From G963667145 sp963676515 [NCBI: Candidatus Cloacimonadota bacterium] (GTDB lineage: Bacteria > Cloacimonadota > Cloacimonadia > G963667145): a DNA stretch of 64,000 nucleotides. This document shows positions 1 to 64,000 of this stretch, piece by piece (the stretch's first letter is position 1; every line of letters begins with the position of its first letter). Where the stretch lies: positions 1,116,001 to 1,180,000 of the forward strand of contig OY781061.1 in assembly GCA_963676515.1 (NCBI GenBank). Direction: 5' to 3'. Position numbers and translations under genes: made by a program. The notes under the pieces are model-generated. The model ran no database searches, was not told the DNA's origin, and saw only the letters and a list, made by a program, of their open reading frames with translations.

Positions 1-519
1 TTGCCCAATGGCTCGGGCAAGAGTGTGAGCGTTTTGGTATTTGCCGATGGGCAAGATGCCGAAGATGCGAAGGCTGCTGGAGCTGACTATGTGGGAGTAG
101 ATGATATGGTGGAGAAGATTCAAAACGAGAGCTGGCTAGGATTTGATGTAGCTATCGCCACACCTGCTATGATGAGCAAGTTGGGGAAAGTCGCTAGAAT
201 CTTGGGTCCAAGAGGACTGATGCCTAACCCGAAAGTGGGAACTGTCACCAAAGATGTAGCAACAGCTGTGAAAGAGGTGAAAGGCGGTAGAGTAGAGTAT
301 CGTACAGATAAGCTTGCCAACCTGCATTTCATAGTGGGCAAAAGAAGCTTTGCTAGCGATAAGTTGCAAGAGAATATCTTGGCTTGCGTGAGTGCTGTCT
401 TGAAAGAGAAACCTCAATCGCTCAAGGGTGAGTACATCAAGTCGATGAGTGTTTGTTCTACTATTAGCCCAGGTGTAAAGTTAGATGTTCGTGCTATAAT
501 GGCTGAAGCTAGTAAATAG
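1..519 (+). CDS. rplA: 50S ribosomal protein L1, 3' part
   Basis: L1 binds 23S rRNA at the stalk used for exit of deacylated tRNA, and in many bacteria represses its own operon. Only the C-terminal 172 residues are in the window. The first visible codons (LPNGSGKS) match the internal LP(H/N)GTGK stretch of L1, so the gene begins upstream. The signature block ILGPRGLMPNPKVGTVT is intact, followed by VKGGRVEYRTDK and the usual C-terminal helix region. The stop is 13 bases before rplJ, the standard L1-L10 order, so rplK and nusG probably lie to the left. Identity is near certain; only the true start is unseen. Confidence 0.97.
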   Translation: MPNGSGKSVSVLVFADGQDAEDAKAAGADYVGVDDMVEKIQNESWLGFDVAIATPAMMSKLGKVARILGPRGLMPNPKVGTVTKDVATAVKEVKGGRVEYRTDKLANLHFIVGKRSFASDKLQENILACVSAVLKEKPQSLKGEYIKSMSVCSTISPGVKLDVRAIMAEASK

Positions 520-532
520 GGGGCGATTTAAG

Positions 533-1051
533 ATGCAAGAAATTAAAAAAGATATCGTAAAAAAAATCGCCGACAGACTCGCTGATGCAAAATCTATAGT
601 CTTAGTGAACTACAAAGGGGTAAACATCCCAGAGATAGAAGAACTAAGAACAAGGTTGCGTAACGCCGAGGTTGATTATTTTGTAGCGAAGAACACTTTC
701 ATCAAGCACGCTCTGAAAGCGGTGAAAGTTGAAGGGTTGGACGATTTTTTGACCCAAGAGACTGCTGTGGCTGTGTCGAAAAAAGATGAAGTTACTCCAG
801 CGAAAGTGATCAAAGAGTTTGTCAAAGATGTAATGGGAGACAAGAAGTTTGGTTTCAAAGCGGGTGTAGTTGATGGTGTTTTTGCTAATCTTGAAGATTT
901 GGAGAAATTGGCTAAATTGCCGTCGAGAGATGAGCTTTTGGCTAAGATACTCTCGAGTATGAACGCACCGATTTCCAAATTTGTGAGTGTTAATAGTCAG
1001 ATAATAAAGAAATTCATATACGCTATAAAAGCTATAGCTGATAAAAAGTAA
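533..1051 (+). CDS. rplJ: 50S ribosomal protein L10
   Basis: L10 anchors the L7/L12 dimers on the large subunit and forms the base of the GTPase-activating stalk. The 172-residue product has the usual N-terminal RNA-binding domain (LVNYKGVNIPEIEELRTRLR, then YFVAKNTFIKHAL) and a C-terminal helix that would hold L12 dimers. ATG at 533 follows a GGGGCGA purine stretch. It sits 13 bases after rplA and 21 before rplL, so the classical L10 leader that L10 binds for autogenous control would have to lie within or upstream of rplA; none is visible in the 13-base gap. Confidence 0.97.
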   Translation: MQEIKKDIVKKIADRLADAKSIVLVNYKGVNIPEIEELRTRLRNAEVDYFVAKNTFIKHALKAVKVEGLDDFLTQETAVAVSKKDEVTPAKVIKEFVKDVMGDKKFGFKAGVVDGVFANLEDLEKLAKLPSRDELLAKILSSMNAPISKFVSVNSQIIKKFIYAIKAIADKK

Positions 1052-1072
1052 AAAGTTTGAGTGGAGGATAAA

Positions 1073-1441
1073 ATGTCTAAGAAACAAGAAGTGATCGATA
1101 TTATTAAAGAGATGAGTGTTTTGGAACTTTCTGAGCTGGTAAGCGAAATGGAAGAAATTTTTGGCGTGTCAGCCGCTGCCCCTGTAGCAGTTGCAGGCGT
1201 TGCTGCTGCTGGCGAGGCTGCTGAAGAGCAAACCGAGTTCGATGTTATTTTGAGCGGTGCTGGCGACAAAAAAATCCAAACTATCAAAGCGGTAAGAGCT
1301 ATCACTAGCCTTGGCCTAAAAGAGGCTAAAGATGTAGTGGATAGTTGTCCAAAAACTGTAGTCGAAGGGTTGTCCAAAGAGGATGCTGAAGCTGCTGTAA
1401 AACAACTCCAAGAAGCAGGTGCTACTGCAGAGATGAAGTAG
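1073..1441 (+). CDS. rplL: 50S ribosomal protein L7/L12
   Basis: L7/L12 forms the flexible stalk that recruits and stimulates translational GTPases. From ATG 1073 the product is 122 residues: an N-terminal dimerisation helix ([23 protein letters not shown]), an Ala-rich hinge with the AAAPVAVAG pattern, and the conserved C-terminal domain ([35 protein letters not shown]). A GTG four codons upstream (1061) is in frame but lies inside the Shine-Dalgarno GGAGGA at 1063-1068, so 1073 is preferred. Gene order and length are standard. Confidence 0.97.
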
Positions 1442-1444
1442 GAG

Positions 1445-1516
1445 CTTTTTAATTTATTTATTAAAAAGTATCAAGTTAAAGTTATCAAACGGGAGTGTTT
1501 TCGTAACGCTTCCGTT
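1445..1516 (+). promoter_or_regulatory. Two hairpins in the rplL-rpoB gap
   Basis: The 119-base gap holds an AT-rich inverted repeat (1445-1452 with 1461-1468) and a stronger 10-bp stem, 1488-1497 (AACGGGAGTG) with 1507-1516 (CGCTTCCGTT), including two G-U pairs. Neither is followed by a T run. By analogy with the E. coli rplL-rpoB spacer, which carries an attenuator and an RNase III site, this may set the ratio of ribosomal protein to polymerase messages. The function is inferred; the pairing is seen. Confidence 0.45.
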
Positions 1517-1560
1517 ATACTTTCTATCTGCGGGGTTTAAATTTAGAAGGAGATTGGTTT

Positions 1561-4500
1561 TTGGAAAAGTTTAAAAATTACTCCCGGATCAAAAAAAGAT
1601 TTGAAAGTCTTGGGTTTCCTCAAGTCAAAATACCAGACTTATTGGAGACACAAACTAAATCTTTTAATGAGTTTTTGCAACGAGACACTTATCCCAAATT
1701 ACGCAAAAATCAAGGGTTACAAGCTGTATTTAAGAATATCTTCCCGATCGAAGATAATAAAGGGTTGTTTACTCTTGAATTTTTAGAGTACGAGGTTAAA
1801 CAAGAAAAGTACGAGTTGGAGGAGTGCAAACTGCGGAATCTTTCATATGAGGCGATGATTACCGCACGGCTCCGTTTGACTATTTACGATGAAGACCTTT
1901 TGGCAGAGACGGGTGAACGAAAGGTTAAAAACATCCTTGAGCAAGATATTATCTTGGGAAGTATTCCGATTATTACCAAAGATGGTACTTTTTTGGTCAA
2001 TGGTGCTGAGCGGGCGATTATCTCTCAACTTCATAGATCTTATGGCGTGTTTTTCACAGAGACCAAACATCCTAGTGGCAAACCGCTGTATTCTGCAAAA
2101 GTGATACCAGAGCGAGGTACTTGGCTGGAGTTTGCTATGGATGTGCACAATGTGGTGTATGTGTATATTAACAAAAGAAGGAAAATGCCTATCTCTACTC
2201 TGCTGAGAGTGGTAGGATATTCCGAAGACCAAGATATCCGAAAAGTTTTTTATGATAACGCTGTAGTGCCTTTGGAAGATGCTGAGGGCAAGAAAGCTTT
2301 TGATGACATCTCTTCTCCAGAGACGGGAGAAGTTTTGGTGTCTGCGGGTGCGGAGATATCTATCGATATGATAGATGAACTCTCGATCCATGGCATCAAA
2401 GAGGTGTCGGTAATATCTGGAGATATTAACTCCACGATCAGTGTGATAGAAAACACGCTGGAGAAAGATGTTACCACTTGCTCGGCGGAAGCTAGTAGCA
2501 AGATTTACACTCTGATGCGTCCGGGGGAGACTCCTTCGCAAGAAGATGCTGCCAGTTTTGTAAATTCGCTCTTTTTTGATGATCGTCGCTACTCTATCGG
2601 TAAGGTAGGTCGTTACAACATCAACAAAAAATTGGGATTAGATGCACCGCAAGATCAGTTTGTTTTGGGTAAAGAAGATGTTATCGCGATTATCAAAAGA
2701 CTCATTTTTATTTTTGATGGTAAAGAGGATGTCGATAATATTGATTATCTGGAGAACCGTCGTGTTCGCTCTGTGGGCGAGCTTTTGCGGGAACAGTATA
2801 ATATTGGGCTTACTCGCCTTACGAGAGTGGCTGTAGAGAGGATGGCTATCTCTTCTCCGGAAGAGGTGACTGTTTACGATTTGATCAACTCTAACACCTT
2901 GTCTTCTGTGGTACAATCTTTCTTCCTCACAGGACAGCTATCGCAGTTTATGGAGCAAACCAATCCTTTGGCGGAGCTGACTCACAAGAGGAGATTTACC
3001 GCTCTGGGACCAGGTGGACTAGAAAGAGAGCGTGCTGGTATGGAGTCTAGGGATGTGAATAACTCCCATTACGGTAGGATCTGCCCGATAGAGACACCAG
3101 AAGGCCCGAACATCGGACTGATTAACTCTCCAGCGATCTACTCGCGGGTGAACGAGTTTGGTTTCTTGGAGACCCCTTATTACAAAGTGATAGATGGCAA
3201 AGTACTTAAAGACATCGAGTTTTTGAATCCGAGCGTGGAAGCGAAAGCGACAGTGGCTCAGGCAGGCATAGAGATAAATGACGATGGTAGTATCATCAGA
3301 GATTTTGTGTTTGCTCGTCGTGGAGATGAGTTTTTGCAAGTTGCCAAAAAAGAGATAAATTATTTGGATGTATCTCCGATGCAGGCGATGAGCTTGTCTG
3401 CGACGCTGATACCTTTCTTGGAGCATAACGATGCTTCTCGTGCGTTGATGGGCTCGAATATGCAGCGACAAGCTGTGCCGCTACTCAATCCAGAGTTTCC
3501 TGTAGTAGGTACGGGGATGGAGAAGGTAGTTGCCAAAAGTTGTGCCAATGTTCGCCTTGCACCGTTTGATGCCAAGGTGACGGCTGTAACTGCTGACTAT
3601 GTAGAGCTAGAACGCATTGGTGAAGAGGATGATGTCTCGATAGACAACTGCACAAGGATAGAGTTTGCTAAATATAAAAGGTCGAACCAAGATACTTGCA
3701 TAAATCAAAGACCAGTAGTGAAGATAGGGCAGAAAGTGAACAAGGGAGATTTTATTTCCGATGGTCCTTCGGTGGACAAGGGTCGTCTGGCTCTGGGTCG
3801 CAACCTGAAGGTAGCTTTTATGTCTTGGTATGGCTACAACTATGAGGATGCTATTATTTTGAGCGAGAAAGTCGCTTGGGAAGATGCTTTTACCTCTTTG
3901 TATATCGAAGAAAAAGAGGTCTTGGTACGAGAGATGAAGTCAGGAAGAGAAGAGCTGGTGTACGATATCCCCGATGTCTCCAAATACGCTCTGCGGAATT
4001 TGGACAAAACTGGTGTAATCAGATTGGGTAGTGTGATAGAGGCTGGCGATATTATCGTGGGCAAGATCACTCCCAAAAGCTCGGACATAGATCCATCGCC
4101 TGAAGAGAACTTGATGAGAGCACTTTTTGGTGATAGAGCGGGCGATTTTACAAATACTTCTCTCAAAGCTAAGCCTGGAATGGAAGGTGTGGTTGTGGAT
4201 GTACGGGTTTTCTCTCGTGAAGAAGAAGACTTGGATGTTGAACAAGAGAAAGAGTTCAAGCTAAACAAATATAAGAAAGATTTTGAGGAACGCAAAAACA
4301 AGATTCAAGATTTCCTCAAATCTGAGTTCTTGAAGAAGATTGCTGGCAAGATAGCTAAGGAGTTGAAGAGTCGAACATCTGGGCATTACTTTGTGGAGCC
4401 AGGTAAGAAAATTACCAAGGCTGATATCGATGCGGTAGATTTCAAGACGCTTGACCTCAAATCTTCTTTTACTTCGGAACAAGATTTTAATAAAAACTTT

Positions 4501-5331
4501 TACGACACGGTGATCTATAAGGTGAAAGTGGCTTACGGAGAGAACGAGAATATCTATAAGAAACTACGCGACAGAGTGCGTCAGGGAGACGAGCTGGATC
4601 AAGGTGTGTTCAAGATGGTGAAGGTGTATATAGCCAAGAAGAGAAGGATATCAGTAGGAGATAAGATGGCTGGTCGTCACGGAAATAAGGGTGTGGTCTC
4701 GAGAATAGCTCCTATTGCGGATATGCCTTTTACTGCGGATGGTGAAGCTGTGGATATCATTCTTAATCCTCTGGGCGTGCCTTCGCGGATGAATATTGGA
4801 CAGATTTTTGAGACTCACTTAGGGCTTGCTGTTAAGATGCTTGGATACAATGTGGAGACACCTGTATTTGATGGAGCAACAGAGACAGACATCTTGGATG
4901 CATTGGCGGAAGCTGGTTTAGATTTGGATGGTAAGCAGGTGCTTTTTGATGGCAAGACGGGAGATTCGTTTGACCAAAAGGTAACTGTGGGGATGATGTA
5001 CATTCTTAAGCTTAATCACTTGGTAAAAGATAAGATGCATGCCAGAAGCACAGGTCCTTACTCTTTGATAACGCAGCAACCTCTGGGAGGCAAGGCACAA
5101 CATGGTGGACAAAGGCTAGGAGAGATGGAAGTTTGGGCTTTAGAGGCCTATGGTGCTGCCAACTTGCTCAAAGAGATGGTTACGATCAAATCTGATGATA
5201 TGCAAGGGCGTACGGCTGCTTTCAAATCTATAGTTTCTGGTGAAAATCCGACTATCTCTGGGACACCAGAATCTTTTATGGTTTTGGTAAATGAGCTCAA
5301 ATCTCTCGGTTTTGACATCGAGTTTTTATGA
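1561..5331 (+). CDS. rpoB: DNA-directed RNA polymerase subunit beta
   Basis: This is the catalytic beta subunit of RNA polymerase, 1256 residues, somewhat shorter than E. coli (1342) because lineage-specific inserts are missing. It starts at TTG 1561, six bases after AAGGAGA. The rifampicin-pocket region is near residues 456-490: LSQFMEQTNPLAELTHKRRF, then TALGPGGLERERAG and the GRICPIETPEGPNIGLI block. Residue 480 is Thr where E. coli has Ser531, and residue 465 is Glu where E. coli has Asp516. The C-terminal clamp motif (GGQRLGEMEVWALEAYGAA) is intact. rpoC follows after 31 bases. Confidence 0.99.
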   Translation: MEKFKNYSRIKKRFESLGFPQVKIPDLLETQTKSFNEFLQRDTYPKLRKNQGLQAVFKNIFPIEDNKGLFTLEFLEYEVKQEKYELEECKLRNLSYEAMITARLRLTIYDEDLLAETGERKVKNILEQDIILGSIPIITKDGTFLVNGAERAIISQLHRSYGVFFTETKHPSGKPLYSAKVIPERGTWLEFAMDVHNVVYVYINKRRKMPISTLLRVVGYSEDQDIRKVFYDNAVVPLEDAEGKKAFDDISSPETGEVLVSAGAEISIDMIDELSIHGIKEVSVISGDINSTISVIENTLEKDVTTCSAEASSKIYTLMRPGETPSQEDAASFVNSLFFDDRRYSIGKVGRYNINKKLGLDAPQDQFVLGKEDVIAIIKRLIFIFDGKEDVDNIDYLENRRVRSVGELLREQYNIGLTRLTRVAVERMAISSPEEVTVYDLINSNTLSSVVQSFFLTGQLSQFMEQTNPLAELTHKRRFTALGPGGLERERAGMESRDVNNSHYGRICPIETPEGPNIGLINSPAIYSRVNEFGFLETPYYKVIDGKVLKDIEFLNPSVEAKATVAQAGIEINDDGSIIRDFVFARRGDEFLQVAKKEINYLDVSPMQAMSLSATLIPFLEHNDASRALMGSNMQRQAVPLLNPEFPVVGTGMEKVVAKSCANVRLAPFDAKVTAVTADYVELERIGEEDDVSIDNCTRIEFAKYKRSNQDTCINQRPVVKIGQKVNKGDFISDGPSVDKGRLALGRNLKVAFMSWYGYNYEDAIILSEKVAWEDAFTSLYIEEKEVLVREMKSGREELVYDIPDVSKYALRNLDKTGVIRLGSVIEAGDIIVGKITPKSSDIDPSPEENLMRALFGDRAGDFTNTSLKAKPGMEGVVVDVRVFSREEEDLDVEQEKEFKLNKYKKDFEERKNKIQDFLKSEFLKKIAGKIAKELKSRTSGHYFVEPGKKITKADIDAVDFKTLDLKSSFTSEQDFNKNFYDTVIYKVKVAYGENENIYKKLRDRVRQGDELDQGVFKMVKVYIAKKRRISVGDKMAGRHGNKGVVSRIAPIADMPFTADGEAVDIILNPLGVPSRMNIGQIFETHLGLAVKMLGYNVETPVFDGATETDILDALAEAGLDLDGKQVLFDGKTGDSFDQKVTVGMMYILKLNHLVKDKMHARSTGPYSLITQQPLGGKAQHGGQRLGEMEVWALEAYGAANLLKEMVTIKSDDMQGRTAAFKSIVSGENPTISGTPESFMVLVNELKSLGFDIEFL

Positions 5332-5362
5332 TGATAGCCAAGAAAAATAATGGAGTTTTACT

Positions 5363-8300
5363 GTGATAAGAAAAATTAAAAGAGATGAAGTAGTTTCTGA
5401 TTATGAAGCAGTGAAGATCAGTTTGGCGTCGCCAGAGAGGATCAAAGAGTGGTCTTTTGGTGAGGTGACCAAGCCAGAGACTCTGAACTATAGAACTCAT
5501 AAGCCTGAAAGGGATGGACTTTTTTGCGAGAGGATTTTTGGTCCTGTTAAGGATTATGAATGTTCTTGCGGGAAATACAAAAAACGCCGCTTTATGGGAA
5601 CTGTCTGTGATCGGTGTGGCGTGGAGGTGATATCCTCCCGAGTGCGTCGCTCTAGGATGGGACACATAGACTTGGCTGTGCCTGTGTCACACATATGGTA
5701 TGTGAAGTCGATGCCGAGCAAAGTAGCTACGATGCTGAATATCTCGCTAAAAGACCTTGAGAGGGTGTTATACTACGAATCTTTTATTATCCTCGATCCG
5801 GGCAATAGCGATTACGACCGTCTGGATTTAATAGACACGGACACTTACTACGAGATTATCGAAAAAGTGGACGACGATTTTGATGCCAAAATAGGTGCTG
5901 AGGCTGTTAGAGAGCTCTTGTGCCAGATAGACTTACACAACGAAGATATGCAACTTAAAGCTCAGCTGAGCATCGAGACCTCTACTCTGAAAAGGACAGC
6001 GATAGTCAAAAGATTGAAAGTTGTTAGTTCTTTCTTGAAATCTAGTAATAGACCAGAGTGGATGATAATGACCGTCTTACCTGTATTGCCACCGACGCTC
6101 AGACCGCTGGTGCCACTCGATGGTGGTAGATTTGCTACCTCAGACTTTAACGACTTATATCGCCGTGTGATAGCTCGTAACAACCGTTTGAAGCAACTCA
6201 TAAGCATTAGAGCACCGCAAGTTATCTTGCGTAATGAGAAGAGGATGTTGCAAGAGTCTGTGGACGCACTCTTCGACAACTCGCGTAAATCTATGCCAGT
6301 AAGAGGTAGCGGTAATAGACCGCTCAAGTCACTGACAGATCAGCTGAAAGGTAAGCAAGGGCGTTTTCGTCAGAACCTTTTGGGTAAACGGGTAGATTAT
6401 TCGGCTCGTTCGGTGATTACTGTGGGTCCTGAGCTAAAGATAGACCAGTGCGGTATCCCTAAAGAGATGGCTTTGGAGCTTTTCAAGCCGTTTTTGATAG
6501 AGAGATTGGAACATTATGGTGAAGTCGAAAAGACCAAGACTGCCAAAAAACTTATCGAGAAAAGACAGCCAAAGATTTGGAAAATATTGCAAGAGGTGAT
6601 CCAAGGTCATCCAGTCTTGCTTAATAGAGCACCGACGCTGCATAAGTTGGGTATTCAAGCTTTTTACCCAGTGCTGACAGAGGATAGGGCTATCAAGCTC
6701 CACCCGATGGTGTGTACTCCTTTTAACGCTGACTTTGATGGTGACCAGATGGCTGTGCACTTGCCTTTGACGGATGAGGCTGTGCAAGAGGCAGAGCTGT
6801 TGATGCTCTCGTCTCGGAACTTGTTGCTGCCTGCTAGTGGTAAACTGGCGATGTTAGCATCGCAAGACATTGTGCTGGGTATTTATTACCTGACGATGGA
6901 AAAGACTCCGATGCCTGATGATGAGAAGAAGCTGAAGTTTTATGGTTCTGCTCAAGAAGTGTCAGCTGTGTATGAGAACGAAAAATTTTGTGGTAAAGCT
7001 CTGGCAGATAGATCCTTAGGCTTGCACACTTGGATCAATTACAAAGAGGCAGGCAAGTTTATCATTACCACTGTGGGTAGAGTAATATTTAATAACATCG
7101 TGCCAGATGGTATAGAGTTCCAAAATCATGTGTTTGATAAAGGTAGAATAAATAGTTTTTCCACCAAGATTTTCGAGGCTGTAGGGCAATCGGCGACAGC
7201 TGCATATTTGGATAGACTAAAAGATCTTGGTTTTAAGCATGCTACTGCTTCGGGGATTACCTTTAGTTTTCGCGATGTGATAGTGCCTAAAGGCAAGAAG
7301 AAGAAGATTGAAGAAGCTGAGAAAAAAATTGATGAGATTATGCAAAGCTATATGGAAGGTAGGATTACCAACCGTGAGAGGGAAAATCGGAGTGTGGACA
7401 CCTGGAAGATGGTGACGGATGAGATTACCGAGGAGCTGATGGATGAGGTGGCGAAAGATCAAGATGGGATGAACTCTATCCACATTATGCATATCTCTGG
7501 TGCTAGAGGCGGTAAAGACCAAATCAAGCAGCTGGGAGCGATGCGTGGACTGATGGACAAGCCTGTGAAAGCGGACAACGACGATCTGGGCGTAATAGAG
7601 ACACCGATCAAGGCTAACTTCAAAGAAGGGCTGGACTTGTTCCAATATTTCTTGTCGACTCACGGCTCTCGTAAGGGCTTGGCTGATACGGCTCTCAAGA
7701 CTGCTGATGCTGGTTATCTGACCAGAAGGTTGGTGGATGTAGCTCGTAATGCTGTGATCCAGATCGAAGATTGTGGGACGATTAAGGGGCTAGAGGTTTC
7801 AGCTCTCAAAGAGGGCTTGGAAGTTGTAGAGTCTCTCTCGGAGAGGATTAGAGGGCGTGTAGCTAGTCAAGATATCGTTCATCCAGATACTGGTGAGATC
7901 ATCGTTGCTGCGAATTGTAATATTACCAATGAGCTTGCCGAAGATGTAGAGCATAGTGGCATCTCTAAGGTGAAAATCCGTTCTGTGCTTACTTGTGAAG
8001 CCAAAGAAGGGATTTGTGCCAAATGCTATGGGCGGAACTTGGGTACATCCAGAATGGTAACCATCGGTGAGCCAGTGGGTGTGATAGCTGCTCAGAGCAT
8101 CGGAGAGCCAGGTACGCAGTTGACTTTGCGGACTTTTCACTCTGGTGGATCTGCTTCTACGAATGTAGAGATTTCTGAGAGGGTGTCTTCTGTGGACGGT
8201 ACTGTAAAGTATGTGAGAATGAATATCGTTGAAGATCAAGACGGCAATATCATTGCCAAGGGACACTTGGGCAAGATTGCTATTTTGGACGAAAAAGGTA

Positions 8301-9505
8301 AGGTTTTGGAAGATCATAAGGTGGAATACGCTTCTACAGTATATGTCAAGGAAGGAGAGAAAGTGGTGGCAAACACCAAACTTGTTTCTTGGGACTCTTA
8401 TTCTCATCCGATTATTGCCACGACCAAAGGTAAGATTAAATTTGATGGATTTGTGAGAGATACAACTATCAAGGAGAAATTCAACCAACTTACGGGAAAT
8501 AAAGAGATTACAGTTATCTCTTCCAAAGATAGAAAGATTCAGCCACAAATAAAAATAGTGGCAACTGATGGTAGCGAAGAGATTGTTCCGCTTCCACCGA
8601 ACCTGAGTGTGGATGTGCAAGAAGGCGATCACGCTTTCCCAGGTAGTATCTTGGGTAGGACATCTAGAGCTTCTGAGTCGCAAGGTGATATTACTGGTGG
8701 TTTGCCGAGGGTGCAAGAGCTTTTTGAGGCTAGAGTGCCGAAAAATAAAGCTGTCATCTCTGAGGTGGACGGCAAGATTACGATTGGTGATCTGTCTCGT
8801 ACGGGACGGAAAATTTATGTAGAGACGGAGAACGGCGAAAAGCAAAAGTATATCGTACCGCTGGGAAAAAGGATTATTGTGCATCAAGGGGATTATGTAG
8901 AAGCTGGCAACGCTTTATCTGACGGACCACTCGACCCACACGATGTGCTTCGTGCCAAAGGTATCGGAGAGGCAGAAAGGCTCATCCTTAACGGTATCCA
9001 AAGTGTTTATCGCAAGCAAGGTGTGAAGATTGACGATAAGCATGTGGGTGTGATTATCAAGCAGATGCTGAAAAATGTGCGAATCGTAGACGCTGGGCAT
9101 ACCATATTTTTGCAAGATGAGATTGTCTCTAGGCCAAAAGTGATGGAAGAGAACAAAATAGTGGAAAATGATGAAGGAGTTGGAGCGACTTTTGAGCCCG
9201 TATTGCTGGGGATTACCAGAGCCGCTTTGTATTCTGATAGCTGGCTCTCGTCAGCTTCTTTCCAGGAGACAACAAAAATATTGACACAATCGGCGATTGA
9301 AGGGAAAGTTGACCCATTGAAAGGTCAAAAGGAAAACATCATTCTTGGACACCTTGTACCAATTGGTACGGGGAGCAAGTTCTATAGAGATGAATTTGAT
9401 AGATTAGTGAAAGAAAAAGATGGTCTAGCTGGTGCTGTTGCTAGCATCCTATCTCCCGATGAGGAAACTCACGAGAGCATGGAAGACCTACTTGGAGAAA
9501 TTTAA
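5363..9505 (+). CDS. rpoC: DNA-directed RNA polymerase subunit beta'
   Basis: This is the beta' subunit, 1380 residues, carrying the active-site magnesium loop NADFDGDQMAVH at residues 455-466. The N-terminal zinc site is C67, C69, C82, C85. A second cysteine cluster (CEAKEGICAKC) precedes the trigger-loop region (GEPGTQLTLRTFHSGG). It starts at GTG 5363 after TGGAG. The length is close to that of E. coli (1407), without large insertions. It is co-transcribed with rpoB and followed after 18 bases by rpsL. Confidence 0.99.
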   Translation: MIRKIKRDEVVSDYEAVKISLASPERIKEWSFGEVTKPETLNYRTHKPERDGLFCERIFGPVKDYECSCGKYKKRRFMGTVCDRCGVEVISSRVRRSRMGHIDLAVPVSHIWYVKSMPSKVATMLNISLKDLERVLYYESFIILDPGNSDYDRLDLIDTDTYYEIIEKVDDDFDAKIGAEAVRELLCQIDLHNEDMQLKAQLSIETSTLKRTAIVKRLKVVSSFLKSSNRPEWMIMTVLPVLPPTLRPLVPLDGGRFATSDFNDLYRRVIARNNRLKQLISIRAPQVILRNEKRMLQESVDALFDNSRKSMPVRGSGNRPLKSLTDQLKGKQGRFRQNLLGKRVDYSARSVITVGPELKIDQCGIPKEMALELFKPFLIERLEHYGEVEKTKTAKKLIEKRQPKIWKILQEVIQGHPVLLNRAPTLHKLGIQAFYPVLTEDRAIKLHPMVCTPFNADFDGDQMAVHLPLTDEAVQEAELLMLSSRNLLLPASGKLAMLASQDIVLGIYYLTMEKTPMPDDEKKLKFYGSAQEVSAVYENEKFCGKALADRSLGLHTWINYKEAGKFIITTVGRVIFNNIVPDGIEFQNHVFDKGRINSFSTKIFEAVGQSATAAYLDRLKDLGFKHATASGITFSFRDVIVPKGKKKKIEEAEKKIDEIMQSYMEGRITNRERENRSVDTWKMVTDEITEELMDEVAKDQDGMNSIHIMHISGARGGKDQIKQLGAMRGLMDKPVKADNDDLGVIETPIKANFKEGLDLFQYFLSTHGSRKGLADTALKTADAGYLTRRLVDVARNAVIQIEDCGTIKGLEVSALKEGLEVVESLSERIRGRVASQDIVHPDTGEIIVAANCNITNELAEDVEHSGISKVKIRSVLTCEAKEGICAKCYGRNLGTSRMVTIGEPVGVIAAQSIGEPGTQLTLRTFHSGGSASTNVEISERVSSVDGTVKYVRMNIVEDQDGNIIAKGHLGKIAILDEKGKVLEDHKVEYASTVYVKEGEKVVANTKLVSWDSYSHPIIATTKGKIKFDGFVRDTTIKEKFNQLTGNKEITVISSKDRKIQPQIKIVATDGSEEIVPLPPNLSVDVQEGDHAFPGSILGRTSRASESQGDITGGLPRVQELFEARVPKNKAVISEVDGKITIGDLSRTGRKIYVETENGEKQKYIVPLGKRIIVHQGDYVEAGNALSDGPLDPHDVLRAKGIGEAERLILNGIQSVYRKQGVKIDDKHVGVIIKQMLKNVRIVDAGHTIFLQDEIVSRPKVMEENKIVENDEGVGATFEPVLLGITRAALYSDSWLSSASFQETTKILTQSAIEGKVDPLKGQKENIILGHLVPIGTGSKFYRDEFDRLVKEKDGLAGAVASILSPDEETHESMEDLLGEI

Positions 9506-9523
9506 TAGTTTTGGAGGAAGGCT

Positions 9524-9895
9524 GTGCCCACAATAAATCAACTTATTAGAAAAGGTAGAAAAAAGGTTACTAAAACCAAGAAAAACCGTGCTTTGGATCA
9601 ATGTCCTCAGAGGAAAGGGGTTTGTACTAGGGTTTATACTACTACACCCAAAAAACCGAACTCGGCTTTGCGTAAAGTAGCCAGAGTAAGGTTGTCCAAC
9701 GGTAAAGAAGTTACTGCGTACATACCAGGGGAAGGACACAAATTGCAAGAGCACTCGATAGTCCTAGTCCGTGGTGGTCGTGTAAAAGATTTACCAGGAG
9801 TAAGATATCATGTAGTGCGAGGATCTCACGATTCAGAAGGTGTAGAGGGAAGAAAAACTTCTCGATCTAAATACGGTGCTAAAAGACCTAAATAA
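9524..9895 (+). CDS. rpsL: 30S ribosomal protein S12
   Basis: S12 sits at the decoding centre and is the classical streptomycin-resistance protein. The 123 residues begin [14 protein letters not shown] and include [20 protein letters not shown] and HNLQEHS-like motifs ([21 protein letters not shown]). The Lys of PKKPNSA and the Lys of GRVKDLPG, usual streptomycin mutation sites, are wild type. It starts at GTG 9524 with GGAGGA at 9513-9518. It heads the str part of the operon, joined to the rif part (rpoBC) as in many bacteria. Confidence 0.98.
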
Positions 9896-9914
9896 TACAA
9901 GGAGCTAAAAACAG

Positions 9915-10385
9915 ATGTCTCGTAAAAGAAAAGCGGTTGTAAGAAATATTACGCCGGATTACAAGTTTAATAGTGTGCGACTGAGTAAGTTTATAAATTG
10001 TTTGATGCTCAAAGGTAAAAAGTCTTTGGCTGAAAAAATAATCTATGATGCTTTTGATCTTATCAAGGGTAAGACGGAAAAAGATCCGCTGGAAGTTTTT
10101 GAAGGTGCTCTTAAGAACGCTACTCCTCAGGTCAAGGTTGTCTCGAAAAGGCTAGGTGGATCTAACTACCAAGTGCCAAGAGAGATAGATATCAAAGAAG
10201 GACAAGCTATGGTTTTTCGCTGGATTATCGGTTTTGCTCGTACTCGTAAAGAGGACACAATGAGCAAGAGATTGGCTGAAGAGCTGATGGCTGCTAATAA
10301 CGGTGAGGGAGCTAGTGTTAAAAAAAGAGATGAGACCCATAAGATGGCAGAAGCGAATCGTGCTTTTGCTCATATCAGATGGTAA
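9915..10385 (+). CDS. rpsG: 30S ribosomal protein S7
   Basis: S7 nucleates assembly of the 30S head and contacts E-site tRNA. The product is 156 residues, the normal size, with MSRKRKAVVRNITPDYKF at the start, then the RNA-binding RRLGG-type stretch (KRLGGSNYQVPREI) and the C-terminal KKRDETHKMAEANRAFAHIRW. It starts at ATG 9915 after AAGGAG. Normally fusA and tuf follow; here the next gene, 12 bases on, is rpmH, which is unusual. Confidence 0.98.
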   Translation: MSRKRKAVVRNITPDYKFNSVRLSKFINCLMLKGKKSLAEKIIYDAFDLIKGKTEKDPLEVFEGALKNATPQVKVVSKRLGGSNYQVPREIDIKEGQAMVFRWIIGFARTRKEDTMSKRLAEELMAANNGEGASVKKRDETHKMAEANRAFAHIRW

Positions 10386-10397
10386 CGGAGCAAGCAA

Positions 10398-10532
10398 ATG
10401 AAAAGAACATTTCAACCTCACAATAGAAAGAAGAAGAATAAACATGGCTTTCGCAAAAGAATGTCTACTGCTAGTGGGCGTAAAATCTTGAGTGCGAGAA
10501 GAGCCAAAGGAAGAAAAAGACTTTCCCACTAA
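10398..10532 (+). CDS. rpmH: 50S ribosomal protein L34
   Basis: L34 is a very small basic protein of the large subunit. The 44 codons read [18 protein letters not shown]... ending GRKRLSH, the canonical L34 pattern (MKRTFQPS.RKR...HGFR.RM.T..GR.VL..RRAKGR). ATG 10398 has GGAG at 10387-10390. The TAA stop shares its last A with the ATG of rnpA, so the two are translationally coupled, as is usual. Its placement straight after rpsG rather than beside dnaA is the odd part. Confidence 0.97.
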
Positions 10533-10843
10533 TGCGGTTTTTTCGCAAGAATGGAGAGTTTAAAAAACTTTATAATAGAGGTAAGAGGTACTCTTCGGAG
10601 TACTTTACCTTTTTAATAGAGACAAGTTTTGAGTCGGCTGTCGGTATAGTGTTGTCCAAGAAAGTGGGTAAAGCTAACAAAAGAAATAAATTGAAACGCA
10701 GGCTCAAACACTATTTTCGAGATTCTTGGATCTTGGAAGATAGACGGGTGGTGGTGATAGGTAAAAAAGGCAGTGGCTTTTTGAGTTGGCAAGAGGTATG
10801 CTTTTGTCTGGACGCATTTCAGCGAAAAATCGAAAGTCGGTGA
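10532..10843 (+). CDS. rnpA: Ribonuclease P protein component
   Basis: RnpA is the protein subunit of RNase P, which trims the 5' leader of tRNA precursors together with the M1 RNA. The 103-residue product has the aromatic N-terminal segment (FKKLYNRGKRYSSEYFTFLI) and the RNR-type signature region SKKVGKANKRNKLKRRLKHYFR. ATG 10532 overlaps the rpmH stop by one base and its own TGA overlaps the yidD ATG. The length is close to the usual 110-120. The RNase P RNA gene is not in the window. Confidence 0.95.
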   Translation: MRFFRKNGEFKKLYNRGKRYSSEYFTFLIETSFESAVGIVLSKKVGKANKRNKLKRRLKHYFRDSWILEDRRVVVIGKKGSGFLSWQEVCFCLDAFQRKIESR

Positions 10844-11061
10844 TGAGAGTTTGTAATCGGTTGGCTTTATGCTTGATCTGGGTGTACAAAAACGGCGTTT
10901 CTCCGTATCTTCCCAGTTGTTGTCGATACACTCCCACTTGTAGCGAATACGCAAGGCTCGCTTTTACGAAGTACAATTTTTGCAAAGCTTTGCTACTGAG
11001 TGTGTGGAGAGTCCTTAGGTGTAACCCTTTCGTTCGTGGTGGTCACGACCCATTAAAGTAA
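10843..11061 (+). CDS. yidD: Membrane protein insertion efficiency factor YidD
   Basis: YidD is a small membrane-associated protein that assists insertion by YidC. The 72-residue product contains the diagnostic YKNGVSPYLPSCCRYTPTCSEYA stretch (split here as YKNGVSPYLP and CCRYTPTCSEYA) with its conserved cysteines, an amphipathic N-terminal helix, and ends GGHDPLK. An in-frame ATG-like start 19 codons upstream exists, but ATG 10843 overlapping the rnpA TGA gives the family length. It lies between rnpA and yidC, as in most bacteria. Confidence 0.95.
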   Translation: MRVCNRLALCLIWVYKNGVSPYLPSCCRYTPTCSEYARLAFTKYNFCKALLLSVWRVLRCNPFVRGGHDPLK

Positions 11062-11081
11062 AAAAATTAGGAGAGTTTGGT

Positions 11082-12644
11082 TTGGATAAGAAAACAGTTT
11101 TGGCAATTGGATTGATTTTTGCCGTATTTTTTTTGAGTAACAAATACTTAAATCCCCCGTCTGAAAAAGGTGAAAGTAAGGTAAGTGAAACCAGGACAGC
11201 AATGGTTGAACAAGTTTCGTCTGCTGAGCCAGTGGTTGCAGCCCCTGTAGAGGTGGTTAAGAGTCGCGAAGGTGTGTTAGTTAACGAAAACATCGTTTTG
11301 GAAAACGAAAAAATCAAATTGATTTTTTCTAATCTTGGTGGACAGTTGGTGTCTGTGTACCTCAAAGAGTACTCGAAAGATTTGCAAGGCGAGATTCCGC
11401 TAAATCTTTTGGCTGGTAGAGCTTTTTCCCTTTCTTTTGACCAAGAGAGTTATCAAAACTATATTTTCGATTATAAGTTATCAGGCAATAGATTACGCTT
11501 CATCGGCGATAAGTACGAAAAAGTTTTCACTATTGGGGAAGATTTTATCTTGGAGTTCGAGCTGAGAGTGGCAGGCAAAAAATTCAACTCTTACCAAATC
11601 GGGATGGACGACGGAATAGCCGAAACTGAGATGTATGTGAAAGGCAAGAGTCGCGACTATGGAGCGGCAGCTTATGTGGATAACAGCTTGGAGAGTGAGA
11701 CTCTTAGCAGTTTTGATGATGAGACAGAAACTTATAGTGGAGACGCCTCTTTCGTGGCTCTTTACAACAAGTATTTTACCATCGGAGTGCGTAAGTTAGG
11801 CTTCCAAAATGTGAATAAAACGGAGTTTTTTGCTGTAAACGACAATCCCTCTTTTAGATTTAAGGTGCTAGAAAATAAAAGCAACTTTTCGCATAAGTAT
11901 AAACTTTATTTTGGACCGATGATAACTGAAGATTTGCAAGCTATGGGCGGTGGTTTTGAGAAGATATCCGACAAGACTTGGAGCTTTTTGAACTGGCTGA
12001 GCAAGTTTTTTGTGAAGCTTTTGAGTTATATTTACGCTGTGATTCCTAACTATGGCGTGTCGATTATTCTTTTTGCTTTTTTCATCAAACTGATTTTGTA
12101 TCCTCTTACACACAAGATGTTTGAGTCGACCCAAAAGATGCAGAAGATACAGCCTCTGATAGCTCAAGTGCAGAAGAAATACAAAACCGATAAGATGAAG
12201 TTGAATACGGAGCTTCGCAAGGTGTACAAGGAGCAAGGCGTGAATCCGCTGGGTGGATGTTTGCCTCTTCTTTTGCAGATACCGATTTTTATAGCTTTGT
12301 ATCCTGCTTTGAAATACTCGATAGCTTTGCGTCAGCAGCCGTTTGTTGGCTGGATAGGCGATTTGGCTGCTCCTGACCCTTATTTTATTTTGCCCGTGCT
12401 GATTGGTGTGTTTATGTTCGTGCAACAGAAGTTCACCATGGCTAGTGCAAGTGACCAGTCTCAGATGACGGATCAGCAAAAAGCGATGCAATCGTCGCAA
12501 AAGATGATGATGTATGGTATGCCAGTTTTCTTGGTTTTTATCTTCCGTGATTTCCCAGCTGGCTTGGTCTTGTATTGGACAGTGTTTAACCTCTTGTCCA
12601 CCCTGCAACAGTATTACATCAAGAAAAAATTTGATATGCAATAA
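11082..12644 (+). CDS. yidC: Membrane protein insertase YidC
   Basis: YidC inserts proteins into the inner membrane, alone or with SecYEG. The 520-residue product has an N-terminal transmembrane anchor (residues about 5-20), a periplasmic beta domain to about residue 300 as in diderm YidC proteins, then the conserved five-helix core (NYGVSIILFAFFIKLILYPLT, GGCLPLLLQIPIFIALY, FPAGLVLYWTVFNLLSTLQQ). It begins at TTG 11082 after TAGGAGA. It ends the operon; an intrinsic terminator follows 16 bases later. The large periplasmic domain supports a Gram-negative host. Confidence 0.97.
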   Translation: MDKKTVLAIGLIFAVFFLSNKYLNPPSEKGESKVSETRTAMVEQVSSAEPVVAAPVEVVKSREGVLVNENIVLENEKIKLIFSNLGGQLVSVYLKEYSKDLQGEIPLNLLAGRAFSLSFDQESYQNYIFDYKLSGNRLRFIGDKYEKVFTIGEDFILEFELRVAGKKFNSYQIGMDDGIAETEMYVKGKSRDYGAAAYVDNSLESETLSSFDDETETYSGDASFVALYNKYFTIGVRKLGFQNVNKTEFFAVNDNPSFRFKVLENKSNFSHKYKLYFGPMITEDLQAMGGGFEKISDKTWSFLNWLSKFFVKLLSYIYAVIPNYGVSIILFAFFIKLILYPLTHKMFESTQKMQKIQPLIAQVQKKYKTDKMKLNTELRKVYKEQGVNPLGGCLPLLLQIPIFIALYPALKYSIALRQQPFVGWIGDLAAPDPYFILPVLIGVFMFVQQKFTMASASDQSQMTDQQKAMQSSQKMMMYGMPVFLVFIFRDFPAGLVLYWTVFNLLSTLQQYYIKKKFDMQ

Positions 12645-12660
12645 AAGACAATAATAGAAC

Positions 12661-12692
12661 AAAAGCCTATCCTGGAAGGGGTAGGCTTTTTT
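12661..12692 (+). terminator. Intrinsic terminator after yidC
   Basis: The stem AAAAGCCTATCC pairs with GGGTAGGCTTTT around a loop of about six bases and runs into six T residues. It closes the long rplA-yidC operon and insulates the CRISPR-Cas region that begins three bases later with a TTGACA. Confidence 0.9.
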
Positions 12693-12694
12693 AG

Positions 12695-12723
12695 TTGACA
12701 TTTTTTATCCTAATTGATTAAAG
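12695..12723 (+). promoter_or_regulatory. Promoter for the pseudo-CRISPR RNA
   Basis: A consensus TTGACA (12695-12700) is followed after 17 bases by TTAAAG (12718-12723), preceded by an extended -10 TGn (12715-12717). The predicted start is near 12730, about ten bases before the first degenerate repeat. The position just behind the yidC terminator and just ahead of the pseudo-repeat suggests a dedicated promoter for the small RNA, although it could also read through into cas3. No experimental support. Confidence 0.6.
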
Positions 12724-12740
12724 AGATAGAAGTGAAGCAA

Positions 12741-12830
12741 ATTTTCCCCTTTTCTAAGGGGATGAACCGTTAGTCTTAATAGGATTTATTAGGCTTTCAA
12801 AAATTTCCCCGCATAAGCGGGGAGTTTCAC
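12741..12830 (+). ncRNA. CreR-like pseudo-CRISPR RNA (repeat-spacer-repeat)
   Basis: Two degenerate copies of the downstream array's 29-nt repeat lie at 12741-12769 and 12802-12830, separated by exactly 32 nt (12770-12801), the same unit size as the array. Repeat 1 has CCCCTT-TTCT-AAGGGG in place of CCCCGC-ACAA-GCGGGG: both arms changed together, so the 6-bp stem and tetraloop survive. Its 3' end GGGGATGAACCG, which gives the crRNA 5' handle, is unchanged. Repeat 2 keeps the CCCCGC/GCGGGG stem but has lost the handle sequence. Each repeat thus keeps only what one crRNA needs. Known relatives are Cas-regulating RNAs (CreR) beside other type I operons. I infer Cas6e processing and loading into Cascade. 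Confidence 0.82.
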
Positions 12831-12838
12831 TTTTTAAT

Positions 12839-12861
12839 TATAATACAATTAATACTAACTT
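12839..12861 (-). promoter_or_regulatory. Predicted Cascade self-target over the cas3 promoter
   Basis: On the minus strand, reading from 12861, AAG (a preferred type I-E PAM) is followed by a sequence matching the pseudo-spacer at positions 1-5 (TTAGT), 7-11 (TTAAT), 13 and 15-17. Mismatches fall at 6, 12, 14 and 18; positions 6, 12 and 18 are those that Cascade leaves unpaired. The crRNA would therefore pair with plus-strand bases 12842-12858. These overlap a perfect -10 hexamer TATAAT at 12839-12844 and its expected start near 12851. No good -35 is visible for that -10. A second weak promoter, TTGACG at 12874 with TTTAAA at 12896, lies downstream. Confidence 0.7.
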
Positions 12862-12918
12862 TATTTTTTTTGATTGACGAATTTTCTCTTTTTCTTTTAA
12901 ACAGCTTTAGGAGATAAA

Positions 12919-15618
12919 ATGAAAGAAGATATTTATAAATATTGGGGAAAAGCGGATAAAGAAGGTAACTATCACTTGCTTGTTTATCATTGTTTAGATG
13001 TTGCCGCAGTAGGTAAAGTTTGGCTGGAGAAATCGCCAGCATTTGTAAAAAGAGCGGCAAGAATTTGTGGGATTTCTGAAAAATCTTTTAGAGAGTTGTT
13101 TCTCTTTTTTCTTGTCGATCATGATTTGGGTAAATTAGCTATCGGCTTCCAGAGCCTTAACTTAGAGATTGCTGTAAAATTGCAGGGTAAAGTTTTCAAA
13201 TTTCCTTATAGTCCTCGGCATGACCAAAGAGGTTATGAAATGTGGAATCAGAATATAGCAGAGTATTTATTGCAATCTTTTGAGTTCTCTGAAAAGGAAT
13301 TAAACTTTTCGCGAGAATTTTTAGAAATTTTTGCTCGTATCTCTTTTGGTCATCACGGAATGCCTCCTGAAAGGAAAAGGATACCAAGCAAAAAAATGGA
13401 GATTTTTTGGGATTGGATGAATTGTATGAAAAAGTTGTTTTTTTCGGAGGAAGCGTTACAAGAGATCAAGAAAAATGCTAATTCTACTCAAGAAAAGAAA
13501 AGAAATATTTTGAAAGAGTTAAAATCTTTGTCTTGGCAGCTTGCGGGTGTGGTGTCTATTTGTGATTGGATAGCCTCTGGAGACGAAGAGTTTAGCTATT
13601 GTTCTGATGAAATGCCTTTGGAAAAGTACTTTACAAAGTCTTGTGCAAAGGCTCAAAAAGCTATGAAAAGGGCAGGACTTTTTTCCAAAAAAATATCTTC
13701 TAATGTGGGGGCGAAGAGATTGTTTCCCAATTTTGCGGATAATCTCACACCTTTGCAAAAGTATTGTGATGAAGTTGTTGTTTCTGGTGAACCACAACTT
13801 TTTATTTTGGAAGATGTGACAGGAACTGGAAAGACGGAAGCAGCTCTAATTTTGGCTTCAAGAATTATGGCTGCTGGTGGTGGTAAGGGCTGTTTTGTAG
13901 CGTTGCCTACTATGGCTACATCAAATGCAATGTATGAGAGAATGGCAAAGGTTTATAGTCTCATTTATGAAGAAGGACAAAGACCAAGTTTGATACTTGC
14001 ACATGGTTCTCGGCAGTTATCTAAAAAATTTGCTGATTCTTATAGCACTTGTGTTAAAGGTTTGTCCCAAACAAGTGGGGAATATGATGAAAATACTGCG
14101 GAAGGCGAAGCACATTGTTCGCAGTGGTTGGCTAACTCTTCCAAAAAGGCACTTCTTGCTGATGTCGGAGTTGGAACTGTTGACCAAGTTTTATTGGCAG
14201 GATTACCTGTGCGGTATCAATCTCTTCGTGCTTATGGGATGTCGCAAAATGTTTTGATTGTGGATGAAGTCCACTCTTTTGACCCCTATATGCTTATTCT
14301 TTTAGAAAACATGATAAGGGCTCAGGCTAGTTTTGGAAGGTCTGTTATTTTGCTCTCGGCAACGCTACCCTTAGTAGTGCGAAGCAGATTTTGTGGAGCT
14401 TTCGCAAAGGGATTAGAGATAGAATCTCCAAAAATCAAAGAAAGAGATGCTTTTCCTCTGGTGACTTCCCTTAATTCAGGCGAATTTATAGAAAAAGAAA
14501 TAGGCTCATCTCATTTTGCAAATAAAGAGGTGCGTGTTGAATTTAAAGAGTCTTTGGATGAAATATACGAACTAATCGAGAAGGCTTCACTTCAAGGAAA
14601 ATGTGTCTGTTGGATCAGGAACACTATTTTTGATGTTCTAGATGCTTATAGGGGCTTGAAAAGTAGAGGATTAGTGGAAGTGGAAATTTTTCACAGTCGT
14701 TTTGCTTTGAAGAATCGTCTTGATATCGAGCAAAGAGTAGTGAGTGAATTTGGGAAAGAATCGACGGAAAAACAAAGAAAAGGGAAAGTGCTGATAGCTA
14801 GTCAGGTGGTGGAGCAGTCATTGGATTTAGATTTTGATTTGATGGTTTCTGATCTGGCGCCGATAGATCTATTAATACAAAGAGCAGGCAGGTTACACCG
14901 TCATTGGCGTGGAGATAGAGGCGACGCTGTTTTGTATTGTCTTATTCCTAGTGAGACGAAAAATCCCAAAGAAGATTGGTATTCTGCTGCTTTTCCGAAG
15001 GCTCAATGGGTATATAAAGATGTGGCTCTTCTCTGGAAAACTAAGGAAATTTTGCGAAAGCAAAAAATAATCAAGATGCCTCAGGAAGCTAGATTGTTAG
15101 TTGAGTCTGTTTATGGGGATGAATTTGGTATCGCAGTGCCTGAAATTTTTATAGAATCTGAAAATTTGGCTTGGTCTGACATTCTTACAAAAGAGACTTT
15201 TGCTAAATTCAATAGCCTAAAGTTTGATCAGGGTTATTCCAGATCTAGTAGCTATAAATGGGATGAAGATGAAAATGCGTCCACTAGGCTTTCAGACCCT
15301 ACTGTTACTATTTATTTGTGTAGCTGGGAAGATGACGAAATTAAGCCTTTATTTGAAGAAGAACCTCATAAATGGGAAATCAGTTCGCTTTCCATCAGGA
15401 AGAGCAGTTTTCCTTGTGTGGAATATGATTTAAATGTAAAAACGAAGATAGAGGAACTGAAAAATCAGCGAAGATTTAAATATAATTCTGAATTTTTGGT
15501 ATTTGTTGGAGAAGCCTTAGAGCTGGTGGGGGAAAACAAAGAGGGGAAAGTTGTCTTAAGATATGATTTTAAACTGGGATTGATAATAGAGAAAAGTAAA
15601 GATAAAGGAGAATTATGA
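12919..15618 (+). CDS. cas3: CRISPR-associated helicase/nuclease Cas3 (type I-E)
   Basis: Cas3 is recruited to the Cascade R-loop, unwinds DNA and degrades it. The 899-residue product has an N-terminal HD nuclease domain (H24, DHD at 67-69, FGHHGMPPER) fused to an SF2 helicase: Walker A VTGTGKT 300-306, DEVH 449-452, SAT 480-482 and motif VI QRAGRLHRH 654-662. All catalytic motifs are intact. ATG 12919 follows TAGGAGA. The end overlaps cas8e by 4 bases, so cas3 heads one operon with the Cascade and adaptation genes. This differs from E. coli, where a promoter region separates cas3 from the rest. Confidence 0.97.
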   Translation: MKEDIYKYWGKADKEGNYHLLVYHCLDVAAVGKVWLEKSPAFVKRAARICGISEKSFRELFLFFLVDHDLGKLAIGFQSLNLEIAVKLQGKVFKFPYSPRHDQRGYEMWNQNIAEYLLQSFEFSEKELNFSREFLEIFARISFGHHGMPPERKRIPSKKMEIFWDWMNCMKKLFFSEEALQEIKKNANSTQEKKRNILKELKSLSWQLAGVVSICDWIASGDEEFSYCSDEMPLEKYFTKSCAKAQKAMKRAGLFSKKISSNVGAKRLFPNFADNLTPLQKYCDEVVVSGEPQLFILEDVTGTGKTEAALILASRIMAAGGGKGCFVALPTMATSNAMYERMAKVYSLIYEEGQRPSLILAHGSRQLSKKFADSYSTCVKGLSQTSGEYDENTAEGEAHCSQWLANSSKKALLADVGVGTVDQVLLAGLPVRYQSLRAYGMSQNVLIVDEVHSFDPYMLILLENMIRAQASFGRSVILLSATLPLVVRSRFCGAFAKGLEIESPKIKERDAFPLVTSLNSGEFIEKEIGSSHFANKEVRVEFKESLDEIYELIEKASLQGKCVCWIRNTIFDVLDAYRGLKSRGLVEVEIFHSRFALKNRLDIEQRVVSEFGKESTEKQRKGKVLIASQVVEQSLDLDFDLMVSDLAPIDLLIQRAGRLHRHWRGDRGDAVLYCLIPSETKNPKEDWYSAAFPKAQWVYKDVALLWKTKEILRKQKIIKMPQEARLLVESVYGDEFGIAVPEIFIESENLAWSDILTKETFAKFNSLKFDQGYSRSSSYKWDEDENASTRLSDPTVTIYLCSWEDDEIKPLFEEEPHKWEISSLSIRKSSFPCVEYDLNVKTKIEELKNQRRFKYNSEFLVFVGEALELVGENKEGKVVLRYDFKLGLIIEKSKDKGEL

Positions 15619-17189
15619 ATTTAGTTAAAGATATTTGGTTGCCTATCGTGCGTAAAAATGGGAAGGAAGAGAAGATAGCAATTCATCAGCTTTTGAAGGA
15701 GTATGAGTCTAACCCAGTAATGGAAATTTTGGTGCCTCGTCCTGATTTTAAAAATGCCCTTTATCAGCTTCTTATCGGGATAGTACAGGTAACATCTATG
15801 CCAGAGAGTGAAGTTGATTGGGCAGAATGCTTTGAAAATCCTTGTAGTTCTTTTGAGTTTTCGGAAAGAGTGCGAGAATATGAAGATTGCTTTGAAATAG
15901 ATTCGGGGAACGCTGATTTTATGCAAGATTGTGATCTGCCGAAGACAGAGAAAAAACTTATTTCTGCTCTTTTAATAGAGGCTCCAGGAGAAAATACTGT
16001 AAAAAATAATAAGGCTCATTTTGTGAAAAGTGGATTGGTGAACCAAATGGATGGGTATTGGGCTGCTGTGGCTCTTTATACTTTACAAACATTTGCTCCT
16101 TCTGGTGGATCTGGTCATAGAGTAGGGTTGAGAGGGGGAGGTCCTCTCACGACTATAATCATTCCTCAAGGAGAATCGACTTTGTGGGAGAAAATTTGGT
16201 TTAATGTTTTGAGCCAAGAAAATGTCTCTCTTATTCCTGGAGATTTAAATAAAAAGGAGAAGGCGGATATTTTCCCTTGGATGAATGAGACGAAAATTAG
16301 TGATAAGAAAGGGAAAGAAATATTTTCTTCTCAGGTGCATCCTTTTTATCATTTTTTTGGAATGCCAAGGCGAATAAGATTGGAATTTTTAGAAGAAAGA
16401 GGCTTTTGTGATGTTTCTGGAGTGGAGAGTGAGAGATTAGTAAAAACATATAAGGCAAAGAATTATGGAAATAATTATGATGGAGTTTGGGCTCACCCTT
16501 TGAATGCATATCGTAGTTATCCCCAAAAGCCAAATGATTTACCCTCATCCATAAAAGCTCAACCTGGAGGGATTGGTTATCGTCATTGGTTGGGACAGGC
16601 GATAGAGGCTGAGAGTGTAAATCCTGCCATCACAGTGCAACAGATTAGTGAATCTTCTTCAAGAAGTGCTATGGCTGATAAATATGGTGTAACTCTTTGG
16701 ATAGCTGGATATGATATGGACAATATGAAAGCACGGTGTTGGTATGAGTCGATTATGCCTTTTTATGCTTTGACTCCCAATGAAATCTTGCTAGTGCAAA
16801 ACTTCATTTCGAGATTTATATCTTCAACAGCAGATCTGGCAAAATCCTTAAAGAGTTCTCTTAAGTTTGCTTGGGCAAATAGACCTAAAGACATCAAAGG
16901 AGATATTAGTTTCATAGAATCTTCTTTTTGGCAAAATACAGAAGAACCTTTTTATAATTTGTTAAGTGAGTTGGTCAGTAATCTTGAATATGTTGAAAAA
17001 AGGAATGAACTCTTAGATTTTTGGGGAAAGGTTGTAAGAAAGGAAACGGAACACATTTTTGATACTACCGCTTTTGCACAGCAAATAGAGGGGCTTAACT
17101 TAAAGCGTGTGATCAAAGCTCGTAAAGGTCTTGGTCTGGGAATTGGGAAGTTTATAAAAAATTTAAGAAAAATAAAAGAGGAGGTATAA
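15615..17189 (+). CDS. casA: Type I-E Cascade large subunit Cas8e (Cse1/CasA)
   Basis: Cse1 recognises the PAM and positions Cas3 on the R-loop. The 524-residue product shows the family start NLVKDIWLPIVRKNGKEEKI and the motif region with SGGSGHRVGLRGGGPLTT, plus a C-terminal four-helix-type region. The length matches E. coli CasA (502). ATG 15615 overlaps the cas3 stop (ATGA), indicating coupling. The AAG seen before the predicted self-target is what an E. coli-like Cas8e would accept, but PAM preference cannot be read with certainty from the protein. Confidence 0.95.
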   Translation: MNLVKDIWLPIVRKNGKEEKIAIHQLLKEYESNPVMEILVPRPDFKNALYQLLIGIVQVTSMPESEVDWAECFENPCSSFEFSERVREYEDCFEIDSGNADFMQDCDLPKTEKKLISALLIEAPGENTVKNNKAHFVKSGLVNQMDGYWAAVALYTLQTFAPSGGSGHRVGLRGGGPLTTIIIPQGESTLWEKIWFNVLSQENVSLIPGDLNKKEKADIFPWMNETKISDKKGKEIFSSQVHPFYHFFGMPRRIRLEFLEERGFCDVSGVESERLVKTYKAKNYGNNYDGVWAHPLNAYRSYPQKPNDLPSSIKAQPGGIGYRHWLGQAIEAESVNPAITVQQISESSSRSAMADKYGVTLWIAGYDMDNMKARCWYESIMPFYALTPNEILLVQNFISRFISSTADLAKSLKSSLKFAWANRPKDIKGDISFIESSFWQNTEEPFYNLLSELVSNLEYVEKRNELLDFWGKVVRKETEHIFDTTAFAQQIEGLNLKRVIKARKGLGLGIGKFIKNLRKIKEEV

Positions 17190-17692
17190 TGAATGAAAAA
17201 ACTACGAAAAAGCTTTTGGAATGGTGGGATTCTCTGCAAAACGATAATGGTGGTAAAGCTCAGCTTAAGAGGTGCCATTCTCCGCAAGAAGCTATTCTTT
17301 ATCCGCAAACTTTTAAATTGAAACACATTCTTTATTGGCTACCTTTGGAGGCTTTGGCTACGGTAGCGGGGGTGGGAGCTCATATAAAAAGTGCCACAGG
17401 AAAGAATTTTGGGGTGGCTTTAGCTACACCAGCGGAAATTGGAGGTCTAGCTCCTTTTTCTGAAACTCGTTTTCGTCAACTTCTTTCGGCTCGTGATTGG
17501 CAAGAGCTTTATAGATTTCTTCGTCGTGCTGTGACGATACTCGATGGGAAGGTTAGCTTTGTTAATTTTGTAGAGACTGTGATTTTGTGGAGTGAAGAGT
17601 TTACGGGTAAATATAAAGAAATTGGTAAGAGTTTAAAGTTTAAGCTGTCAGAGGCTTATTATACGAATTTATTGCTACAAGAAAAAAAATAA
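17189..17692 (+). CDS. casB: Type I-E Cascade small subunit Cse2 (CasB)
   Basis: Cse2 forms a dimer along the Cascade belly that stabilises the displaced strand. The 167-residue all-helical product fits CasB in length (E. coli 160), position and conserved segments (W..L....GGKAQLKRCHSPQEA and FSETRFRQLLSARDWQELYRFLRRAV). ATG 17189 shares a base with the casA stop and follows AGGAGG. Confidence comes from both sequence pattern and operon order. Confidence 0.93.
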   Translation: MNEKTTKKLLEWWDSLQNDNGGKAQLKRCHSPQEAILYPQTFKLKHILYWLPLEALATVAGVGAHIKSATGKNFGVALATPAEIGGLAPFSETRFRQLLSARDWQELYRFLRRAVTILDGKVSFVNFVETVILWSEEFTGKYKEIGKSLKFKLSEAYYTNLLLQEKK

Positions 17693-17703
17693 AGGGGTAA
17701 AAA

Positions 17704-18759
17704 ATGTCAAAATTTATTCAAATTCATATGTTAACGAATTATGCACCGTCAAATCTTAATCGTGACGACTTGGGAAGACCGAAAACTGCCAAAATGGGAG
17801 GAGTGGATAGACTTAGAATCTCTTCACAATCCCTAAAGCGTGCTTGGAGAACTTCCGACTTATTTCAAAATACTTTGGCAGGAAATATAGGGACAAGGAC
17901 TAAAAAGATTGGGGAAGAGATTTATGATTTTTTGTTGGAGAAAGAAGTAGAAGAAAGTAAGGCTCTGGAAGTTTCTATCGCTGTTGCTGGAATTTTTGGT
18001 AAAAATGAAAAGAAAGACAAAAAAAAACCTCTTGCAGAACTTGAAATTGCTCAGCTCTCGCATATTACACCTATGGAGATAGAAGCGGCTAAGAAGTTGG
18101 CTGTGGTGAAAGCGGAAGAAGAGAGTGTAGAGATTACCAAAAAAGAGATAGAAAAGCTACATAGTGGTGCTAGTGCTGTGGATATTGCTTTGTTTGGCAG
18201 GATGTTAGCATCTGCTCCGAAGTACAATATGGAAGCGGCTGTTCAGGTTTCGCACGCTCTGACAGTGAATAAGGTAGTTGTAGAGGATGATTATTTTACG
18301 GCAATAGACGATCTGAATTCTCGCCAAGATGATGCTGGTTCTGCACACATCGGAGAGTCTGGGTTTGGTTCGGGAATTTTTTACACCTACATTTGCATAA
18401 ATGAGTCATTGTTAGTAGAGAATTTGAAAGACGAAAATTTAGCAAATAGGGCGATTAAAGCTTTGATAGAAGTAGCAGCGACTGTAGCTCCTTCTGGCAA
18501 GCAAAACAGCTTTGCTTCTAGGGCAAGAGCTCTTTATATGTTGGCAGAAAAGGGCTCTCAGCAGCCACGGCAGCTGTCTTCGGCTTTTTTGAAACCTGTA
18601 GATGGTGTGGATATGTCTGCTGAATCTATTAGCAGAATACAAGATCTTTGTGAAAATATGGATAAAGTTTATGGTAAGTGTGCAGATGAAAGGAAATCTT
18701 TTGATGTTGAAAAGGGACAAGGAACTCTTTTAGAAATTCTTGATTTCATAGGAGAGTAG
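17704..18759 (+). CDS. casC: Type I-E Cascade backbone Cas7 (Cse4/CasC)
   Basis: Six Cas7 copies form the crRNA-binding backbone; their thumbs flip out every sixth base, which is relevant to the self-target mismatches at positions 6, 12 and 18. The 351-residue product opens with FIQIHMLTNYAPSNLNRDDLGRPKTA and the RISSQSLKRAWRTS motif typical of the family, then VAPSGKQNSFASRARA. It sits 11 bases after casB with GGGG before ATG. The length agrees with E. coli CasC (363). Confidence 0.96.
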   Translation: MSKFIQIHMLTNYAPSNLNRDDLGRPKTAKMGGVDRLRISSQSLKRAWRTSDLFQNTLAGNIGTRTKKIGEEIYDFLLEKEVEESKALEVSIAVAGIFGKNEKKDKKKPLAELEIAQLSHITPMEIEAAKKLAVVKAEEESVEITKKEIEKLHSGASAVDIALFGRMLASAPKYNMEAAVQVSHALTVNKVVVEDDYFTAIDDLNSRQDDAGSAHIGESGFGSGIFYTYICINESLLVENLKDENLANRAIKALIEVAATVAPSGKQNSFASRARALYMLAEKGSQQPRQLSSAFLKPVDGVDMSAESISRIQDLCENMDKVYGKCADERKSFDVEKGQGTLLEILDFIGE

Positions 18760-18761
18760 TT

Positions 18762-19544
18762 GTGCAATTTCTTTTATTTCAAGTTTATTCTCCCCTTGTT
18801 TCTTGGGGAGAAATAGCAGTAGGAGGAGAAAGGTTATCGGCGAGACATCCGTCTAAATCCGCTATTCTTGGACTTTTGGCTGCGGCTTTGGGCATAAAAA
18901 GGGAAGATGAAGATTTGCATAACAATCTTTTCAAATCTTTGGGTGTTGCCATTAAGCTTTATTCTGGTGGATCTTTGCTGTCTGACTATCACACCACACA
19001 GGTGCCAAAGCAAGAGAAGAATGTAATCCATCATACTCGCAAATCGGAACTTTCTAGAAAAAATAAATTGGAGGCAGTACTCTCGAGGCGTGAATATCGC
19101 TGTGATGCTCTTTGCGTGGTGGCTATTTATTGCAAAGATGATGAAATGTCTCTGGGTGAAATTGAAAAAGCTTTGCGAGAACCCAAGTTTCATCTATATT
19201 TTGGCAGGAAATCCAATCCTCCAGCTTTGCCATTGTCTCCTTTTATCATCGAAGCAGAAACTCTAAAGGAAGCTTTTTCTGGATTTAGAGTGAAGTTCGT
19301 TTTGCCGATTAGTGAGGATAGTTATGCTTGGAAGCAGGAGATCTTTATGAGCTACCCACGGGAAACCCTTTTTGGCAAAAAAGTGTATTATTTTTGGGAG
19401 GAGGGTGTAAATGCTGGGTTAGAGTCGATGCATAAAGTGGAAAGGTATGATGTTTCCTCTAGTCGAAAAAGATGGCAGTTTGCTCCTCGTAAAGAGTTTA
19501 TGAGTGTGGCGCAAACAGAGGAGAGTTTAGATGTATCTAAGTAA
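18762..19544 (+). CDS. casD: Type I-E Cascade subunit Cas5e (CasD)
   Basis: Cas5 caps the crRNA 5' handle in Cascade. The 260-residue product has the RAMP start LLFQVYSPLVSWGEIAVGGERLSARHPSKSAILGLLAAALGI, here in pieces such as SWGEIAVGGER and HPSKSAILGLLAAALG, and a FGRKSNPPALPLSP segment. It starts at GTG 18762, two bases after the casC stop, with AGGAGA just upstream inside casC. It overlaps cas6e by 14 bases. Confidence 0.95.
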   Translation: MQFLLFQVYSPLVSWGEIAVGGERLSARHPSKSAILGLLAAALGIKREDEDLHNNLFKSLGVAIKLYSGGSLLSDYHTTQVPKQEKNVIHHTRKSELSRKNKLEAVLSRREYRCDALCVVAIYCKDDEMSLGEIEKALREPKFHLYFGRKSNPPALPLSPFIIEAETLKEAFSGFRVKFVLPISEDSYAWKQEIFMSYPRETLFGKKVYYFWEEGVNAGLESMHKVERYDVSSSRKRWQFAPRKEFMSVAQTEESLDVSK

Positions 19545-20199
19545 AGTAGTCTTGAAACAGAGCCCTAAACTTTTTGGTTTTTTGTCCAAAAGAAGTGGCA
19601 CTGATGGTTATGCTGCTCACCAACTTCTTTGGGGGCTGTTTCCTAACAGAGGCAAAAAAACTCGAGATTTCTTGTATTATAAACAGGAGGGTGGAGGTTT
19701 GCCTTTTTTTTTAATAATATCTCAAGATAGACCTGTTGAAAATGAGGCTTTAGAAGTTTCTACAAAGGACTTTTTGCCTAAGTTAAATGCAGGAGATAGG
19801 CTTGCTTTTAGTTTGCAAGCTAACCCTGTGATTTCTAGAAAAGAGGGCGAAAAATCTATCAGGCACGATGTTTTGATGGATGTGAAATACAGATTAAAAG
19901 AAAAAAATCTTTCTTTGGCAGAGATAAACTCTGCTAGCGAAAAGGCTGCAAAAGAATGGTTGATAGCTCAAGGAGAAAGGACAGGGTTTTCGTGCTCTTT
20001 AGAATCAATAAGTATTGATGGATATAAGAAGCATAGTTTTTATAAAAAAAAGAGTGCTGTTCCCATTAAATTTAGTTCCATCCGCTATGAAGGGATTTTG
20101 AGCGTTACAGACCCTGAAAAATTTGTGGATATGCTCAAAAAAGGTCTTGGTAAATCGAAAGCTTTTGGGTGTGGACTTATGTTGGTTAGGAGGATATAG
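19531..20199 (+). CDS. casE: crRNA-processing endoribonuclease Cas6e (CasE)
   Basis: Cas6e cuts each repeat hairpin at its 3' base, leaving the 8-nt handle (ATGAACCG here), and stays bound to the 3' hairpin. The 222-residue product has His30 in DGYAAHQLLWGLFP, the position of the catalytic histidine, and the C-terminal glycine-rich loop GLGKSKAFGCGLMLV. Because Cas6e reads the stem shape, the compensatory stem changes in the pseudo-repeat at 12741 should still be bound. Start ATG 19531 lies inside cas5. Confidence 0.95.
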   Translation: MYLSKVVLKQSPKLFGFLSKRSGTDGYAAHQLLWGLFPNRGKKTRDFLYYKQEGGGLPFFLIISQDRPVENEALEVSTKDFLPKLNAGDRLAFSLQANPVISRKEGEKSIRHDVLMDVKYRLKEKNLSLAEINSASEKAAKEWLIAQGERTGFSCSLESISIDGYKKHSFYKKKSAVPIKFSSIRYEGILSVTDPEKFVDMLKKGLGKSKAFGCGLMLVRRI

Positions 20200-21394
<1,195 letters not shown>

Positions 21395-21481
21395 TCTTTG
21401 AAGTAAATATAGAAGTGTGTTTTTTTGGTAGAAATAATAAGAAGATGTATCGCTTTGTTCTTTAAGTAGATATGATCTAGT
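21395..21481 (+). promoter_or_regulatory. CRISPR leader
   Basis: These 87 AT-rich bases lie between the cas2 stop and the first repeat. This is the leader side, because the far end of the array has a decayed last repeat. It should hold the crRNA promoter and the integration-host-factor-type bend site; no convincing consensus promoter is seen by eye. Confidence 0.65.
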
Positions 21482-24255
21482 ATGTTCCCCGCACAAGCGG
21501 GGATGAACCGATTGGCTTTGACATTTCTTTTTTCTTTTTTAGATGTTCCCCGCACAAGCGGGGATGAACCGCTGCTTTGACTGCTTTTAGTAGTGGAGCT
21601 GGCATGTTCCCCGCACAAGCGGGGATGAACCGCCACAAGTCTTGTTGACCCGCAGGGCGGCAGGATGTTCCCCGCACAAGCGGGGATGAACCGCAGAGTC
21701 TACAAGACAAAAGGTTTTTGATCTCATGTTCCCCGCACAAGCGGGGATGAACCGGAAGTCGCCAGCTTTAACTATTTGAACACAGAATGTTCCCCGCACA
21801 AGCGGGGATGAACCGCTAGCTGTCTACACGAGGGGCGGGATGCTATAATGTTCCCCGCACAAGCGGGGATGAACCTTGGCAGGATGTTAAAAACGATTGT
21901 GCCGTGAAATGTTCCCCGCACAAGCGGGGATGAACCATGGTGTAGTTGGTTGTGGGTGTTCCCGCCAGAATGTTCCCCGCACAAGCGGGGATGAACCGCT
22001 GGTCTGCATTTAGTTTTCTGGTGTTCTGTGATGTTCCCCGCACAAGCGGGGATGAACCGAGTTGAGGAGTTTTTTTTGAGCAGATCACGGGATGTTCCCC
22101 GCACAAGCGGGGATGAACCGAAGCCAAGTAATGTCTACATTATGGGTTTCAGATGTTCCCCGCACAAGCGGGGATGAACCGGCGGGAAAAGATGAAGAAT
22201 ATCACACTACAGCATGTTCCCCGCACAAGCGGGGATGAACCTGGTAAACGGTGGGATTAAATTCTCAAGCAGGCATGTTCCCCGCACAAGCGGGGATGAA
22301 CCGGTGGACGGTGTTATATTGTATCTTTCTCTTATATGTTCCCCGCACAAGCGGGGATGAACCGTCCAATAGAGCCAATAAGATAAAATACGGCAAATGT
22401 TCCCCGCACAAGCGGGGATGAACCGAGGTTTTGCTTTTTGCCTTTTAGGTTTTTTTCATGTTCCCCGCACAAGCGGGGATGAACCGAGATTGTAAAAATG
22501 GGTATCCAACCGAAAAACATGTTCCCCGCACAAGCGGGGATGAACCGACCCTGCTTGGGCTTTTAAATGGCTTGAGGCTATGTTCCCCGCACAAGCGGGG
22601 ATGAACCGTGGCGAAATTGCAGTCAAATCTTCCATAAATGATGTTCCCCGCACAAGCGGGGATGAACCGAGTTTTTTCGTCCTCTGAGTTCTCATCTAAG
22701 TATGTTCCCCGCACAAGCGGGGATGAACCGAATTGGAATGATGGGAGTGGGAGATATTGAAGATGTTCCCCGCACAAGCGGGGATGAACCGGTTTGAAAC
22801 ATTAGCAGACTCAAATTGTATCAATGTTCCCCGCACAAGCGGGGATGAACCGATGCAGACGGGCTTTTAATTGCTAGATATTGTATGTTCCCCGCACAAG
22901 CGGGGATGAACCGTTGTAGCGTTCAAAACAGCCCCGTCGATTGAGATGTTCCCCGCACAAGCGGGGATGAACCGGCGTTGACGAGCTGCTTTTTTTGTCC
23001 AGTGTGATGTTCCCCGCACAAGCGGGGATGAACCGCTACGAGCCGACAACTTACCATCTTGACTATAATGTTCCCCGCACAAGCGGGGATGAACCGCTCC
23101 GATTTTGTTCCAGTGGCTATTCTGCAAAATGTTCCCCGCACAAGCGGGGATGAACCGAAATTTCAAAAAGTGTTCCTTTGGCTCGTTGTATGTTCCCCGC
23201 ACAAGCGGGGATGAACCGCTGTCGGCACCGTGCCGATGTTGTCTATCAAGATGTTCCCCGCACAAGCGGGGATGAACCGGCAGAAATGAGAGCAAAAAGG
23301 ACGCTGGCTCCATGTTCCCCGCACAAGCGGGGATGAACCGCCATCATTACCGCAGAAAGAACAGTAAGAAGCATGTTCCCCGCACAAGCGGGGATGAACC
23401 GATAAATCAAATACTGTCAAATTAGCAGAACTCATGTTCCCCGCACAAGCGGGGATGAACCGCGTCAATCGTTTATGAACTTTATCAGCGAGGAATGTTC
23501 CCCGCACAAGCGGGGATGAACCGAAAGAGCTTAGTCTTGGCTACAATGCCGAGATATGTTCCCCGCACAAGCGGGGATGAACCACCGACTACGGCAAAAC
23601 CGAACACGGAACGACCATGTTCCCCGCACAAGCGGGGATGAACCGCCAAATGGGTTTTTGTGGTCATTGTATGCGTAATGTTCCCCGCACAAGCGGGGAT
23701 GAACCGTCGCCCCTAAGAACACTCAATTTTTCTATCCCATGTTCCCCGCACAAGCGGGGATGAACCGAACGAAATAAAACGAGTTTTGGACTCACACGGA
23801 TGTTCCCCGCACAAGCGGGGATGAACCGTTTTGATTGAACCGTCGCTTTTTAGATAATCCATGTTCCCCGCACAAGCGGGGATGAACCGTGGAGGATTTG
23901 GCTCGCAGGTGGAACGATGTTATGTTCCCCGCACAAGCGGGGATGAACCGTCAGTGCCCTTTTAAGGAGGGGAAAATGGAGAATGTTCCCCGCACAAGCG
24001 GGGATGAACCGCGACAGCAATTGCTGGTGTGGCAGACAAATTCATGTTCCCCGCACAAGCGGGGATGAACCGAGTATCGTCATCCTTGACATCTAGCACC
24101 TCATATGTTCCCCGCACAAGCGGGGATGAACCGGATGTTGGCGGCGTGCCGACTGATAGATACTGATGTTCCCCGCACAAGCGGGGATGAACCGCCCGCA
24201 CGGTACAACAGGAATGAGAAGTTCTTATGTTCCCCGCACAAGCGGGGATGAACCG
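21482..24255 (+). CRISPR. Type I-E CRISPR array, main part (46 repeats)
   Basis: Forty-six 29-bp repeats occur at an exact 61-bp period (21482 + 61n, last at 24227), giving 45 spacers of 32 bp. The repeat begins ATGTTCCCCGC, has an ACAA tetraloop between CCCCGC and GCGGGG, and ends GGGGATGAACCG, clearly E. coli-like. The only variation I noticed is the last base (T at 21876 and 22242, A at 21937 and 23584). This fits the repeat's terminal G being taken from the PAM on acquisition. The spacer after 23983 minus one unit (23951-23982) contains an AAGGAGG...ATG gene start, so it comes from a coding-gene start, probably of a phage. No spacer was seen to match elsewhere in the window by eye. Confidence 0.99.
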
Positions 24256-24257
24256 CA

Positions 24258-24308
24258 GTAAAGTATGCTTGGGATAGGTTTGAGAAGAAATGCCTCGATT
24301 TGGGCTAA
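24258..24308 (+). pseudogene. 3' end of a phage-like gene
   Basis: The open frame entering from repeat 46 reads VKYAWDRFEKKCLDLG and stops at TAA 24306. It crosses the 32-nt boundary where a repeat would be expected, showing that the DNA is continuous with its source and not spacer plus decayed repeat. Helical, lysine-rich C-terminal ends like this are common in phage tail proteins; no firm assignment is possible from 16 residues. Confidence 0.4.
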
Positions 24309-24406
24309 CAAGGCAAGATTTTAAGGAGATGAGCATGGTGGAGGTTTACACGATGTGGGCTTTAGAATATGAAAAAGAAAGAGAGATGGAAAGGTCTAGG
24401 ATTTGA
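24290..24406 (+). CDS. Small phage-like protein (38 aa)
   Basis: ATG 24290 overlaps the preceding frame by 19 bases and gives MPRFGLTRQDFKEMSMVEVY, then TMWALEYEKEREMERSRI. Short acidic/basic helical proteins overlapping the upstream gene in another frame are typical of the second part of tail assembly chaperones made by frameshifting. That role is a guess from layout and composition only. It is probably silent here, since it sits inside a CRISPR array. Confidence 0.35.
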   Translation: MPRFGLTRQDFKEMSMVEVYTMWALEYEKEREMERSRI

Positions 24407-24559
24407 AGCGATTGCGAGGGCTTATTTTTATGTTGTGTTTGCAGTTGTATTTGAGAGCGAGAAAAAAAAGAACACTGGGAGCTATAAAAAAAACAATGAA
24501 AAAAGTAAAAGTTATCATAAAAACCTCCATTTCCTACAAATGGGGGTTAGGAATTTAAA

Positions 24560-24707
24560 ATGTCAAGCAATAAATTAGAATTAAATATTGAGGTTGATGT
24601 TGCGGCTCTAAAAGAGGGGTTTGCAACAGGGTTGAAATTGGCTCAGAAATTTGTAACGCAGTTTAATGGGTTAATGAGCGGAGAGAGGACTCAGGTAGAT
24701 ATAAAGG
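24560..24707 (+). pseudogene. 5' fragment of a phage-like gene (tape-measure-like?)
   Basis: ATG 24560, after TTAGGA, opens 49 codons (MSSNKLELNIEVDVAALKEG...) before the frame runs into repeat 47. An amphipathic start with a repeated Val/Leu pattern and an alpha-helical continuation is seen at the N terminus of many phage tail length proteins. The real gene would be much longer; here it is truncated. The assignment is tentative. Confidence 0.35.
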
Positions 24708-24919
24708 ATGTTCCCCGCACAAGCGGGGATGAACCGGAGTGGTCTAGCTCTCCCCAATTCCAGCAGTTATGTTCCCCGCACAAGCGGGGATGAACCGTGT
24801 AGTAGCGAAATTACTCATCAATTTGTATCATGTTCCCCGCACAAGCGGGGATGAACCGCTGAAATCATTCCTGCAAGCAAGTTAATTGCAATGTTCCCCG
24901 CACAAGCGGGGATGAGCTG
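24708..24919 (+). CRISPR. Type I-E CRISPR array, distal part (4 repeats)
   Basis: Repeats resume at 24708, 24769, 24830 and 24891 with the 61-bp period and three 32-bp spacers. The first three match the consensus; the last ends GGGGATGAGCTG instead of GGGGATGAACCG. A decayed terminal repeat is the normal sign of the leader-distal end, so these are the oldest spacers. If transcription runs through the 452-nt block they can still be processed. Confidence 0.97.
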
Positions 24920-25005
24920 TATTTGTTTGATTTTTCCCCATTTATCGTTTGACAAGTTTTTGCATTGCTTGGAGATTTTTACAAGTTTACTTTTGAGGAG
25001 GAAAA

Positions 25006-25545
25006 ATGATTTCAAGAGAGAAAGCACAGGAGCTACTGGAGCAGTATTTGCAGAATGAAAACCTGAAAAACCACAGCTGGGCGGTGGCTTATATTATGGA
25101 AGAGCTGGCGAAACGCTCTGGCGAGGATGGAGATAAGTGGTTTATTACGGGGCTTCTGCACGACTTGGACTACGAGAGCACCAAAGACGACCCTGAACAA
25201 CACGGGCTGAAGACGGCTAAAATATTGGAGAACGAAGATGTGAGCGAGGATATGCTCAACGCCATCAAGGCACACAATTGTCTTGCCGAGCGGGACGACC
25301 TTCTGAGCAAGCATCTCTGGGCGGCTGATCCTGTTTCTGGCTTGGTGGTGGCTGCTGCTCTGATGAAACCAGAGAAGAAAATAGAGGCTTTGCAGCTCAA
25401 ATCGCTGAAGAAAAAGTACAAGTCCAAAAGTTTTGCTCAGGGTGCGAACCGCCAGCAAATCGCTGATTGCCAAGATTTTGATTTCGAGCTAGGTGACTTT
25501 TTGCAGTTGTGCATAGATGCGATGAGTGGTAAGGGATTGCTCTAG
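25006..25545 (+). CDS. HD-domain hydrolase
   Basis: The 179-residue protein has the HD metal-binding pattern: His23 (NHSWAVAYIMEELA), His52-Asp53 (ITGLLHDLDYE) and a later HG (EQHGLKTA), as in HDIG-type phosphohydrolases. The natural substrate (a nucleotide or phosphoester) cannot be told from sequence. ATG 25006 has a strong GAGGAGG. It lies alone between the CRISPR array and the convergent tenA, so context gives no clear role. It is not a Cas3'' (no other cas motif, and Cas3 already has its HD domain). Confidence 0.8.
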   Translation: MISREKAQELLEQYLQNENLKNHSWAVAYIMEELAKRSGEDGDKWFITGLLHDLDYESTKDDPEQHGLKTAKILENEDVSEDMLNAIKAHNCLAERDDLLSKHLWAADPVSGLVVAAALMKPEKKIEALQLKSLKKKYKSKSFAQGANRQQIADCQDFDFELGDFLQLCIDAMSGKGLL

Positions 25546-25549
25546 AGGT

Positions 25550-26188
25550 TCAAGCTCCTTGAAATATTTGCGATTCAAATTTGCAAGCTGTCTCAAAGAG
25601 TAAAAATGCTCTTTTTTTTTCATCTGGAGAGAAGAGCCGAAAATATTTTTGCAAGATGTCTGAGTATCTATCGACAAAATATTTGTAGGGCTCGCCAGCG
25701 TAGGTGTCGAGGTAGCTTTGGTAGATGTTGCCAGCGGTTTGCGGATGAGAAGCTAGAGCTTTGCCGAGTTGGGCATAGAGGTAGTAGCAAGGGAAGTAGG
25801 CGAAGATAGCTAGAGGAAGCGGGGCAGAGAGCTGATTTTGGAGAAAAGCAATGTACTGAGAAAAGTCGCCTGTTAGTTTTTTGGCTGGAGAGATAGAGAA
25901 GGTGGTGAGAAAAGTGGCTTGCATTTGGGTCTCGATGGCGATGCAATCTTCGCTCATTGCCAGGAAAAAATCGCTTTCATCTTTTAGTGAGCATTTTTGC
26001 GAGAGCTGGTTGAGTAGTTTGGCTTCTTGATTTAGGTATAATGAGTCTTGCGAGAGATACTGGCAAAACTTTTCTTGGGGTAGAGTTCCAACTAATATTT
26101 CCCTTACGAACTCAGACTGCAAAATTTTTTGGTAATAAGGGGAAGCAATCTTTTCTAAGATTTGCTCAAAATTTTGTGTTTCGTTCAT
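25550..26188 (-). CDS. tenA: Aminopyrimidine aminohydrolase / thiaminase II TenA
   Basis: TenA hydrolyses aminopyrimidine breakdown products of thiamin to HMP, feeding salvage. The 212-residue all-helical product shows FCQYLSQDSLYLNQEAK, an internal FAYFPCYYLYAQLGKAL with the Cys at the position of the catalytic cysteine, and DTYAGEPYKYFVDRYSDIL near the end. ATG at 26188 overlaps the thiD stop as ATGA; a TTG two codons upstream is less likely. It is the last gene of the thiamin operon and converges with the HD gene. Confidence 0.93.
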   Translation of the reverse strand: MNETQNFEQILEKIASPYYQKILQSEFVREILVGTLPQEKFCQYLSQDSLYLNQEAKLLNQLSQKCSLKDESDFFLAMSEDCIAIETQMQATFLTTFSISPAKKLTGDFSQYIAFLQNQLSAPLPLAIFAYFPCYYLYAQLGKALASHPQTAGNIYQSYLDTYAGEPYKYFVDRYSDILQKYFRLFSPDEKKRAFLLFETACKFESQIFQGA

Positions 26189-26991
26189 TTCCAAAAACGG
26201 TGAAAGTGATGGACTGGACCGTGTCCAGCACCGATGTGATAATCTTGCCCCTTGGTGATAGCTCCGATGAGATAATCTTTGGCAAAGCTCGCAGCGACGG
26301 AGAGTGGACGCCCGAGTGCTAAATATGAGGCGAGAGCGGAGGAAAGAGTGCAGCCTGTTCCGTGCGTGTTTTGCGTTTCGACTCTTTGGGATTTGAGCAA
26401 GGTGGTCGTCCCATTCTCTGTGTCGTAGAGCACATCCGTGAGGTCATCAGCGTGGAGGTGACCTGCCTTCAACAGGACGCTGGTGTTGTATTTTTCGGCG
26501 AGCTCTTGGGCAATTTGGGGGAACTCCTCTTGTAATGCGATGCCTCTTCCGAGTAAAATCTCCGCTTCGGGAATATTGGGAGTGATGACTCGCACTAGGG
26601 GAATCAGGGTTTTTTGTAAGCTCTCAATAGCTTCGTCTTCTAGGAGCTTGTCGCCAGAGGTGGCGACCATCACGGGATCGAGCACTACATTCTTTAGAGC
26701 GAACTCTTGCAAAATCTCGGCGACAGCCTCGATGACTTGCTTGTTGTGGAGCATCCCGATCTTGATGGCGTCTGTGCCGATATCTTCCAAGATTGCCTTG
26801 ATTTGCTCACTGAGGATAGCTGTGGGGACAGGATGGATGCCTTGCACGCCCAGCGTGTTTTGGACGGTAATAGCGGTGATAGCACTGGTAGCGTAGCAGC
26901 CGCAAGCGCTGATGGTCTTGATGTCCGCCTGGATGCCTGCTCCTCCGCCACTGTCGCTACCAGCGATGGTCATAACTCTCTTGTATTCCAT
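26185..26991 (-). CDS. thiD: Hydroxymethylpyrimidine/phosphomethylpyrimidine kinase
   Basis: ThiD phosphorylates HMP and then HMP-P to HMP-PP, one of the two halves of thiamin. From ATG 26991 the product is 268 residues starting MEYKRVMTIAGSDSGGGAGIQADIK (seen as MTIAGSDSGGGAGIQADIK), the canonical start of the ribokinase-fold ThiD family. It also carries VLDPVMVATSGDKLL and the anion-hole NTHGTGCTLSSALA. AAGGAA lies before the ATG. A longer frame to 27069 overlaps thiL and lacks support. It sits between thiL and tenA. Confidence 0.96.
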   Translation of the reverse strand: MEYKRVMTIAGSDSGGGAGIQADIKTISACGCYATSAITAITVQNTLGVQGIHPVPTAILSEQIKAILEDIGTDAIKIGMLHNKQVIEAVAEILQEFALKNVVLDPVMVATSGDKLLEDEAIESLQKTLIPLVRVITPNIPEAEILLGRGIALQEEFPQIAQELAEKYNTSVLLKAGHLHADDLTDVLYDTENGTTTLLKSQRVETQNTHGTGCTLSSALASYLALGRPLSVAASFAKDYLIGAITKGQDYHIGAGHGPVHHFHRFWK

Positions 26992-26995
26992 ACTC

Positions 26996-28006
26996 TTATT
27001 CCTTCTTACTGAAATGGTCAAACCCTTTCGGTTGCCATTCGTAAATCTGTTTTTCTTTTGTCCAAACAATCTCTTTGGGCTTTTCGATAAGCGTGCCGAT
27101 GGCGAAAAATTGCTCTTTAAAAGTTTGTCGGTACTCTTCTTGCAATTTCTCCAGCTTGTCGGGTCGCAGTGTGAAGAGGAGCTGATAATCTTCTCCGCCT
27201 GCTACAGCAAGAGTGTGAGCAGACCAGTTTTGGCGAGAGCAAACTTTTTGCAGTTGTGGTGAAATCGGAAGATTCTCGAGTTCTATTTGTGCTCCCAGAT
27301 GGGAGCTTTCCACGATGTGCAGCAGATCCGAGGCAATGCCGTCGGAGATGTCGATCATAGCGTTTACTCCATCTTGGCTACCGAGGAACAGCCCTTGGGC
27401 GATTTTGGGAACGACATTGTGGTGAGCTGCGACGAGGAACTTCTCCTCCGCTTTCAGGGGAATATTTTGCAAAAGTGTTTGCAGACCACCAGCGGAGTCG
27501 CCCAGAAACCCAGTAACGCAGACGATGTCGCCTGCTGTGCCTGCCGAGCGGAGCTTTGCTTTGCCTTTTTGCACCTTGCCCACGACACAGACATTGATGA
27601 CGAGCTTGTCGGGCGAGCTGGTGGTGTCGCCTCCGAGCAAGGGGATTTTGTGCTTTTCCGACAAGGTTTGGTAACCGTGCATAAATTCTGCCAACTCTTC
27701 TGTGGAGAGGTTTGCAGGCACGCCCAGCGACAAAAAAGATGCAAAAGGTGCAGCTCCCATCGCTGCCAAGTCGCTGAGATTGACGGCGAGAGCTTTTTGT
27801 CCTAGCTCCGAGAAGCTAATCTTGGAGAGCAAGAAGTGTGTGTCTTCCACCAGCAGGTCGGTGCTCACCACATAATCTTCCTGCTCGCCAGCGGGGAACA
27901 CCGCACAATCGTCGCCGATGCCCTGCACTCTGTCGCCTAGCAGGTGGTCGAATTTTTGGGCAAAACTGCGGATGAAACCGAACTCGCCGAGCTTTTGCAA
28001 ATTCAT
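26996..28006 (-). CDS. thiL: Thiamin-monophosphate kinase
   Basis: ThiL makes the active cofactor, thiamin pyrophosphate, from thiamin monophosphate. The 336-residue PurM-fold protein has GEFGFIRSF, GIGDDCAVF, STDLLVEDTHF, NLSDLAAMGA and GGDTTSSPDKL, all ThiL hallmarks binding ATP and magnesium. It starts with ATG 28006 overlapping the thiE stop by four bases. Full length and all motifs are present. Confidence 0.96.
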   Translation of the reverse strand: MNLQKLGEFGFIRSFAQKFDHLLGDRVQGIGDDCAVFPAGEQEDYVVSTDLLVEDTHFLLSKISFSELGQKALAVNLSDLAAMGAAPFASFLSLGVPANLSTEELAEFMHGYQTLSEKHKIPLLGGDTTSSPDKLVINVCVVGKVQKGKAKLRSAGTAGDIVCVTGFLGDSAGGLQTLLQNIPLKAEEKFLVAAHHNVVPKIAQGLFLGSQDGVNAMIDISDGIASDLLHIVESSHLGAQIELENLPISPQLQKVCSRQNWSAHTLAVAGGEDYQLLFTLRPDKLEKLQEEYRQTFKEQFFAIGTLIEKPKEIVWTKEKQIYEWQPKGFDHFSKKE

Positions 28007-28635
28007 CGTTTGGCTCGGTCTATTTCTTGGCGAAGCTCACGAGTCGCATTTTGTGGGTCGCTTGCGGAGATGATCGCCGAGACTACGGCTATTCCGTCTG
28101 CACCTGCTTCTATTACGCTTGCGGCGTTGTGGAGATTTAGCCCACCGATAGCGACTCCGGGCAGATTTGTCTGTGCGGAGATTTGTTGCACTCCCGATAG
28201 TCCCAGAGGCGATGCTGTATCGGACTTGGTGGCGGTAGAGAACACGGGAGAGTAGCCGATGTAGTCGATGGGTGCATCTTTAGCTAGTCGGGACTGCTCG
28301 ATGTTCTCGATAGACAGTCCGATGATTTTTCCGTTGCCGAGCAGTTTGCGGGCTACCTCGCAAGGGATGTCCGATTGTCCCAGATGCACACCAGCTGTGT
28401 CCGCTGCCAGAGCTATGTCTAAGCGGTCGTTGATGATCAGGGGAATATTGTGGCGGTCGAGTGCTTTTTTCAGCTTGACTGCCAAAAGGTAAAACTCCCG
28501 ACTGGAAGCGTCCTTTTCTCGGAGTTGTACGATGGTCACTCCGCCTAAGACGGCTTGCTCCACTGTCCACAGCAGGTCTTTGCCCTCTAGTAGAGAGCTG
28601 TCGGTCACCAGATACAGAGATAGGTCTAATTTCAT
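28003..28635 (-). CDS. thiE: Thiamin-phosphate synthase
   Basis: ThiE joins HMP-PP with thiazole phosphate to form thiamin monophosphate. The 210-residue TIM-barrel product contains LYLVTDSSLL, GGVTIVQLREKDASS, LIINDRLDIALAADTAGVHLGQSD, a STATKSD-type phosphate loop and GVAIGGLNLHNA. It overlaps thiM by 4 bases and thiL by 4. It is typical in size. Confidence 0.96.
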   Translation of the reverse strand: MKLDLSLYLVTDSSLLEGKDLLWTVEQAVLGGVTIVQLREKDASSREFYLLAVKLKKALDRHNIPLIINDRLDIALAADTAGVHLGQSDIPCEVARKLLGNGKIIGLSIENIEQSRLAKDAPIDYIGYSPVFSTATKSDTASPLGLSGVQQISAQTNLPGVAIGGLNLHNAASVIEAGADGIAVVSAIISASDPQNATRELRQEIDRAKR

Positions 28636-29423
28636 AGACTCCCCAAGTTTAGCTCGCCAGTAGCGGCTCTGTAGAGGTTGTCGAGGAAGGCGGTTTGCAG
28701 AGAGCCCGGTGCTTTTGCTGTCTGTGCGGAGAGCTGCCCGATGCTGCCTACCAAAGCTGTAGCGTTGATGGCTGCTTGCAGGGTGTCTTGCTCCACTGCC
28801 ACGAATGCTCCCAAGATTGCCGAGGCGGTGCAGCCCATTCCAGTCACCTTGGTCATCAGAGCATCGCCTCTATCGCAGTAGCTCACCCTCGTGCCGTCTG
28901 TGATGATGTCTTGTGCCCCACTGACCACTACGATGCATTTTTGCTGTGTCGCCAGATTTTTAGCCGACTGCAATGCATTTTGCGTCTGTTGAGACGAATC
29001 TACGCCCTTGGTAATAATATTTGCACCTGCTAGAGCCATTATCTCGGATGCGTTGGCACGGATGACAGTGGGGCTTGTGAGTGCCAGTATCTTGCTGGCG
29101 ACTTCGTTGCGGTAGGCAGTAGCACCCACTCCGACGGGATCGAACACTATGGGGATTTTCAGAGCTTTGGCTTTTTGCCCCGCTTTCAGCATCGCTTCTA
29201 CCCATTGCGGACTGAGCGTTCCCATATTTAGCACGAGGCTCGAGGCGATGCTCACCATATCTGCGACTTCCTCCACGGCGTGAGCCATTACAGGGGAAGC
29301 CCCGATAGCCAGCAGAGCGTTGGCGGTATTGTTCATCACGACATAGTTGGTGATGTTGTGCACCAGCGGCGATTTGGCTTGGATGTCAGCCAGATTTTTT
29401 TGGAGCGATGTTAGGTTTTTCAT
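28632..29423 (-). CDS. thiM: Hydroxyethylthiazole kinase
   Basis: ThiM phosphorylates salvaged hydroxyethylthiazole. The 263-residue product (ATG 29423, AGAGAG upstream) shows SPLVHNITNYVVMNNTANALLAIGASPVM, readable here as LVHNITNYVVMNNTANALLA, then VFDPVGVGATAYR, and the catalytic VTGMGCTASAILGAF. With thiD, thiE, thiL and tenA it completes a salvage-only route; there is no thiC, thiG or thiS nearby. An in-frame upstream extension to 29477 overlaps the methyltransferase gene and is rejected. Confidence 0.96.
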   Translation of the reverse strand: MKNLTSLQKNLADIQAKSPLVHNITNYVVMNNTANALLAIGASPVMAHAVEEVADMVSIASSLVLNMGTLSPQWVEAMLKAGQKAKALKIPIVFDPVGVGATAYRNEVASKILALTSPTVIRANASEIMALAGANIITKGVDSSQQTQNALQSAKNLATQQKCIVVVSGAQDIITDGTRVSYCDRGDALMTKVTGMGCTASAILGAFVAVEQDTLQAAINATALVGSIGQLSAQTAKAPGSLQTAFLDNLYRAATGELNLGSL

Positions 29424-29439
29424 AATATTTGCTCTCTCT

Positions 29440-30144
29440 TTAAGATTTGGTGGCACAAATGGCGACATAATCGCCACAGTCGTAGCCTTCTATCGGCTCT
29501 TCTTTTTTGCTATTGGAGTAAAGAGGATGTTTGGTGAGAGTCTGAGCGAACTGTAAGTCGGTAAATCCGCTTTTTTCCAACATCTGGATTTTCTCTTTGG
29601 TTGTCCGCCAGTTGGCGATTTTCACAAACTCGATGGGGTAAGGATCTTGGGGATGGACTCCTGCCAGCAGGGGATGTTCCCAAGAGTTCACAGACTTGGC
29701 GAGGTTGTACATTATGGCGTAGGAGCTCTCTTTGGGGACATCTATCACCACGATTTTTCCGCCGGGCTTGAGTGCGTGGCGTGCTGTGTCGAAAGCTTTT
29801 TGCAGGTCGGTGATGTAGCTCGGTGTGCCGTTGAAAAGGATGGTGTCGTATTGCTCTGGAGGCAGTGTCATCTCCTCGGCTGTGATGGTGGTGACTTCCA
29901 GCCCTCGCTTGCGGGCTATGCTTGCCATACTTTGGGATGGCTCGATGCCACTGTCGATGACGATGTTGAAGTTTTCTTTGAGGATTGACTCGAAGAGTCC
30001 GCTTCCGCATCCGACAGAAAAGATTTTCGTTTGTGGGCGTAAAAAGTGAGCGACCAGCTTTGCTTCGGAATAAAGAAGATTGTTGTTTTCCAAAAACCAA
30101 GCGTCATATTCCGCTGCGTATTGGTCGAATTTTAAGTGTTTCAT
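29440..30144 (-). CDS. Class I SAM-dependent methyltransferase
   Basis: The 234-residue Rossmann protein starts MKHLKFDQYAAEYDAWFLEN, with motif I FSVGCGSGLFE, an acidic IEPSQSM after strand 2 and the FNGTPSYITDLQKAF and LKPGGKIVVIDVPKES motifs of the UbiE/Methyltransf_11 group. The substrate is unknown. It is the first gene of the thiamin-salvage operon, 16 bases ahead of thiM, so a link to thiamin precursors or a coregulated metabolite is possible but unproven. ATG 30144 overlaps the stop of a 13-codon leader ORF. Confidence 0.85.
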   Translation of the reverse strand: MKHLKFDQYAAEYDAWFLENNNLLYSEAKLVAHFLRPQTKIFSVGCGSGLFESILKENFNIVIDSGIEPSQSMASIARKRGLEVTTITAEEMTLPPEQYDTILFNGTPSYITDLQKAFDTARHALKPGGKIVVIDVPKESSYAIMYNLAKSVNSWEHPLLAGVHPQDPYPIEFVKIANWRTTKEKIQMLEKSGFTDLQFAQTLTKHPLYSNSKKEEPIEGYDCGDYVAICATKS

Positions 30145-30182
30145 AAAAACACTCCGTTCCAAAAAGGGCAAGTTTTGAGCAT
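30141..30182 (-). CDS. 13-codon leader ORF ahead of the thiamin operon
   Basis: An ATG at 30182, seven bases after a strong AAGGAGAG (30197-30190), encodes MLKTCPFWNGVFL. Its TGA overlaps the methyltransferase ATG as ATGA, so ribosomes leaving the short frame could restart on the operon. An inverted pair (GGGGCAA near 30208-30214 and TTGCCC near 30165-30170) brackets the leader's ribosome-binding site. This arrangement is seen in translational coupling or attenuation; no thiamin riboswitch was found. Whether the peptide is made is unknown. Confidence 0.45.
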   Translation of the reverse strand: MLKTCPFWNGVFL

Positions 30183-30365
30183 AATAATACTCTCCTTCTA
30201 AAATAAATTTGCCCCTTGCTGAGACCACACAAGATTTAGCGATTATTTTAGCAACTTATTTCAAAACAATTTGTTTGACTCTTTTGTTATTTTTGTCACA
30301 ATAGGCGTAACGGCTTTACTTTGTATCTATTTGATAATCATATAACTTAACGAGATAAAAAACAG

Positions 30366-30395
30366 TTGACAATTTAGGCTAAAGAAAAGTTATAG
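30366..30395 (+). promoter_or_regulatory. Candidate asd promoter
   Basis: TTGACA (30366-30371) and TTATAG (30390-30395) are 18 bases apart, placing a start near 30402 and a leader of about 40 bases before the asd ATG. The stretch from 30183 to 30365 is AT-rich and otherwise holds only weaker -35/-10-like boxes on both strands. Confidence 0.5.
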
Positions 30396-30442
30396 CTCTT
30401 GAATTGAATATGTTGGAAATAATTCTAGGGAGAGATGTTATT

Positions 30443-31561
30443 ATGAAGAATGTGGGTTTTATCGGTTGGAGAGGTATGGTGGGCTCTGTGTTGATGAAAA
30501 GGATGCTAGAAGAGAAAGATTTTAGCAAGTTGAAACCTTTCTTTTTTTCTACTTCACAAATCGGGCAAGATAGCCCTGAAGTAGGCGGCAAAACCACGAA
30601 ATTGCAAGATGCGTATGACATAGACTCTCTCAAGAAATTGGATATTATCGTGACTTGTCAGGGTGGAGATTACACGAGTGATGTTTATCCTCGCCTTAGA
30701 GAAGCTGGTTGGGATGGTTATTGGCTAGATTCTGCTTCTACTTTGCGGATGGATGAGCAGAGCATCATCGTGCTAGATCCTGTGAATAGAGGCGTGATAG
30801 ACAAAGGTTTGGCAGAAGGTGTGAAAAATTTTGTGGGTGGTAATTGCACGGTTTCCCTTATGCTGATGGCTCTGAATGGGCTTTTCAAAGCTGATTTGGT
30901 AGAGTGGATAACCTCGATGACTTATCAGGCTGCTTCTGGCTCTGGAGCGGAAAATATGAAAGAGCTCGTTAGGCAAATGGGTTTAATCGGTGCGAATGCA
31001 CAAGAATTGCTGGACGATCCTGCTGCTGCTATCTCGCAGATTGATGAGAATGTGAACAAAACTATGCACAGCGACGCTTTTCCTATGGAAAATTTTGGCG
31101 TTCCTTTGGCTGGTAGTCTTATCCCCTGGATAGACAAGGCGATGGATAACGGGCAGACCCGTGAAGAGTGGAAAGGAATTGTGGAGAGTAATAAGATTTT
31201 GGGGATTGAGAAAGATTTGATTCCTATCGATGGACAGTGCGTGAGAGTGGGTGCGATGCGGAGTCATAGTCAGGCTTTTACCATTAAGCTGAAAAAAGAT
31301 GTGCCTCTGCAAGAAATAGAGCGGATCATCGCCTCGGGTAACCAGTGGGTGGAGGTCGTGCCGAATAACAAGGAAGCGAGCTTGCGGAAGCTCTCGCCAG
31401 CGTATGCTACGGGGACTCTGCATGTGCCAGTGGGCAGGATACGGAAGATGAATTTGGGAGCGGAGTATCTTACAGCTTTTAGTGTCGGCGATCAGCTTTT
31501 GTGGGGAGCGGCAGAGCCAGTTAGGCGGATATTGAATATCGTTTTGGATTTTCTGAAATAA
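30443..31561 (+). CDS. asd: Aspartate-semialdehyde dehydrogenase
   Basis: Asd reduces aspartyl phosphate to aspartate semialdehyde, the branch point to lysine/diaminopimelate, threonine and methionine. The 372-residue product begins MKNVGFIGWRGMVGSVLMKRM, the E. coli-type (Gram-negative) signature rather than the short Gram-positive form. The catalytic cysteine is Cys135 in VGGNCTVSLMLMAL, the same number as in E. coli. AGGGAGAG precedes ATG 30443; an in-frame upstream ATG at 30404 is poorly supported. It is monocistronic, with a terminator 18 bases downstream. Confidence 0.97.
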   Translation: MKNVGFIGWRGMVGSVLMKRMLEEKDFSKLKPFFFSTSQIGQDSPEVGGKTTKLQDAYDIDSLKKLDIIVTCQGGDYTSDVYPRLREAGWDGYWLDSASTLRMDEQSIIVLDPVNRGVIDKGLAEGVKNFVGGNCTVSLMLMALNGLFKADLVEWITSMTYQAASGSGAENMKELVRQMGLIGANAQELLDDPAAAISQIDENVNKTMHSDAFPMENFGVPLAGSLIPWIDKAMDNGQTREEWKGIVESNKILGIEKDLIPIDGQCVRVGAMRSHSQAFTIKLKKDVPLQEIERIIASGNQWVEVVPNNKEASLRKLSPAYATGTLHVPVGRIRKMNLGAEYLTAFSVGDQLLWGAAEPVRRILNIVLDFLK

Positions 31562-31578
31562 GATTTTGATTTTTTACG

Positions 31579-31609
31579 GGCGACTTTTTAGATAAGGTCG
31601 CCTTTTTTT
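31579..31609 (+). terminator. Intrinsic terminator after asd
   Basis: The 9-bp stem GGCGACTTT/AAGGTCGCC around a short loop is followed by seven T residues. It ends the asd transcript. Confidence 0.88.
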
Positions 31610-31639
31610 GTGGAAAAAATTTTGCAAATTGTGATTTTC

Positions 31640-31686
31640 TTGAAAGAAGAGAAAAGGTCAAACTCCAAGAAAATAGGAGTTTGACC
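31640..31686 (-). terminator. Intrinsic terminator of the porin gene
   Basis: A perfect 11-bp inverted repeat (GGTCAAACTCC at 31656-31666 and GGAGTTTGACC at 31676-31686) is followed on the minus strand by TTTTCTCTTCTTTC. It lies 50 bases beyond the stop of the minus-strand porin gene. Confidence 0.8.
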
Positions 31687-31735
31687 ACAGGAGGAATTAG
31701 TGATGTTCTACTAATTCGGTTGATTGAATATTTTT

Positions 31736-33049
31736 TTAAAAGGCATACTCTAAGTAGCTTCCGATTTGCATAATGTCATCGTTTTCACCGTCTTTGTAGG
31801 TAGCTTTTCCGGGGATGATGAACGCTCCAGTGACTTTTAGAGCCAGTGTTTGTGTGGCTTGGTATGAAAAGCCAAGATCTATTTCTGTACCTAAAGCGGA
31901 ACTGGATTCTTTGGTGTTATTTTCTATCCAGACAGCATCTTCAGATGTTTGTGCCCAACCTAGAGCAACATAACTGCTGACTTTTGAGGTTAATGGGTGC
32001 TCTATTACTAAGGCGGTCATCAGTGCTCCATAATTATTAGCATTTTCTCCATCTATGTTATTTGCTCCTAGATTGATGATAGAGTTGTCTGTGGGTCCAC
32101 CATCGCCGAAGTATTCGAGTCCGTTAGAATATGCTGGGGAGATTCCTCGGAAAGCTGCAATGTCACCGTCTTGTGCGTCTTCTGAGTCAGTGCCAGAGCT
32201 ATAGAAGATGTCAAAAGAGATAGAAGTTCCTTCATCGCAATTGTAGGAAGGCTTGATGGACAAAGCGTAGGCGTTTAGGCTTAAGTCCTTGTTTTCTCCA
32301 GAAGATTCCCAGCTACCTGTCAGGTAAGTGGCGTTGATGTCGATGAATAAATGCTCAAGCCCTACCTGGCTGCCATCGAAAATATAATAAGGGCTGAACC
32401 ACAACAGTGTGCCTTTTTGGTAATTGTCTGCTGTGGAGAATGTTTTTAAATTGTTAGAGGATTTGTCGTAGTATTCTAATTCTAGCAAAGGGTTGCAATT
32501 GGTTTGGGCTAAGATGTCTGTACCCAAAGAGCCTTCAGCATTTGAGATGCTTGCCAAAAATCCGTGAGAGTCGTCGTTAGCACTTTCTTTGGTGTCGTCT
32601 CCTTTGTCTATGAGAAACATAGCAAAAGCTAAATTGATTTTTTCGTTGAGATCTTTTTCTAGTCGGTATCCTAAAAAGTTGTCATCTAGCACTACGCCAG
32701 AGTGTGCACAAAGAGGCAAAAATCCAGCACTTAGTGTAATGGATGGGATGAAATTGGGAGCTACGATGTAGGCTTTGTCTATAGCTACATTTTTGTTGTC
32801 ATCATCGCTCGGGTCTCCATCTCCCCAGTTTACTTCTAGTTGCAGTTGGATGTTGTCTTCTGTTTTTCCCTCCATCAAAAGTTGCACCCTCTGGCTACGC
32901 CACGATTTGGTAGAGGAGTTGTCGTTGTATCCATCGTTTAGTGTCATCCCTCCTCGCACTCTAGCAGTACCAGACCAACCTAGCTCAAAAGCAAAGCCCG
33001 AGCTAGACAAAGCAAAGCAAATAATTAATAGTGAAAATTTCTTTTTCAT
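31736..33049 (-). CDS. Outer-membrane beta-barrel porin (alginate-export-like)
   Basis: The 437-residue protein has a signal peptide (MKKKFSLLIICFALSSSGFA, cleavage after SSGFA) and then alternating short beta strands with aromatic girdles. The mature start, ELGWSGTARVRGGMTLNDGY, and SQRVQLLMEGKTEDNIQLQLEVNWGD suggest the alginate-export/OprB-type barrel family. It ends YLEYAF with the terminal Phe needed for BAM-mediated assembly. The substrate is unknown. It is transcribed away from lepA, with a Fur-like box upstream, and ends at a strong inverted repeat. Mature barrel confidence is high; family name moderate. Confidence 0.82.
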   Translation of the reverse strand: MKKKFSLLIICFALSSSGFAFELGWSGTARVRGGMTLNDGYNDNSSTKSWRSQRVQLLMEGKTEDNIQLQLEVNWGDGDPSDDDNKNVAIDKAYIVAPNFIPSITLSAGFLPLCAHSGVVLDDNFLGYRLEKDLNEKINLAFAMFLIDKGDDTKESANDDSHGFLASISNAEGSLGTDILAQTNCNPLLELEYYDKSSNNLKTFSTADNYQKGTLLWFSPYYIFDGSQVGLEHLFIDINATYLTGSWESSGENKDLSLNAYALSIKPSYNCDEGTSISFDIFYSSGTDSEDAQDGDIAAFRGISPAYSNGLEYFGDGGPTDNSIINLGANNIDGENANNYGALMTALVIEHPLTSKVSSYVALGWAQTSEDAVWIENNTKESSSALGTEIDLGFSYQATQTLALKVTGAFIIPGKATYKDGENDDIMQIGSYLEYAF

Positions 33050-33086
33050 TTTTTCCTTCCTTTAAAATATTATTTAGCACAACAAA

Positions 33087-33101
33087 TGAGAATGAGTCTC
33101 A
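33087..33101 (-). promoter_or_regulatory. Fur/Zur-like operator upstream of the porin
   Basis: TGAGAATGAGTCTCA is a 7-1-7 inverted repeat that differs at one position from TGAGAATnATTCTCA, a common Fur-box form. It lies 38 bases upstream of the porin start, just after a minus-strand TTGACA (ending near 33103). Metal control is an inference from this single site. Confidence 0.42.
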
Positions 33102-33175
33102 GTGTCAACAAAAAAAGTTTTTTTCTCGCTCGAAGATTTCCTTTACAAATTAGGCTTTTCTGAAAGGTTGGGTTT

Positions 33176-34957
33176 ATGAATAATATTAGAAATTTTTGCA
33201 TTATTGCTCATATCGACCACGGAAAGTCTACGCTTTCCGACAGGTTTTTGCAACTCACCGGAGTGCTGGGTGATGCCAGTGGACAGGTGTTGGACGATAT
33301 GGAGCTGGAACAGGAGCGAGGGATCACCATCAAGTCGAAAGCGGTGCGGATGACCTACAATTACGAGGGTCAAGAGTATATCCTCAACCTCATCGATACT
33401 CCGGGGCATGTGGACTTCTCCTACGAGGTGTCTCGCAGTTTGAACTCCTGTGAGGCGGCATTACTGCTGGTGGATGCAGCACAAGGGGTAGAAGCCCAAA
33501 CGATGAGTAATCTCTATCTGGCTCTGGAGAACGATCTGGAGATTATCCCTGTGATAAACAAGATAGATTTGCCCTCTGCCGATGTGCCAGCGTGTGAGGA
33601 TAAGCTGATGGAGCTGCTGAGCCAAGACAACATCTACAAAGTTTCGGCGAAGTCCAATATTGGGGTTCAAGAGCTGCTGGAAGGGGTAATCCGTGATGTG
33701 CCACCGCCGACAGGCGATGTGTTGGCACCAGTGAAAGCTTTGGTGTTCGACTCTTTTTACGACAAGTATCGCGGAGTGGTGATTTTGGTGCGGATGTTTG
33801 ATGGTAGCCTAAAGAAGGGCGATCGGGTGAAGTTTTGCTCGAACGGTTTTGAGTTCGTGATAGAGGAGCTGGGCTATGTGGGATTAGAGCTCAAGAAAGG
33901 CAAAGAGCTGGCTGCGGGAGATGTGGGATATATCGTCTCGGGGGTCAAGAATATCGAAGATGCCAAAGTGGGCGACACGGTTACTGGTGTTAAGAGGTCT
34001 TGCCTCGAGGCTCTGAAAGGCTTCCAAGAGGTGAAGCCGATGGTTTATAGTGGCGTGTTCCCAGTGGCGAGCGATGAGTACAAAGAGCTACGGGATGCTT
34101 TGGAGAAGCTGAAGCTGAACGATGCTTCCCTGGTGTACGAGCCAGAGAACTCGATGGCTTTGGGTTTTGGGTTTCGTTGTGGATTTTTGGGGATGCTGCA
34201 TCTGGAGATAGTGGTGGAGCGGCTGTACCGCGAGTATAATGTGCCGATTATTACTACAGCACCGTCTGTGCCTTTTCGCGTGTTTACCAGAGCGGGCAAG
34301 ATGTTAGAGGTGCACAACCCGATTAACCTGCCTGAGCTCAAAGATATCGACTACATTCAAGAGCCTTATATGAACCTTGAAATTATCGTGCCGTCCCTCT
34401 ATATCGGGAATATTATGAGGTTGGTGATAGATAAACGAGGCGTCCAAAAAGATATGGAGTATATAGACGAGAATCGGGTTTGTCTGAAATACGACATTCC
34501 TCTGCTGGAGCTTATTTTTGATTTCTATTCAAGGCTCAAGTCCGTCTCTAGCGGTTATGCGTCGATGGATTACTCTTACGCCGACTATCGCCGCTCGGAT
34601 ATCGTGAGAGTGGATATTTTGGTAAACGGAGACAAGGTGGATGCGATGAGCTTTATGGCTCATAGGGACAAAGCGAGGACTTGGGGATTGAACATCACCG
34701 AAAGGCTCGCCGAGATTATACCGCGGCATCTTTTCAAGATCCCTATTCAGGCGGCTATCGGTAGCGATGTGGTAGCCAGATCTACGATTACGGCGATGCG
34801 GAAGAATGTTACTGCCAAGTGTTATGGTGGCGATATTTCCCGTAAGCGTAAACTGCTGGAGAAGCAGAAGAAAGGAAAGAAGAGGATGAAGGAGATTGGC
34901 TCGGTGTCCATCCCTCAGGAAGCTTTTTTGGCGGTGATGAAAGCGGATAAAATTTAG
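33176..34957 (+). CDS. lepA: Elongation factor 4 (LepA)
   Basis: LepA is a ribosome-associated translational GTPase that helps back-translocation and 30S biogenesis. The 593-residue product has G1 AHIDHGKSTLSDR, G2 ERGITIKSKAV, G3 DTPGHVDFSYE, G4 NKIDLPSA and the LepA-specific C-terminal domain (GGDISRKRKLLEKQKKGKKRM). The length is exactly typical. ATG 33176 has only a weak GAAAGG. It is followed by maf with a 28-base gap. Confidence 0.98.
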   Translation: MNNIRNFCIIAHIDHGKSTLSDRFLQLTGVLGDASGQVLDDMELEQERGITIKSKAVRMTYNYEGQEYILNLIDTPGHVDFSYEVSRSLNSCEAALLLVDAAQGVEAQTMSNLYLALENDLEIIPVINKIDLPSADVPACEDKLMELLSQDNIYKVSAKSNIGVQELLEGVIRDVPPPTGDVLAPVKALVFDSFYDKYRGVVILVRMFDGSLKKGDRVKFCSNGFEFVIEELGYVGLELKKGKELAAGDVGYIVSGVKNIEDAKVGDTVTGVKRSCLEALKGFQEVKPMVYSGVFPVASDEYKELRDALEKLKLNDASLVYEPENSMALGFGFRCGFLGMLHLEIVVERLYREYNVPIITTAPSVPFRVFTRAGKMLEVHNPINLPELKDIDYIQEPYMNLEIIVPSLYIGNIMRLVIDKRGVQKDMEYIDENRVCLKYDIPLLELIFDFYSRLKSVSSGYASMDYSYADYRRSDIVRVDILVNGDKVDAMSFMAHRDKARTWGLNITERLAEIIPRHLFKIPIQAAIGSDVVARSTITAMRKNVTAKCYGGDISRKRKLLEKQKKGKKRMKEIGSVSIPQEAFLAVMKADKI

Positions 34958-34985
34958 AAAAAATGGCATTAGCAAGGAGAGAGAT

Positions 34986-35567
34986 ATTTTACACAATTTA
35001 TTGAAAGGAAAGAAGGTTGTCCTCGGTTCTGCATCTGTTCGCCGTGAGCAGATTTTGCGGATGATGGGCGTGAAGTTCGTTAAAATACCTCCTTGCGTAG
35101 ATGAAAATATTGGGAAAAATATTTCGCCACTGCTCCTGTGCAAGAAGTTGGCTAAGCTAAAAGCAGAGGCTGTAGCTATGCAGTGTGATAGTAGCTGCTT
35201 GGTGATAGGTGCGGACACCTTGGTGTATCTAGATGGGAAAATCTTGGGTAAGCCTGCCGATATGGAGGAAGCTCGAAGGTATTTGCAAAAGCTCTCTGGG
35301 CGGACGCACTCTGTGTATACGGGCGTGTGCGTGCATTACAAACGCAAGTCTCGGGTCAGTTTCACCAAGGCGATGGTGTCTTTTGCGGAGCTTAGCTGCG
35401 TGCAGATAGACCAGTATCTGATGACCAAAGAGCCTTACGACAAAGCGGGTGCGTATGCATTGCAAGGCATCGCTGGTCAGTTCGTCTCCAAGATTAACGG
35501 AGATTGGCTCACGGTGGTGGGTTTGCCCGCCAGTGTGCTAGCAGAGCTCGTAGGCAAGAGTTTGTAA
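34986..35567 (+). CDS. maf: Maf-family nucleotide pyrophosphatase (probable ATT start)
   Basis: Maf proteins hydrolyse non-canonical or unmethylated NTPs such as dTTP/UTP. The product shows VVLGSASVRREQIL, GADTLVYLDGKILGKPADMEEAR, SGRTHSVYTGV and YDKAGAYALQGIAGQFVSKINGD, all conserved Maf blocks. A TTG at 35001 could start it, but that lacks a ribosome site. AAGGAG (34974-34979) points to ATT at 34986, which adds ILHNL, matching the usual M-L-x-N-L start of Maf. This gives 193 residues. The start codon is inferred; the family is sure. Confidence 0.9.
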   Translation: MLHNLLKGKKVVLGSASVRREQILRMMGVKFVKIPPCVDENIGKNISPLLLCKKLAKLKAEAVAMQCDSSCLVIGADTLVYLDGKILGKPADMEEARRYLQKLSGRTHSVYTGVCVHYKRKSRVSFTKAMVSFAELSCVQIDQYLMTKEPYDKAGAYALQGIAGQFVSKINGDWLTVVGLPASVLAELVGKSL

Positions 35568-35595
35568 AGAGATGTTATGAGTTGTAGGAGGGACT

Positions 35596-36432
35596 ATTAA
35601 AAATAAGTTGGTGTCGCCATTTCTCAAATGGGTTGGGGGCAAAAGACAGCTTATGTCTTCTATAGTTAAGCTTTTGCCGAAAAACATAATGAAATTGCAC
35701 TATTATGAGCCTTTTATTGGTGGTGGTGCTGTCTTGTTTCATTTGCAACCTAAAAACGCTACAATCAATGATCTCAATGAAGAGTTAGTGAATGTTTATA
35801 ATGTTATTAAAAACGACTTGGATCTTCTTTTGGAAGATCTAGCAAAGCACGACAATAACGCCGAATATTTTTACAAGATCAGAAGCGTGGATAGAACTCA
35901 GGAGTTCGCTAAATTGACGCCTGTGCAAAGAGCTTCACGAGTTGTTTATTTAAACAAAACTTGTTATAATGGCTTGTATCGAGTTAATAATGCTGGCGAA
36001 TTTAACGCTCCTTTTGGTAGATATAAAAATCCAAACATTGTAAATAGACCAACTTTAAAAGCTGTGAGTAATTTTTTAAATGACAAAAATATCATTATAG
36101 AGTGTAAAGATTATACAAAAGTGCTGGAAGCAGCAGATTCTAAAAGTTTTGTGTATTTAGATCCACCTTATTATCCGATCTCGGCGAGTTCAAATTTTAC
36201 TGGTTATGTGCAAGGAGGCTGGAGTCAGGCTGACCAAATTCGTCTTAAAAATGTTTGTGATGAGCTAAATAGAAAAGGTGCTAAGTTTTTACTTTCTAAC
36301 TCTTCGGCATTATTTATTAAAGATTTGTATAAAAGTTATGAAATCATAAGCGTGAAAGCAACTAGAGCGATAAACTCGAACGCTTCTAGGCGTGGCGAAG
36401 TGGAAGAGGTTTTGGTTAGGAATTATGAATAA
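35596..36432 (+). CDS. Dam-type DNA adenine-N6 methyltransferase (D12 class)
   Basis: This enzyme methylates adenine, most likely in GATC. The product has SPFLKWVGGKRQLMSSI, motif I PFIGGGAVLF, the NKTCYNGLYRVN block and catalytic motif IV DPPYYP (Asp189 from the ATT start). This pattern is that of the DpnII/MboI/Dam group. AGGAGG (35586-35591) lies four bases before ATT 35596 (giving IKNKLVSPFLKW); TTG 35608 is the fallback start. It overlaps the next gene by 8 bases, a modification enzyme with its predicted restriction partner. The base composition is AT-richer than maf and glyA, suggesting transfer. Confidence 0.93.
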   Translation: MKNKLVSPFLKWVGGKRQLMSSIVKLLPKNIMKLHYYEPFIGGGAVLFHLQPKNATINDLNEELVNVYNVIKNDLDLLLEDLAKHDNNAEYFYKIRSVDRTQEFAKLTPVQRASRVVYLNKTCYNGLYRVNNAGEFNAPFGRYKNPNIVNRPTLKAVSNFLNDKNIIIECKDYTKVLEAADSKSFVYLDPPYYPISASSNFTGYVQGGWSQADQIRLKNVCDELNRKGAKFLLSNSSALFIKDLYKSYEIISVKATRAINSNASRRGEVEEVLVRNYE

Positions 36433-37714
36433 AACCAAAAACGATTTTGCTTGGGAGCTACTTTTCAAAAAACATAATATTGCCCAAAATGTGTTGGATA
36501 ATGGTTTATTCAAGATCTCTTCGGCGGAGATAAACGAGTTTAGAGAAGCTCGCTTGATGACGAAATTTGATCATCGTTCTCAGCTCCCCAAAATATTTTC
36601 CAAGAATAATTTTTCCATTTTGCCTGTTTCAAGGGGAGGCTATGTAATTGGGGAGTTTAAAACATTTTGTGATTTTGAGAGTGATAAGAGTAAACTGTTG
36701 CATATTGAATTTCCTTCGCATTTAGAAAGTATCGATTACAAGAACATAACCAGCGAAGCTACGGCGATTAATTGTGCCTTTATCTCTAAGATGTTACACA
36801 ATTTCACAGGAGAAACCAACTTGATTTCGACTGTAAGTGGGAGGATGGGATCTTCCTCTTTTGCTTTTGCTATAAAGACTTTCCAAGGAACGCAAAGATT
36901 GCAGGTAGAAAATTCTCAAATAGAGATAGATGGAGGTTATGAGGGGGATAGCTCGTTGGTTTTGATTGAAGCAAAAAATTACATAGCGGAAGATTTTTTG
37001 GTTAGGCAACTTTATTATCCCTACCGTTTGTGGAGAAAGAAAATAGCTAAAAATGTTAGATCAATATTTTTGACTTATTCAAATGGTGTTTTTCAATTTA
37101 GGGAGTATAAATTTTCTAATCCTGATTGTTATAATTCGATTTCTTTGCAAAAAAGTAAAAAATATGTTATTTACGACGATGTCTTTAACATAGAGGTTGT
37201 TGAAGAAATTCTGGAGTTTACTAAAGTTGTTCCTGAATCGATGGAGATCTCTTTTCCGCAAGCGGATAGTTTTGAGAGAGTTATTAATTTGTGCGAACAT
37301 CTTTATCAAAAGGGATTTATGGGTAAAGAAGAGATTACGCTGAAATACGATTTTGATGCAAGGCAAACAGATTATTACACAAATGCGGGAAGATATTTAG
37401 GGTTAATAAAAACCATTCCAGACCCATTGACTAGGCAGATAGGTTGTATGTTGACGGAGACAGGCAAGCGGATATTTAATACTAATTTAGTTGAAAGACA
37501 AAAAGAGTTTTTAAAACTTATAGTTTCGCATTCTGTCTTTAAGCAAGTTTTGCGGGAATCTCTTGATAGTGGAAAAGTTATCGCCAGAAAAGATGTTTTG
37601 GAAATTATGAAATCTTCGAGAATTTGCAGGTTAAGCTCAGATAAAACTTATAGTAGAAGAGCTTCTACAGTTTTGAGTTGGATCAATTGGGTGATGGCTC
37701 AGTTAGATGAATAA
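36425..37714 (+). CDS. Predicted type II restriction endonuclease, PD-(D/E)XK
   Basis: The 429-residue protein is unrecognised by name but carries a likely nuclease site: Asp169 (IEIDGGYEGD), then Glu182-Ala-Lys184 (SLVLIEAKNY), the D-x(12)-E-x-K spacing of PD-(D/E)XK enzymes. The C-terminal region (YSRRASTVLSWINWVMAQL) looks like a winged-helix DNA-binding tail. ATG 36425 overlaps the methylase, so I infer a GATC-specific restriction-modification pair. DpnII itself is shorter (about 290 residues), so it is at most a distant relative. Confidence 0.75.
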   Translation: MNKTKNDFAWELLFKKHNIAQNVLDNGLFKISSAEINEFREARLMTKFDHRSQLPKIFSKNNFSILPVSRGGYVIGEFKTFCDFESDKSKLLHIEFPSHLESIDYKNITSEATAINCAFISKMLHNFTGETNLISTVSGRMGSSSFAFAIKTFQGTQRLQVENSQIEIDGGYEGDSSLVLIEAKNYIAEDFLVRQLYYPYRLWRKKIAKNVRSIFLTYSNGVFQFREYKFSNPDCYNSISLQKSKKYVIYDDVFNIEVVEEILEFTKVVPESMEISFPQADSFERVINLCEHLYQKGFMGKEEITLKYDFDARQTDYYTNAGRYLGLIKTIPDPLTRQIGCMLTETGKRIFNTNLVERQKEFLKLIVSHSVFKQVLRESLDSGKVIARKDVLEIMKSSRICRLSSDKTYSRRASTVLSWINWVMAQLDE

Positions 37715-37735
37715 TTTTTATTTAAACTTTAAGTT

Positions 37736-38623
37736 ATGAGACCGCAAACTTCGTTTCATTTGGAAGCGTATCGCTATTTCTTGCAAGTAGAAAAAGGGCT
37801 TGCCCCAAAATCTTTGCAAGCTTATTTCTCGGACTTGGAAGATTTTTTGCTTTTCGTAGCCAAAGAGTTGGAAAAAGTTACCAACGAAGATTTGGTGGAT
37901 TATTTGGTTAAGCTGCAATCTTATGGGCTGTCTTCGGCGACCTTTCTGCGAAAGCGAAGCTCCATCAAGGGCTTTTTCGAGTTTTTGCTCGTGCAACAGG
38001 AGCTGAAGATTGAGTTGAACGATTTCCCCAAAATCAAGCAAGCTCTGCGATTTCCCTCGGTGCTCTCGATAGAGCAGGTGGAGAAGCTTTTGCAAGTGTT
38101 CGCTGATGGGAGCACAGCTCTGGAAGCCCGCAACAGGGCAATCTTGGAAGTGGCTTACGCTTGTGGTCTTCGGGAGAGCGAGCTGACAGATTTGAAGCTG
38201 AACGATTTGCTTTTGGATCAGGAAGTACTGCGGGTGCTGGGCAAAGGAAACAAGCAGAGGTTCGTTCCTATTTGCGATACAGCTGTCCATATTTTACGGG
38301 AATATTTGCAAAGTTATCGTCCTTTGCTGGTCAAAACAAACATCACCGACTTCGTTTTTGTGAACAAGTTTGGGCGTCACCTCTCGCGAATGGGATTGTG
38401 GAAAATAGTACAAAAAGCGGTAACTTTAGCAGGGTTACGGAAGAAGGTGTCGCCGCATACGCTCAGGCACTCTTTCGCTACACACTTGCTGGAGGCAGGA
38501 GCAGGCATCAGGGCAATCCAGTTGATGCTGGGGCATGCGAGCATCAACACCACTCAGATATACACCAACATTGACAAATCTCATCTAATCAAGATGCACA
38601 AAAAATTTCATCCACGGGGATAG
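37736..38623 (+). CDS. xerD: Tyrosine recombinase XerC/XerD
   Basis: Xer recombinases resolve chromosome dimers at dif; similar enzymes serve mobile elements. The 295-residue product has a SAM-like N-terminal domain (LEAYRYFLQVEKGLAPKSLQAY) and the catalytic set Arg146 (YACGLRESEL), His241 and Arg244 (SPHTLRHSFATHLLEAG), His267 (LMLGHASINTTQ) and Tyr276. The length is that of XerD. No dif-like site or integron array is next to it. It follows the restriction gene by 21 bases, but its composition resembles core genes. XerC versus XerD is not settled. Confidence 0.93.
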   Translation: MRPQTSFHLEAYRYFLQVEKGLAPKSLQAYFSDLEDFLLFVAKELEKVTNEDLVDYLVKLQSYGLSSATFLRKRSSIKGFFEFLLVQQELKIELNDFPKIKQALRFPSVLSIEQVEKLLQVFADGSTALEARNRAILEVAYACGLRESELTDLKLNDLLLDQEVLRVLGKGNKQRFVPICDTAVHILREYLQSYRPLLVKTNITDFVFVNKFGRHLSRMGLWKIVQKAVTLAGLRKKVSPHTLRHSFATHLLEAGAGIRAIQLMLGHASINTTQIYTNIDKSHLIKMHKKFHPRG

Positions 38624-38654
38624 TGTGCCAAAGTTTAACGAGATAGAAAAAACA

Positions 38655-38690
38655 TTGACATCAATTCTGATTTTCCCTGCTTACGATAAT
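38655..38690 (+). promoter_or_regulatory. Weak candidate promoter for glyA
   Basis: A perfect TTGACA (38655-38660) is present, but the best -10-like hexamers (TGCTTA at 17 bases; GATAAT at 24) are either poor or mis-spaced. A promoter is expected because xerD ends 31 bases upstream. Confidence 0.35.
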
Positions 38691-38707
38691 CAATAAAGAG
38701 GTTTATT

Positions 38708-39994
38708 ATGGAGAGTTTAAAAAAACAAGATAGAGCGATTTACGATCTGATCCAAGATGAGGCGAAACGCCAGAAAGAAGGGTTGGAGCTGATCGCTTCG
38801 GAAAATTATGTGTCGTCTGCTGTGCTAGAGGCAGCTGGGAGCATTTTGACCAATAAGTACGCCGAGGGGTATCCTTATCGCTGGAGCAAGAAGACGGGCG
38901 ATCTGAACTACAAGCTCTATGGTCGCTACTACGGAGGCTGCTGCAATGTCGATAAGATAGAGAAGCTGGCTGTGGAGAGGGCGAAAGAGCTGTTTGGAGC
39001 GGAGCATGTCAATGTGCAGCCGCACTCTGGCTCGACTGCCAATATGGCTGCTTACTTCACTTTGGTGAGCCCTGGTGACACGGTGCTGGCTATGGAGCTG
39101 AGCCACGGAGGGCACTTGACTCATGGTAGTCCTCTGAGCTTTTCGGGGATGCTCTACGATATTGTCTCTTATGGAGTGGATGAGTCGACGCATAGGCTGG
39201 ATTACGATAAGATAGAGAAGCTGGCTGTGGAGTGCAAGCCCAAGATGATAATGGCAGGAGCTTCGGCTTACTCTCGTGAGATAGACTTTGCTCGCTTTCG
39301 GCAGATAGCCGACCTAGTGGGAGCTTATCTGGTGGTAGATATGGCACACATAGCGGGACTCGTGGCAGCTGGGGTGCATCCATCGCCTGTGCCGTATGCG
39401 GATATAGTGACTACGACGACGCACAAGACTCTGCGTGGTCCTCGTTCAGGACTCATCCTTTGCAAAGAAAAATACGCCAAGCTGGTGGATAAAGTGGTGT
39501 TCCCTGGATTGCAGGGAGGTCCGCTGGAACATATAATAGCCGCCAAGGCAGTGGCTTTTGGTGAAGCTTTAGAGGATGAATTTGTCGATTACCAGAAGCA
39601 GGTACTCCTAAACGCCAAAACTTTGGCGAGATGCTTGTTCGATTTCGGATACGAGCTTATCTCGGGAGGCACGGATAATCATCTGGTGCTTTGGGATTTG
39701 GGCGACAAAGACAGTGGCAACCCCTCGGGGAAGAAAATGGAAAACGCTCTGGGTTTGGCGGATATCACGGTGAATAAAAACGCGGTACCTTTCGACACTA
39801 GATCGCCATTCGTGGCTTCGGGCATTCGCTTGGGGACAGCGGCGGTGACCACCAGAGGTATGAAAGAGGCAGAGATGATAAAAATATCAGAGTTTATAAA
39901 GCGTGTTTACGATAATTATGAAGACGAGTTTGAGCTAGCGAAGATTGGCTTGGAAGTGAAAGAATTTTGCAAAGGATTCCCAATATGTCAATGA
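38708..39994 (+). CDS. glyA: Serine hydroxymethyltransferase
   Basis: GlyA interconverts serine and glycine with tetrahydrofolate, supplying one-carbon units. The 428-residue PLP enzyme shows [50 protein letters not shown] and the PLP lysine in [15 protein letters not shown] (Lys240). The length is standard (E. coli 417). ATG 38708 has AGAGG upstream. It overlaps der by ten bases and seems to start an operon glyA-der-plsY-heptose kinase. Confidence 0.98.
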
Positions 39995-41322
39995 AAAAAG
40001 TAGCTATCATCGGCAGACCAAATGTGGGTAAGTCTTTCTTATTCAATAGATTGTCGAAAACTATCTCGGCTATCGTCGATGAGGTAGAGGGCGTGACCAG
40101 AGATAATAAGAGTCATATTGTTCTTTGGGATGAGAAGATGTTTGAGCTGGTGGACACAGGCGGTCTATTTGGCAAGCACGATTTTGATCAGCAGATATTG
40201 GAAAAAGCTGGCGAGGTGATTCGTCAGGCAGACCTTGTGCTGCTGGTGGTGGATGCAAAAATTGGGCTTTTACCAGTGGAACGGAAGATAGCCAAACTTT
40301 TGCAAGGCAAAGAGACTCTGGTTGTGGCTAACAAGTGCGATTCGGAGCAGGATGAAACGCAAAATTTTGAGTTTATGGCACTGGGTTTAGGCGAACCGCA
40401 GGCGGTGTCTGCCAAGCTAAATAGAGGTACACGGTTATTGCTGGACAAAGTGGTGGAAATGGCTGGAGTGCGGGTAAATACCAGCAAAGAAAAAGATAAG
40501 CTGAGAAATAGAATCAGGTTTAGTGTCGTGGGGCGACCGAATGTGGGCAAATCTAGTCTGCTCAACAAAATTTTTGGTGAAGAGCTTTCCATCGTGAGCC
40601 CCATCTCGGGGACTACGAGGGACTCCATCGGGAGCAATATTTCTTACGACGGGCGGGAGATCCATTTCGTGGACACCGCTGGTCTTCGCAGGAAGAGTCG
40701 CGTGAAGTATGGTGTGGATTACTTCAGCACGCAAAAGGCGATAGCGACGATTATTTCTAGTGATGTGGTGATTTTTGTTTTGGACGCGACAGAAGAATTT
40801 TCTAATCAAGACCAGAAGATAGGAGCTTTTGCCAAAAACCATTACAAAAATATTCTCGTGGTGGTGAATAAGTGGGATTTGGTGGTGAAAGATAACCGAT
40901 CTTTTGACGATTACAAGAAGCGAGCTTTTAAGTTTTTCCGCTTTTTGGACGATTGCCCGATTATTTTCACTTCGGCTTTTACCGGTCAGCGGGTGAATAA
41001 GATATTGCAAGAAGGTATTGCTCTGTACGATCGCAGCTGTATGCGAGTGCCGACCGCTAAGCTCAACATCGCTTTGAAAGGTTGGCTAGAGAAATTCCCG
41101 CCGAATCGCTCATCGGGGAAGATGGTGAAGATATATTTCGCTACACAGGTGCAGGCTTGCCCCATAAAGGTGGTGTTTGTTTGCTCAAATCCCGACAACA
41201 TAAGTGCCGCGTACAAAGGGTATTTGCTCAACTGTTTTAAGAAAGATTTCTCGGTTAGTGGCGTGAGTGCCAAGTTGATTTTTAGGCAGAGAGGTAAAAA
41301 TGATAAACTCGATGATGAGTAG
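39985..41322 (+). CDS. der: GTPase Der (EngA)
   Basis: Der is a tandem-domain GTPase needed for 50S assembly. The 446-residue product has two G domains (GRPNVGKS near residue 9 and again near 180; DTGG and [15 protein letters not shown]3 regions; NKCDS and NKWDL G4) and a C-terminal KH-like domain. ATG 39985 ([13 protein letters not shown]) has AAGGA at about 8 bases; ATG 39991 is an alternative. The start lies inside the end of glyA. Confidence 0.97.
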
Positions 41323-41938
41323 AATGCTTTTGATTTTCTTAGTGGGATATTTGATCGGCAGCATCCCCAGCGGTTATCTGGCAGGCAAGATTTTCAAGAA
41401 AATTGACATTCGCAAATTTGGCAGTGGCAATATCGGCACGACCAATGTCTTTCGCACTTTGGGCTGGAAATTTGGTTTAGCTGTGTTTTTGGCAGATTTT
41501 TGCAAAGCTTTCGCTTTTGTGCAAATTGTGAAATGGTTCTACTTCCAGCAGCAACCTTTCTTGTTGATCTTGGCAGCTTTTTTGCTGATAATGGGCAATG
41601 TGTTTCCCGTGTTTTTGCGGTTCAAAGGTGGCAAAGGAGTGGCAAGCAGTGCGGGACTTTTCGTGGGGCTGTGTCCTTTTGCTTTTTTGTTAGCTTTTGT
41701 GGTTTTCTTTTTAGCGGTTTATTTTACTCGTTATGTTTCGCTGGGTTCGCTACTGGCTACGGTTACTTTGTTTGTGGTAAATCTGTATTTCTATTTACAA
41801 GGGCAAAAATCTTTGTTGGCGGTACTAATTTTGACGGGTGCAATTATGGTGTTTATCTGGTGGAAGCACACCGCTAATATCAAAAGAATCTTGAGTGGCA
41901 CAGAAAATCGGTTAGGGAAGAAACGAGAAAAGGTATGA
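41300..41938 (+). CDS. plsY: Glycerol-3-phosphate acyltransferase PlsY
   Basis: PlsY transfers acyl groups from acyl-phosphate to glycerol-3-phosphate, the first step of phospholipid synthesis. The 212-residue membrane protein has the three active-site loops: GSIPSGYLAGK, IRKFGSGNIGTTNVFR and VFLRFKGGKGVASSAG, between about five hydrophobic segments. ATG 41300 lies within der, with AGAGG upstream, and it overlaps the kinase by four bases. The lysine-rich C-terminal tail is unremarkable. Confidence 0.96.
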   Translation: MINSMMSRMLLIFLVGYLIGSIPSGYLAGKIFKKIDIRKFGSGNIGTTNVFRTLGWKFGLAVFLADFCKAFAFVQIVKWFYFQQQPFLLILAAFLLIMGNVFPVFLRFKGGKGVASSAGLFVGLCPFAFLLAFVVFFLAVYFTRYVSLGSLLATVTLFVVNLYFYLQGQKSLLAVLILTGAIMVFIWWKHTANIKRILSGTENRLGKKREKV

Positions 41939-42924
41939 AGAATCTAAAAAAGTTATTGGGAAAGTTCGCGGGCAAGAAGATAGCTGTCTTTGGCGATCTG
42001 ATGGTCGATCATTATGTGCATGGCTGTGTGAATAGGATATCTCCTGAAGCTCCGATACCTGTGGTGGATGTGCAGGATGAGAGCTATAGCCTCGGTGGTG
42101 CTGCTAATGTGGTGGCGAATATAGAGTCGCTGGGTGCAGTGCCGTTGATGTTTGGAGTGTATGGTCAAGACGCTGCAGGGCAAAAACTTTGCGATGTGTT
42201 AACCAAGAAGAACATCTCTCGGGATTATCTGGTATTAAGCGAGAATCGCCCGACTACCCTCAAAACCAGAGTGGTGGCAGCAGGACAGCAGATGGTGCGA
42301 ATAGATTTTGAGGATAAAGGTCTTTTGGAAGAAAAGCTGGTAGAGCAGGTGTTGGCGAAGTTTGCTAAGGTGGCTAGTGAGTGCGTAGGTGTGATTTTGG
42401 AGGACTACAACAAAGGATTCCTGAGTGCTGCCATGATCGAGGGTGTAATCAAGATTGCACGGCGGTACGGCATTCCAGTGAGTGTTGACCCCAAATTCTT
42501 GAACTTCTCCTCTTACAAAGGGGCTAGTGTGTTCAAGCCCAACTTGGTGGAGTTCTGTGCTCTGGCAGGAGTGCGAGCAGAGGCAGAAGATTTCCAAGAG
42601 AAAGCGTGGCAGATGGTGGAAGATTTGCAGTGTGAGTATCTGATAATCACCAAAGGTCGCGACGGATTGTCTATCTATCAGCGAGGCGAGAGTAAGGTGG
42701 TCAACATTCCTACTTTTGCCCAGAATGTCTACGATGTGTGTGGAGCGGGTGATGCGGTGATTAGCTCCTTGGCTCTGGCTCTGGGGAGTGGTGCGAAGAT
42801 AGTGCAGGCTGCACAGATAGCCAATCACGCTGCTGGCGTAGTGTGCGGGCGTGTGGGTGTGGTAAATGTCAGCAGGCAGGAGATAGTGGACTCTTTCGCC
42901 CAGTGGGAGATGAAGCTGGATTGA
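41935..42924 (+). CDS. D-glycero-beta-D-manno-heptose-7-phosphate kinase
   Basis: This ribokinase-fold kinase phosphorylates heptose-7-phosphate for ADP-heptose, the precursor of LPS inner core. It matches the N-terminal domain of HldE/RfaE (VFGDLMVDHYVHGCVNRISPEAPIPV seen as GDLMVDHYVHG and SPEAPIPVVDV; LGGAANVVANI; NVYDVCGAGDAVISSLALAL). At 329 residues it lacks the nucleotidyltransferase half, so that must be a separate gene. Presence of this pathway supports an LPS-bearing outer membrane. It overlaps plsY by ATGA. Confidence 0.92.
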   Translation: MKNLKKLLGKFAGKKIAVFGDLMVDHYVHGCVNRISPEAPIPVVDVQDESYSLGGAANVVANIESLGAVPLMFGVYGQDAAGQKLCDVLTKKNISRDYLVLSENRPTTLKTRVVAAGQQMVRIDFEDKGLLEEKLVEQVLAKFAKVASECVGVILEDYNKGFLSAAMIEGVIKIARRYGIPVSVDPKFLNFSSYKGASVFKPNLVEFCALAGVRAEAEDFQEKAWQMVEDLQCEYLIITKGRDGLSIYQRGESKVVNIPTFAQNVYDVCGAGDAVISSLALALGSGAKIVQAAQIANHAAGVVCGRVGVVNVSRQEIVDSFAQWEMKLD

Positions 42925-43063
42925 TGGTTTTGCAATTTGCTATTTCTTGTTGACAATTATATTTGGCTACGCAGTGCTGGCAGAGAATAAGCAGGAAAGA
43001 GGTTGAGGGATGTTTGAGGATTAGTTGATTAAAAGCAAAATTTAAATAGCGATTAATAGAAAA

Positions 43064-43435
43064 ATGAAGAAAAGAAGAAAAAGTAACAATCTGATTAACA
43101 ATAAAATATGCAGTTTAGTGGCAAAGAATATTAATGAAATAGTAGAGATTTGCCGAAACGCTCATATGAAGGAAGTTTATTTGGTTGGTTCAGCTGTTAC
43201 CGACGACTTTGATGATGAGAGCGATTTAGATTTTTTATATTATTTCGACACAAAAAGCAGTAGTTTTAATGTGTTAGATAGTTTTGATTATTATTTGTCT
43301 TTTATTGAAAATATACGGAAAGTGTGCAATAGGTCTGCTGATATGATTTCTGGTGAAGATATTAAAAATGAAGTTTTAGAAAAAAATTTGCGTGAGAATA
43401 AAGTTAAAATATATGAAAAAGTTAATTCAAACTAA
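43064..43435 (+). CDS. mntA: MntA-type antitoxin (minimal nucleotidyltransferase)
   Basis: The 123-residue protein carries the minimal nucleotidyltransferase motif GS-x10-D-x-D exactly: Gly42-Ser43, Asp54, Asp56 (VGSAVTDDFDDESDLDFLYY). In type VII toxin-antitoxin pairs this enzyme AMPylates a tyrosine on the HEPN toxin and so silences it. It overlaps the HEPN gene by 23 bases. The pair is AT-rich, lies between two core operons and has a separate start after a 139-base gap, which suggests acquisition. Confidence 0.88.
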   Translation: MKKRRKSNNLINNKICSLVAKNINEIVEICRNAHMKEVYLVGSAVTDDFDDESDLDFLYYFDTKSSSFNVLDSFDYYLSFIENIRKVCNRSADMISGEDIKNEVLEKNLRENKVKIYEKVNSN

Positions 43436-43769
43436 GTTAAAAGATATTTTATTTTTTATCGATGAAATAAAAAGTTTTACAAAAGAGATTGTAAATGTCG
43501 AAGATTTTGGTAGAAACCCTATGTGCGTGAGGGCTTGTGAAAAAGATATTATGAATATTAGTCAAGCTGTGAAAGATATTGCCAATAGTTCGGAAGATTT
43601 TTTGATTTCTAATGGTTTTACTAATATACGAAAAATTATTGGAATTAGAAATGTTTTAGCTCATGGGTATAGTAATATTAATTTAGGAATTATTTTTGCT
43701 GTTGTTTTTAAAGAATTACCGATATTAGAGAAAGAAGTTGCCAGAGTGTATCAAGAAAATTTTGTATAA
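43413..43769 (+). CDS. hepT: HepT-type HEPN RNase toxin
   Basis: The 118-residue helical protein ends its core with RNVLAHGY: Arg79, His84, Tyr86, the complete R-x4-H-x-Y motif of HepT toxins, where Arg/His are the RNase residues and the Tyr is the AMPylation target. ATG 43413 lies inside mntA; a GTG at 43392 is possible. The mntA-hepT order with overlap is the common arrangement. The motif is intact, so the toxin is probably active. Confidence 0.88.
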   Translation: MKKLIQTKLKDILFFIDEIKSFTKEIVNVEDFGRNPMCVRACEKDIMNISQAVKDIANSSEDFLISNGFTNIRKIIGIRNVLAHGYSNINLGIIFAVVFKELPILEKEVARVYQENFV

Positions 43770-43880
43770 ATAAACAAGTCGGCTAATGAGATTTCTGGAG
43801 CGGAACTCATATAGCTGATGAAGAAAAAGCGGTTAAACAGTTTGTAAGGACTTGATCTGAAAATAAGGCAGGTACCTAGA

Positions 43881-44603
43881 GTGAACAAAAAAAATCTGTA
43901 TGGCGTCGTAGGAGCTGGACGGATGGCGAAGCATTTTTGCCACTATCTGGATTTGTGCGATGTGTCTTACCTTACTTGGAGTCGTAGCGTGGACAAGGGC
44001 TTGAGTCCTTTGGAAAAGCTGCGAGATTGCAAGGTGGTGCTACTGCTAATCAGCGATGGTGCTATTTCCCCTTTTCTAGAGCGATATTCAGAGCTAAAAA
44101 ATTTCAAACTCATCCATTTTTCGGGAACTATTTTCCTAGAGGATGTTCCTTCTTATCATCCTCTGATGAGCTTTGTCGATGAGCTGTATTCTCTGGAAGA
44201 GTACCAAAAAATTCCTTTTATTTATGAGAAAGGGGAGTCTTCCTTTGGGGAGATTTTCCCGGAATTGCCTAACGAATCTTTTGCTTTGCCTAGTGCCGAT
44301 AAGCCGCTGTATCACGCTTTGTGTGTGCTGAGCGGGAACTTTACGGTGATGCTCTGGCAGAAAGTTTTTAGGGAGTTTGAAGAGAAGTTTAAGATTGATG
44401 CGAAAATATTATTACCGTATATGCACAGAGTCTGCCAGAATCTCAGCGGAGATTGGGAGAACGCTCTGAGTGGACCGCTGGCAAGAGGCGATGAGCAGAG
44501 TATAGCGAAAAATTTGTCGTCTTTGCAAAAAGACGCTTTTCAAGATGTGTACCGAGCTTTTGTGCGGACACTAGATAAGGGAGGAAAGAGTGAATGTGAT
44601 TAG
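43881..44603 (+). CDS. Rossmann-DUF2520 protein, possible ketopantoate reductase
   Basis: The 240-residue protein has an N-terminal nucleotide-binding loop (YGVVGAGRMAKHF), a PSYHPLMSFV motif and a helical C-terminal domain (HALCVLSGNFTVMLWQK), matching the Rossmann-like/DUF2520 family related to 6-phosphogluconate dehydrogenase and PanE. It starts at GTG 43881 and overlaps panB by 14 bases. As no panE or ilvC is seen, and everything downstream makes pantothenate and CoA, I infer that it supplies the missing ketopantoate reduction. That function is not proven for the family. Confidence 0.78.
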   Translation: MNKKNLYGVVGAGRMAKHFCHYLDLCDVSYLTWSRSVDKGLSPLEKLRDCKVVLLLISDGAISPFLERYSELKNFKLIHFSGTIFLEDVPSYHPLMSFVDELYSLEEYQKIPFIYEKGESSFGEIFPELPNESFALPSADKPLYHALCVLSGNFTVMLWQKVFREFEEKFKIDAKILLPYMHRVCQNLSGDWENALSGPLARGDEQSIAKNLSSLQKDAFQDVYRAFVRTLDKGGKSECD

Positions 44604-45375
44604 TTTTGCTAAGATGAAGAAAAAGGGCGTGCCTATCTCGATGGTGACTGCCTATGACAGCTGGAGTGCGGCTATCGTGCAAGAGTCGGAGATCGACTGC
44701 ATATTGGTGGGTGACTCTCTGGCGATGACGATGCATGGTCAGCAGAGCACATTGGGTGCAAATATCCAGATGATGAGCTTGCATATAGCGGCTGTGCGAA
44801 AAGGTGCGCCTCAGGCGTTCATTATCGGTGACATGCCGTTTTTGAGCTATCGCAAGGGTCTTACGCAGGCGATGGATGCTGTGCAAGCGATAATGCAGGC
44901 TGGGGCGAACGCTGTGAAGCTGGAAGGTGTAGCTGGCAGTGAGAAGATAATAGCTCATATTGTGGAGTCTGGTGTACCAGTGATGGGGCATCTGGGCTTA
45001 GTGCCACAGTCGGTGAACGGACTAGGAGGCTACAGAGTGCAGGGGAAGAGCAAGCCTCAAGAGGAGGTGTTGTTGCAGCAGGCACTTGATTTGCAAGAGC
45101 TAGGCTGCTTCTCGCTGGTGCTGGAGTGTGTGCCAGCGAGTGTGGGCAATAAGATTTCTCAGCAGTTGCAGATACCGACAATAGGCATAGGAGCAGGCAG
45201 TGGATGTGATGGGCAGGTGTTGGTATTGCAGGACTTATTGGGCGTGAATAAAGAGTTCCAGCCGAAATTTGTCCGCAAGTATTTGCATGGTTACGATTTG
45301 ATAAAAGATGCTCTGAACCAATATGACGCCGATGTGAAGAGCAGGGAGTTTCCCTCGCAGGATGAGGAGTTTTGA
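44590..45375 (+). CDS. panB: 3-methyl-2-oxobutanoate hydroxymethyltransferase
   Basis: PanB adds a hydroxymethyl group from methylene-tetrahydrofolate to ketoisovalerate to give ketopantoate. The 261-residue TIM barrel has ISMVTAYDSWSA, ILVGDSLAMTMHG, FIIGDMPFLSY, AVKLEGV, VMGHLGLVPQSVN and IGIGAGSGCDGQVLVLQDLLG. It starts at GTG 44590 with GGGAGG upstream. TGA overlaps the panC ATG. The length is normal. Confidence 0.96.
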   Translation: MNVISFAKMKKKGVPISMVTAYDSWSAAIVQESEIDCILVGDSLAMTMHGQQSTLGANIQMMSLHIAAVRKGAPQAFIIGDMPFLSYRKGLTQAMDAVQAIMQAGANAVKLEGVAGSEKIIAHIVESGVPVMGHLGLVPQSVNGLGGYRVQGKSKPQEEVLLQQALDLQELGCFSLVLECVPASVGNKISQQLQIPTIGIGAGSGCDGQVLVLQDLLGVNKEFQPKFVRKYLHGYDLIKDALNQYDADVKSREFPSQDEEF

Positions 45376-46130
45376 TGCAAGAGGTCAAATCTATCAGCCA
45401 GTGGCGGAAGATATTCCAAGAATTGCATGGCAAAAGTGTCGGCTTTGTGCCCACGATGGGCTATTTGCATCAGGGGCATATCAGCTTGGTGGAGCGTTCT
45501 GTGGCGGAAAACGAAATTACGGCGGTGTCGATTTTTGTTAATCCTACGCAGTTCAACAATCAAGAAGATTTGCAAGGTTATCCTGTGAGCATAGCGGACG
45601 ACAAAAAAAAGTTGCTTGAGCTTGGGGTCGATTATTTGCTTTTGCCAGAATATCAGGAGCTTTATTGTGATGGCTATCGTTACAAGGTGAGTGAGAATCA
45701 ATACTCGCAAGATTTGTGTGGTGGCACGCGTCCTGGACATTTTGATGGCGTACTGACGGTGGTGATGAAGCTTTTGAATATTACCAAGGCGAAAAAAGCA
45801 TATTTTGGGCAGAAAGATTGGCAACAGTTCCAGCTGGTAAAAGGGATGGTGAAAGCTTTTTTCTTGGATACGCAGATAGTGGGCTGTCCGACAGTGCGGG
45901 AGAGCAGTGGTTTGGCGTTGAGTTCCCGCAATAATTTGCTGAGCGAGAAAGATAAAAAAATAGCACCGTTTTTGCACGAGATTATAAGCAAAAAATTGTC
46001 AATAGATGAAAAGAGTAAGTTGCTGGCAGAAAAAGGGTTTAAGGTCGATTATCTGACAGAAAAAGACGGAAGAATCTTTGTGGCAGCTTTTTTAGGAAAA
46101 GTGAGGTTGATAGATAATGTCCCCATCTAA
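45375..46130 (+). CDS. panC: Pantothenate synthetase
   Basis: PanC ligates pantoate and beta-alanine using ATP. The 251-residue product shows GFVPTMGYLHQGHISLVERS, FVNPTQFNNQEDLQ, RPGHFDGVLTVVMKLLNI, YFGQKDWQQFQLVK and VRESSGLALSSRNNLLS, so all ATP- and pantoate-binding motifs are present. It is about 30 residues shorter than E. coli PanC, mainly in the C-terminal domain, but still ends with the RLIDN motif. ATG 45375 overlaps the panB stop. Confidence 0.96.
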   Translation: MQEVKSISQWRKIFQELHGKSVGFVPTMGYLHQGHISLVERSVAENEITAVSIFVNPTQFNNQEDLQGYPVSIADDKKKLLELGVDYLLLPEYQELYCDGYRYKVSENQYSQDLCGGTRPGHFDGVLTVVMKLLNITKAKKAYFGQKDWQQFQLVKGMVKAFFLDTQIVGCPTVRESSGLALSSRNNLLSEKDKKIAPFLHEIISKKLSIDEKSKLLAEKGFKVDYLTEKDGRIFVAAFLGKVRLIDNVPI

Positions 46131-46653
46131 AATATTAGTGTGTGTGAGCGGCTCGATAGCCGCCTACAAGTCGGCAGAGCTGGTCTCGTTGCTGACAAAA
46201 AGCGGGTGCGAGGTGAAAGTGGTCGCCACCGATGGTGCTTTGCAGTTCATCGGCAGAGCAACGCTGGAAGCTCTCTCTGGTCATCAAGTTTATACGCAGA
46301 TGTTCGCAGAGTCGCACAAGATTCACCATATAAATCTGGTGAAATGGGCAGATTTGATCGTGCTGTATCCCGCGTCGGCTAGCACTTTGGGCAGATTGCG
46401 TCTCGGCTTGGCGGAAGATTTGCTCACCGCTTGTTTTGTGGCGAACAACTTCATCAAGCCTTATCTGATTGCACCGTCGATGAATGTGAATATGTACGCC
46501 CATCCTGCGGTGCAGGAGAATCTGGCAACTTTGCAAAGCTGGGGTGCGACGGTGATAGAGCCAGCTTCGGGCAATTTGGCGTGTGGCACAAAGGGCAAAG
46601 GCAGAGCGCCAGAGCCAGCAGAGATATTGGCGATTATCAAGGAAAGCTTGTGA
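46117..46653 (+). CDS. coaC: Phosphopantothenoylcysteine decarboxylase (CoaC)
   Basis: This flavin enzyme (HFCD family) decarboxylates phosphopantothenoylcysteine to phosphopantetheine. The 178-residue product has ILVCVSGSIAAYKSAEL, KIHHINLVKWADLIVLYPASA and the PSMNVNMY substrate-recognition motif followed by CGTKGKGR. In most bacteria it is fused to CoaB as Dfp; here it is a separate gene. It overlaps panC by 14 bases and coaB by four. Confidence 0.94.
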   Translation: MSPSKILVCVSGSIAAYKSAELVSLLTKSGCEVKVVATDGALQFIGRATLEALSGHQVYTQMFAESHKIHHINLVKWADLIVLYPASASTLGRLRLGLAEDLLTACFVANNFIKPYLIAPSMNVNMYAHPAVQENLATLQSWGATVIEPASGNLACGTKGKGRAPEPAEILAIIKESL

Positions 46654-47327
46654 AAATACTGCTAACTTCGGGAGCGACACGCGAGCCCATCGATGGCGTT
46701 CGCTTTCTGACCAACTTTGCTAGTGGCAAGACTGGCAGTGTGCTTGCCGACTATTTCGCTCAGCAAGGGGTGCAAGTGGTGTATCTGCACGGAGTAGGTG
46801 CAAAGCTCCCCAAAGTTTGTAGCCAGAGCGTCGAGTTTAGCTCGTTTGCCGATTTGGACAATAAGATGCACACTTTTTTGGCATCGGGCGATTTTGATGC
46901 GGTGGTGCATTTGGCTGCTGTGGGAGATTTTGCTCTGGAGCGTATAGAGCTGGACGACGGCAGTTTCGTTTCGCCAGATTTAGGTGGCAAGCTGGACTCA
47001 TCGCAGAAGATTAAATTGCAGATGAAAAAGACTCACAAGATTTTGCCTTTGCTAAAATCTTACGCTGGTAAGAGGAAACCGCCGTTTGTTGTGGGGTTCA
47101 AGCTAACCAACTCAGCCACGCAAGAGCAAATTACCCAGAAGATGGCGAAAATTTGGCAAGCTGGCGGAGTGGATTTGGTGGTGCATAACGACAAAAATAA
47201 GATAACAGACACGCTACATCCAGCAACTTTTTACAAGGTGGGCAACCAAAGATTGGCACAGACGGCGACGAAAGAGGAGCTGGCAAAGAAAATGCTGGAG
47301 ATAATGAAAGGAGAGCTAGAGAGATGA
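46650..47327 (+). CDS. coaB: Phosphopantothenate-cysteine ligase (CoaB)
   Basis: CoaB joins phosphopantothenate to cysteine. From GTG 46650, overlapping the coaC TGA, it gives 225 residues beginning VKILLTSGATREPIDGVRFLTN, then FASGKTGSVLADYF, HLAAVGDFALE, KLDSSQKIKLQMKKTHKIL and DLVVHND, the CoaB blocks. The open frame extends upstream into coaC but that part is not homologous. Stand-alone CoaB next to CoaC is like the split pair of streptococci. Confidence 0.93.
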   Translation: MKILLTSGATREPIDGVRFLTNFASGKTGSVLADYFAQQGVQVVYLHGVGAKLPKVCSQSVEFSSFADLDNKMHTFLASGDFDAVVHLAAVGDFALERIELDDGSFVSPDLGGKLDSSQKIKLQMKKTHKILPLLKSYAGKRKPPFVVGFKLTNSATQEQITQKMAKIWQAGGVDLVVHNDKNKITDTLHPATFYKVGNQRLAQTATKEELAKKMLEIMKGELER

Positions 47328-48094
47328 AGTTGTGTTTAGATTTCGGGAATTCGCAACTTTTCGGCGGATTGGTAAAGGGGCGAGAGATTTTGTTTCGCTT
47401 TCGTAAAAATATGAGCAAAAGCATTTCGTCTGATGAGATGGGGATTTTTTTGCGAGAGGTAATCAGGGAAAACGGCTACGAGCTGAGCACGGTAAAGAAG
47501 ATAATTTTTTGCAGTGTAACTCCCGAGGTGAACCATTCCGTGAAAAACAGCTGCTTGAACTATTTCCAGATAAACCCTTTGGCTCTGGAACCGGGTGTGA
47601 AGACAGGATTGCAGATAAAATACGCTAACCCAACGGAAGTGGGTGCCGATAGGATCGCAGGAGCTTTGGGAGCGAGCGAGGCTTACCCCGAGCAAAACAT
47701 CATCATTGTCGATATGGGTACAGCCACGACTTTTGATGTTCTGACGAAGAATAAAGAGTATCTGGGCGGAGTGATAACGCCGGGAATGTCAATTGCTATG
47801 CAATCTCTGGAACAGCACACGGCGAAATTGCCCAAGGTGGAGATACTCAAGCCGAAGTGCATCTGCGGGAAATCTACGGTGCAGAGCATCCAAGCGGGGC
47901 TGTATTTTGGCAATCTGGGAGCGATCAAAGAGATTTGCCAAGGACTAATCGCTAGTTGTTTTCCTGATGAAGATGTGCTGACTTTGGGCACGGGCGGATT
48001 TTCGCGATTGTTCCGCAATGCGGGCGTTTTCGATAAAATAAATAAAGATCTGGTTTTGGAAGGATTGATAAAATTGGAGGAGTTAAACAGATGA
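47324..48094 (+). CDS. coaX: Type III pantothenate kinase
   Basis: CoaX phosphorylates pantothenate, the committed step to CoA; the type III enzyme needs a monovalent cation and is not feedback-inhibited by CoA. The 256 residues have the actin-like phosphate loops: [50 protein letters not shown] and [15 protein letters not shown]. It overlaps coaB by ATGA and panD by four bases. Confidence 0.95.
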
Positions 48095-48438
48095 CAGTAG
48101 AAATGTTGAAAGCTAAATTGCACAGAGCGACGGTGACGGATGCGGATTTGAATTACGAAGGCTCTGTCTCCATCGACACCAAACTTTGCAAAGCGGCTGG
48201 ATTTTTTATGAACGAAAAAGTGGATATCCTGAATATCAATAACGGAGCGAGATTTTCCACCTATGTGATAGCTGGCAAAGACGGCGAAATCTGCCTGAAC
48301 GGAGCGGCAGCCAGATTAGTGCAAAAAGGCGACAAGGTGATAATCGTCGCTTACTGCCAGATGGACGAGGAGCAAGCCAAAACTCACCAGCCGACTGTGG
48401 TGCATCTGGACGAGAAAAATCGGGAAAGTAGGAAGTGA
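48091..48438 (+). CDS. panD: Aspartate 1-decarboxylase
   Basis: PanD makes beta-alanine from aspartate. The 115-residue proenzyme cleaves itself at Gly24-Ser25 (NYEGSVSID) to form the pyruvoyl cofactor. [18 protein letters not shown] and [19 protein letters not shown] are typical. It overlaps coaX by four bases and completes the pathway from ketoisovalerate and aspartate to phosphopantetheine in one operon. Maturation may need a PanZ/PanM-like factor, not seen here. Confidence 0.96.
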
Positions 48439-48899
48439 TGACTATAAAAAAACTGATTTGCTTAATAGTCTTACCTCTTTTTTTTGTGGGGAATGTTTAT
48501 AGTGAGACTTTGTCGGAATTAGTTTTTGGTTGTCAGTATAATGGAGGATATGGAGCTTTAGAGCTGGGAATGACTCTTTCTGAGCGAAAAAATAAAAGAA
48601 AATATGCAAATATTCATACGGGTGGAGAAGTTTTATTTGGTTCTTCTGTAAATGGTGTGAAAGCGGGTTTCGACTTTGCATATGATGCTTTTCAGTTTTC
48701 TGGGAATTTGGTTGAATACTTCAAAGGGTTTGAGCATATTACTGTTTTGAGACCAGAAATGGGATTTACTCTTTGGGGATATGTTGATTTAGCAGTTGGC
48801 TATAATGTGTTTACTCAGAAAGAAGATTTTAATCTTGGTAAATATGTAGTAACCTTTAGAATTAAATATCCTTTTGAATTTATGCAGTTTAAAAAGTAA
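48438..48899 (+). CDS. Small exported, possibly outer-membrane beta protein
   Basis: The 153-residue product has a signal peptide ([22 protein letters not shown]) and a mature part rich in alternating aromatic/Gly strands (YGALELGMTLSER, GVKAGFDFAYDAFQFSG, GYVDLAVGYNVFTQ) ending with aromatic-rich YPFEFMQFKK. It could be a small beta-barrel. I do not recognise the family. ATG 48438 overlaps the panD TGA, so it is in the CoA operon by position but is unlikely to share its function. A terminator follows. Confidence 0.6.
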   Translation: MTIKKLICLIVLPLFFVGNVYSETLSELVFGCQYNGGYGALELGMTLSERKNKRKYANIHTGGEVLFGSSVNGVKAGFDFAYDAFQFSGNLVEYFKGFEHITVLRPEMGFTLWGYVDLAVGYNVFTQKEDFNLGKYVVTFRIKYPFEFMQFKK

Positions 48900-48945
48900 A
48901 AGGCTGATTCTTTACTCTCTATTGAATAAAACATTTTGAGGGAAA

Positions 48946-48976
48946 GTGCTAGACAAGATTTAGCACCTCTTTTTCT
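48946..48976 (+). terminator. Terminator after the CoA operon
   Basis: GTGCTA (48946-48951) pairs with TAGCAC (48961-48966), extended outward by GAG/CTC with an internal bulge, and is followed by CTCTTTTTCTC. Moderate strength. Confidence 0.65.
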
Positions 48977-49030
48977 CAAGGAAAGTGAAAATCGTGAACA
49001 AAAAATAAAAAATTATACAAGGAGAATGTT

Positions 49031-51283
49031 ATGAATGTGATACCCTTTTTATGGTATTTGGCGCCCGTAGGTGCTTTGATTGCACTTATTTTTGCATATG
49101 TGATTTTCTTGGGTGTGAAAAAAATGCCTGCTGGAAATGAGAAGATGGAGACGATAGCAAGATATGTCCGCGAGGGATCTTTTGCATATCTGAAGCAACA
49201 ATATAAGGGCGTGGCAATCTTTTTTGCGATCGCTTTTGTTGTTTTTAATATTATGGCTTGGGGAATGCATGTCTTGCATCCTTTGGTGCCTTGGGCTTTC
49301 TTGACTGGTGGCATCCTGAGTGGTCTGGCTGGATTTTTCGGGATGAACACCGCTACTATCGCCTCTGTGAAGACAGTGCAAGCTGCTACCAAAAGTATGG
49401 ACTCTGCCCTGAAGGTGGCGTTCCGTGCTGGTGGCGTGATGGGTCTTGTGGTTGTGGGCTTGGCTTTGGCAGACATTTGTGCCAAGTTCTTCGCTCTGAA
49501 CTATCTTGGCTTCGATTTGCAGACTATCACCACAATAATGCTTGCCTCAGCGATGGGTGCATCGACTCAAGCGTTGTTTGCTCGTCTAGGCGGAGGTATC
49601 TATACCAAAGCTGCTGATGTAGGTGCTGACCTTGTAGGTAAGGTGGAAGCTGGTATCCCAGAGGACGATCCTCGTAACCCTGCTACTATCGCCGACAATG
49701 TGGGCGACAATGTGGGAGATGTAGCTGGAATGGGTGCGGACTTGTACGAATCTTACACTGGCTCTATCTTGGCTACGGCTATCTTGGGCTTCTCTGCTGC
49801 TTCCAAACTTGGTGCTAATGCGATGAATTTTGTGATTGCTCCGATGGTGCTCGCTGGTGTGGGTGCTATCTTGGCTATCGTCGGAATCTATCTGGTGTCC
49901 ACCAAAGAAGGAGCTTCTATCAAGGAATTGATGGCGAGCCTCAACAAAGGTGTGCATGCCAGCTCAGCCCTGATAGTGGTTGCCGCTTATTTTATTACTG
50001 ATATGCTTTTGCCAGAGCAAATATCTTTGGGGATTTTCTTCTCCACTGTTATTGGTCTTGTTGCGGGCATAATGGTCGGATATTTTACCGAAAGGTACAC
50101 TTCCGATGCTTACGCTTCCACTAGGGGCATCGCCAAGCAAGGCAGTTTCGGACCTGCTACGGTGATTATCGACGGTCTTGCCGTGGGTATGCAATCTACG
50201 ATGTCGTCTGTATTGGTGATAGTTGTCGCTATCATTGCAGCTTTCAGTGTTTCAGGTGGCTTCGGTCAGATGGAGTTCGGGCTTTATGGTATCGGCTTTG
50301 GTGCTGTAGGTATGCTCTCCACTTTGGGCGTAACTTTGGCGATGGACGCTTTTGGTCCTATTGCCGACAACGCTGGTGGAAATGCCGAGATGAGCGGATT
50401 GGGTGAAGATGTGAGGAAACGCACCGACGCTCTGGACTCTGTGGGCAACACCACAGCAGCCACAGGCAAAGGCTTTGCTATCGGCTCGGCAGCACTCACA
50501 GCGATGGCTCTTTTGGCATCGTACATCGAGCAAATTAGAATTGGATTTATGGATATGGGTGTCAAAACCCTCACAGTGGTTTATTCCAGTGGAGTCAGAG
50601 AGGTAATCTCGGTTTCCAAGGCGGGCATCGCCGATTTCGTGAACTACTACAACATCACCTTGATGAACCCGAAAGTGCTTTGTGGACTATTCATCGGAGC
50701 GATGGTTTCGTTCGTGTTCGCAGCGATGACGATGAAATCCGTGGGCAAAGTTGCCGCTGAGATGGTGGCAGAGGTGCGTAGACAGTTCAGGGAGATTCCG
50801 GGCATTTTGGAAGGCACAGCTACTCCTGAATATGCCAGATGTGTCGAAATCTCTACCATCGGTGCGCAAAAAGAGATGATCGCTCCAGCGTTGCTAGGTA
50901 TCTTCACGCCGATTGCTGTCGGTCTGATCTTGGGCGTCTCTGGCGTAATGGGACTCTTGGTCGGTGGCTTGGCTACTGGCTTCTCACTAGCGATAATGAT
51001 GAACAACGCAGGCGGTGCTTGGGACAATGCCAAGAAGTATATCGAGGCTGGCAACTACGGCGGCAAAGGCTCCGATTCGCACAAAGCGTGCGTGGTCGGC
51101 GACACCGTGGGTGACCCATTCAAAGATACATCTGGTCCATCCATCAACATCTTGATCAAGCTAATGTCGATGGTGTCTATCGTGTTCGCAGGGCTTATCA
51201 TAGCTTACTCTCCGATGATAGAGGGACTCTACAGCCAAACTCCAGCGGAGCAGGTTACCGTGACTCAGGTTGATGTTAAGTAA
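49031..51283 (+). CDS. hppA: Membrane-bound ion-pumping pyrophosphatase
   Basis: HppA couples pyrophosphate hydrolysis to H+ or Na+ export. The 750-residue protein has about 16 hydrophobic segments and the pyrophosphate site motifs GGIYTKAADVGADLVGKVE (in pieces), DDPRNPATIADNVGDNVGDVAG and a later DTVGDPFKDTSGP. The residue after GNTT (GNTTAATGKG, residues 472-481) is Ala476, the hallmark of the K+-dependent subfamily (Lys in K+-independent pumps). I cannot decide between Na+ and H+. ATG 49031 has AAGGAG. It is monocistronic, with a strong terminator downstream. Confidence 0.97.
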   Translation: MNVIPFLWYLAPVGALIALIFAYVIFLGVKKMPAGNEKMETIARYVREGSFAYLKQQYKGVAIFFAIAFVVFNIMAWGMHVLHPLVPWAFLTGGILSGLAGFFGMNTATIASVKTVQAATKSMDSALKVAFRAGGVMGLVVVGLALADICAKFFALNYLGFDLQTITTIMLASAMGASTQALFARLGGGIYTKAADVGADLVGKVEAGIPEDDPRNPATIADNVGDNVGDVAGMGADLYESYTGSILATAILGFSAASKLGANAMNFVIAPMVLAGVGAILAIVGIYLVSTKEGASIKELMASLNKGVHASSALIVVAAYFITDMLLPEQISLGIFFSTVIGLVAGIMVGYFTERYTSDAYASTRGIAKQGSFGPATVIIDGLAVGMQSTMSSVLVIVVAIIAAFSVSGGFGQMEFGLYGIGFGAVGMLSTLGVTLAMDAFGPIADNAGGNAEMSGLGEDVRKRTDALDSVGNTTAATGKGFAIGSAALTAMALLASYIEQIRIGFMDMGVKTLTVVYSSGVREVISVSKAGIADFVNYYNITLMNPKVLCGLFIGAMVSFVFAAMTMKSVGKVAAEMVAEVRRQFREIPGILEGTATPEYARCVEISTIGAQKEMIAPALLGIFTPIAVGLILGVSGVMGLLVGGLATGFSLAIMMNNAGGAWDNAKKYIEAGNYGGKGSDSHKACVVGDTVGDPFKDTSGPSINILIKLMSMVSIVFAGLIIAYSPMIEGLYSQTPAEQVTVTQVDVK

Positions 51284-51303
51284 TTAGTAACTTTTTAAAT
51301 AAT

Positions 51304-51342
51304 ACCCGACTTTTCCTATTTAGAGGTGGAGTCGGGTTTTTT
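51304..51342 (+). terminator. Intrinsic terminator after hppA
   Basis: An 8-bp stem ACCCGACT/AGTCGGGT is followed by six T residues, 20 bases after the hppA stop. Confidence 0.88.
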
Positions 51343-52607
51343 GTGCGTAATAAGAGATTGCTTTATCTTGGATTTGCTCTTTGCCAGAGGGTTTGTTGGC
51401 GAAGCCCAAGCCCGCCCTTGGATTCCCGCTTCCGCGGGAATGAGGAAGAGAAGTAAGCAAGCAAGAAGCATCCACCAGCCCTCGTTCTGAGTTAAAATGG
51501 GAATTTATTCTTTTTGTCTTGGTCTCCTGACGGAGGGTCTTACTTTTCCCTTTGGTTGACCAAAGCGAAAAGTAACAAAAGGTAAAATCAAAATACCAAA
51601 GCCGAAATCTAAATTCTAAACCTTCCTCGCACGCTGTCAGCCTCGTGCTATGAATCTCATTTTGTTATTCCATTTGTGATATAGCACTTCGTCGTCAGCG
51701 TAGCTCAGGCGGTTAACGAATTTCACGCTTCCTGCTTTATGTATTTATTAGCCCAAGCCCACCCTTGGATTCCCGCTTTCGCGGGAATGAGGAAGAGAAG
51801 CAAGCAAGCACACGCTTTTAAAAACCTCGTCATTGCGGGCTCCGACCCGCAATCTTCCGAGGCGAAGCAAAAGCCATAGTCACAGCATTCATCTGTGTTC
51901 ATCTGTGTTCATCTGTGGTTTCTGTTGTTCTCCCACACGATGCACAAAAGTAGCAAATTCGTAATGAGGCGAACATTTCAGCCAAATACAATTTAGAAGA
52001 AAATCAGCTCTCCTTATCAGGCAAAGTTGTTTTTTTACGCCAGAAACTTTTTTTTAATTGACATCAAATGAGCTTTTCCCCTCGTTCCCAAGCTCCAGCT
52101 TGGGAATGCATACGAAACAAAACATACAGTCAAAATACCAAAGCTGAAAGCTAAATTCTAAACCTTTTTCGCACGCTGAAGACGCAAAATTTTGCGTCTC
52201 TACAGCTTCACTCAGCAGAGCCAGAGACACAGTTCAGCATCTCTGGTATTGCAAAGCCAACGATTGAAAATGTATAGCTAAGAATAAATCTCGGAGGTGC
52301 TCTTCACCACGGACAGCTGTAAATACCTCACGCAACCCTCTGGCGGATTGAAGCGGAGCGGTTTTCTTTTCTCCTCTATCTTCTCGTTGAGCGTTCAAAG
52401 AAAAGATGGAGTCCCACTAAGGCTAAAAGCAGGTTACAAAGAAAAATGAAAACAAATCACACCTTGGCAAATCCCACCTACCAGTTCACAATCATACAAT
52501 GATGAAAAGCGACAACCAGCCAAAAATAATTGAAAATTTTAAACCCTTTTCCTGTAGTCATTTCAGCTTATTCTCTAGTTTCATCTTTGCGAAAAACACA
52601 ATAATTG
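51343..52607 (+). repeat. Intergenic repeat mosaic 1
   Basis: There is no gene here. The stretch is a string of short modules that recur at 59.7-61.1 and 62.5-63.3 kb. They are: ATTCCC-N8-GGGAAT palindromes (51422-51441, 51769-51788); the TTCTGAGTTAAAATGGG block (51488-51518); a TTGGTCTCCTGACGG block (51519-51602); the GCACGCTGTCAGCC...TTCCTGCTTTA block (51629-51742); the CATTGCGGGCTCCGACCCG block with the ATCTGTGTTCATCTG direct repeat (51830-51917); the 149-bp unit (51928-52076); TTCCCAAGCTCCAGCTTGGG (52084-52107); GACGCAAAATTTTGCGTC (52180-52197); and the CTCTTCACCACGG block (52292-52417). The last 180 bases look unique and lead to the lipoprotein gene. Confidence 0.85.
51928..52076 (+). 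repeat. 149-bp direct repeat, copy 1
   Basis: These bases recur at 63163-63311 in the same orientation with one difference (T at 51951, C at 63186). The unit starts TTCTCCCACACGATGC and ends near TTGACATCAAATGAGC, so it may carry an outward -35 box. The two copies enclose both lipoprotein genes, 11,235 bp apart. Confidence 0.95.
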
Positions 52608-52677
52608 TTTGACTACATTTGGGGAAAAAACATTCTTTTACTTAATTGGTTTTGTATCGTTTAAAAAAGGAGAAACA

Positions 52678-55600
52678 ATGAAAACAGGATTCAAACTTTT
52701 TGTATTTGGTTTAATTCTAACTTTATCTATCACCGCTTGTAATATCTTTGGTAATGACGATGGTGATCCACCTGAAAATCCAACCAGCTTACACGCTGAG
52801 GCTGTAAGCTCTTCTCAAATAGACCTATCTTGGAGCACAGTCGATGGAGCAAAAGGTTACAAAATGTTTTTTGCAACATCCAGCGATGGAGATTATACAG
52901 AAACTGATATTGGCAATGTTACTTCTCACAGTAGCACAGGGCTCAATGCAGATACAGAATATTTTTACAAGATTCGAGCTTATAATTCTGATGGCAACTC
53001 TGGGTTTTCTAACATTGCGAGTGCCACCACTATAGTCGCAGCTCCTACCGCTCCCATCAATTTATCTTTCATTGTTATCGACTCTTACCGAATAGACATT
53101 TCGTGGGGAGCTGTCAGTGGAGCAGAAGGTTATAAAGTTTATAAAGCAACAACCAACAATGGGGAGTACAGTGAAACAGATGTTGGAGATGTTACTACCT
53201 ACAGTAGCACAGGTCTGAGTGCAGACACAGCTTATTATTATAAATTAAAAGCTTATAATGTGGGTGGCGAATCGGATTTTTCTGCTAGTATGAGTGCTTC
53301 GATAAATGTAGATGTTCCTATTAATGTATCAGCCGAGGAGATAAGTTCATCACAAATAAACATATCATGGGATGCAGTCAGTGGAGCTACTGGCTACAAA
53401 ATATATCAAGCAGACGCGAGTAATGGAACTTACACCGAGATTGGTGAGGTCAGTGCTCTTTTCTACAACAACACAGGACTTAGTGCAAGCACAGAGTATT
53501 TTTATAAAGTCCGAGCTTATAATGCTGCGGATACATCTGAATATTCTAGTTTTGCAACCGCCACCACGCTTGTCGCAGCTCCTGCAACTCCTACTGGTTT
53601 AACAGCCAGTGCCGTGAGCTCTTCGCAAATAGACTTAACTTGGACAGCAGTCACTGGAGCTACGGGCTACAAACTATACAGATCAGCCTCCAGCGGCGGA
53701 ACTTACACCGAGATTGATGATGTCACTAGCAGTCCTTACAACAACACAGGACTCAGTGCAGGCACAACTTATTATTATAAGATAAAAGCTCATAACGCAG
53801 GCGGAGACAGCGACCTATCAGGCGAAGTAACTGCCACCACGGTTGTCGCAGCACCTGCAGTTCCTACAGGTTTATCCGCCAGTGCCGTGAGCGCTTCGCA
53901 AATAGACTTAACTTGGACAGCAGTCACTGGAGCTACGGGCTACAAACTATACAGATCAGCCACCAGCGGCGGAACTTACACCGAGATTGATGATGTCACT
54001 AGCAGTCCTTACAACAACACAGGACTCAGTGCAGGCACAACTTATTATTATAAGATAAAAGCTCATAACGCAGGCGGAGATAGCGAATTTTCTAGTGTTG
54101 CAAGTGCCACGACGGTAGTCGCAGCTCCTGCAACTCCTACTGGTTTAACAGCCAGTGCCGTGAGCTCTTCGCAAATAGACTTAACTTGGGCAGCAGTCAC
54201 TGGAGCTACGGGCTACAAACTATACAGATCAGCCACCAGCGGTGGAACTTACACCGAGATTGATGATGTCACTAGCAGTCCTTACAACAACACAGGACTT
54301 AGTGCAGGCACAACTTATTATTATAAGATAAAAGCTCATAACGCAGGCGGAGATAGCGAATTTTCTAGTTTTGCAACCGCCACCACGGTTGTTGCAGCAC
54401 CTGCAGTTCCTACTGGTTTATCCGCCAGTGCCGTGAGCTCCTCGCAAATAGACTTAACTTGGACAGCAGGCAGTGGAGCTACAAGCTATACACTATACAG
54501 GTCAACTTCTAGTGGTGGAACTTATAGCGAAATTGAACTGGAGAATGTGACTTCCTATAGTAACAACACAGGACTTAGTGCAGGCACAACTTATTATTAT
54601 AAGATAAAAGCTCATAACGCAGGCGGAGATAGCGAATTTTCTAGTGTTGCAAGTGTCACGACGGTTGTCGCAGCACCTGCAGTTCCTACTGGTTTATCAG
54701 CCAGTGCCGTGAGCTCCTCGCAAATAGACTTAACTTGGACAGCAGTCACTGGAGCTACGGGCTACAAAATATCCCGAGCAACCTCTAGCGGCGGAACTTA
54801 CACTGAGGTTGATGATGTCACTAGCAGTCCTTACAACAACACAGGACTCAGTGCAGGCACAACTTATTATTATAAGATAAAAGCTCATAACGCAGGCGGA
54901 GATAGCGAATTTTCTAGTGTTGCAAGTGTCACGACGGTAGTCGCAGCTCCTGCAACTCCTACTGGTTTATCAGCCAGTGCCGTGAGCTCCTCGCAAATAG
55001 ACTTAACTTGGACAGCAGGCAGTGGAGCTACAAGCTATACACTATACAGGTCAACTTCTAGTGGTGGAACTTATAGCGAAATTGAACTGGAGAATGTGAC
55101 TTCCTATAGTAACAACACAGGACTTAGTGCAGGCACAACTTATTATTATAAGATAAAAGCTCATAACGCAGGCGGAGATAGCAACCTATCAGGCGAAGTA
55201 ACTGCCACCACGGTAGTCGCAGCACCTTCAGTTCCTACAGGTTTATCAGCCAGTGCCGTGAGCGCCTCGCAAATAGACTTAACTTGGACAGCAGTCACTG
55301 GAGCTACGGGCTACAAACTATACAGATCAGCCTCCAGCGGCGGAACTTACACCGAGATTGATGATGTCACTAGCAGTCCTTACAACAACACAGGACTCAG
55401 TGCAGGCACAACTTATTATTATAAGATAAAAGCTCATAACGCAGGCGGAGATAGCGAATTTTCTAGTGTTGCAAGTGTCACGACGGTAGTCGCAGCTCCT
55501 GCAACTCCTACTGGTTTATCAGCCAGTGCCGTGAGCTCCTCGCAAATAGACTTAACTTGGACAGCAGGCAGTGGAGCTACAAGCTATACACTATACAGGT

Positions 55601-58600
55601 CAACTTCTAGTGGTGGAACTTATAGCGAAATTGAACTGGAGAATGTGACTTCCTATAGTAACAACACAGGACTTAGTGCAGGCACAACTTATTATTATAA
55701 GATAAAAGCTCATAACGCAGGCGGAGATAGCGAATTTTCTAGTGTTGCAAGTGTCACGACGGTTGTCGCAGCACCTGCAACTCCTACTGGTTTAACAGCC
55801 AGTGCCGTGAGCTCTTCGCAAATAGACTTAACTTGGGCAGCAGTCACTGGAGCTACGGGCTACAAACTATACAGATCAGCCACCAGCGGTGGAACTTACA
55901 CCGAGATTGATGATGTCACTAGCAGTCCTTACAACAACACAGGACTTAGTGCAGGCACAACTTATTATTATAAGATAAAAGCTCATAACGCAGGCGGAGA
56001 TAGCGAATTTTCTAGTTTTGCAACCGCCACCACGGTTGTTGCAGCACCTGCAACTCCTACTGGTTTATCAGCCAGTGCCGTGAGCTCCTCGCAAATAGAC
56101 TTAACTTGGACAGCAGGCAGTGGAGCTACAAGCTATACACTATACAGGTCAACTTCTAGTGGTGGAACTTATAGCGAAATTGAACTGGAGAATGTGACTT
56201 CCTATAGTAACAACACAGGACTCAGTGCAGGCACAACTTATTATTATAAGATAAAAGCTCATAACGCAGGCGGAGATAGCGACCTATCAGGCGAAGTAAC
56301 TGCCACGACGGTAGTCGCAGCTCCTGCAACTCCTACTGGTTTATCCGCCAGTGCCGTGAGCGCCTCGCAAATAGACTTAACTTGGACAGCAAGCAGTGGA
56401 GCTACAAGCTATACACTATACAGGTCAACTTCTAGTGGTGGAACTTATAGCGAAATTGAACTGGAGAATGTGACTTCCTATAGTAACAACACAGGACTCA
56501 GTGCAGGCACAACTTATTATTATAAGATAAAAGCTCATAACGCAGGCGGAGATAGTGACCTATCAGGCGAAGTAAGTGCCACGACGGTAGTCGCAGCACC
56601 TGCAGTTCCTACTGGTTTATCAGCCAGTGCCGTGAGCTCCTCGCAAATAGACTTAACTTGGACAGCAGGCAGTGGAGCTACAAGCTATACACTATACAGG
56701 TCAACTTCTAGTGGTGGAACTTATAGCGAAATTGAACTGGGGAATGTGACTTCCTATAGCAATAGCACAGGACTCAGTGCAGGCACAACTTATTATTATA
56801 AGATAAAAGCTCATAACGCAGGCGGAGACAGCGAATTTTCTAGTGTCGCAAGTGCCACGACGGTAGTCGCAGCACCTGCAGTTCCTACTGGTTTATCAGC
56901 CAGTGCCGTGAGCGCCTCGCAAATAGACTTAACTTGGACAGCAAGCAGTGGAGCTACAAGCTATACACTATACAGGTCAACTTCTAGTGGTGGAACTTAT
57001 AGCGAAATTGAACTGGAGAATGTGACTTCCTATAGTAACAACACAGGACTCAGTGCAGGCACAACTTATTATTATAAGATAAAAGCTCATAACGCAGGCG
57101 GAGATAGCGAACTATCAGGCGAAGTAACCGCCACCACGGTAGTCGCAGCACCTGCAGTTCCTACAGGTTTATCCGCCAGTGCCGTGAGCTCCTCGCAAAT
57201 AGACTTAACTTGGACAGCAAGCAGTGAAGCTACAAGCTATACAATATACAGGTCAACCTCTAGCGGCGGAACTTACGACAGTGTTGGTGTTGCCAGTGGC
57301 AATTCTTATAATAACAACACAGGACTCAGTGCAGGCACAGCTTATTATTATAAGATAAAAGCTCATAACGCAGGCGGAGACAGCGACCTATCAGGCGAAG
57401 TAACTGCCACCACGATAGTCGCAGCTCCTACTGGACTGACAGCTAGTGCCGTGAGCACCTCGCAAATAGAAATATCGTGGAGCACAGTCACGGCAGCTAC
57501 AGGCTACAAAATATACAGAGCAACCACAAGCGGTGGAGTGTATGACTCGATAGCTGCTGTCACAAGCAGTCCTTATAACAACACAGGGCTAAACTCTGTA
57601 ACAGAATACTTCTACAAGGTCAAAGCGTATAACACTGGGAGCCAGTCGGTGCATTCTGACTACACCAGTGCCACCACACTGGCAGAACCTCCAGTAGCAC
57701 CTGACAGCTTATTTGCGAACACATCAGTCTTTTCTCAGATAGACCTATCGTGGAGCACAGTCTCTGAAGCTACCAGCTATATAGTGTCCAGATCAACCAC
57801 TAGTGATGCCGGTTACGAAGAGCTCACAGAGGTCAGTGACACCTCCTACAACAACACAGGACTTGGCGAAAACCAAAAGTATTTCTACAAAGTCCAAGCT
57901 AAAAACACTGGTGGAACCTCGGACTACTCTACCTCGGCAAACGCCACGACATATCTCACGAGAACTACTCTGGCAAGCTTGATAACCGCTGGAGATGATG
58001 TCACCAAAGTCAATACAGGCGGCATTACAGATATGTCTTCCTTGTTTATGAACAATACAACATTTAATCAAGATATTGGCAGTTGGGATGTAAGCAATGT
58101 CACAGATATGAGTTCTATGTTTTATAAGGCTGAAGCTTTTAATGGAAATATAAGTGGCTGGAATGTTAGTAGTGTCACCACAATGGAAGCTATGTTTAAG
58201 AGTGCGTCTGCTTTTAATCAAGATTTAAACGCTTGGGGCGATAAAACAAGCAGTGTCACAAAGATGAACGATATGTTTAATCTAGCAGCTGTTTTTAATC
58301 AAGACATCGGTGGCTGGGATGTAAGCAGTGTCACAGATATGAGGTATATGTTTAATAGAGCATATGCTTTTAACCAAGATATTGGCTACGACACCATTAA
58401 CAATACGGGTTGGGTCGTTAGCAATGTCACAGATATGGGTTATATGTTTTGTCATGCATCTGTTTTTAATCAGGATATAAGTGGCTGGGATGTGAGTAAA
58501 GCAACAAATATGATGAGTATGTTTAATGATGCATATGCTTTTAACCAAGACATCGGTGGCTGGGATGTAAGCAATGTCACAAATATGAGCAATATGTTTA

Positions 58601-59586
58601 GGGGTGCGTCTGCTTTTAATCAAGATTTAAACGCTTGGGGCGATAAAACAAGCAGTGTCACAGATATGAGCAATATGTTTTATAACGCCGAGGAATTTAA
58701 TGGTGATATAAGTGGATGGGATGTTAGTAGTGTTACCGATATGAGTTATATGTTTTATAATGCTGAAGTTTTTACTAAAGATTTAAGTGCTTGGGGCGAT
58801 AAAACAAGCAATGTCACAGATATGAGTTATATGTTTTGTGAAGCTACAGCATTTAATGGAGATATAAGTGGTTGGAATGTAAGTAGTGTCACAACTATGA
58901 GTTATATGTTTTATAGAGCATATAATTTTGACCAAGATATTGGCTACGACATCATTAACAATACGGGTTGGGTCGTAAGCAATGTCACAGATATGGGTTA
59001 TATGTTTTATTATGCATCTGTTTTTAATCAAGACATCGGTGGCTGGGATGTAAGTAGTGTCAAAAATATGTGTGCCTTGTTTCAGAATGCGGCGGTCTTT
59101 AATAAAGATTTAAACACTTGGGCAGTAGATAGTGTCACAAATATGAGTTATATGTTTTCTGGAACTAACTCTTTTGAAGGGAACATCACTGGTTGGAATG
59201 TTGGTAGCGTTATAAAAATGGATAATATGTTTAGAACTAATTCAATATTTAATCAAGATATTTCTGGATGGGATGTTAGTAGTGTTACCACGATGAAGAG
59301 TATGTTTTCTGAAGCATCTGCTTTTAATAAAGATTTAAATGCTTGGGGCGAAAAGGTAAGCAATGTCAAAGATATGAGTTATATGTTTAATTCTGCAACT
59401 TTATTTGATGGGAATATTTCTGCTTGGAATGTGAGTAGTGTCACTAACATGTATTGTATGTTTAAGAATGCTACTGCTTTCAATAAGGATCTTAGTGGTT
59501 GGTCTAGTAAGTTTACTACTACTCCTACTTACACAGATTATGATTTAGGTGCTACTTCTTGGATAACTAGCTATAAGCCTTTTTAG
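52678..59586 (+). CDS. Giant surface lipoprotein: 19 FN3 domains plus DUF285/BspA repeats
   Basis: The 2302-residue protein begins with a lipoprotein signal (hydrophobic core, lipobox ITAC, then NIFGNDD, an acidic linker). Residues from about 36 to 1775 form 19 fibronectin type III domains of about 91 residues, each with SQIDLTW, YYYKIKAHNAGGDS and a TTVVAAP linker. Residues from about 1780 hold 19 DUF285 (BspA-like) repeats of 25-32 residues with the pattern FNQDIGGWDVSSVTDMSYMF. Such proteins are surface adhesins or scaffolds. ATG 52678 has AAGGAG; an upstream in-frame start at 52609 would bury the signal and is rejected. A terminator follows. Function is inferred from architecture. Confidence 0.9.
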   Translation: MKTGFKLFVFGLILTLSITACNIFGNDDGDPPENPTSLHAEAVSSSQIDLSWSTVDGAKGYKMFFATSSDGDYTETDIGNVTSHSSTGLNADTEYFYKIRAYNSDGNSGFSNIASATTIVAAPTAPINLSFIVIDSYRIDISWGAVSGAEGYKVYKATTNNGEYSETDVGDVTTYSSTGLSADTAYYYKLKAYNVGGESDFSASMSASINVDVPINVSAEEISSSQINISWDAVSGATGYKIYQADASNGTYTEIGEVSALFYNNTGLSASTEYFYKVRAYNAADTSEYSSFATATTLVAAPATPTGLTASAVSSSQIDLTWTAVTGATGYKLYRSASSGGTYTEIDDVTSSPYNNTGLSAGTTYYYKIKAHNAGGDSDLSGEVTATTVVAAPAVPTGLSASAVSASQIDLTWTAVTGATGYKLYRSATSGGTYTEIDDVTSSPYNNTGLSAGTTYYYKIKAHNAGGDSEFSSVASATTVVAAPATPTGLTASAVSSSQIDLTWAAVTGATGYKLYRSATSGGTYTEIDDVTSSPYNNTGLSAGTTYYYKIKAHNAGGDSEFSSFATATTVVAAPAVPTGLSASAVSSSQIDLTWTAGSGATSYTLYRSTSSGGTYSEIELENVTSYSNNTGLSAGTTYYYKIKAHNAGGDSEFSSVASVTTVVAAPAVPTGLSASAVSSSQIDLTWTAVTGATGYKISRATSSGGTYTEVDDVTSSPYNNTGLSAGTTYYYKIKAHNAGGDSEFSSVASVTTVVAAPATPTGLSASAVSSSQIDLTWTAGSGATSYTLYRSTSSGGTYSEIELENVTSYSNNTGLSAGTTYYYKIKAHNAGGDSNLSGEVTATTVVAAPSVPTGLSASAVSASQIDLTWTAVTGATGYKLYRSASSGGTYTEIDDVTSSPYNNTGLSAGTTYYYKIKAHNAGGDSEFSSVASVTTVVAAPATPTGLSASAVSSSQIDLTWTAGSGATSYTLYRSTSSGGTYSEIELENVTSYSNNTGLSAGTTYYYKIKAHNAGGDSEFSSVASVTTVVAAPATPTGLTASAVSSSQIDLTWAAVTGATGYKLYRSATSGGTYTEIDDVTSSPYNNTGLSAGTTYYYKIKAHNAGGDSEFSSFATATTVVAAPATPTGLSASAVSSSQIDLTWTAGSGATSYTLYRSTSSGGTYSEIELENVTSYSNNTGLSAGTTYYYKIKAHNAGGDSDLSGEVTATTVVAAPATPTGLSASAVSASQIDLTWTASSGATSYTLYRSTSSGGTYSEIELENVTSYSNNTGLSAGTTYYYKIKAHNAGGDSDLSGEVSATTVVAAPAVPTGLSASAVSSSQIDLTWTAGSGATSYTLYRSTSSGGTYSEIELGNVTSYSNSTGLSAGTTYYYKIKAHNAGGDSEFSSVASATTVVAAPAVPTGLSASAVSASQIDLTWTASSGATSYTLYRSTSSGGTYSEIELENVTSYSNNTGLSAGTTYYYKIKAHNAGGDSELSGEVTATTVVAAPAVPTGLSASAVSSSQIDLTWTASSEATSYTIYRSTSSGGTYDSVGVASGNSYNNNTGLSAGTAYYYKIKAHNAGGDSDLSGEVTATTIVAAPTGLTASAVSTSQIEISWSTVTAATGYKIYRATTSGGVYDSIAAVTSSPYNNTGLNSVTEYFYKVKAYNTGSQSVHSDYTSATTLAEPPVAPDSLFANTSVFSQIDLSWSTVSEATSYIVSRSTTSDAGYEELTEVSDTSYNNTGLGENQKYFYKVQAKNTGGTSDYSTSANATTYLTRTTLASLITAGDDVTKVNTGGITDMSSLFMNNTTFNQDIGSWDVSNVTDMSSMFYKAEAFNGNISGWNVSSVTTMEAMFKSASAFNQDLNAWGDKTSSVTKMNDMFNLAAVFNQDIGGWDVSSVTDMRYMFNRAYAFNQDIGYDTINNTGWVVSNVTDMGYMFCHASVFNQDISGWDVSKATNMMSMFNDAYAFNQDIGGWDVSNVTNMSNMFRGASAFNQDLNAWGDKTSSVTDMSNMFYNAEEFNGDISGWDVSSVTDMSYMFYNAEVFTKDLSAWGDKTSNVTDMSYMFCEATAFNGDISGWNVSSVTTMSYMFYRAYNFDQDIGYDIINNTGWVVSNVTDMGYMFYYASVFNQDIGGWDVSSVKNMCALFQNAAVFNKDLNTWAVDSVTNMSYMFSGTNSFEGNITGWNVGSVIKMDNMFRTNSIFNQDISGWDVSSVTTMKSMFSEASAFNKDLNAWGEKVSNVKDMSYMFNSATLFDGNISAWNVSSVTNMYCMFKNATAFNKDLSGWSSKFTTTPTYTDYDLGATSWITSYKPF
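53581..57420 (+). repeat. Tandem ~273-bp FN3-coding repeats
   Basis: Domains 4 to 17 of the lipoprotein are nearly identical at the DNA level, with a period of about 273 bp. They come in two alternating flavours: one encoding AVTGATGYKLY and EIDDVTSSPY, the other AGSGATSYTLY and EIELENVTSY. Tails also shuffle (EFSSVAS, EFSSFAT, DLSGEVT). The nucleotide conservation, including synonymous sites, shows recent duplication and gene conversion. Copy number is likely unstable and hard to assemble from short reads. Confidence 0.95.
58015..59520 (+). repeat. DUF285-coding repeats of the giant lipoprotein
   Basis: Nineteen units of about 75-96 bp encode M-x-x-M-F-x-x-A-x-x-F-N-x-D-I/L-x-x-W. They are more diverged than the FN3 units. 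Two longer units (near 58380 and 58930) share the GYD-INNTGWVVSNVTD insertion, showing internal duplication of a four-to-seven-unit block. Confidence 0.9.
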
Positions 59587-59613
59587 CGACTGATGTAAAA
59601 AGTTCAAAAGAAG

Positions 59614-59650
59614 AAGTGGATACGACTAGAGTTCGTGTCCACTTTTTTGT
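59614..59650 (+). terminator. Terminator after the giant lipoprotein
   Basis: A 12-bp stem AAGTGGATACGA/TCGTGTCCACTT is followed by six T residues. Nearly the same hairpin, including its loop, follows the second lipoprotein gene (62481-62515). Confidence 0.9.
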
Positions 59651-61142
59651 TAGGTGCTTTTTCGCCCCTCCTTCCGCCTACCACTTAGCCTTGTGCCAGC
59701 ACTCCCGCCCGTGGATTCCCGCTTCCGCGGGAATGAGGGAGAGAGCAAGCAAGAAGCATCCGCCAGCCCTCGTTCTGAGTTAAAATGGGAATTTATTCTT
59801 TTTGTCTTGGTCTCCTGACGGAGGGTCTTACTTTTCCCTTTGGTTGACCAAAGCGAAAAGTAACAAAAGGTAAAATCAAAATACCAAAGCCGAAAGCTAA
59901 ATTCTAAACCTTCATCGCACGCTCTCAGCCTCGTGCTATGAATCTCATTTTGTCTTTTATAGGTGATATAGCACTTCGTCGTCAGCGTAGCTCAGGGCGG
60001 TCAACGAATTTCACGCTTCCTGCTTTAAGTATTTGTTAGCCCAACCCTAACCCGCCTCTGGATTCCCGCTTTTGCGGGAATGAGGAAAGAGGGGCAAGGA
60101 AGAACACGCTTTTAAAAACCTCGTCATTGCGGGCTCCGACCCGCAATCTCCTGAGGCGAAGCAGAAGCCATAGTCACAGCATTCATCTGTGTTCATCTGT
60201 GGTTACTGTCTCCCAGCTTTGGTCTCCTGACGGAGGGTCTTACTTTTCCCTTTGGTTGACCAAAGCGAAAAGTAACAAAAGGTAAAATCAAAATACCAAA
60301 GCTGTAAGCTAAATTCTAAACCTTCATCGCACGCTCTCAGCCTCGTGCTATGAATCTCATTTTGTCTTTTATAGGTGATATAGCACTTCGTCGTCAGCGT
60401 AGCTCAGGCGGTTAACGAATTTCACGCTTCCTGCTTTAAGTGTTTATTAGTCCAATTCCGCCCTTGGATTCCCGCTTTTGCGGGAATGAGGAAGAAAAAG
60501 CAAGCAAGCACACGCTTTTAAAAACCTCGTCATTGCGGGCTCCGACCCGCAATCTCCTGAGGCGAAGCAAAAGCCATAGTCACAGCATTCATCTGTGTTC
60601 ATCTGTGGTTACTGTCTCCCAGCTTTGGTCTCCTGACGGAGGGTCTTACTTTTCCCTTTGGTTGACCAAAGCGAAAAGTAACAAAAGGTAAAATCAAAAT
60701 ACCAAAGCCGTAAGCTAAATTCTAAACCAACCTCGCACGCTGAAGACGCAAAATTTTGCGTCTCTACAGCTTCACGGGCTAGAGCCAGAGACGCATTCCA
60801 CCATCTTTGGTATTGCAAAGCCAACAATCGGAAATGTATTGTTAAGAACAAATCTCGGAGGTGCTCTTCACCACGGAACTCCGTAAACACCTCACGCAAC
60901 CCTCTGGCGAATTGAAGCGGAGCGGTTTTCTTTTCTCCTCTATCTTTTCGTTGAGCGTTCAAAGAAAAAATGGAGTCCAGCTGAAGGCTAAAAGCAGGTT
61001 ACAAAGAAAAAAGTAGTCATACCGTCATTGTGAGCAAAGCCTAATCCCGCCCGTAGATTCCCGCTTTCGCGGGAATGAGGAAGAGAAGCAAGCAAGGAAA
61101 ATCCGCCAGCTCGATGGGAAGAAAAAAAATAGACATAATTCA
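59651..61142 (+). repeat. Intergenic repeat mosaic 2
   Basis: This long non-coding stretch is built of the modules seen in mosaic 1. They are: ATTCCC-N8-GGGAAT palindromes at 59715-59734, 60062-60081, 60468-60487 and 61057-61076; TTGGTCTCCTGACGG blocks at 59807, 60219 and 60625; CATTGCGGGCTCCGACCCG blocks near 60124 and 60531; GACGCAAAATTTTGCGTC near 60745; and the CTCTTCACCACGG block 60857-60980. Small open frames across it are not credible genes. The end shows TATAAT at 61185-61190 ahead of the second lipoprotein, without a good -35. Confidence 0.85.
59807..60720 (+). repeat. Tandem ~410-bp intergenic repeat
   Basis: The block starting TTGGTCTCCTGACGG occurs at 59807, 60219 and 60625 (spacings 412 and 406). 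It carries the GCACGCTCTCAGCC segment, an ATTCCC-N8-GGGAAT palindrome and the CATTGCGGG segment in the same order each time; the third copy breaks off near 60720. It is a direct tandem duplication inside the mosaic. Confidence 0.9.
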
Positions 61143-61210
61143 TTGACTATTTTTGGGTCGCCAACAATTTTTTGACAATTAGTTTATAATAATAAAAAAA
61201 AGAGGGAAAA

Positions 61211-62455
61211 ATGAAAGCAAAAGTAAAAATTCTGTTAATTTGTCTAATGTTCACCTTATCTATCACAGCTTGCAACATCTTTGGGAATGACGACAGCGAC
61301 GACGACAACACTACTACCACCACCACAGAAGACACTACTACCACCACCACGACAGAAGACGCAGTCTTGACCAAGGAAAAGCTTATCGCCAAAATAGCAG
61401 CTGGAGAGAATGTTTCTGCTTGTGATGTCTCCAATATCGTAGATATGTCGAACCTGATACCAGAAGTAGCCGAGATTAGTGCCACTGTTGCGGCAAACTT
61501 TAACCAAGACATCAGTGGTTGGGTCGTAAGCAATGTCACCAATATGAGCCAGATGTTCTCTGGAGCGACGGCATTTAACCAAGATATCAGTGGCTGGGCA
61601 GTAAGCAAAGTCACCAATATGTCTGGTATGTTTAAGGGAGCAGAAGCATTTAATCAAAACCTTGCTTGGCTAGAGACAGTTGAACCTTCAGTTCAAAGTT
61701 CTATACTTTATGTTAGTATACCGAAAGACACTCTTGGCTGGAACACCTCTGCAGTCACAGATATGTCCGATATGTTTAATGGAGCTACTGCATTCAATGG
61801 GAATATTTCTGTATTGGATGTAAGCAATGTTACGAATATGTCTGGTATGTTTCAAGGAGCAACAGCATTTAATAATGAGATTTACACATGGAAGGTAGAT
61901 AATGTCGAGAATATGAGTCATATGTTCGATGGAGCGACTGCATTTAATGCTACTATTATTGATTGGATGCCCTCTTCAGTTACAGATATGAGTTATATGT
62001 TTCATAATGCAGAAAGTTTTAATAAATCTATTACAGATTGGGGATTAGTTGCTAATCAAGATTTAAAAAGTGTAACAAATATGAGCCATATGTTTGATGG
62101 AGCCAATAGTTTTAATCAAGGTTTCGTTTGGGAAGAGATGCCTAATGTGAAAGATATGAGCTATATGTTTGCAAATACTAATTCTTTTAATCAAGATATA
62201 TCAGCTTGGGGCTTTTATGGAATACCTAAAATTGAAAATATGAGCTATATGTTTTATAACGCTACTGCCTTCAATCAAGACATTGCTATGTGGAGTTCTA
62301 TTATAAGTGTTTCTTCTTTATCAAATGTAAGCCATATGTTCGATGGAGCTACTATTTTTAATTATGACCTTAGCTCTTGGGACATTACTAGTATCACTCA
62401 TACTGGATTTGCTGATAATACCACTCTTGGTTGGGCTACGCCTACTGGGTTTTAA
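61211..62455 (+). CDS. DUF285/BspA-like surface lipoprotein
   Basis: The 414-residue protein has the same lipobox and mature start as the giant neighbour (LSITAC, then NIFGNDD), then a Thr-rich linker (TTTTTTED twice) coded by a duplicated ACT/ACC run. Residues from about 70 to the end carry 11 DUF285 repeats (for example MSQMFSGATAFNQDISGWAV). No FN3 domain is present, so it resembles the giant protein with its stalk removed. ATG 61211 follows AGAGGGA. A surface-display or adhesin-like role is inferred from the family. Confidence 0.9.
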   Translation: MKAKVKILLICLMFTLSITACNIFGNDDSDDDNTTTTTTEDTTTTTTTEDAVLTKEKLIAKIAAGENVSACDVSNIVDMSNLIPEVAEISATVAANFNQDISGWVVSNVTNMSQMFSGATAFNQDISGWAVSKVTNMSGMFKGAEAFNQNLAWLETVEPSVQSSILYVSIPKDTLGWNTSAVTDMSDMFNGATAFNGNISVLDVSNVTNMSGMFQGATAFNNEIYTWKVDNVENMSHMFDGATAFNATIIDWMPSSVTDMSYMFHNAESFNKSITDWGLVANQDLKSVTNMSHMFDGANSFNQGFVWEEMPNVKDMSYMFANTNSFNQDISAWGFYGIPKIENMSYMFYNATAFNQDIAMWSSIISVSSLSNVSHMFDGATIFNYDLSSWDITSITHTGFADNTTLGWATPTGF

Positions 62456-62480
62456 AATACGACAATAACTTTTAAAAAAG

Positions 62481-62515
62481 AAGTGGATGCGACTAGAGTT
62501 CGTGTCCACTTTTTT
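62481..62515 (+). terminator. Terminator after the second lipoprotein
   Basis: A 12-bp stem AAGTGGATGCGA/TCGTGTCCACTT with two G-U pairs and a T run, a near copy of the terminator at 59614-59650. Confidence 0.9.
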
Positions 62516-63311
62516 ATTGGGTGCTTTTAGCCACTCCTTCCACACACCACTCGCTTTGTGCCAGCACTCCCGCCCGTGGATTCCCGCTTCCGCGGGAATG
62601 AGGGAGAGAGCAAGCAAGAAGCATCCGCCAGCCCTCGTTCTGAGTTAAAATGGGAATTTATTCTTTTTGTCTTGGTCTCCTGACGGAGGGTCTTTCCCCT
62701 CGTTCCCAAGCTCCAGCTTGGGAATGCATACGAAACAAAGCATACAGTCAAAATACCAAATCTGTAAGCTAAATTCTAAACCTTTTTCGCACGCTGAAGA
62801 CGCAAAATTTTGCGTCTCTACAGTTCCTTGCACAGCCATTTGTTTCAGTCGGCAAACGAATTTCACGCTTCCTGCTTTAAGTATTTGTTAGCCCAACCCT
62901 AACCCGCCTCTGGATTCCCGCTTTCGCGGGAATGAGGAAGAGAAGCAAGGAAGCACACGCTTTTAAAAACCTCGTCATTGCGGGCTCCGACCCGCAATCT
63001 CCTGAGGCGGGGCAGAAGCCATAGTCACAGCATTCATCTGTGTTCATCTGTGGTTTCTAGTTTCCTTACACCGCAAGCTTTGTGTTCTCACTCACCCTTA
63101 TTGTGGCTCACCACTCGTTTTTCACTCCCACCACCCCTCATTCCTGCGGAAGCAGGAATCCATTCTCCCACACGATGCACAAAAGCAGCAAATTCGTAAT
63201 GAGGCGAACATTTCAGCCAAATACAATTTAGAAGAAAATCAGCTCTCCTTATCAGGCAAAGTTGTTTTTTTACGCCAGAAACTTTTTTTTAATTGACATC
63301 AAATGAGCTTT
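62516..63311 (+). repeat. Intergenic repeat mosaic 3
   Basis: The non-coding mosaic continues: palindromes at 62580-62599, 62914-62933 and a variant ATTCCTGC/GCAGGAAT at 63140-63159; the TTCTGAGTTAAAATGGG block near 62637; a truncated TTGGTCTCCTGACGG block (62672-62695) fused straight into the TTCCCAAGCTCCAGCTTGGG block; GACGCAAAATTTTGCGTC near 62800; CATTGCGGGCTCCGACCCG near 62976; and the second 149-bp unit at the end. The module junctions differ from those in mosaics 1 and 2, showing shuffling. Confidence 0.85.
63163..63311 (+). repeat. 149-bp direct repeat, copy 2
   Basis: This matches 51928-52076 with a single base difference. It ends with TTGACATCAAATGAGC, 77 bases upstream of the next gene, and could supply a -35 element to it. 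Confidence 0.95.
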
Positions 63312-63332
63312 CTTTTTTTTGATAAGACACTG

Positions 63333-63359
63333 GGGGTTGTGAAGGCAACCTCTTTTTTT
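63333..63359 (+). terminator. Terminator-like hairpin
   Basis: GGGGTTG (63333-63339) pairs with CAACCTC (63346-63352), followed by a run of T. It lies between the 149-bp repeat and the last gene, so it would block transcription entering from the repeat mosaic or act as a leader attenuator. Confidence 0.6.
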
Positions 63360-63387
63360 AGTAAAAATATTTTAGGAAGGATAAGAA

Positions 63388-64000
63388 TTGAACAAAATTA
63401 GCATCGTTTTATTGACACTTTTTTGCTTGCTGTGGGGGGCTGGTTGGTCTGCTACCAAGAAAAAGAACGAGTCAAATATCTATCAAGAATGGGAAAAGTC
63501 AGCCTCGAAATACAGGGTTACCAAAGAGCTTTTTAAAGCTGTTTTTGATGTGCAAGAGAAAGAGAAGAAAAAATCGAAAGTAAGAAACAATGTTAGCTCC
63601 AGTGCTTCTCGTTTTCAAAAGCATTCGGGGAAGAGGATTCGCAAAATCTATGTCAGGCAAGAAGATGTCTTTAGTAGCAAAAATTTTGTGTCGCGGCTAG
63701 GCAATGGTGCACATATGAACACCAAAGAGTTTATCATCATAAACAACCTTTTTTTCCAAGAGTACTCTATCGTGAATCCTGAGCTTTTAGCAGAAAACGA
63801 AAAATACTTGAGTGATTTGTCTTATATCAAAAATGCTGAATTTTTTTTGGTGCCAGTGAAAGGGAGTCTGACTTTTGTAGATTTGGTGCTGGTGATCCGC
63901 GACAAATGGTCTGTCGGGATAGACGGCTCTTTTACGGATTTGGACAAATTTCGGCTTGGTGGTTTTGATAAGAACTTTTTCGGTTTTGGTAACGAGTTCG
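63388..64000 (+). CDS. BamA/TamA-like outer-membrane protein, 5' part
   Basis: The frame opens at TTG 63388 (AGGAAGGA upstream) and runs off the window after 204 codons. A signal peptide (MNKISIVLLTLFCLLWGAGWSA) is followed by a charged linker and a segment resembling a POTRA domain: KRIRKIYVRQEDVFSS, NTKEFIIINNLFFQEYSIVN, ENEKYLSDLSYIKNAEFFLV and FVDLVLVIRDKWSVGIDGSF. This pattern precedes the barrel in BamA/TamA-type and related proteins. The barrel itself lies beyond the end, so the assignment is tentative. Confidence 0.7.
   Translation, partial: MNKISIVLLTLFCLLWGAGWSATKKKNESNIYQEWEKSASKYRVTKELFKAVFDVQEKEKKKSKVRNNVSSSASRFQKHSGKRIRKIYVRQEDVFSSKNFVSRLGNGAHMNTKEFIIINNLFFQEYSIVNPELLAENEKYLSDLSYIKNAEFFLVPVKGSLTFVDLVLVIRDKWSVGIDGSFTDLDKFRLGGFDKNFFGFGNEF

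What the first reader, a model, noticed from the sequence alone, without database searches (positions are those of the whole stretch)
12839..12861. Pseudo-spacer targets the cas3 promoter with an AAG PAM and mismatches at Cascade's flipped-out positions
On the minus strand, AAG (12861-12859) is followed by TTAGTATTAAT; the pseudo-spacer begins TTAGTCTTAAT. Identity covers positions 1-5, 7-11, 13 and 15-17; mismatches are at 6, 12, 14 and 18. Positions 6, 12 and 18 are not read by type I-E Cascade, so only position 14 is a real mismatch in the first 17. The remaining positions pair poorly, as needed for binding without Cas3 cleavage. The site covers a perfect TATAAT. This predicts negative feedback on the whole cas operon that is relieved when array crRNAs compete for Cascade or when Cascade is inhibited.
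Basis: partly seen in the sequence, partly recalled or inferred. Interest (0 to 1): 0.93.

Follow-up and report, generated by a model that had tools for sequence, protein, structure and literature searches.

The report
Mini-CRISPR that represses its own cas genes
In front of the cas3 gene of an uncultured bacterium lies a tiny, worn two-repeat CRISPR whose guide matches DNA just upstream of cas3, so the CRISPR machinery probably throttles its own production; this kind of feedback is already known, but matching guide-target pairs collected from other bacteria back it strongly.

Summary
Upstream of a type I-E cas operon sits a degenerate two-repeat mini-CRISPR (12741-12830). Its 32-nt spacer matches the minus strand at 12858-12827, next to an AAG PAM, at positions 1-5, 7-11, 13 and 15-17. 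About 9e-5 AAG+seed matches are expected by chance in this intergenic region.

Best explanation: a cas-regulating RNA (CreR), a published kind. Cas6e would cut the transcript, Cascade would take up the guide and bind in front of cas3 without recruiting Cas3, and cas expression would fall until array crRNAs or anti-CRISPRs tie up Cascade.

Comparison: scans of cas3-linked loci gave 15 distinct guide-target pairs, this one included. In a test blind to position, 9 of 12 single mismatches within positions 1-11 fell at position 6 (p=7e-8). In one sister pair (Cas3 92% identical) guide and target both changed, yet each guide still fits its own target.

Not shown: transcription, repression, or the cas3 promoter (the TATAAT has no -35). 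No close relative of this host was found. E. coli data suggest that seed-only Cascade binding is often transcriptionally inert.

Verdict: new member of a known kind.

The parts
12695..12724 (+). candidate promoter of the mini-CRISPR: TTGACA (12695-12700), 18 nt, TAAAGA (12719-12724)
   Evidence: second-best pair in the region, but below the mean of shuffled DNA; inference only. It follows a terminator-like hairpin at about 12661-12692 read by eye, which the scan did not list.
12741..12769 (+). psi-R1, degenerate first repeat: stem CCCCTT/AAGGGG in place of CCCCGC/GCGGGG (two pairs changed on both sides), 5' handle ATGAACCG intact
   Evidence: sequence and RNA fold -10.9 kcal/mol, z -2.8
12770..12801 (+). 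pseudo-spacer, 32 nt, the guide
   Evidence: lies between psi-R1 and psi-R2, whose starts are 61 nt apart, the same spacing as in the array
12802..12830 (+). psi-R2, degenerate second repeat: hairpin intact, handle decayed to AGTTTCAC; may double as a terminator
   Evidence: fold -14.7 kcal/mol, z -5.6; listed as terminator-like 12805-12824
12827..12858 (-). target protospacer of the guide; seed (positions 1-11) at 12858-12848
12859..12861 (-). AAG PAM of the target
   Evidence: base after AACC is G in 45 of 49 array units, which fits a PAM ending in G
12839..12844 (+). TATAAT, possible -10 element of cas3
   Evidence: present; no -35 partner
12919..21394 (+). type I-E operon: cas3, cse1, cse2, cas7, cas5, cas6e, cas1, cas2
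   Evidence: NCBIfam: each protein passes the cut-off of at least one model; for Cas3 these are the helicase-core and HD-domain models, while its whole-protein model PRK09694 is hit below cut-off. 57 nt separate the PAM from the cas3 start codon.
21482..24919 (+). CRISPR array, 49 exact copies of the repeat core plus a degenerate last copy

Best explanation
12741-12830 encodes a cas-regulating RNA (CreR). Inferred steps: the mini-CRISPR is transcribed; Cas6e cuts at its two hairpins and leaves one guide with the normal 5' handle (from psi-R1) and a 3' hairpin (from psi-R2); as psi-R2's own handle has decayed, no second guide forms; Cascade with this guide binds AAG plus ten seed pairs (1-5, 7-11) just upstream of cas3. 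PAM-distal pairing is too poor to recruit Cas3, so the DNA is not cut but transcription of the cas operon is hindered. When array crRNAs compete for Cascade, or an anti-CRISPR disables it, repression lifts. Shown here: the anatomy, the PAM-adjacent match and its improbability, the same arrangement with other sequences in other loci, one co-varying sister pair. Not shown: the RNA, its processing, binding, repression, relief.
For: Exact match and chance estimates. Two repeats at array spacing; handle kept only in psi-R1, hairpin kept in both, two compensatory pair changes in psi-R1's stem. Complete I-E operon directly downstream. 15 distinct mini-CRISPR/target pairs beside cas3 or cse1 genes (14, L075), AAG PAM in 12 of 15. 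Position-blind test: 9 of 12 single mismatches in positions 1-11 at position 6, p=7e-8. Co-variation between G685 (L079) and G1187 (L131/L137): guides agree at 4 of 11 and targets at 4 of 11 positions, while each guide keeps 10 of 10 seed matches with its own target. Published I-B CreA needs exactly positions 1-5 and 7-11 and tolerates changes at 6 and 12 (PMC8501985, passage); the window shows the same pattern.
Against: No expression data. No supported cas3 promoter. In E. coli type I-E, off-target Cascade binding through short seeds did not change transcription, and its authors cite greatly reduced promoter repression with 6 PAM-distal mismatches (PMC5904413, passages). No pair was found in the loci from the phylum samples nearest by Cas3 or tried for RpoB (scanned). 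Many cas3 loci scanned gave no pair, among them L147 and L153, relatives of L073. The PAM of this system was not measured (searches found no protospacer).
Confidence: 0.85

Rival explanations
1. The mini-CRISPR is a dead remnant of an old array and the match to the cas3 upstream DNA is chance in AT-rich sequence.
For: The repeats are degenerate; the region is AT-rich; the promoter is not supported.
Against: Expected chance matches 9.3e-5; 0 of 20,000 shuffles; compensatory changes in psi-R1's stem and an intact handle; the same arrangement recurs with other sequences.
Confidence: 0.07
2. A CreTA-like addiction module: the guide represses a toxin RNA rather than cas3.
For: Same kind of repeat degeneration and the same 1-5/7-11 seed as CreA (PMC8501985, PMC9458426; passages).
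Against: The first gene after the target is cas3, 57 nt downstream. ORFs under 80 aa were not listed and a toxin RNA need not be an ORF, so this is not excluded by sequence alone.
Confidence: 0.04
3. A real guide binds the site, but seed-only binding is too weak to change transcription; the guide serves another end, for example tying up spare Cascade.
For: E. coli off-target Cascade binding was transcriptionally inert (PMC5904413, passages).
Against: A guide that only ties up Cascade needs no matching target in front of cas genes, yet guide and target stay matched in 15 pairs and changed together in one sister pair; reviews report cas autorepression by CreR in type I-E.
Confidence: 0.04

Closest known systems
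CreR, cas-regulating RNA (described in reviews PMC13131331, PMC12737573, PMC12948488, passages seen; the original article is recalled as Cell Host & Microbe 2023 and was not read)
   Same: Mini-CRISPR with degenerate repeats beside a cas operon, partial PAM-adjacent complementarity to the cas upstream DNA; types I-B, I-E and V-A are reported.
   Different: Nothing essential seen; another host lineage and another sequence. Repression not tested here.
CreA of CreTA (type I-B haloarchaea, PMC8501985 and PMC9458426, passages seen)
   Same: Degenerate psi-R1 and psi-R2; seed pairing at 1-5 and 7-11 with 6 and 12 free.
   Different: CreA represses a toxin RNA, creT; here the gene behind the target is cas3.
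Streptococcus pyogenes Cas9 autorepression (mentioned in PMC13131331, passage; its natural single guide RNA is recalled)
   Same: An effector represses its own genes; relieved by anti-CRISPRs.
   Different: Class 2 effector; no mini-CRISPR.

Membership tests
CreR | Mini-CRISPR with two degenerate repeats linked to a cas operon | tested here: met
   12741-12830, 61-nt repeat spacing, upstream of cas3
CreR | PAM-adjacent partial complementarity to cas upstream DNA | tested here: met
   AAG plus 1-5, 7-11, 13, 15-17; 9.3e-5 expected by chance
CreR | Target lies in the cas promoter | tested here: inconclusive
   57 nt upstream of the cas3 start and over a TATAAT, but no -35 and no promoter pair better than shuffles
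CreR | RNA is made, cut by Cas6 and bound by Cascade | not testable with these tools
   handle and hairpins are in place; no RNA data
CreR | Represses cas expression; relieved by crRNAs or anti-CRISPRs | not testable with these tools
   needs experiments
CreR | Guide and target co-vary | tested here: inconclusive
   no close relative of this host found; seen in G685/G1187 of another lineage
CreTA | A toxin gene (creT) directly under the repressed site | tested here: inconclusive
   first listed gene after the target is cas3, 57 nt away; short toxin RNAs were not searched for

The most novel reading that the evidence does not exclude
Natural self-repressing guide/target pairs are a readable record of how Cascade reads DNA: across 15 type I-E pairs position 6 matches in 3 and position 12 in 4, while 1-5, 7, 8 and 11 match in all (positions 1-11 other than 6 were part of the search rule, so the position-blind test carries the claim). 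Such loci are also re-founded repeatedly, guide and target being replaced together between sister species, perhaps by capturing a new self-spacer from the current cas upstream DNA whose unread and PAM-distal positions then decay (L078 and L004 still match out to position 23).
Probability: 0.4. Interest if true: 0.62.

Novelty: new member of a known kind. Interest (0 to 1): 0.5.

Why it matters
It puts RNA-guided cas autorepression in an uncultured bacterium with no close relative among the genomes tried, and supplies 15 natural guide/target pairs, three of them in named, cultured species (Pokkaliibacter plantistimulans L004, Azospirillum argentinense L215, Roseomonas marmotae L221), that can be tested. 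The pairs give an evolutionary test of the every-sixth-base model of Cascade and sharpen a conflict: E. coli work says seed-only binding does not affect transcription, yet such pairs are kept in front of cas genes.

Tried and rejected
Rfam search of 12600-13000: ten weak hits, all below gathering scores, none credible. Protospacers for a direct PAM: phage BLAST of 21482-24300 (the larger part of the array) and exact scans of three array spacers in viral contigs gave nothing usable; the mini-CRISPR pattern gave 0 matches in viral contigs. Host placement by RpoB: full-length identities 46, 47 and 51%, main segments 44-50% in eight further genomes; unresolved. Order-level searches gave groups of 2, 20, 20 and 5 genomes; the second class search drew largely the same genomes as the first (against 40).

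Rows dropped by judgement: of 32 hits, nine (L004:19406 and L015 lie in arrays; L013 is an inverted repeat; L197, L217, L155, L170, L087 lack a repeat-like first hairpin; L010 is GC-rich with an AGG PAM). The other 23 rows are 14 distinct pairs. L121 was dropped as a probable chance hit. L075 was found and missed by the rules; L076 and L078 were missed. Shuffled-spacer controls gave 0-8 hits per scan, mean 3, and 0-4, mean 2, all PAMs together, so a few of the 15, above all those with AAA or ATG PAMs (L071, L113, L215), could be chance; their repeat-like hairpins speak against it. Position 12 against 13-14 is not significant alone (p=0.07). An early idea that a mismatch at position 6 is itself selected (10 of 10 pairs at that stage, note) was dropped when L185, L004 and L215 matched there.

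Full report
What is there. The window carries a ribosomal-protein and RNA-polymerase gene cluster running to yidC, a terminator-like hairpin read by eye at about 12661-12692, then a complete type I-E operon, cas3 to cas2, and an array with 49 exact repeat cores plus a degenerate last copy. Between yidC and cas3 lie two worn copies of the array repeat, 61 nt apart, the array's own spacing. psi-R1 keeps the 5' handle ATGAACCG and a stem in which two G-C type pairs became U-A pairs by changes on both sides; psi-R2 keeps the hairpin but has lost its handle. This is what is needed to make one guide and no more. A pattern scan of the whole window found no other isolated repeat of this form.

The match. 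Among 127,930 sites of the window it is the only one besides the spacer itself with 14 of the 15 non-flipped positions in 1-17; 0 of 20,000 shuffled spacers do as well at the 16 AAG sites of the intergenic region, and the best of 49 array spacers there scores 11. The expected number of AAG + ten-seed matches in the region is 9.3e-5. The PAM is not measured, but the base after AACC is G in 45 of 49 array units; that this base comes from the PAM in type I-E is recalled knowledge. TATAAT is present but lacks a -35, and no promoter pair in the region beats shuffled DNA, so 'cas3 promoter' stays an inference.

Comparison. No whole genome is held for the window. The nearest Cas3 found, in a MAG labelled Fibrobacter succinogenes, is 59% identical but its contig ends inside the gene (L001). 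I therefore looked at cas3 loci at large: 17 loci; 167 genomes, 384, 369 (largely repeated), 247, 2, 20, 20 and 5, 398, with at most about 30 loci taken per search; and 12 of 42 plasmid records. One search scanned 223 sequences (222 loci and a window excerpt; redundant, many of them not type I-E). It gave 32 hits; I accepted 23 rows, which are 14 distinct pairs, and rejected 9. The 15 are the window, L004, L016, L071, L073, L075, L076, L078, L079, L113, L137 (=L131), L151, L185, L215 and L221; L073 and L151 are related. PAMs: AAG 12, AAA 2, ATG 1. In L016 the mini-CRISPR lies between cas3 and cse1, antisense to them; in the window and L004 upstream of cas3; in L215 between divergent casA and cas3. 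No accepted pair came from the loci, which include L021, the nearest full-length Cas3 relative (49%). L147 and L153, relatives of L073, have none, so the element is gained or lost.

Footprint of Cascade. Because most scans ignored positions 6 and 12 by design, I repeated the search blind to position: at least 10 of 11 matches in positions 1-11, any position allowed to fail, five PAMs. Fourteen distinct hits came out, two without and twelve with one mismatch; nine of the twelve mismatches are at position 6, two at 9, one at 10; with AAG alone 7 of 8 are at 6. Against one in eleven this gives p=7e-8 and 4e-7, slightly optimistic as L073 and L151 are related. Two of the three exceptions (L010, L197; AGG PAM) look like chance hits but are kept in the count. 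Shuffled spacers gave 0-4 hits per scan. Over the 15 pairs position 6 matches in 3, position 12 in 4, position 13 in 12. The dip at 12 against 13-14 is not significant alone (p=0.07).

Co-variation. G685 (L079) and G1187 (L131/L137) have Cas3 proteins 92% identical and 87.7% identical DNA over 958 nt on the cse1 side. Their guides agree at 4 of the first 11 positions, their targets at 4, cross matches are 3, but each guide keeps 10 of 10 seed matches with its own target. Over all 15 pairs own matches are 8-10 of 10, cross-locus matches 3.05 on average.

Literature. Reviews describe CreR as crRNA-like RNAs by which types I-B, I-E and V-A repress their own cas genes through partial promoter complementarity, sensing crRNA abundance and anti-CRISPRs (PMC13131331, PMC12737573, PMC12948488; passages). 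For I-B CreA, changing any of positions 1-5 and 7-11 cost about 10^4-fold in transformation and changing 6 or 12 did not (PMC8501985, passage); repeat degeneration is typical, psi-R1 more than psi-R2 (PMC9458426, passages). Against: in E. coli, Cascade binds with as few as 5 seed pairs, but off-target binding did not change transcription, and position 6 matched in 45% of off-target sites (PMC5904413, passages). The original CreR paper was not read. In the listings I saw no title on a position-6 statistic for natural I-E pairs; that does not show that none is in print.

Verdict. Function is unproven in this organism.

Noticed in passing
24255-24707: Between two array repeats lies a 453-nt stretch in place of a 33-nt spacer. 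By eye it holds the end of one reading frame, a short frame and the start of another, like a captured piece of phage DNA; PHROGs gave no hit for two of its peptides, so this is unverified.
   Followed up: partly
12730-12738 and 12824-12832: A flanking inverted repeat (AAGTGAAGC / GTTTCACTT) can close a stem around the whole mini-CRISPR transcript; folded energy -39.8 kcal/mol, z -5.8. It uses the bases that replaced psi-R2's handle.
   Followed up: no
L004, 9554-9662 (minus strand): Pokkaliibacter plantistimulans has a mini-CRISPR with three hairpins upstream of cas3; the first two handles are 61 nt apart. The first spacer has an AAG target, for the second, shorter one none was found.
   Followed up: partly
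L215, 1741 (minus strand): An Azospirillum plasmid carries a mini-CRISPR between divergent casA and cas3, with an ATG PAM and a match at all of positions 1-11.
   Followed up: partly
L211, 1094-1725: A vapBC toxin-antitoxin pair is annotated directly upstream of the I-E cas3 on a Roseomonas mucosa plasmid.
   Followed up: no
window 1561-5331 (rpoB): RpoB is 46-51% identical over full length in three genomes and 44-50% over main segments in eight more; the host lineage stays unplaced.
   Followed up: partly
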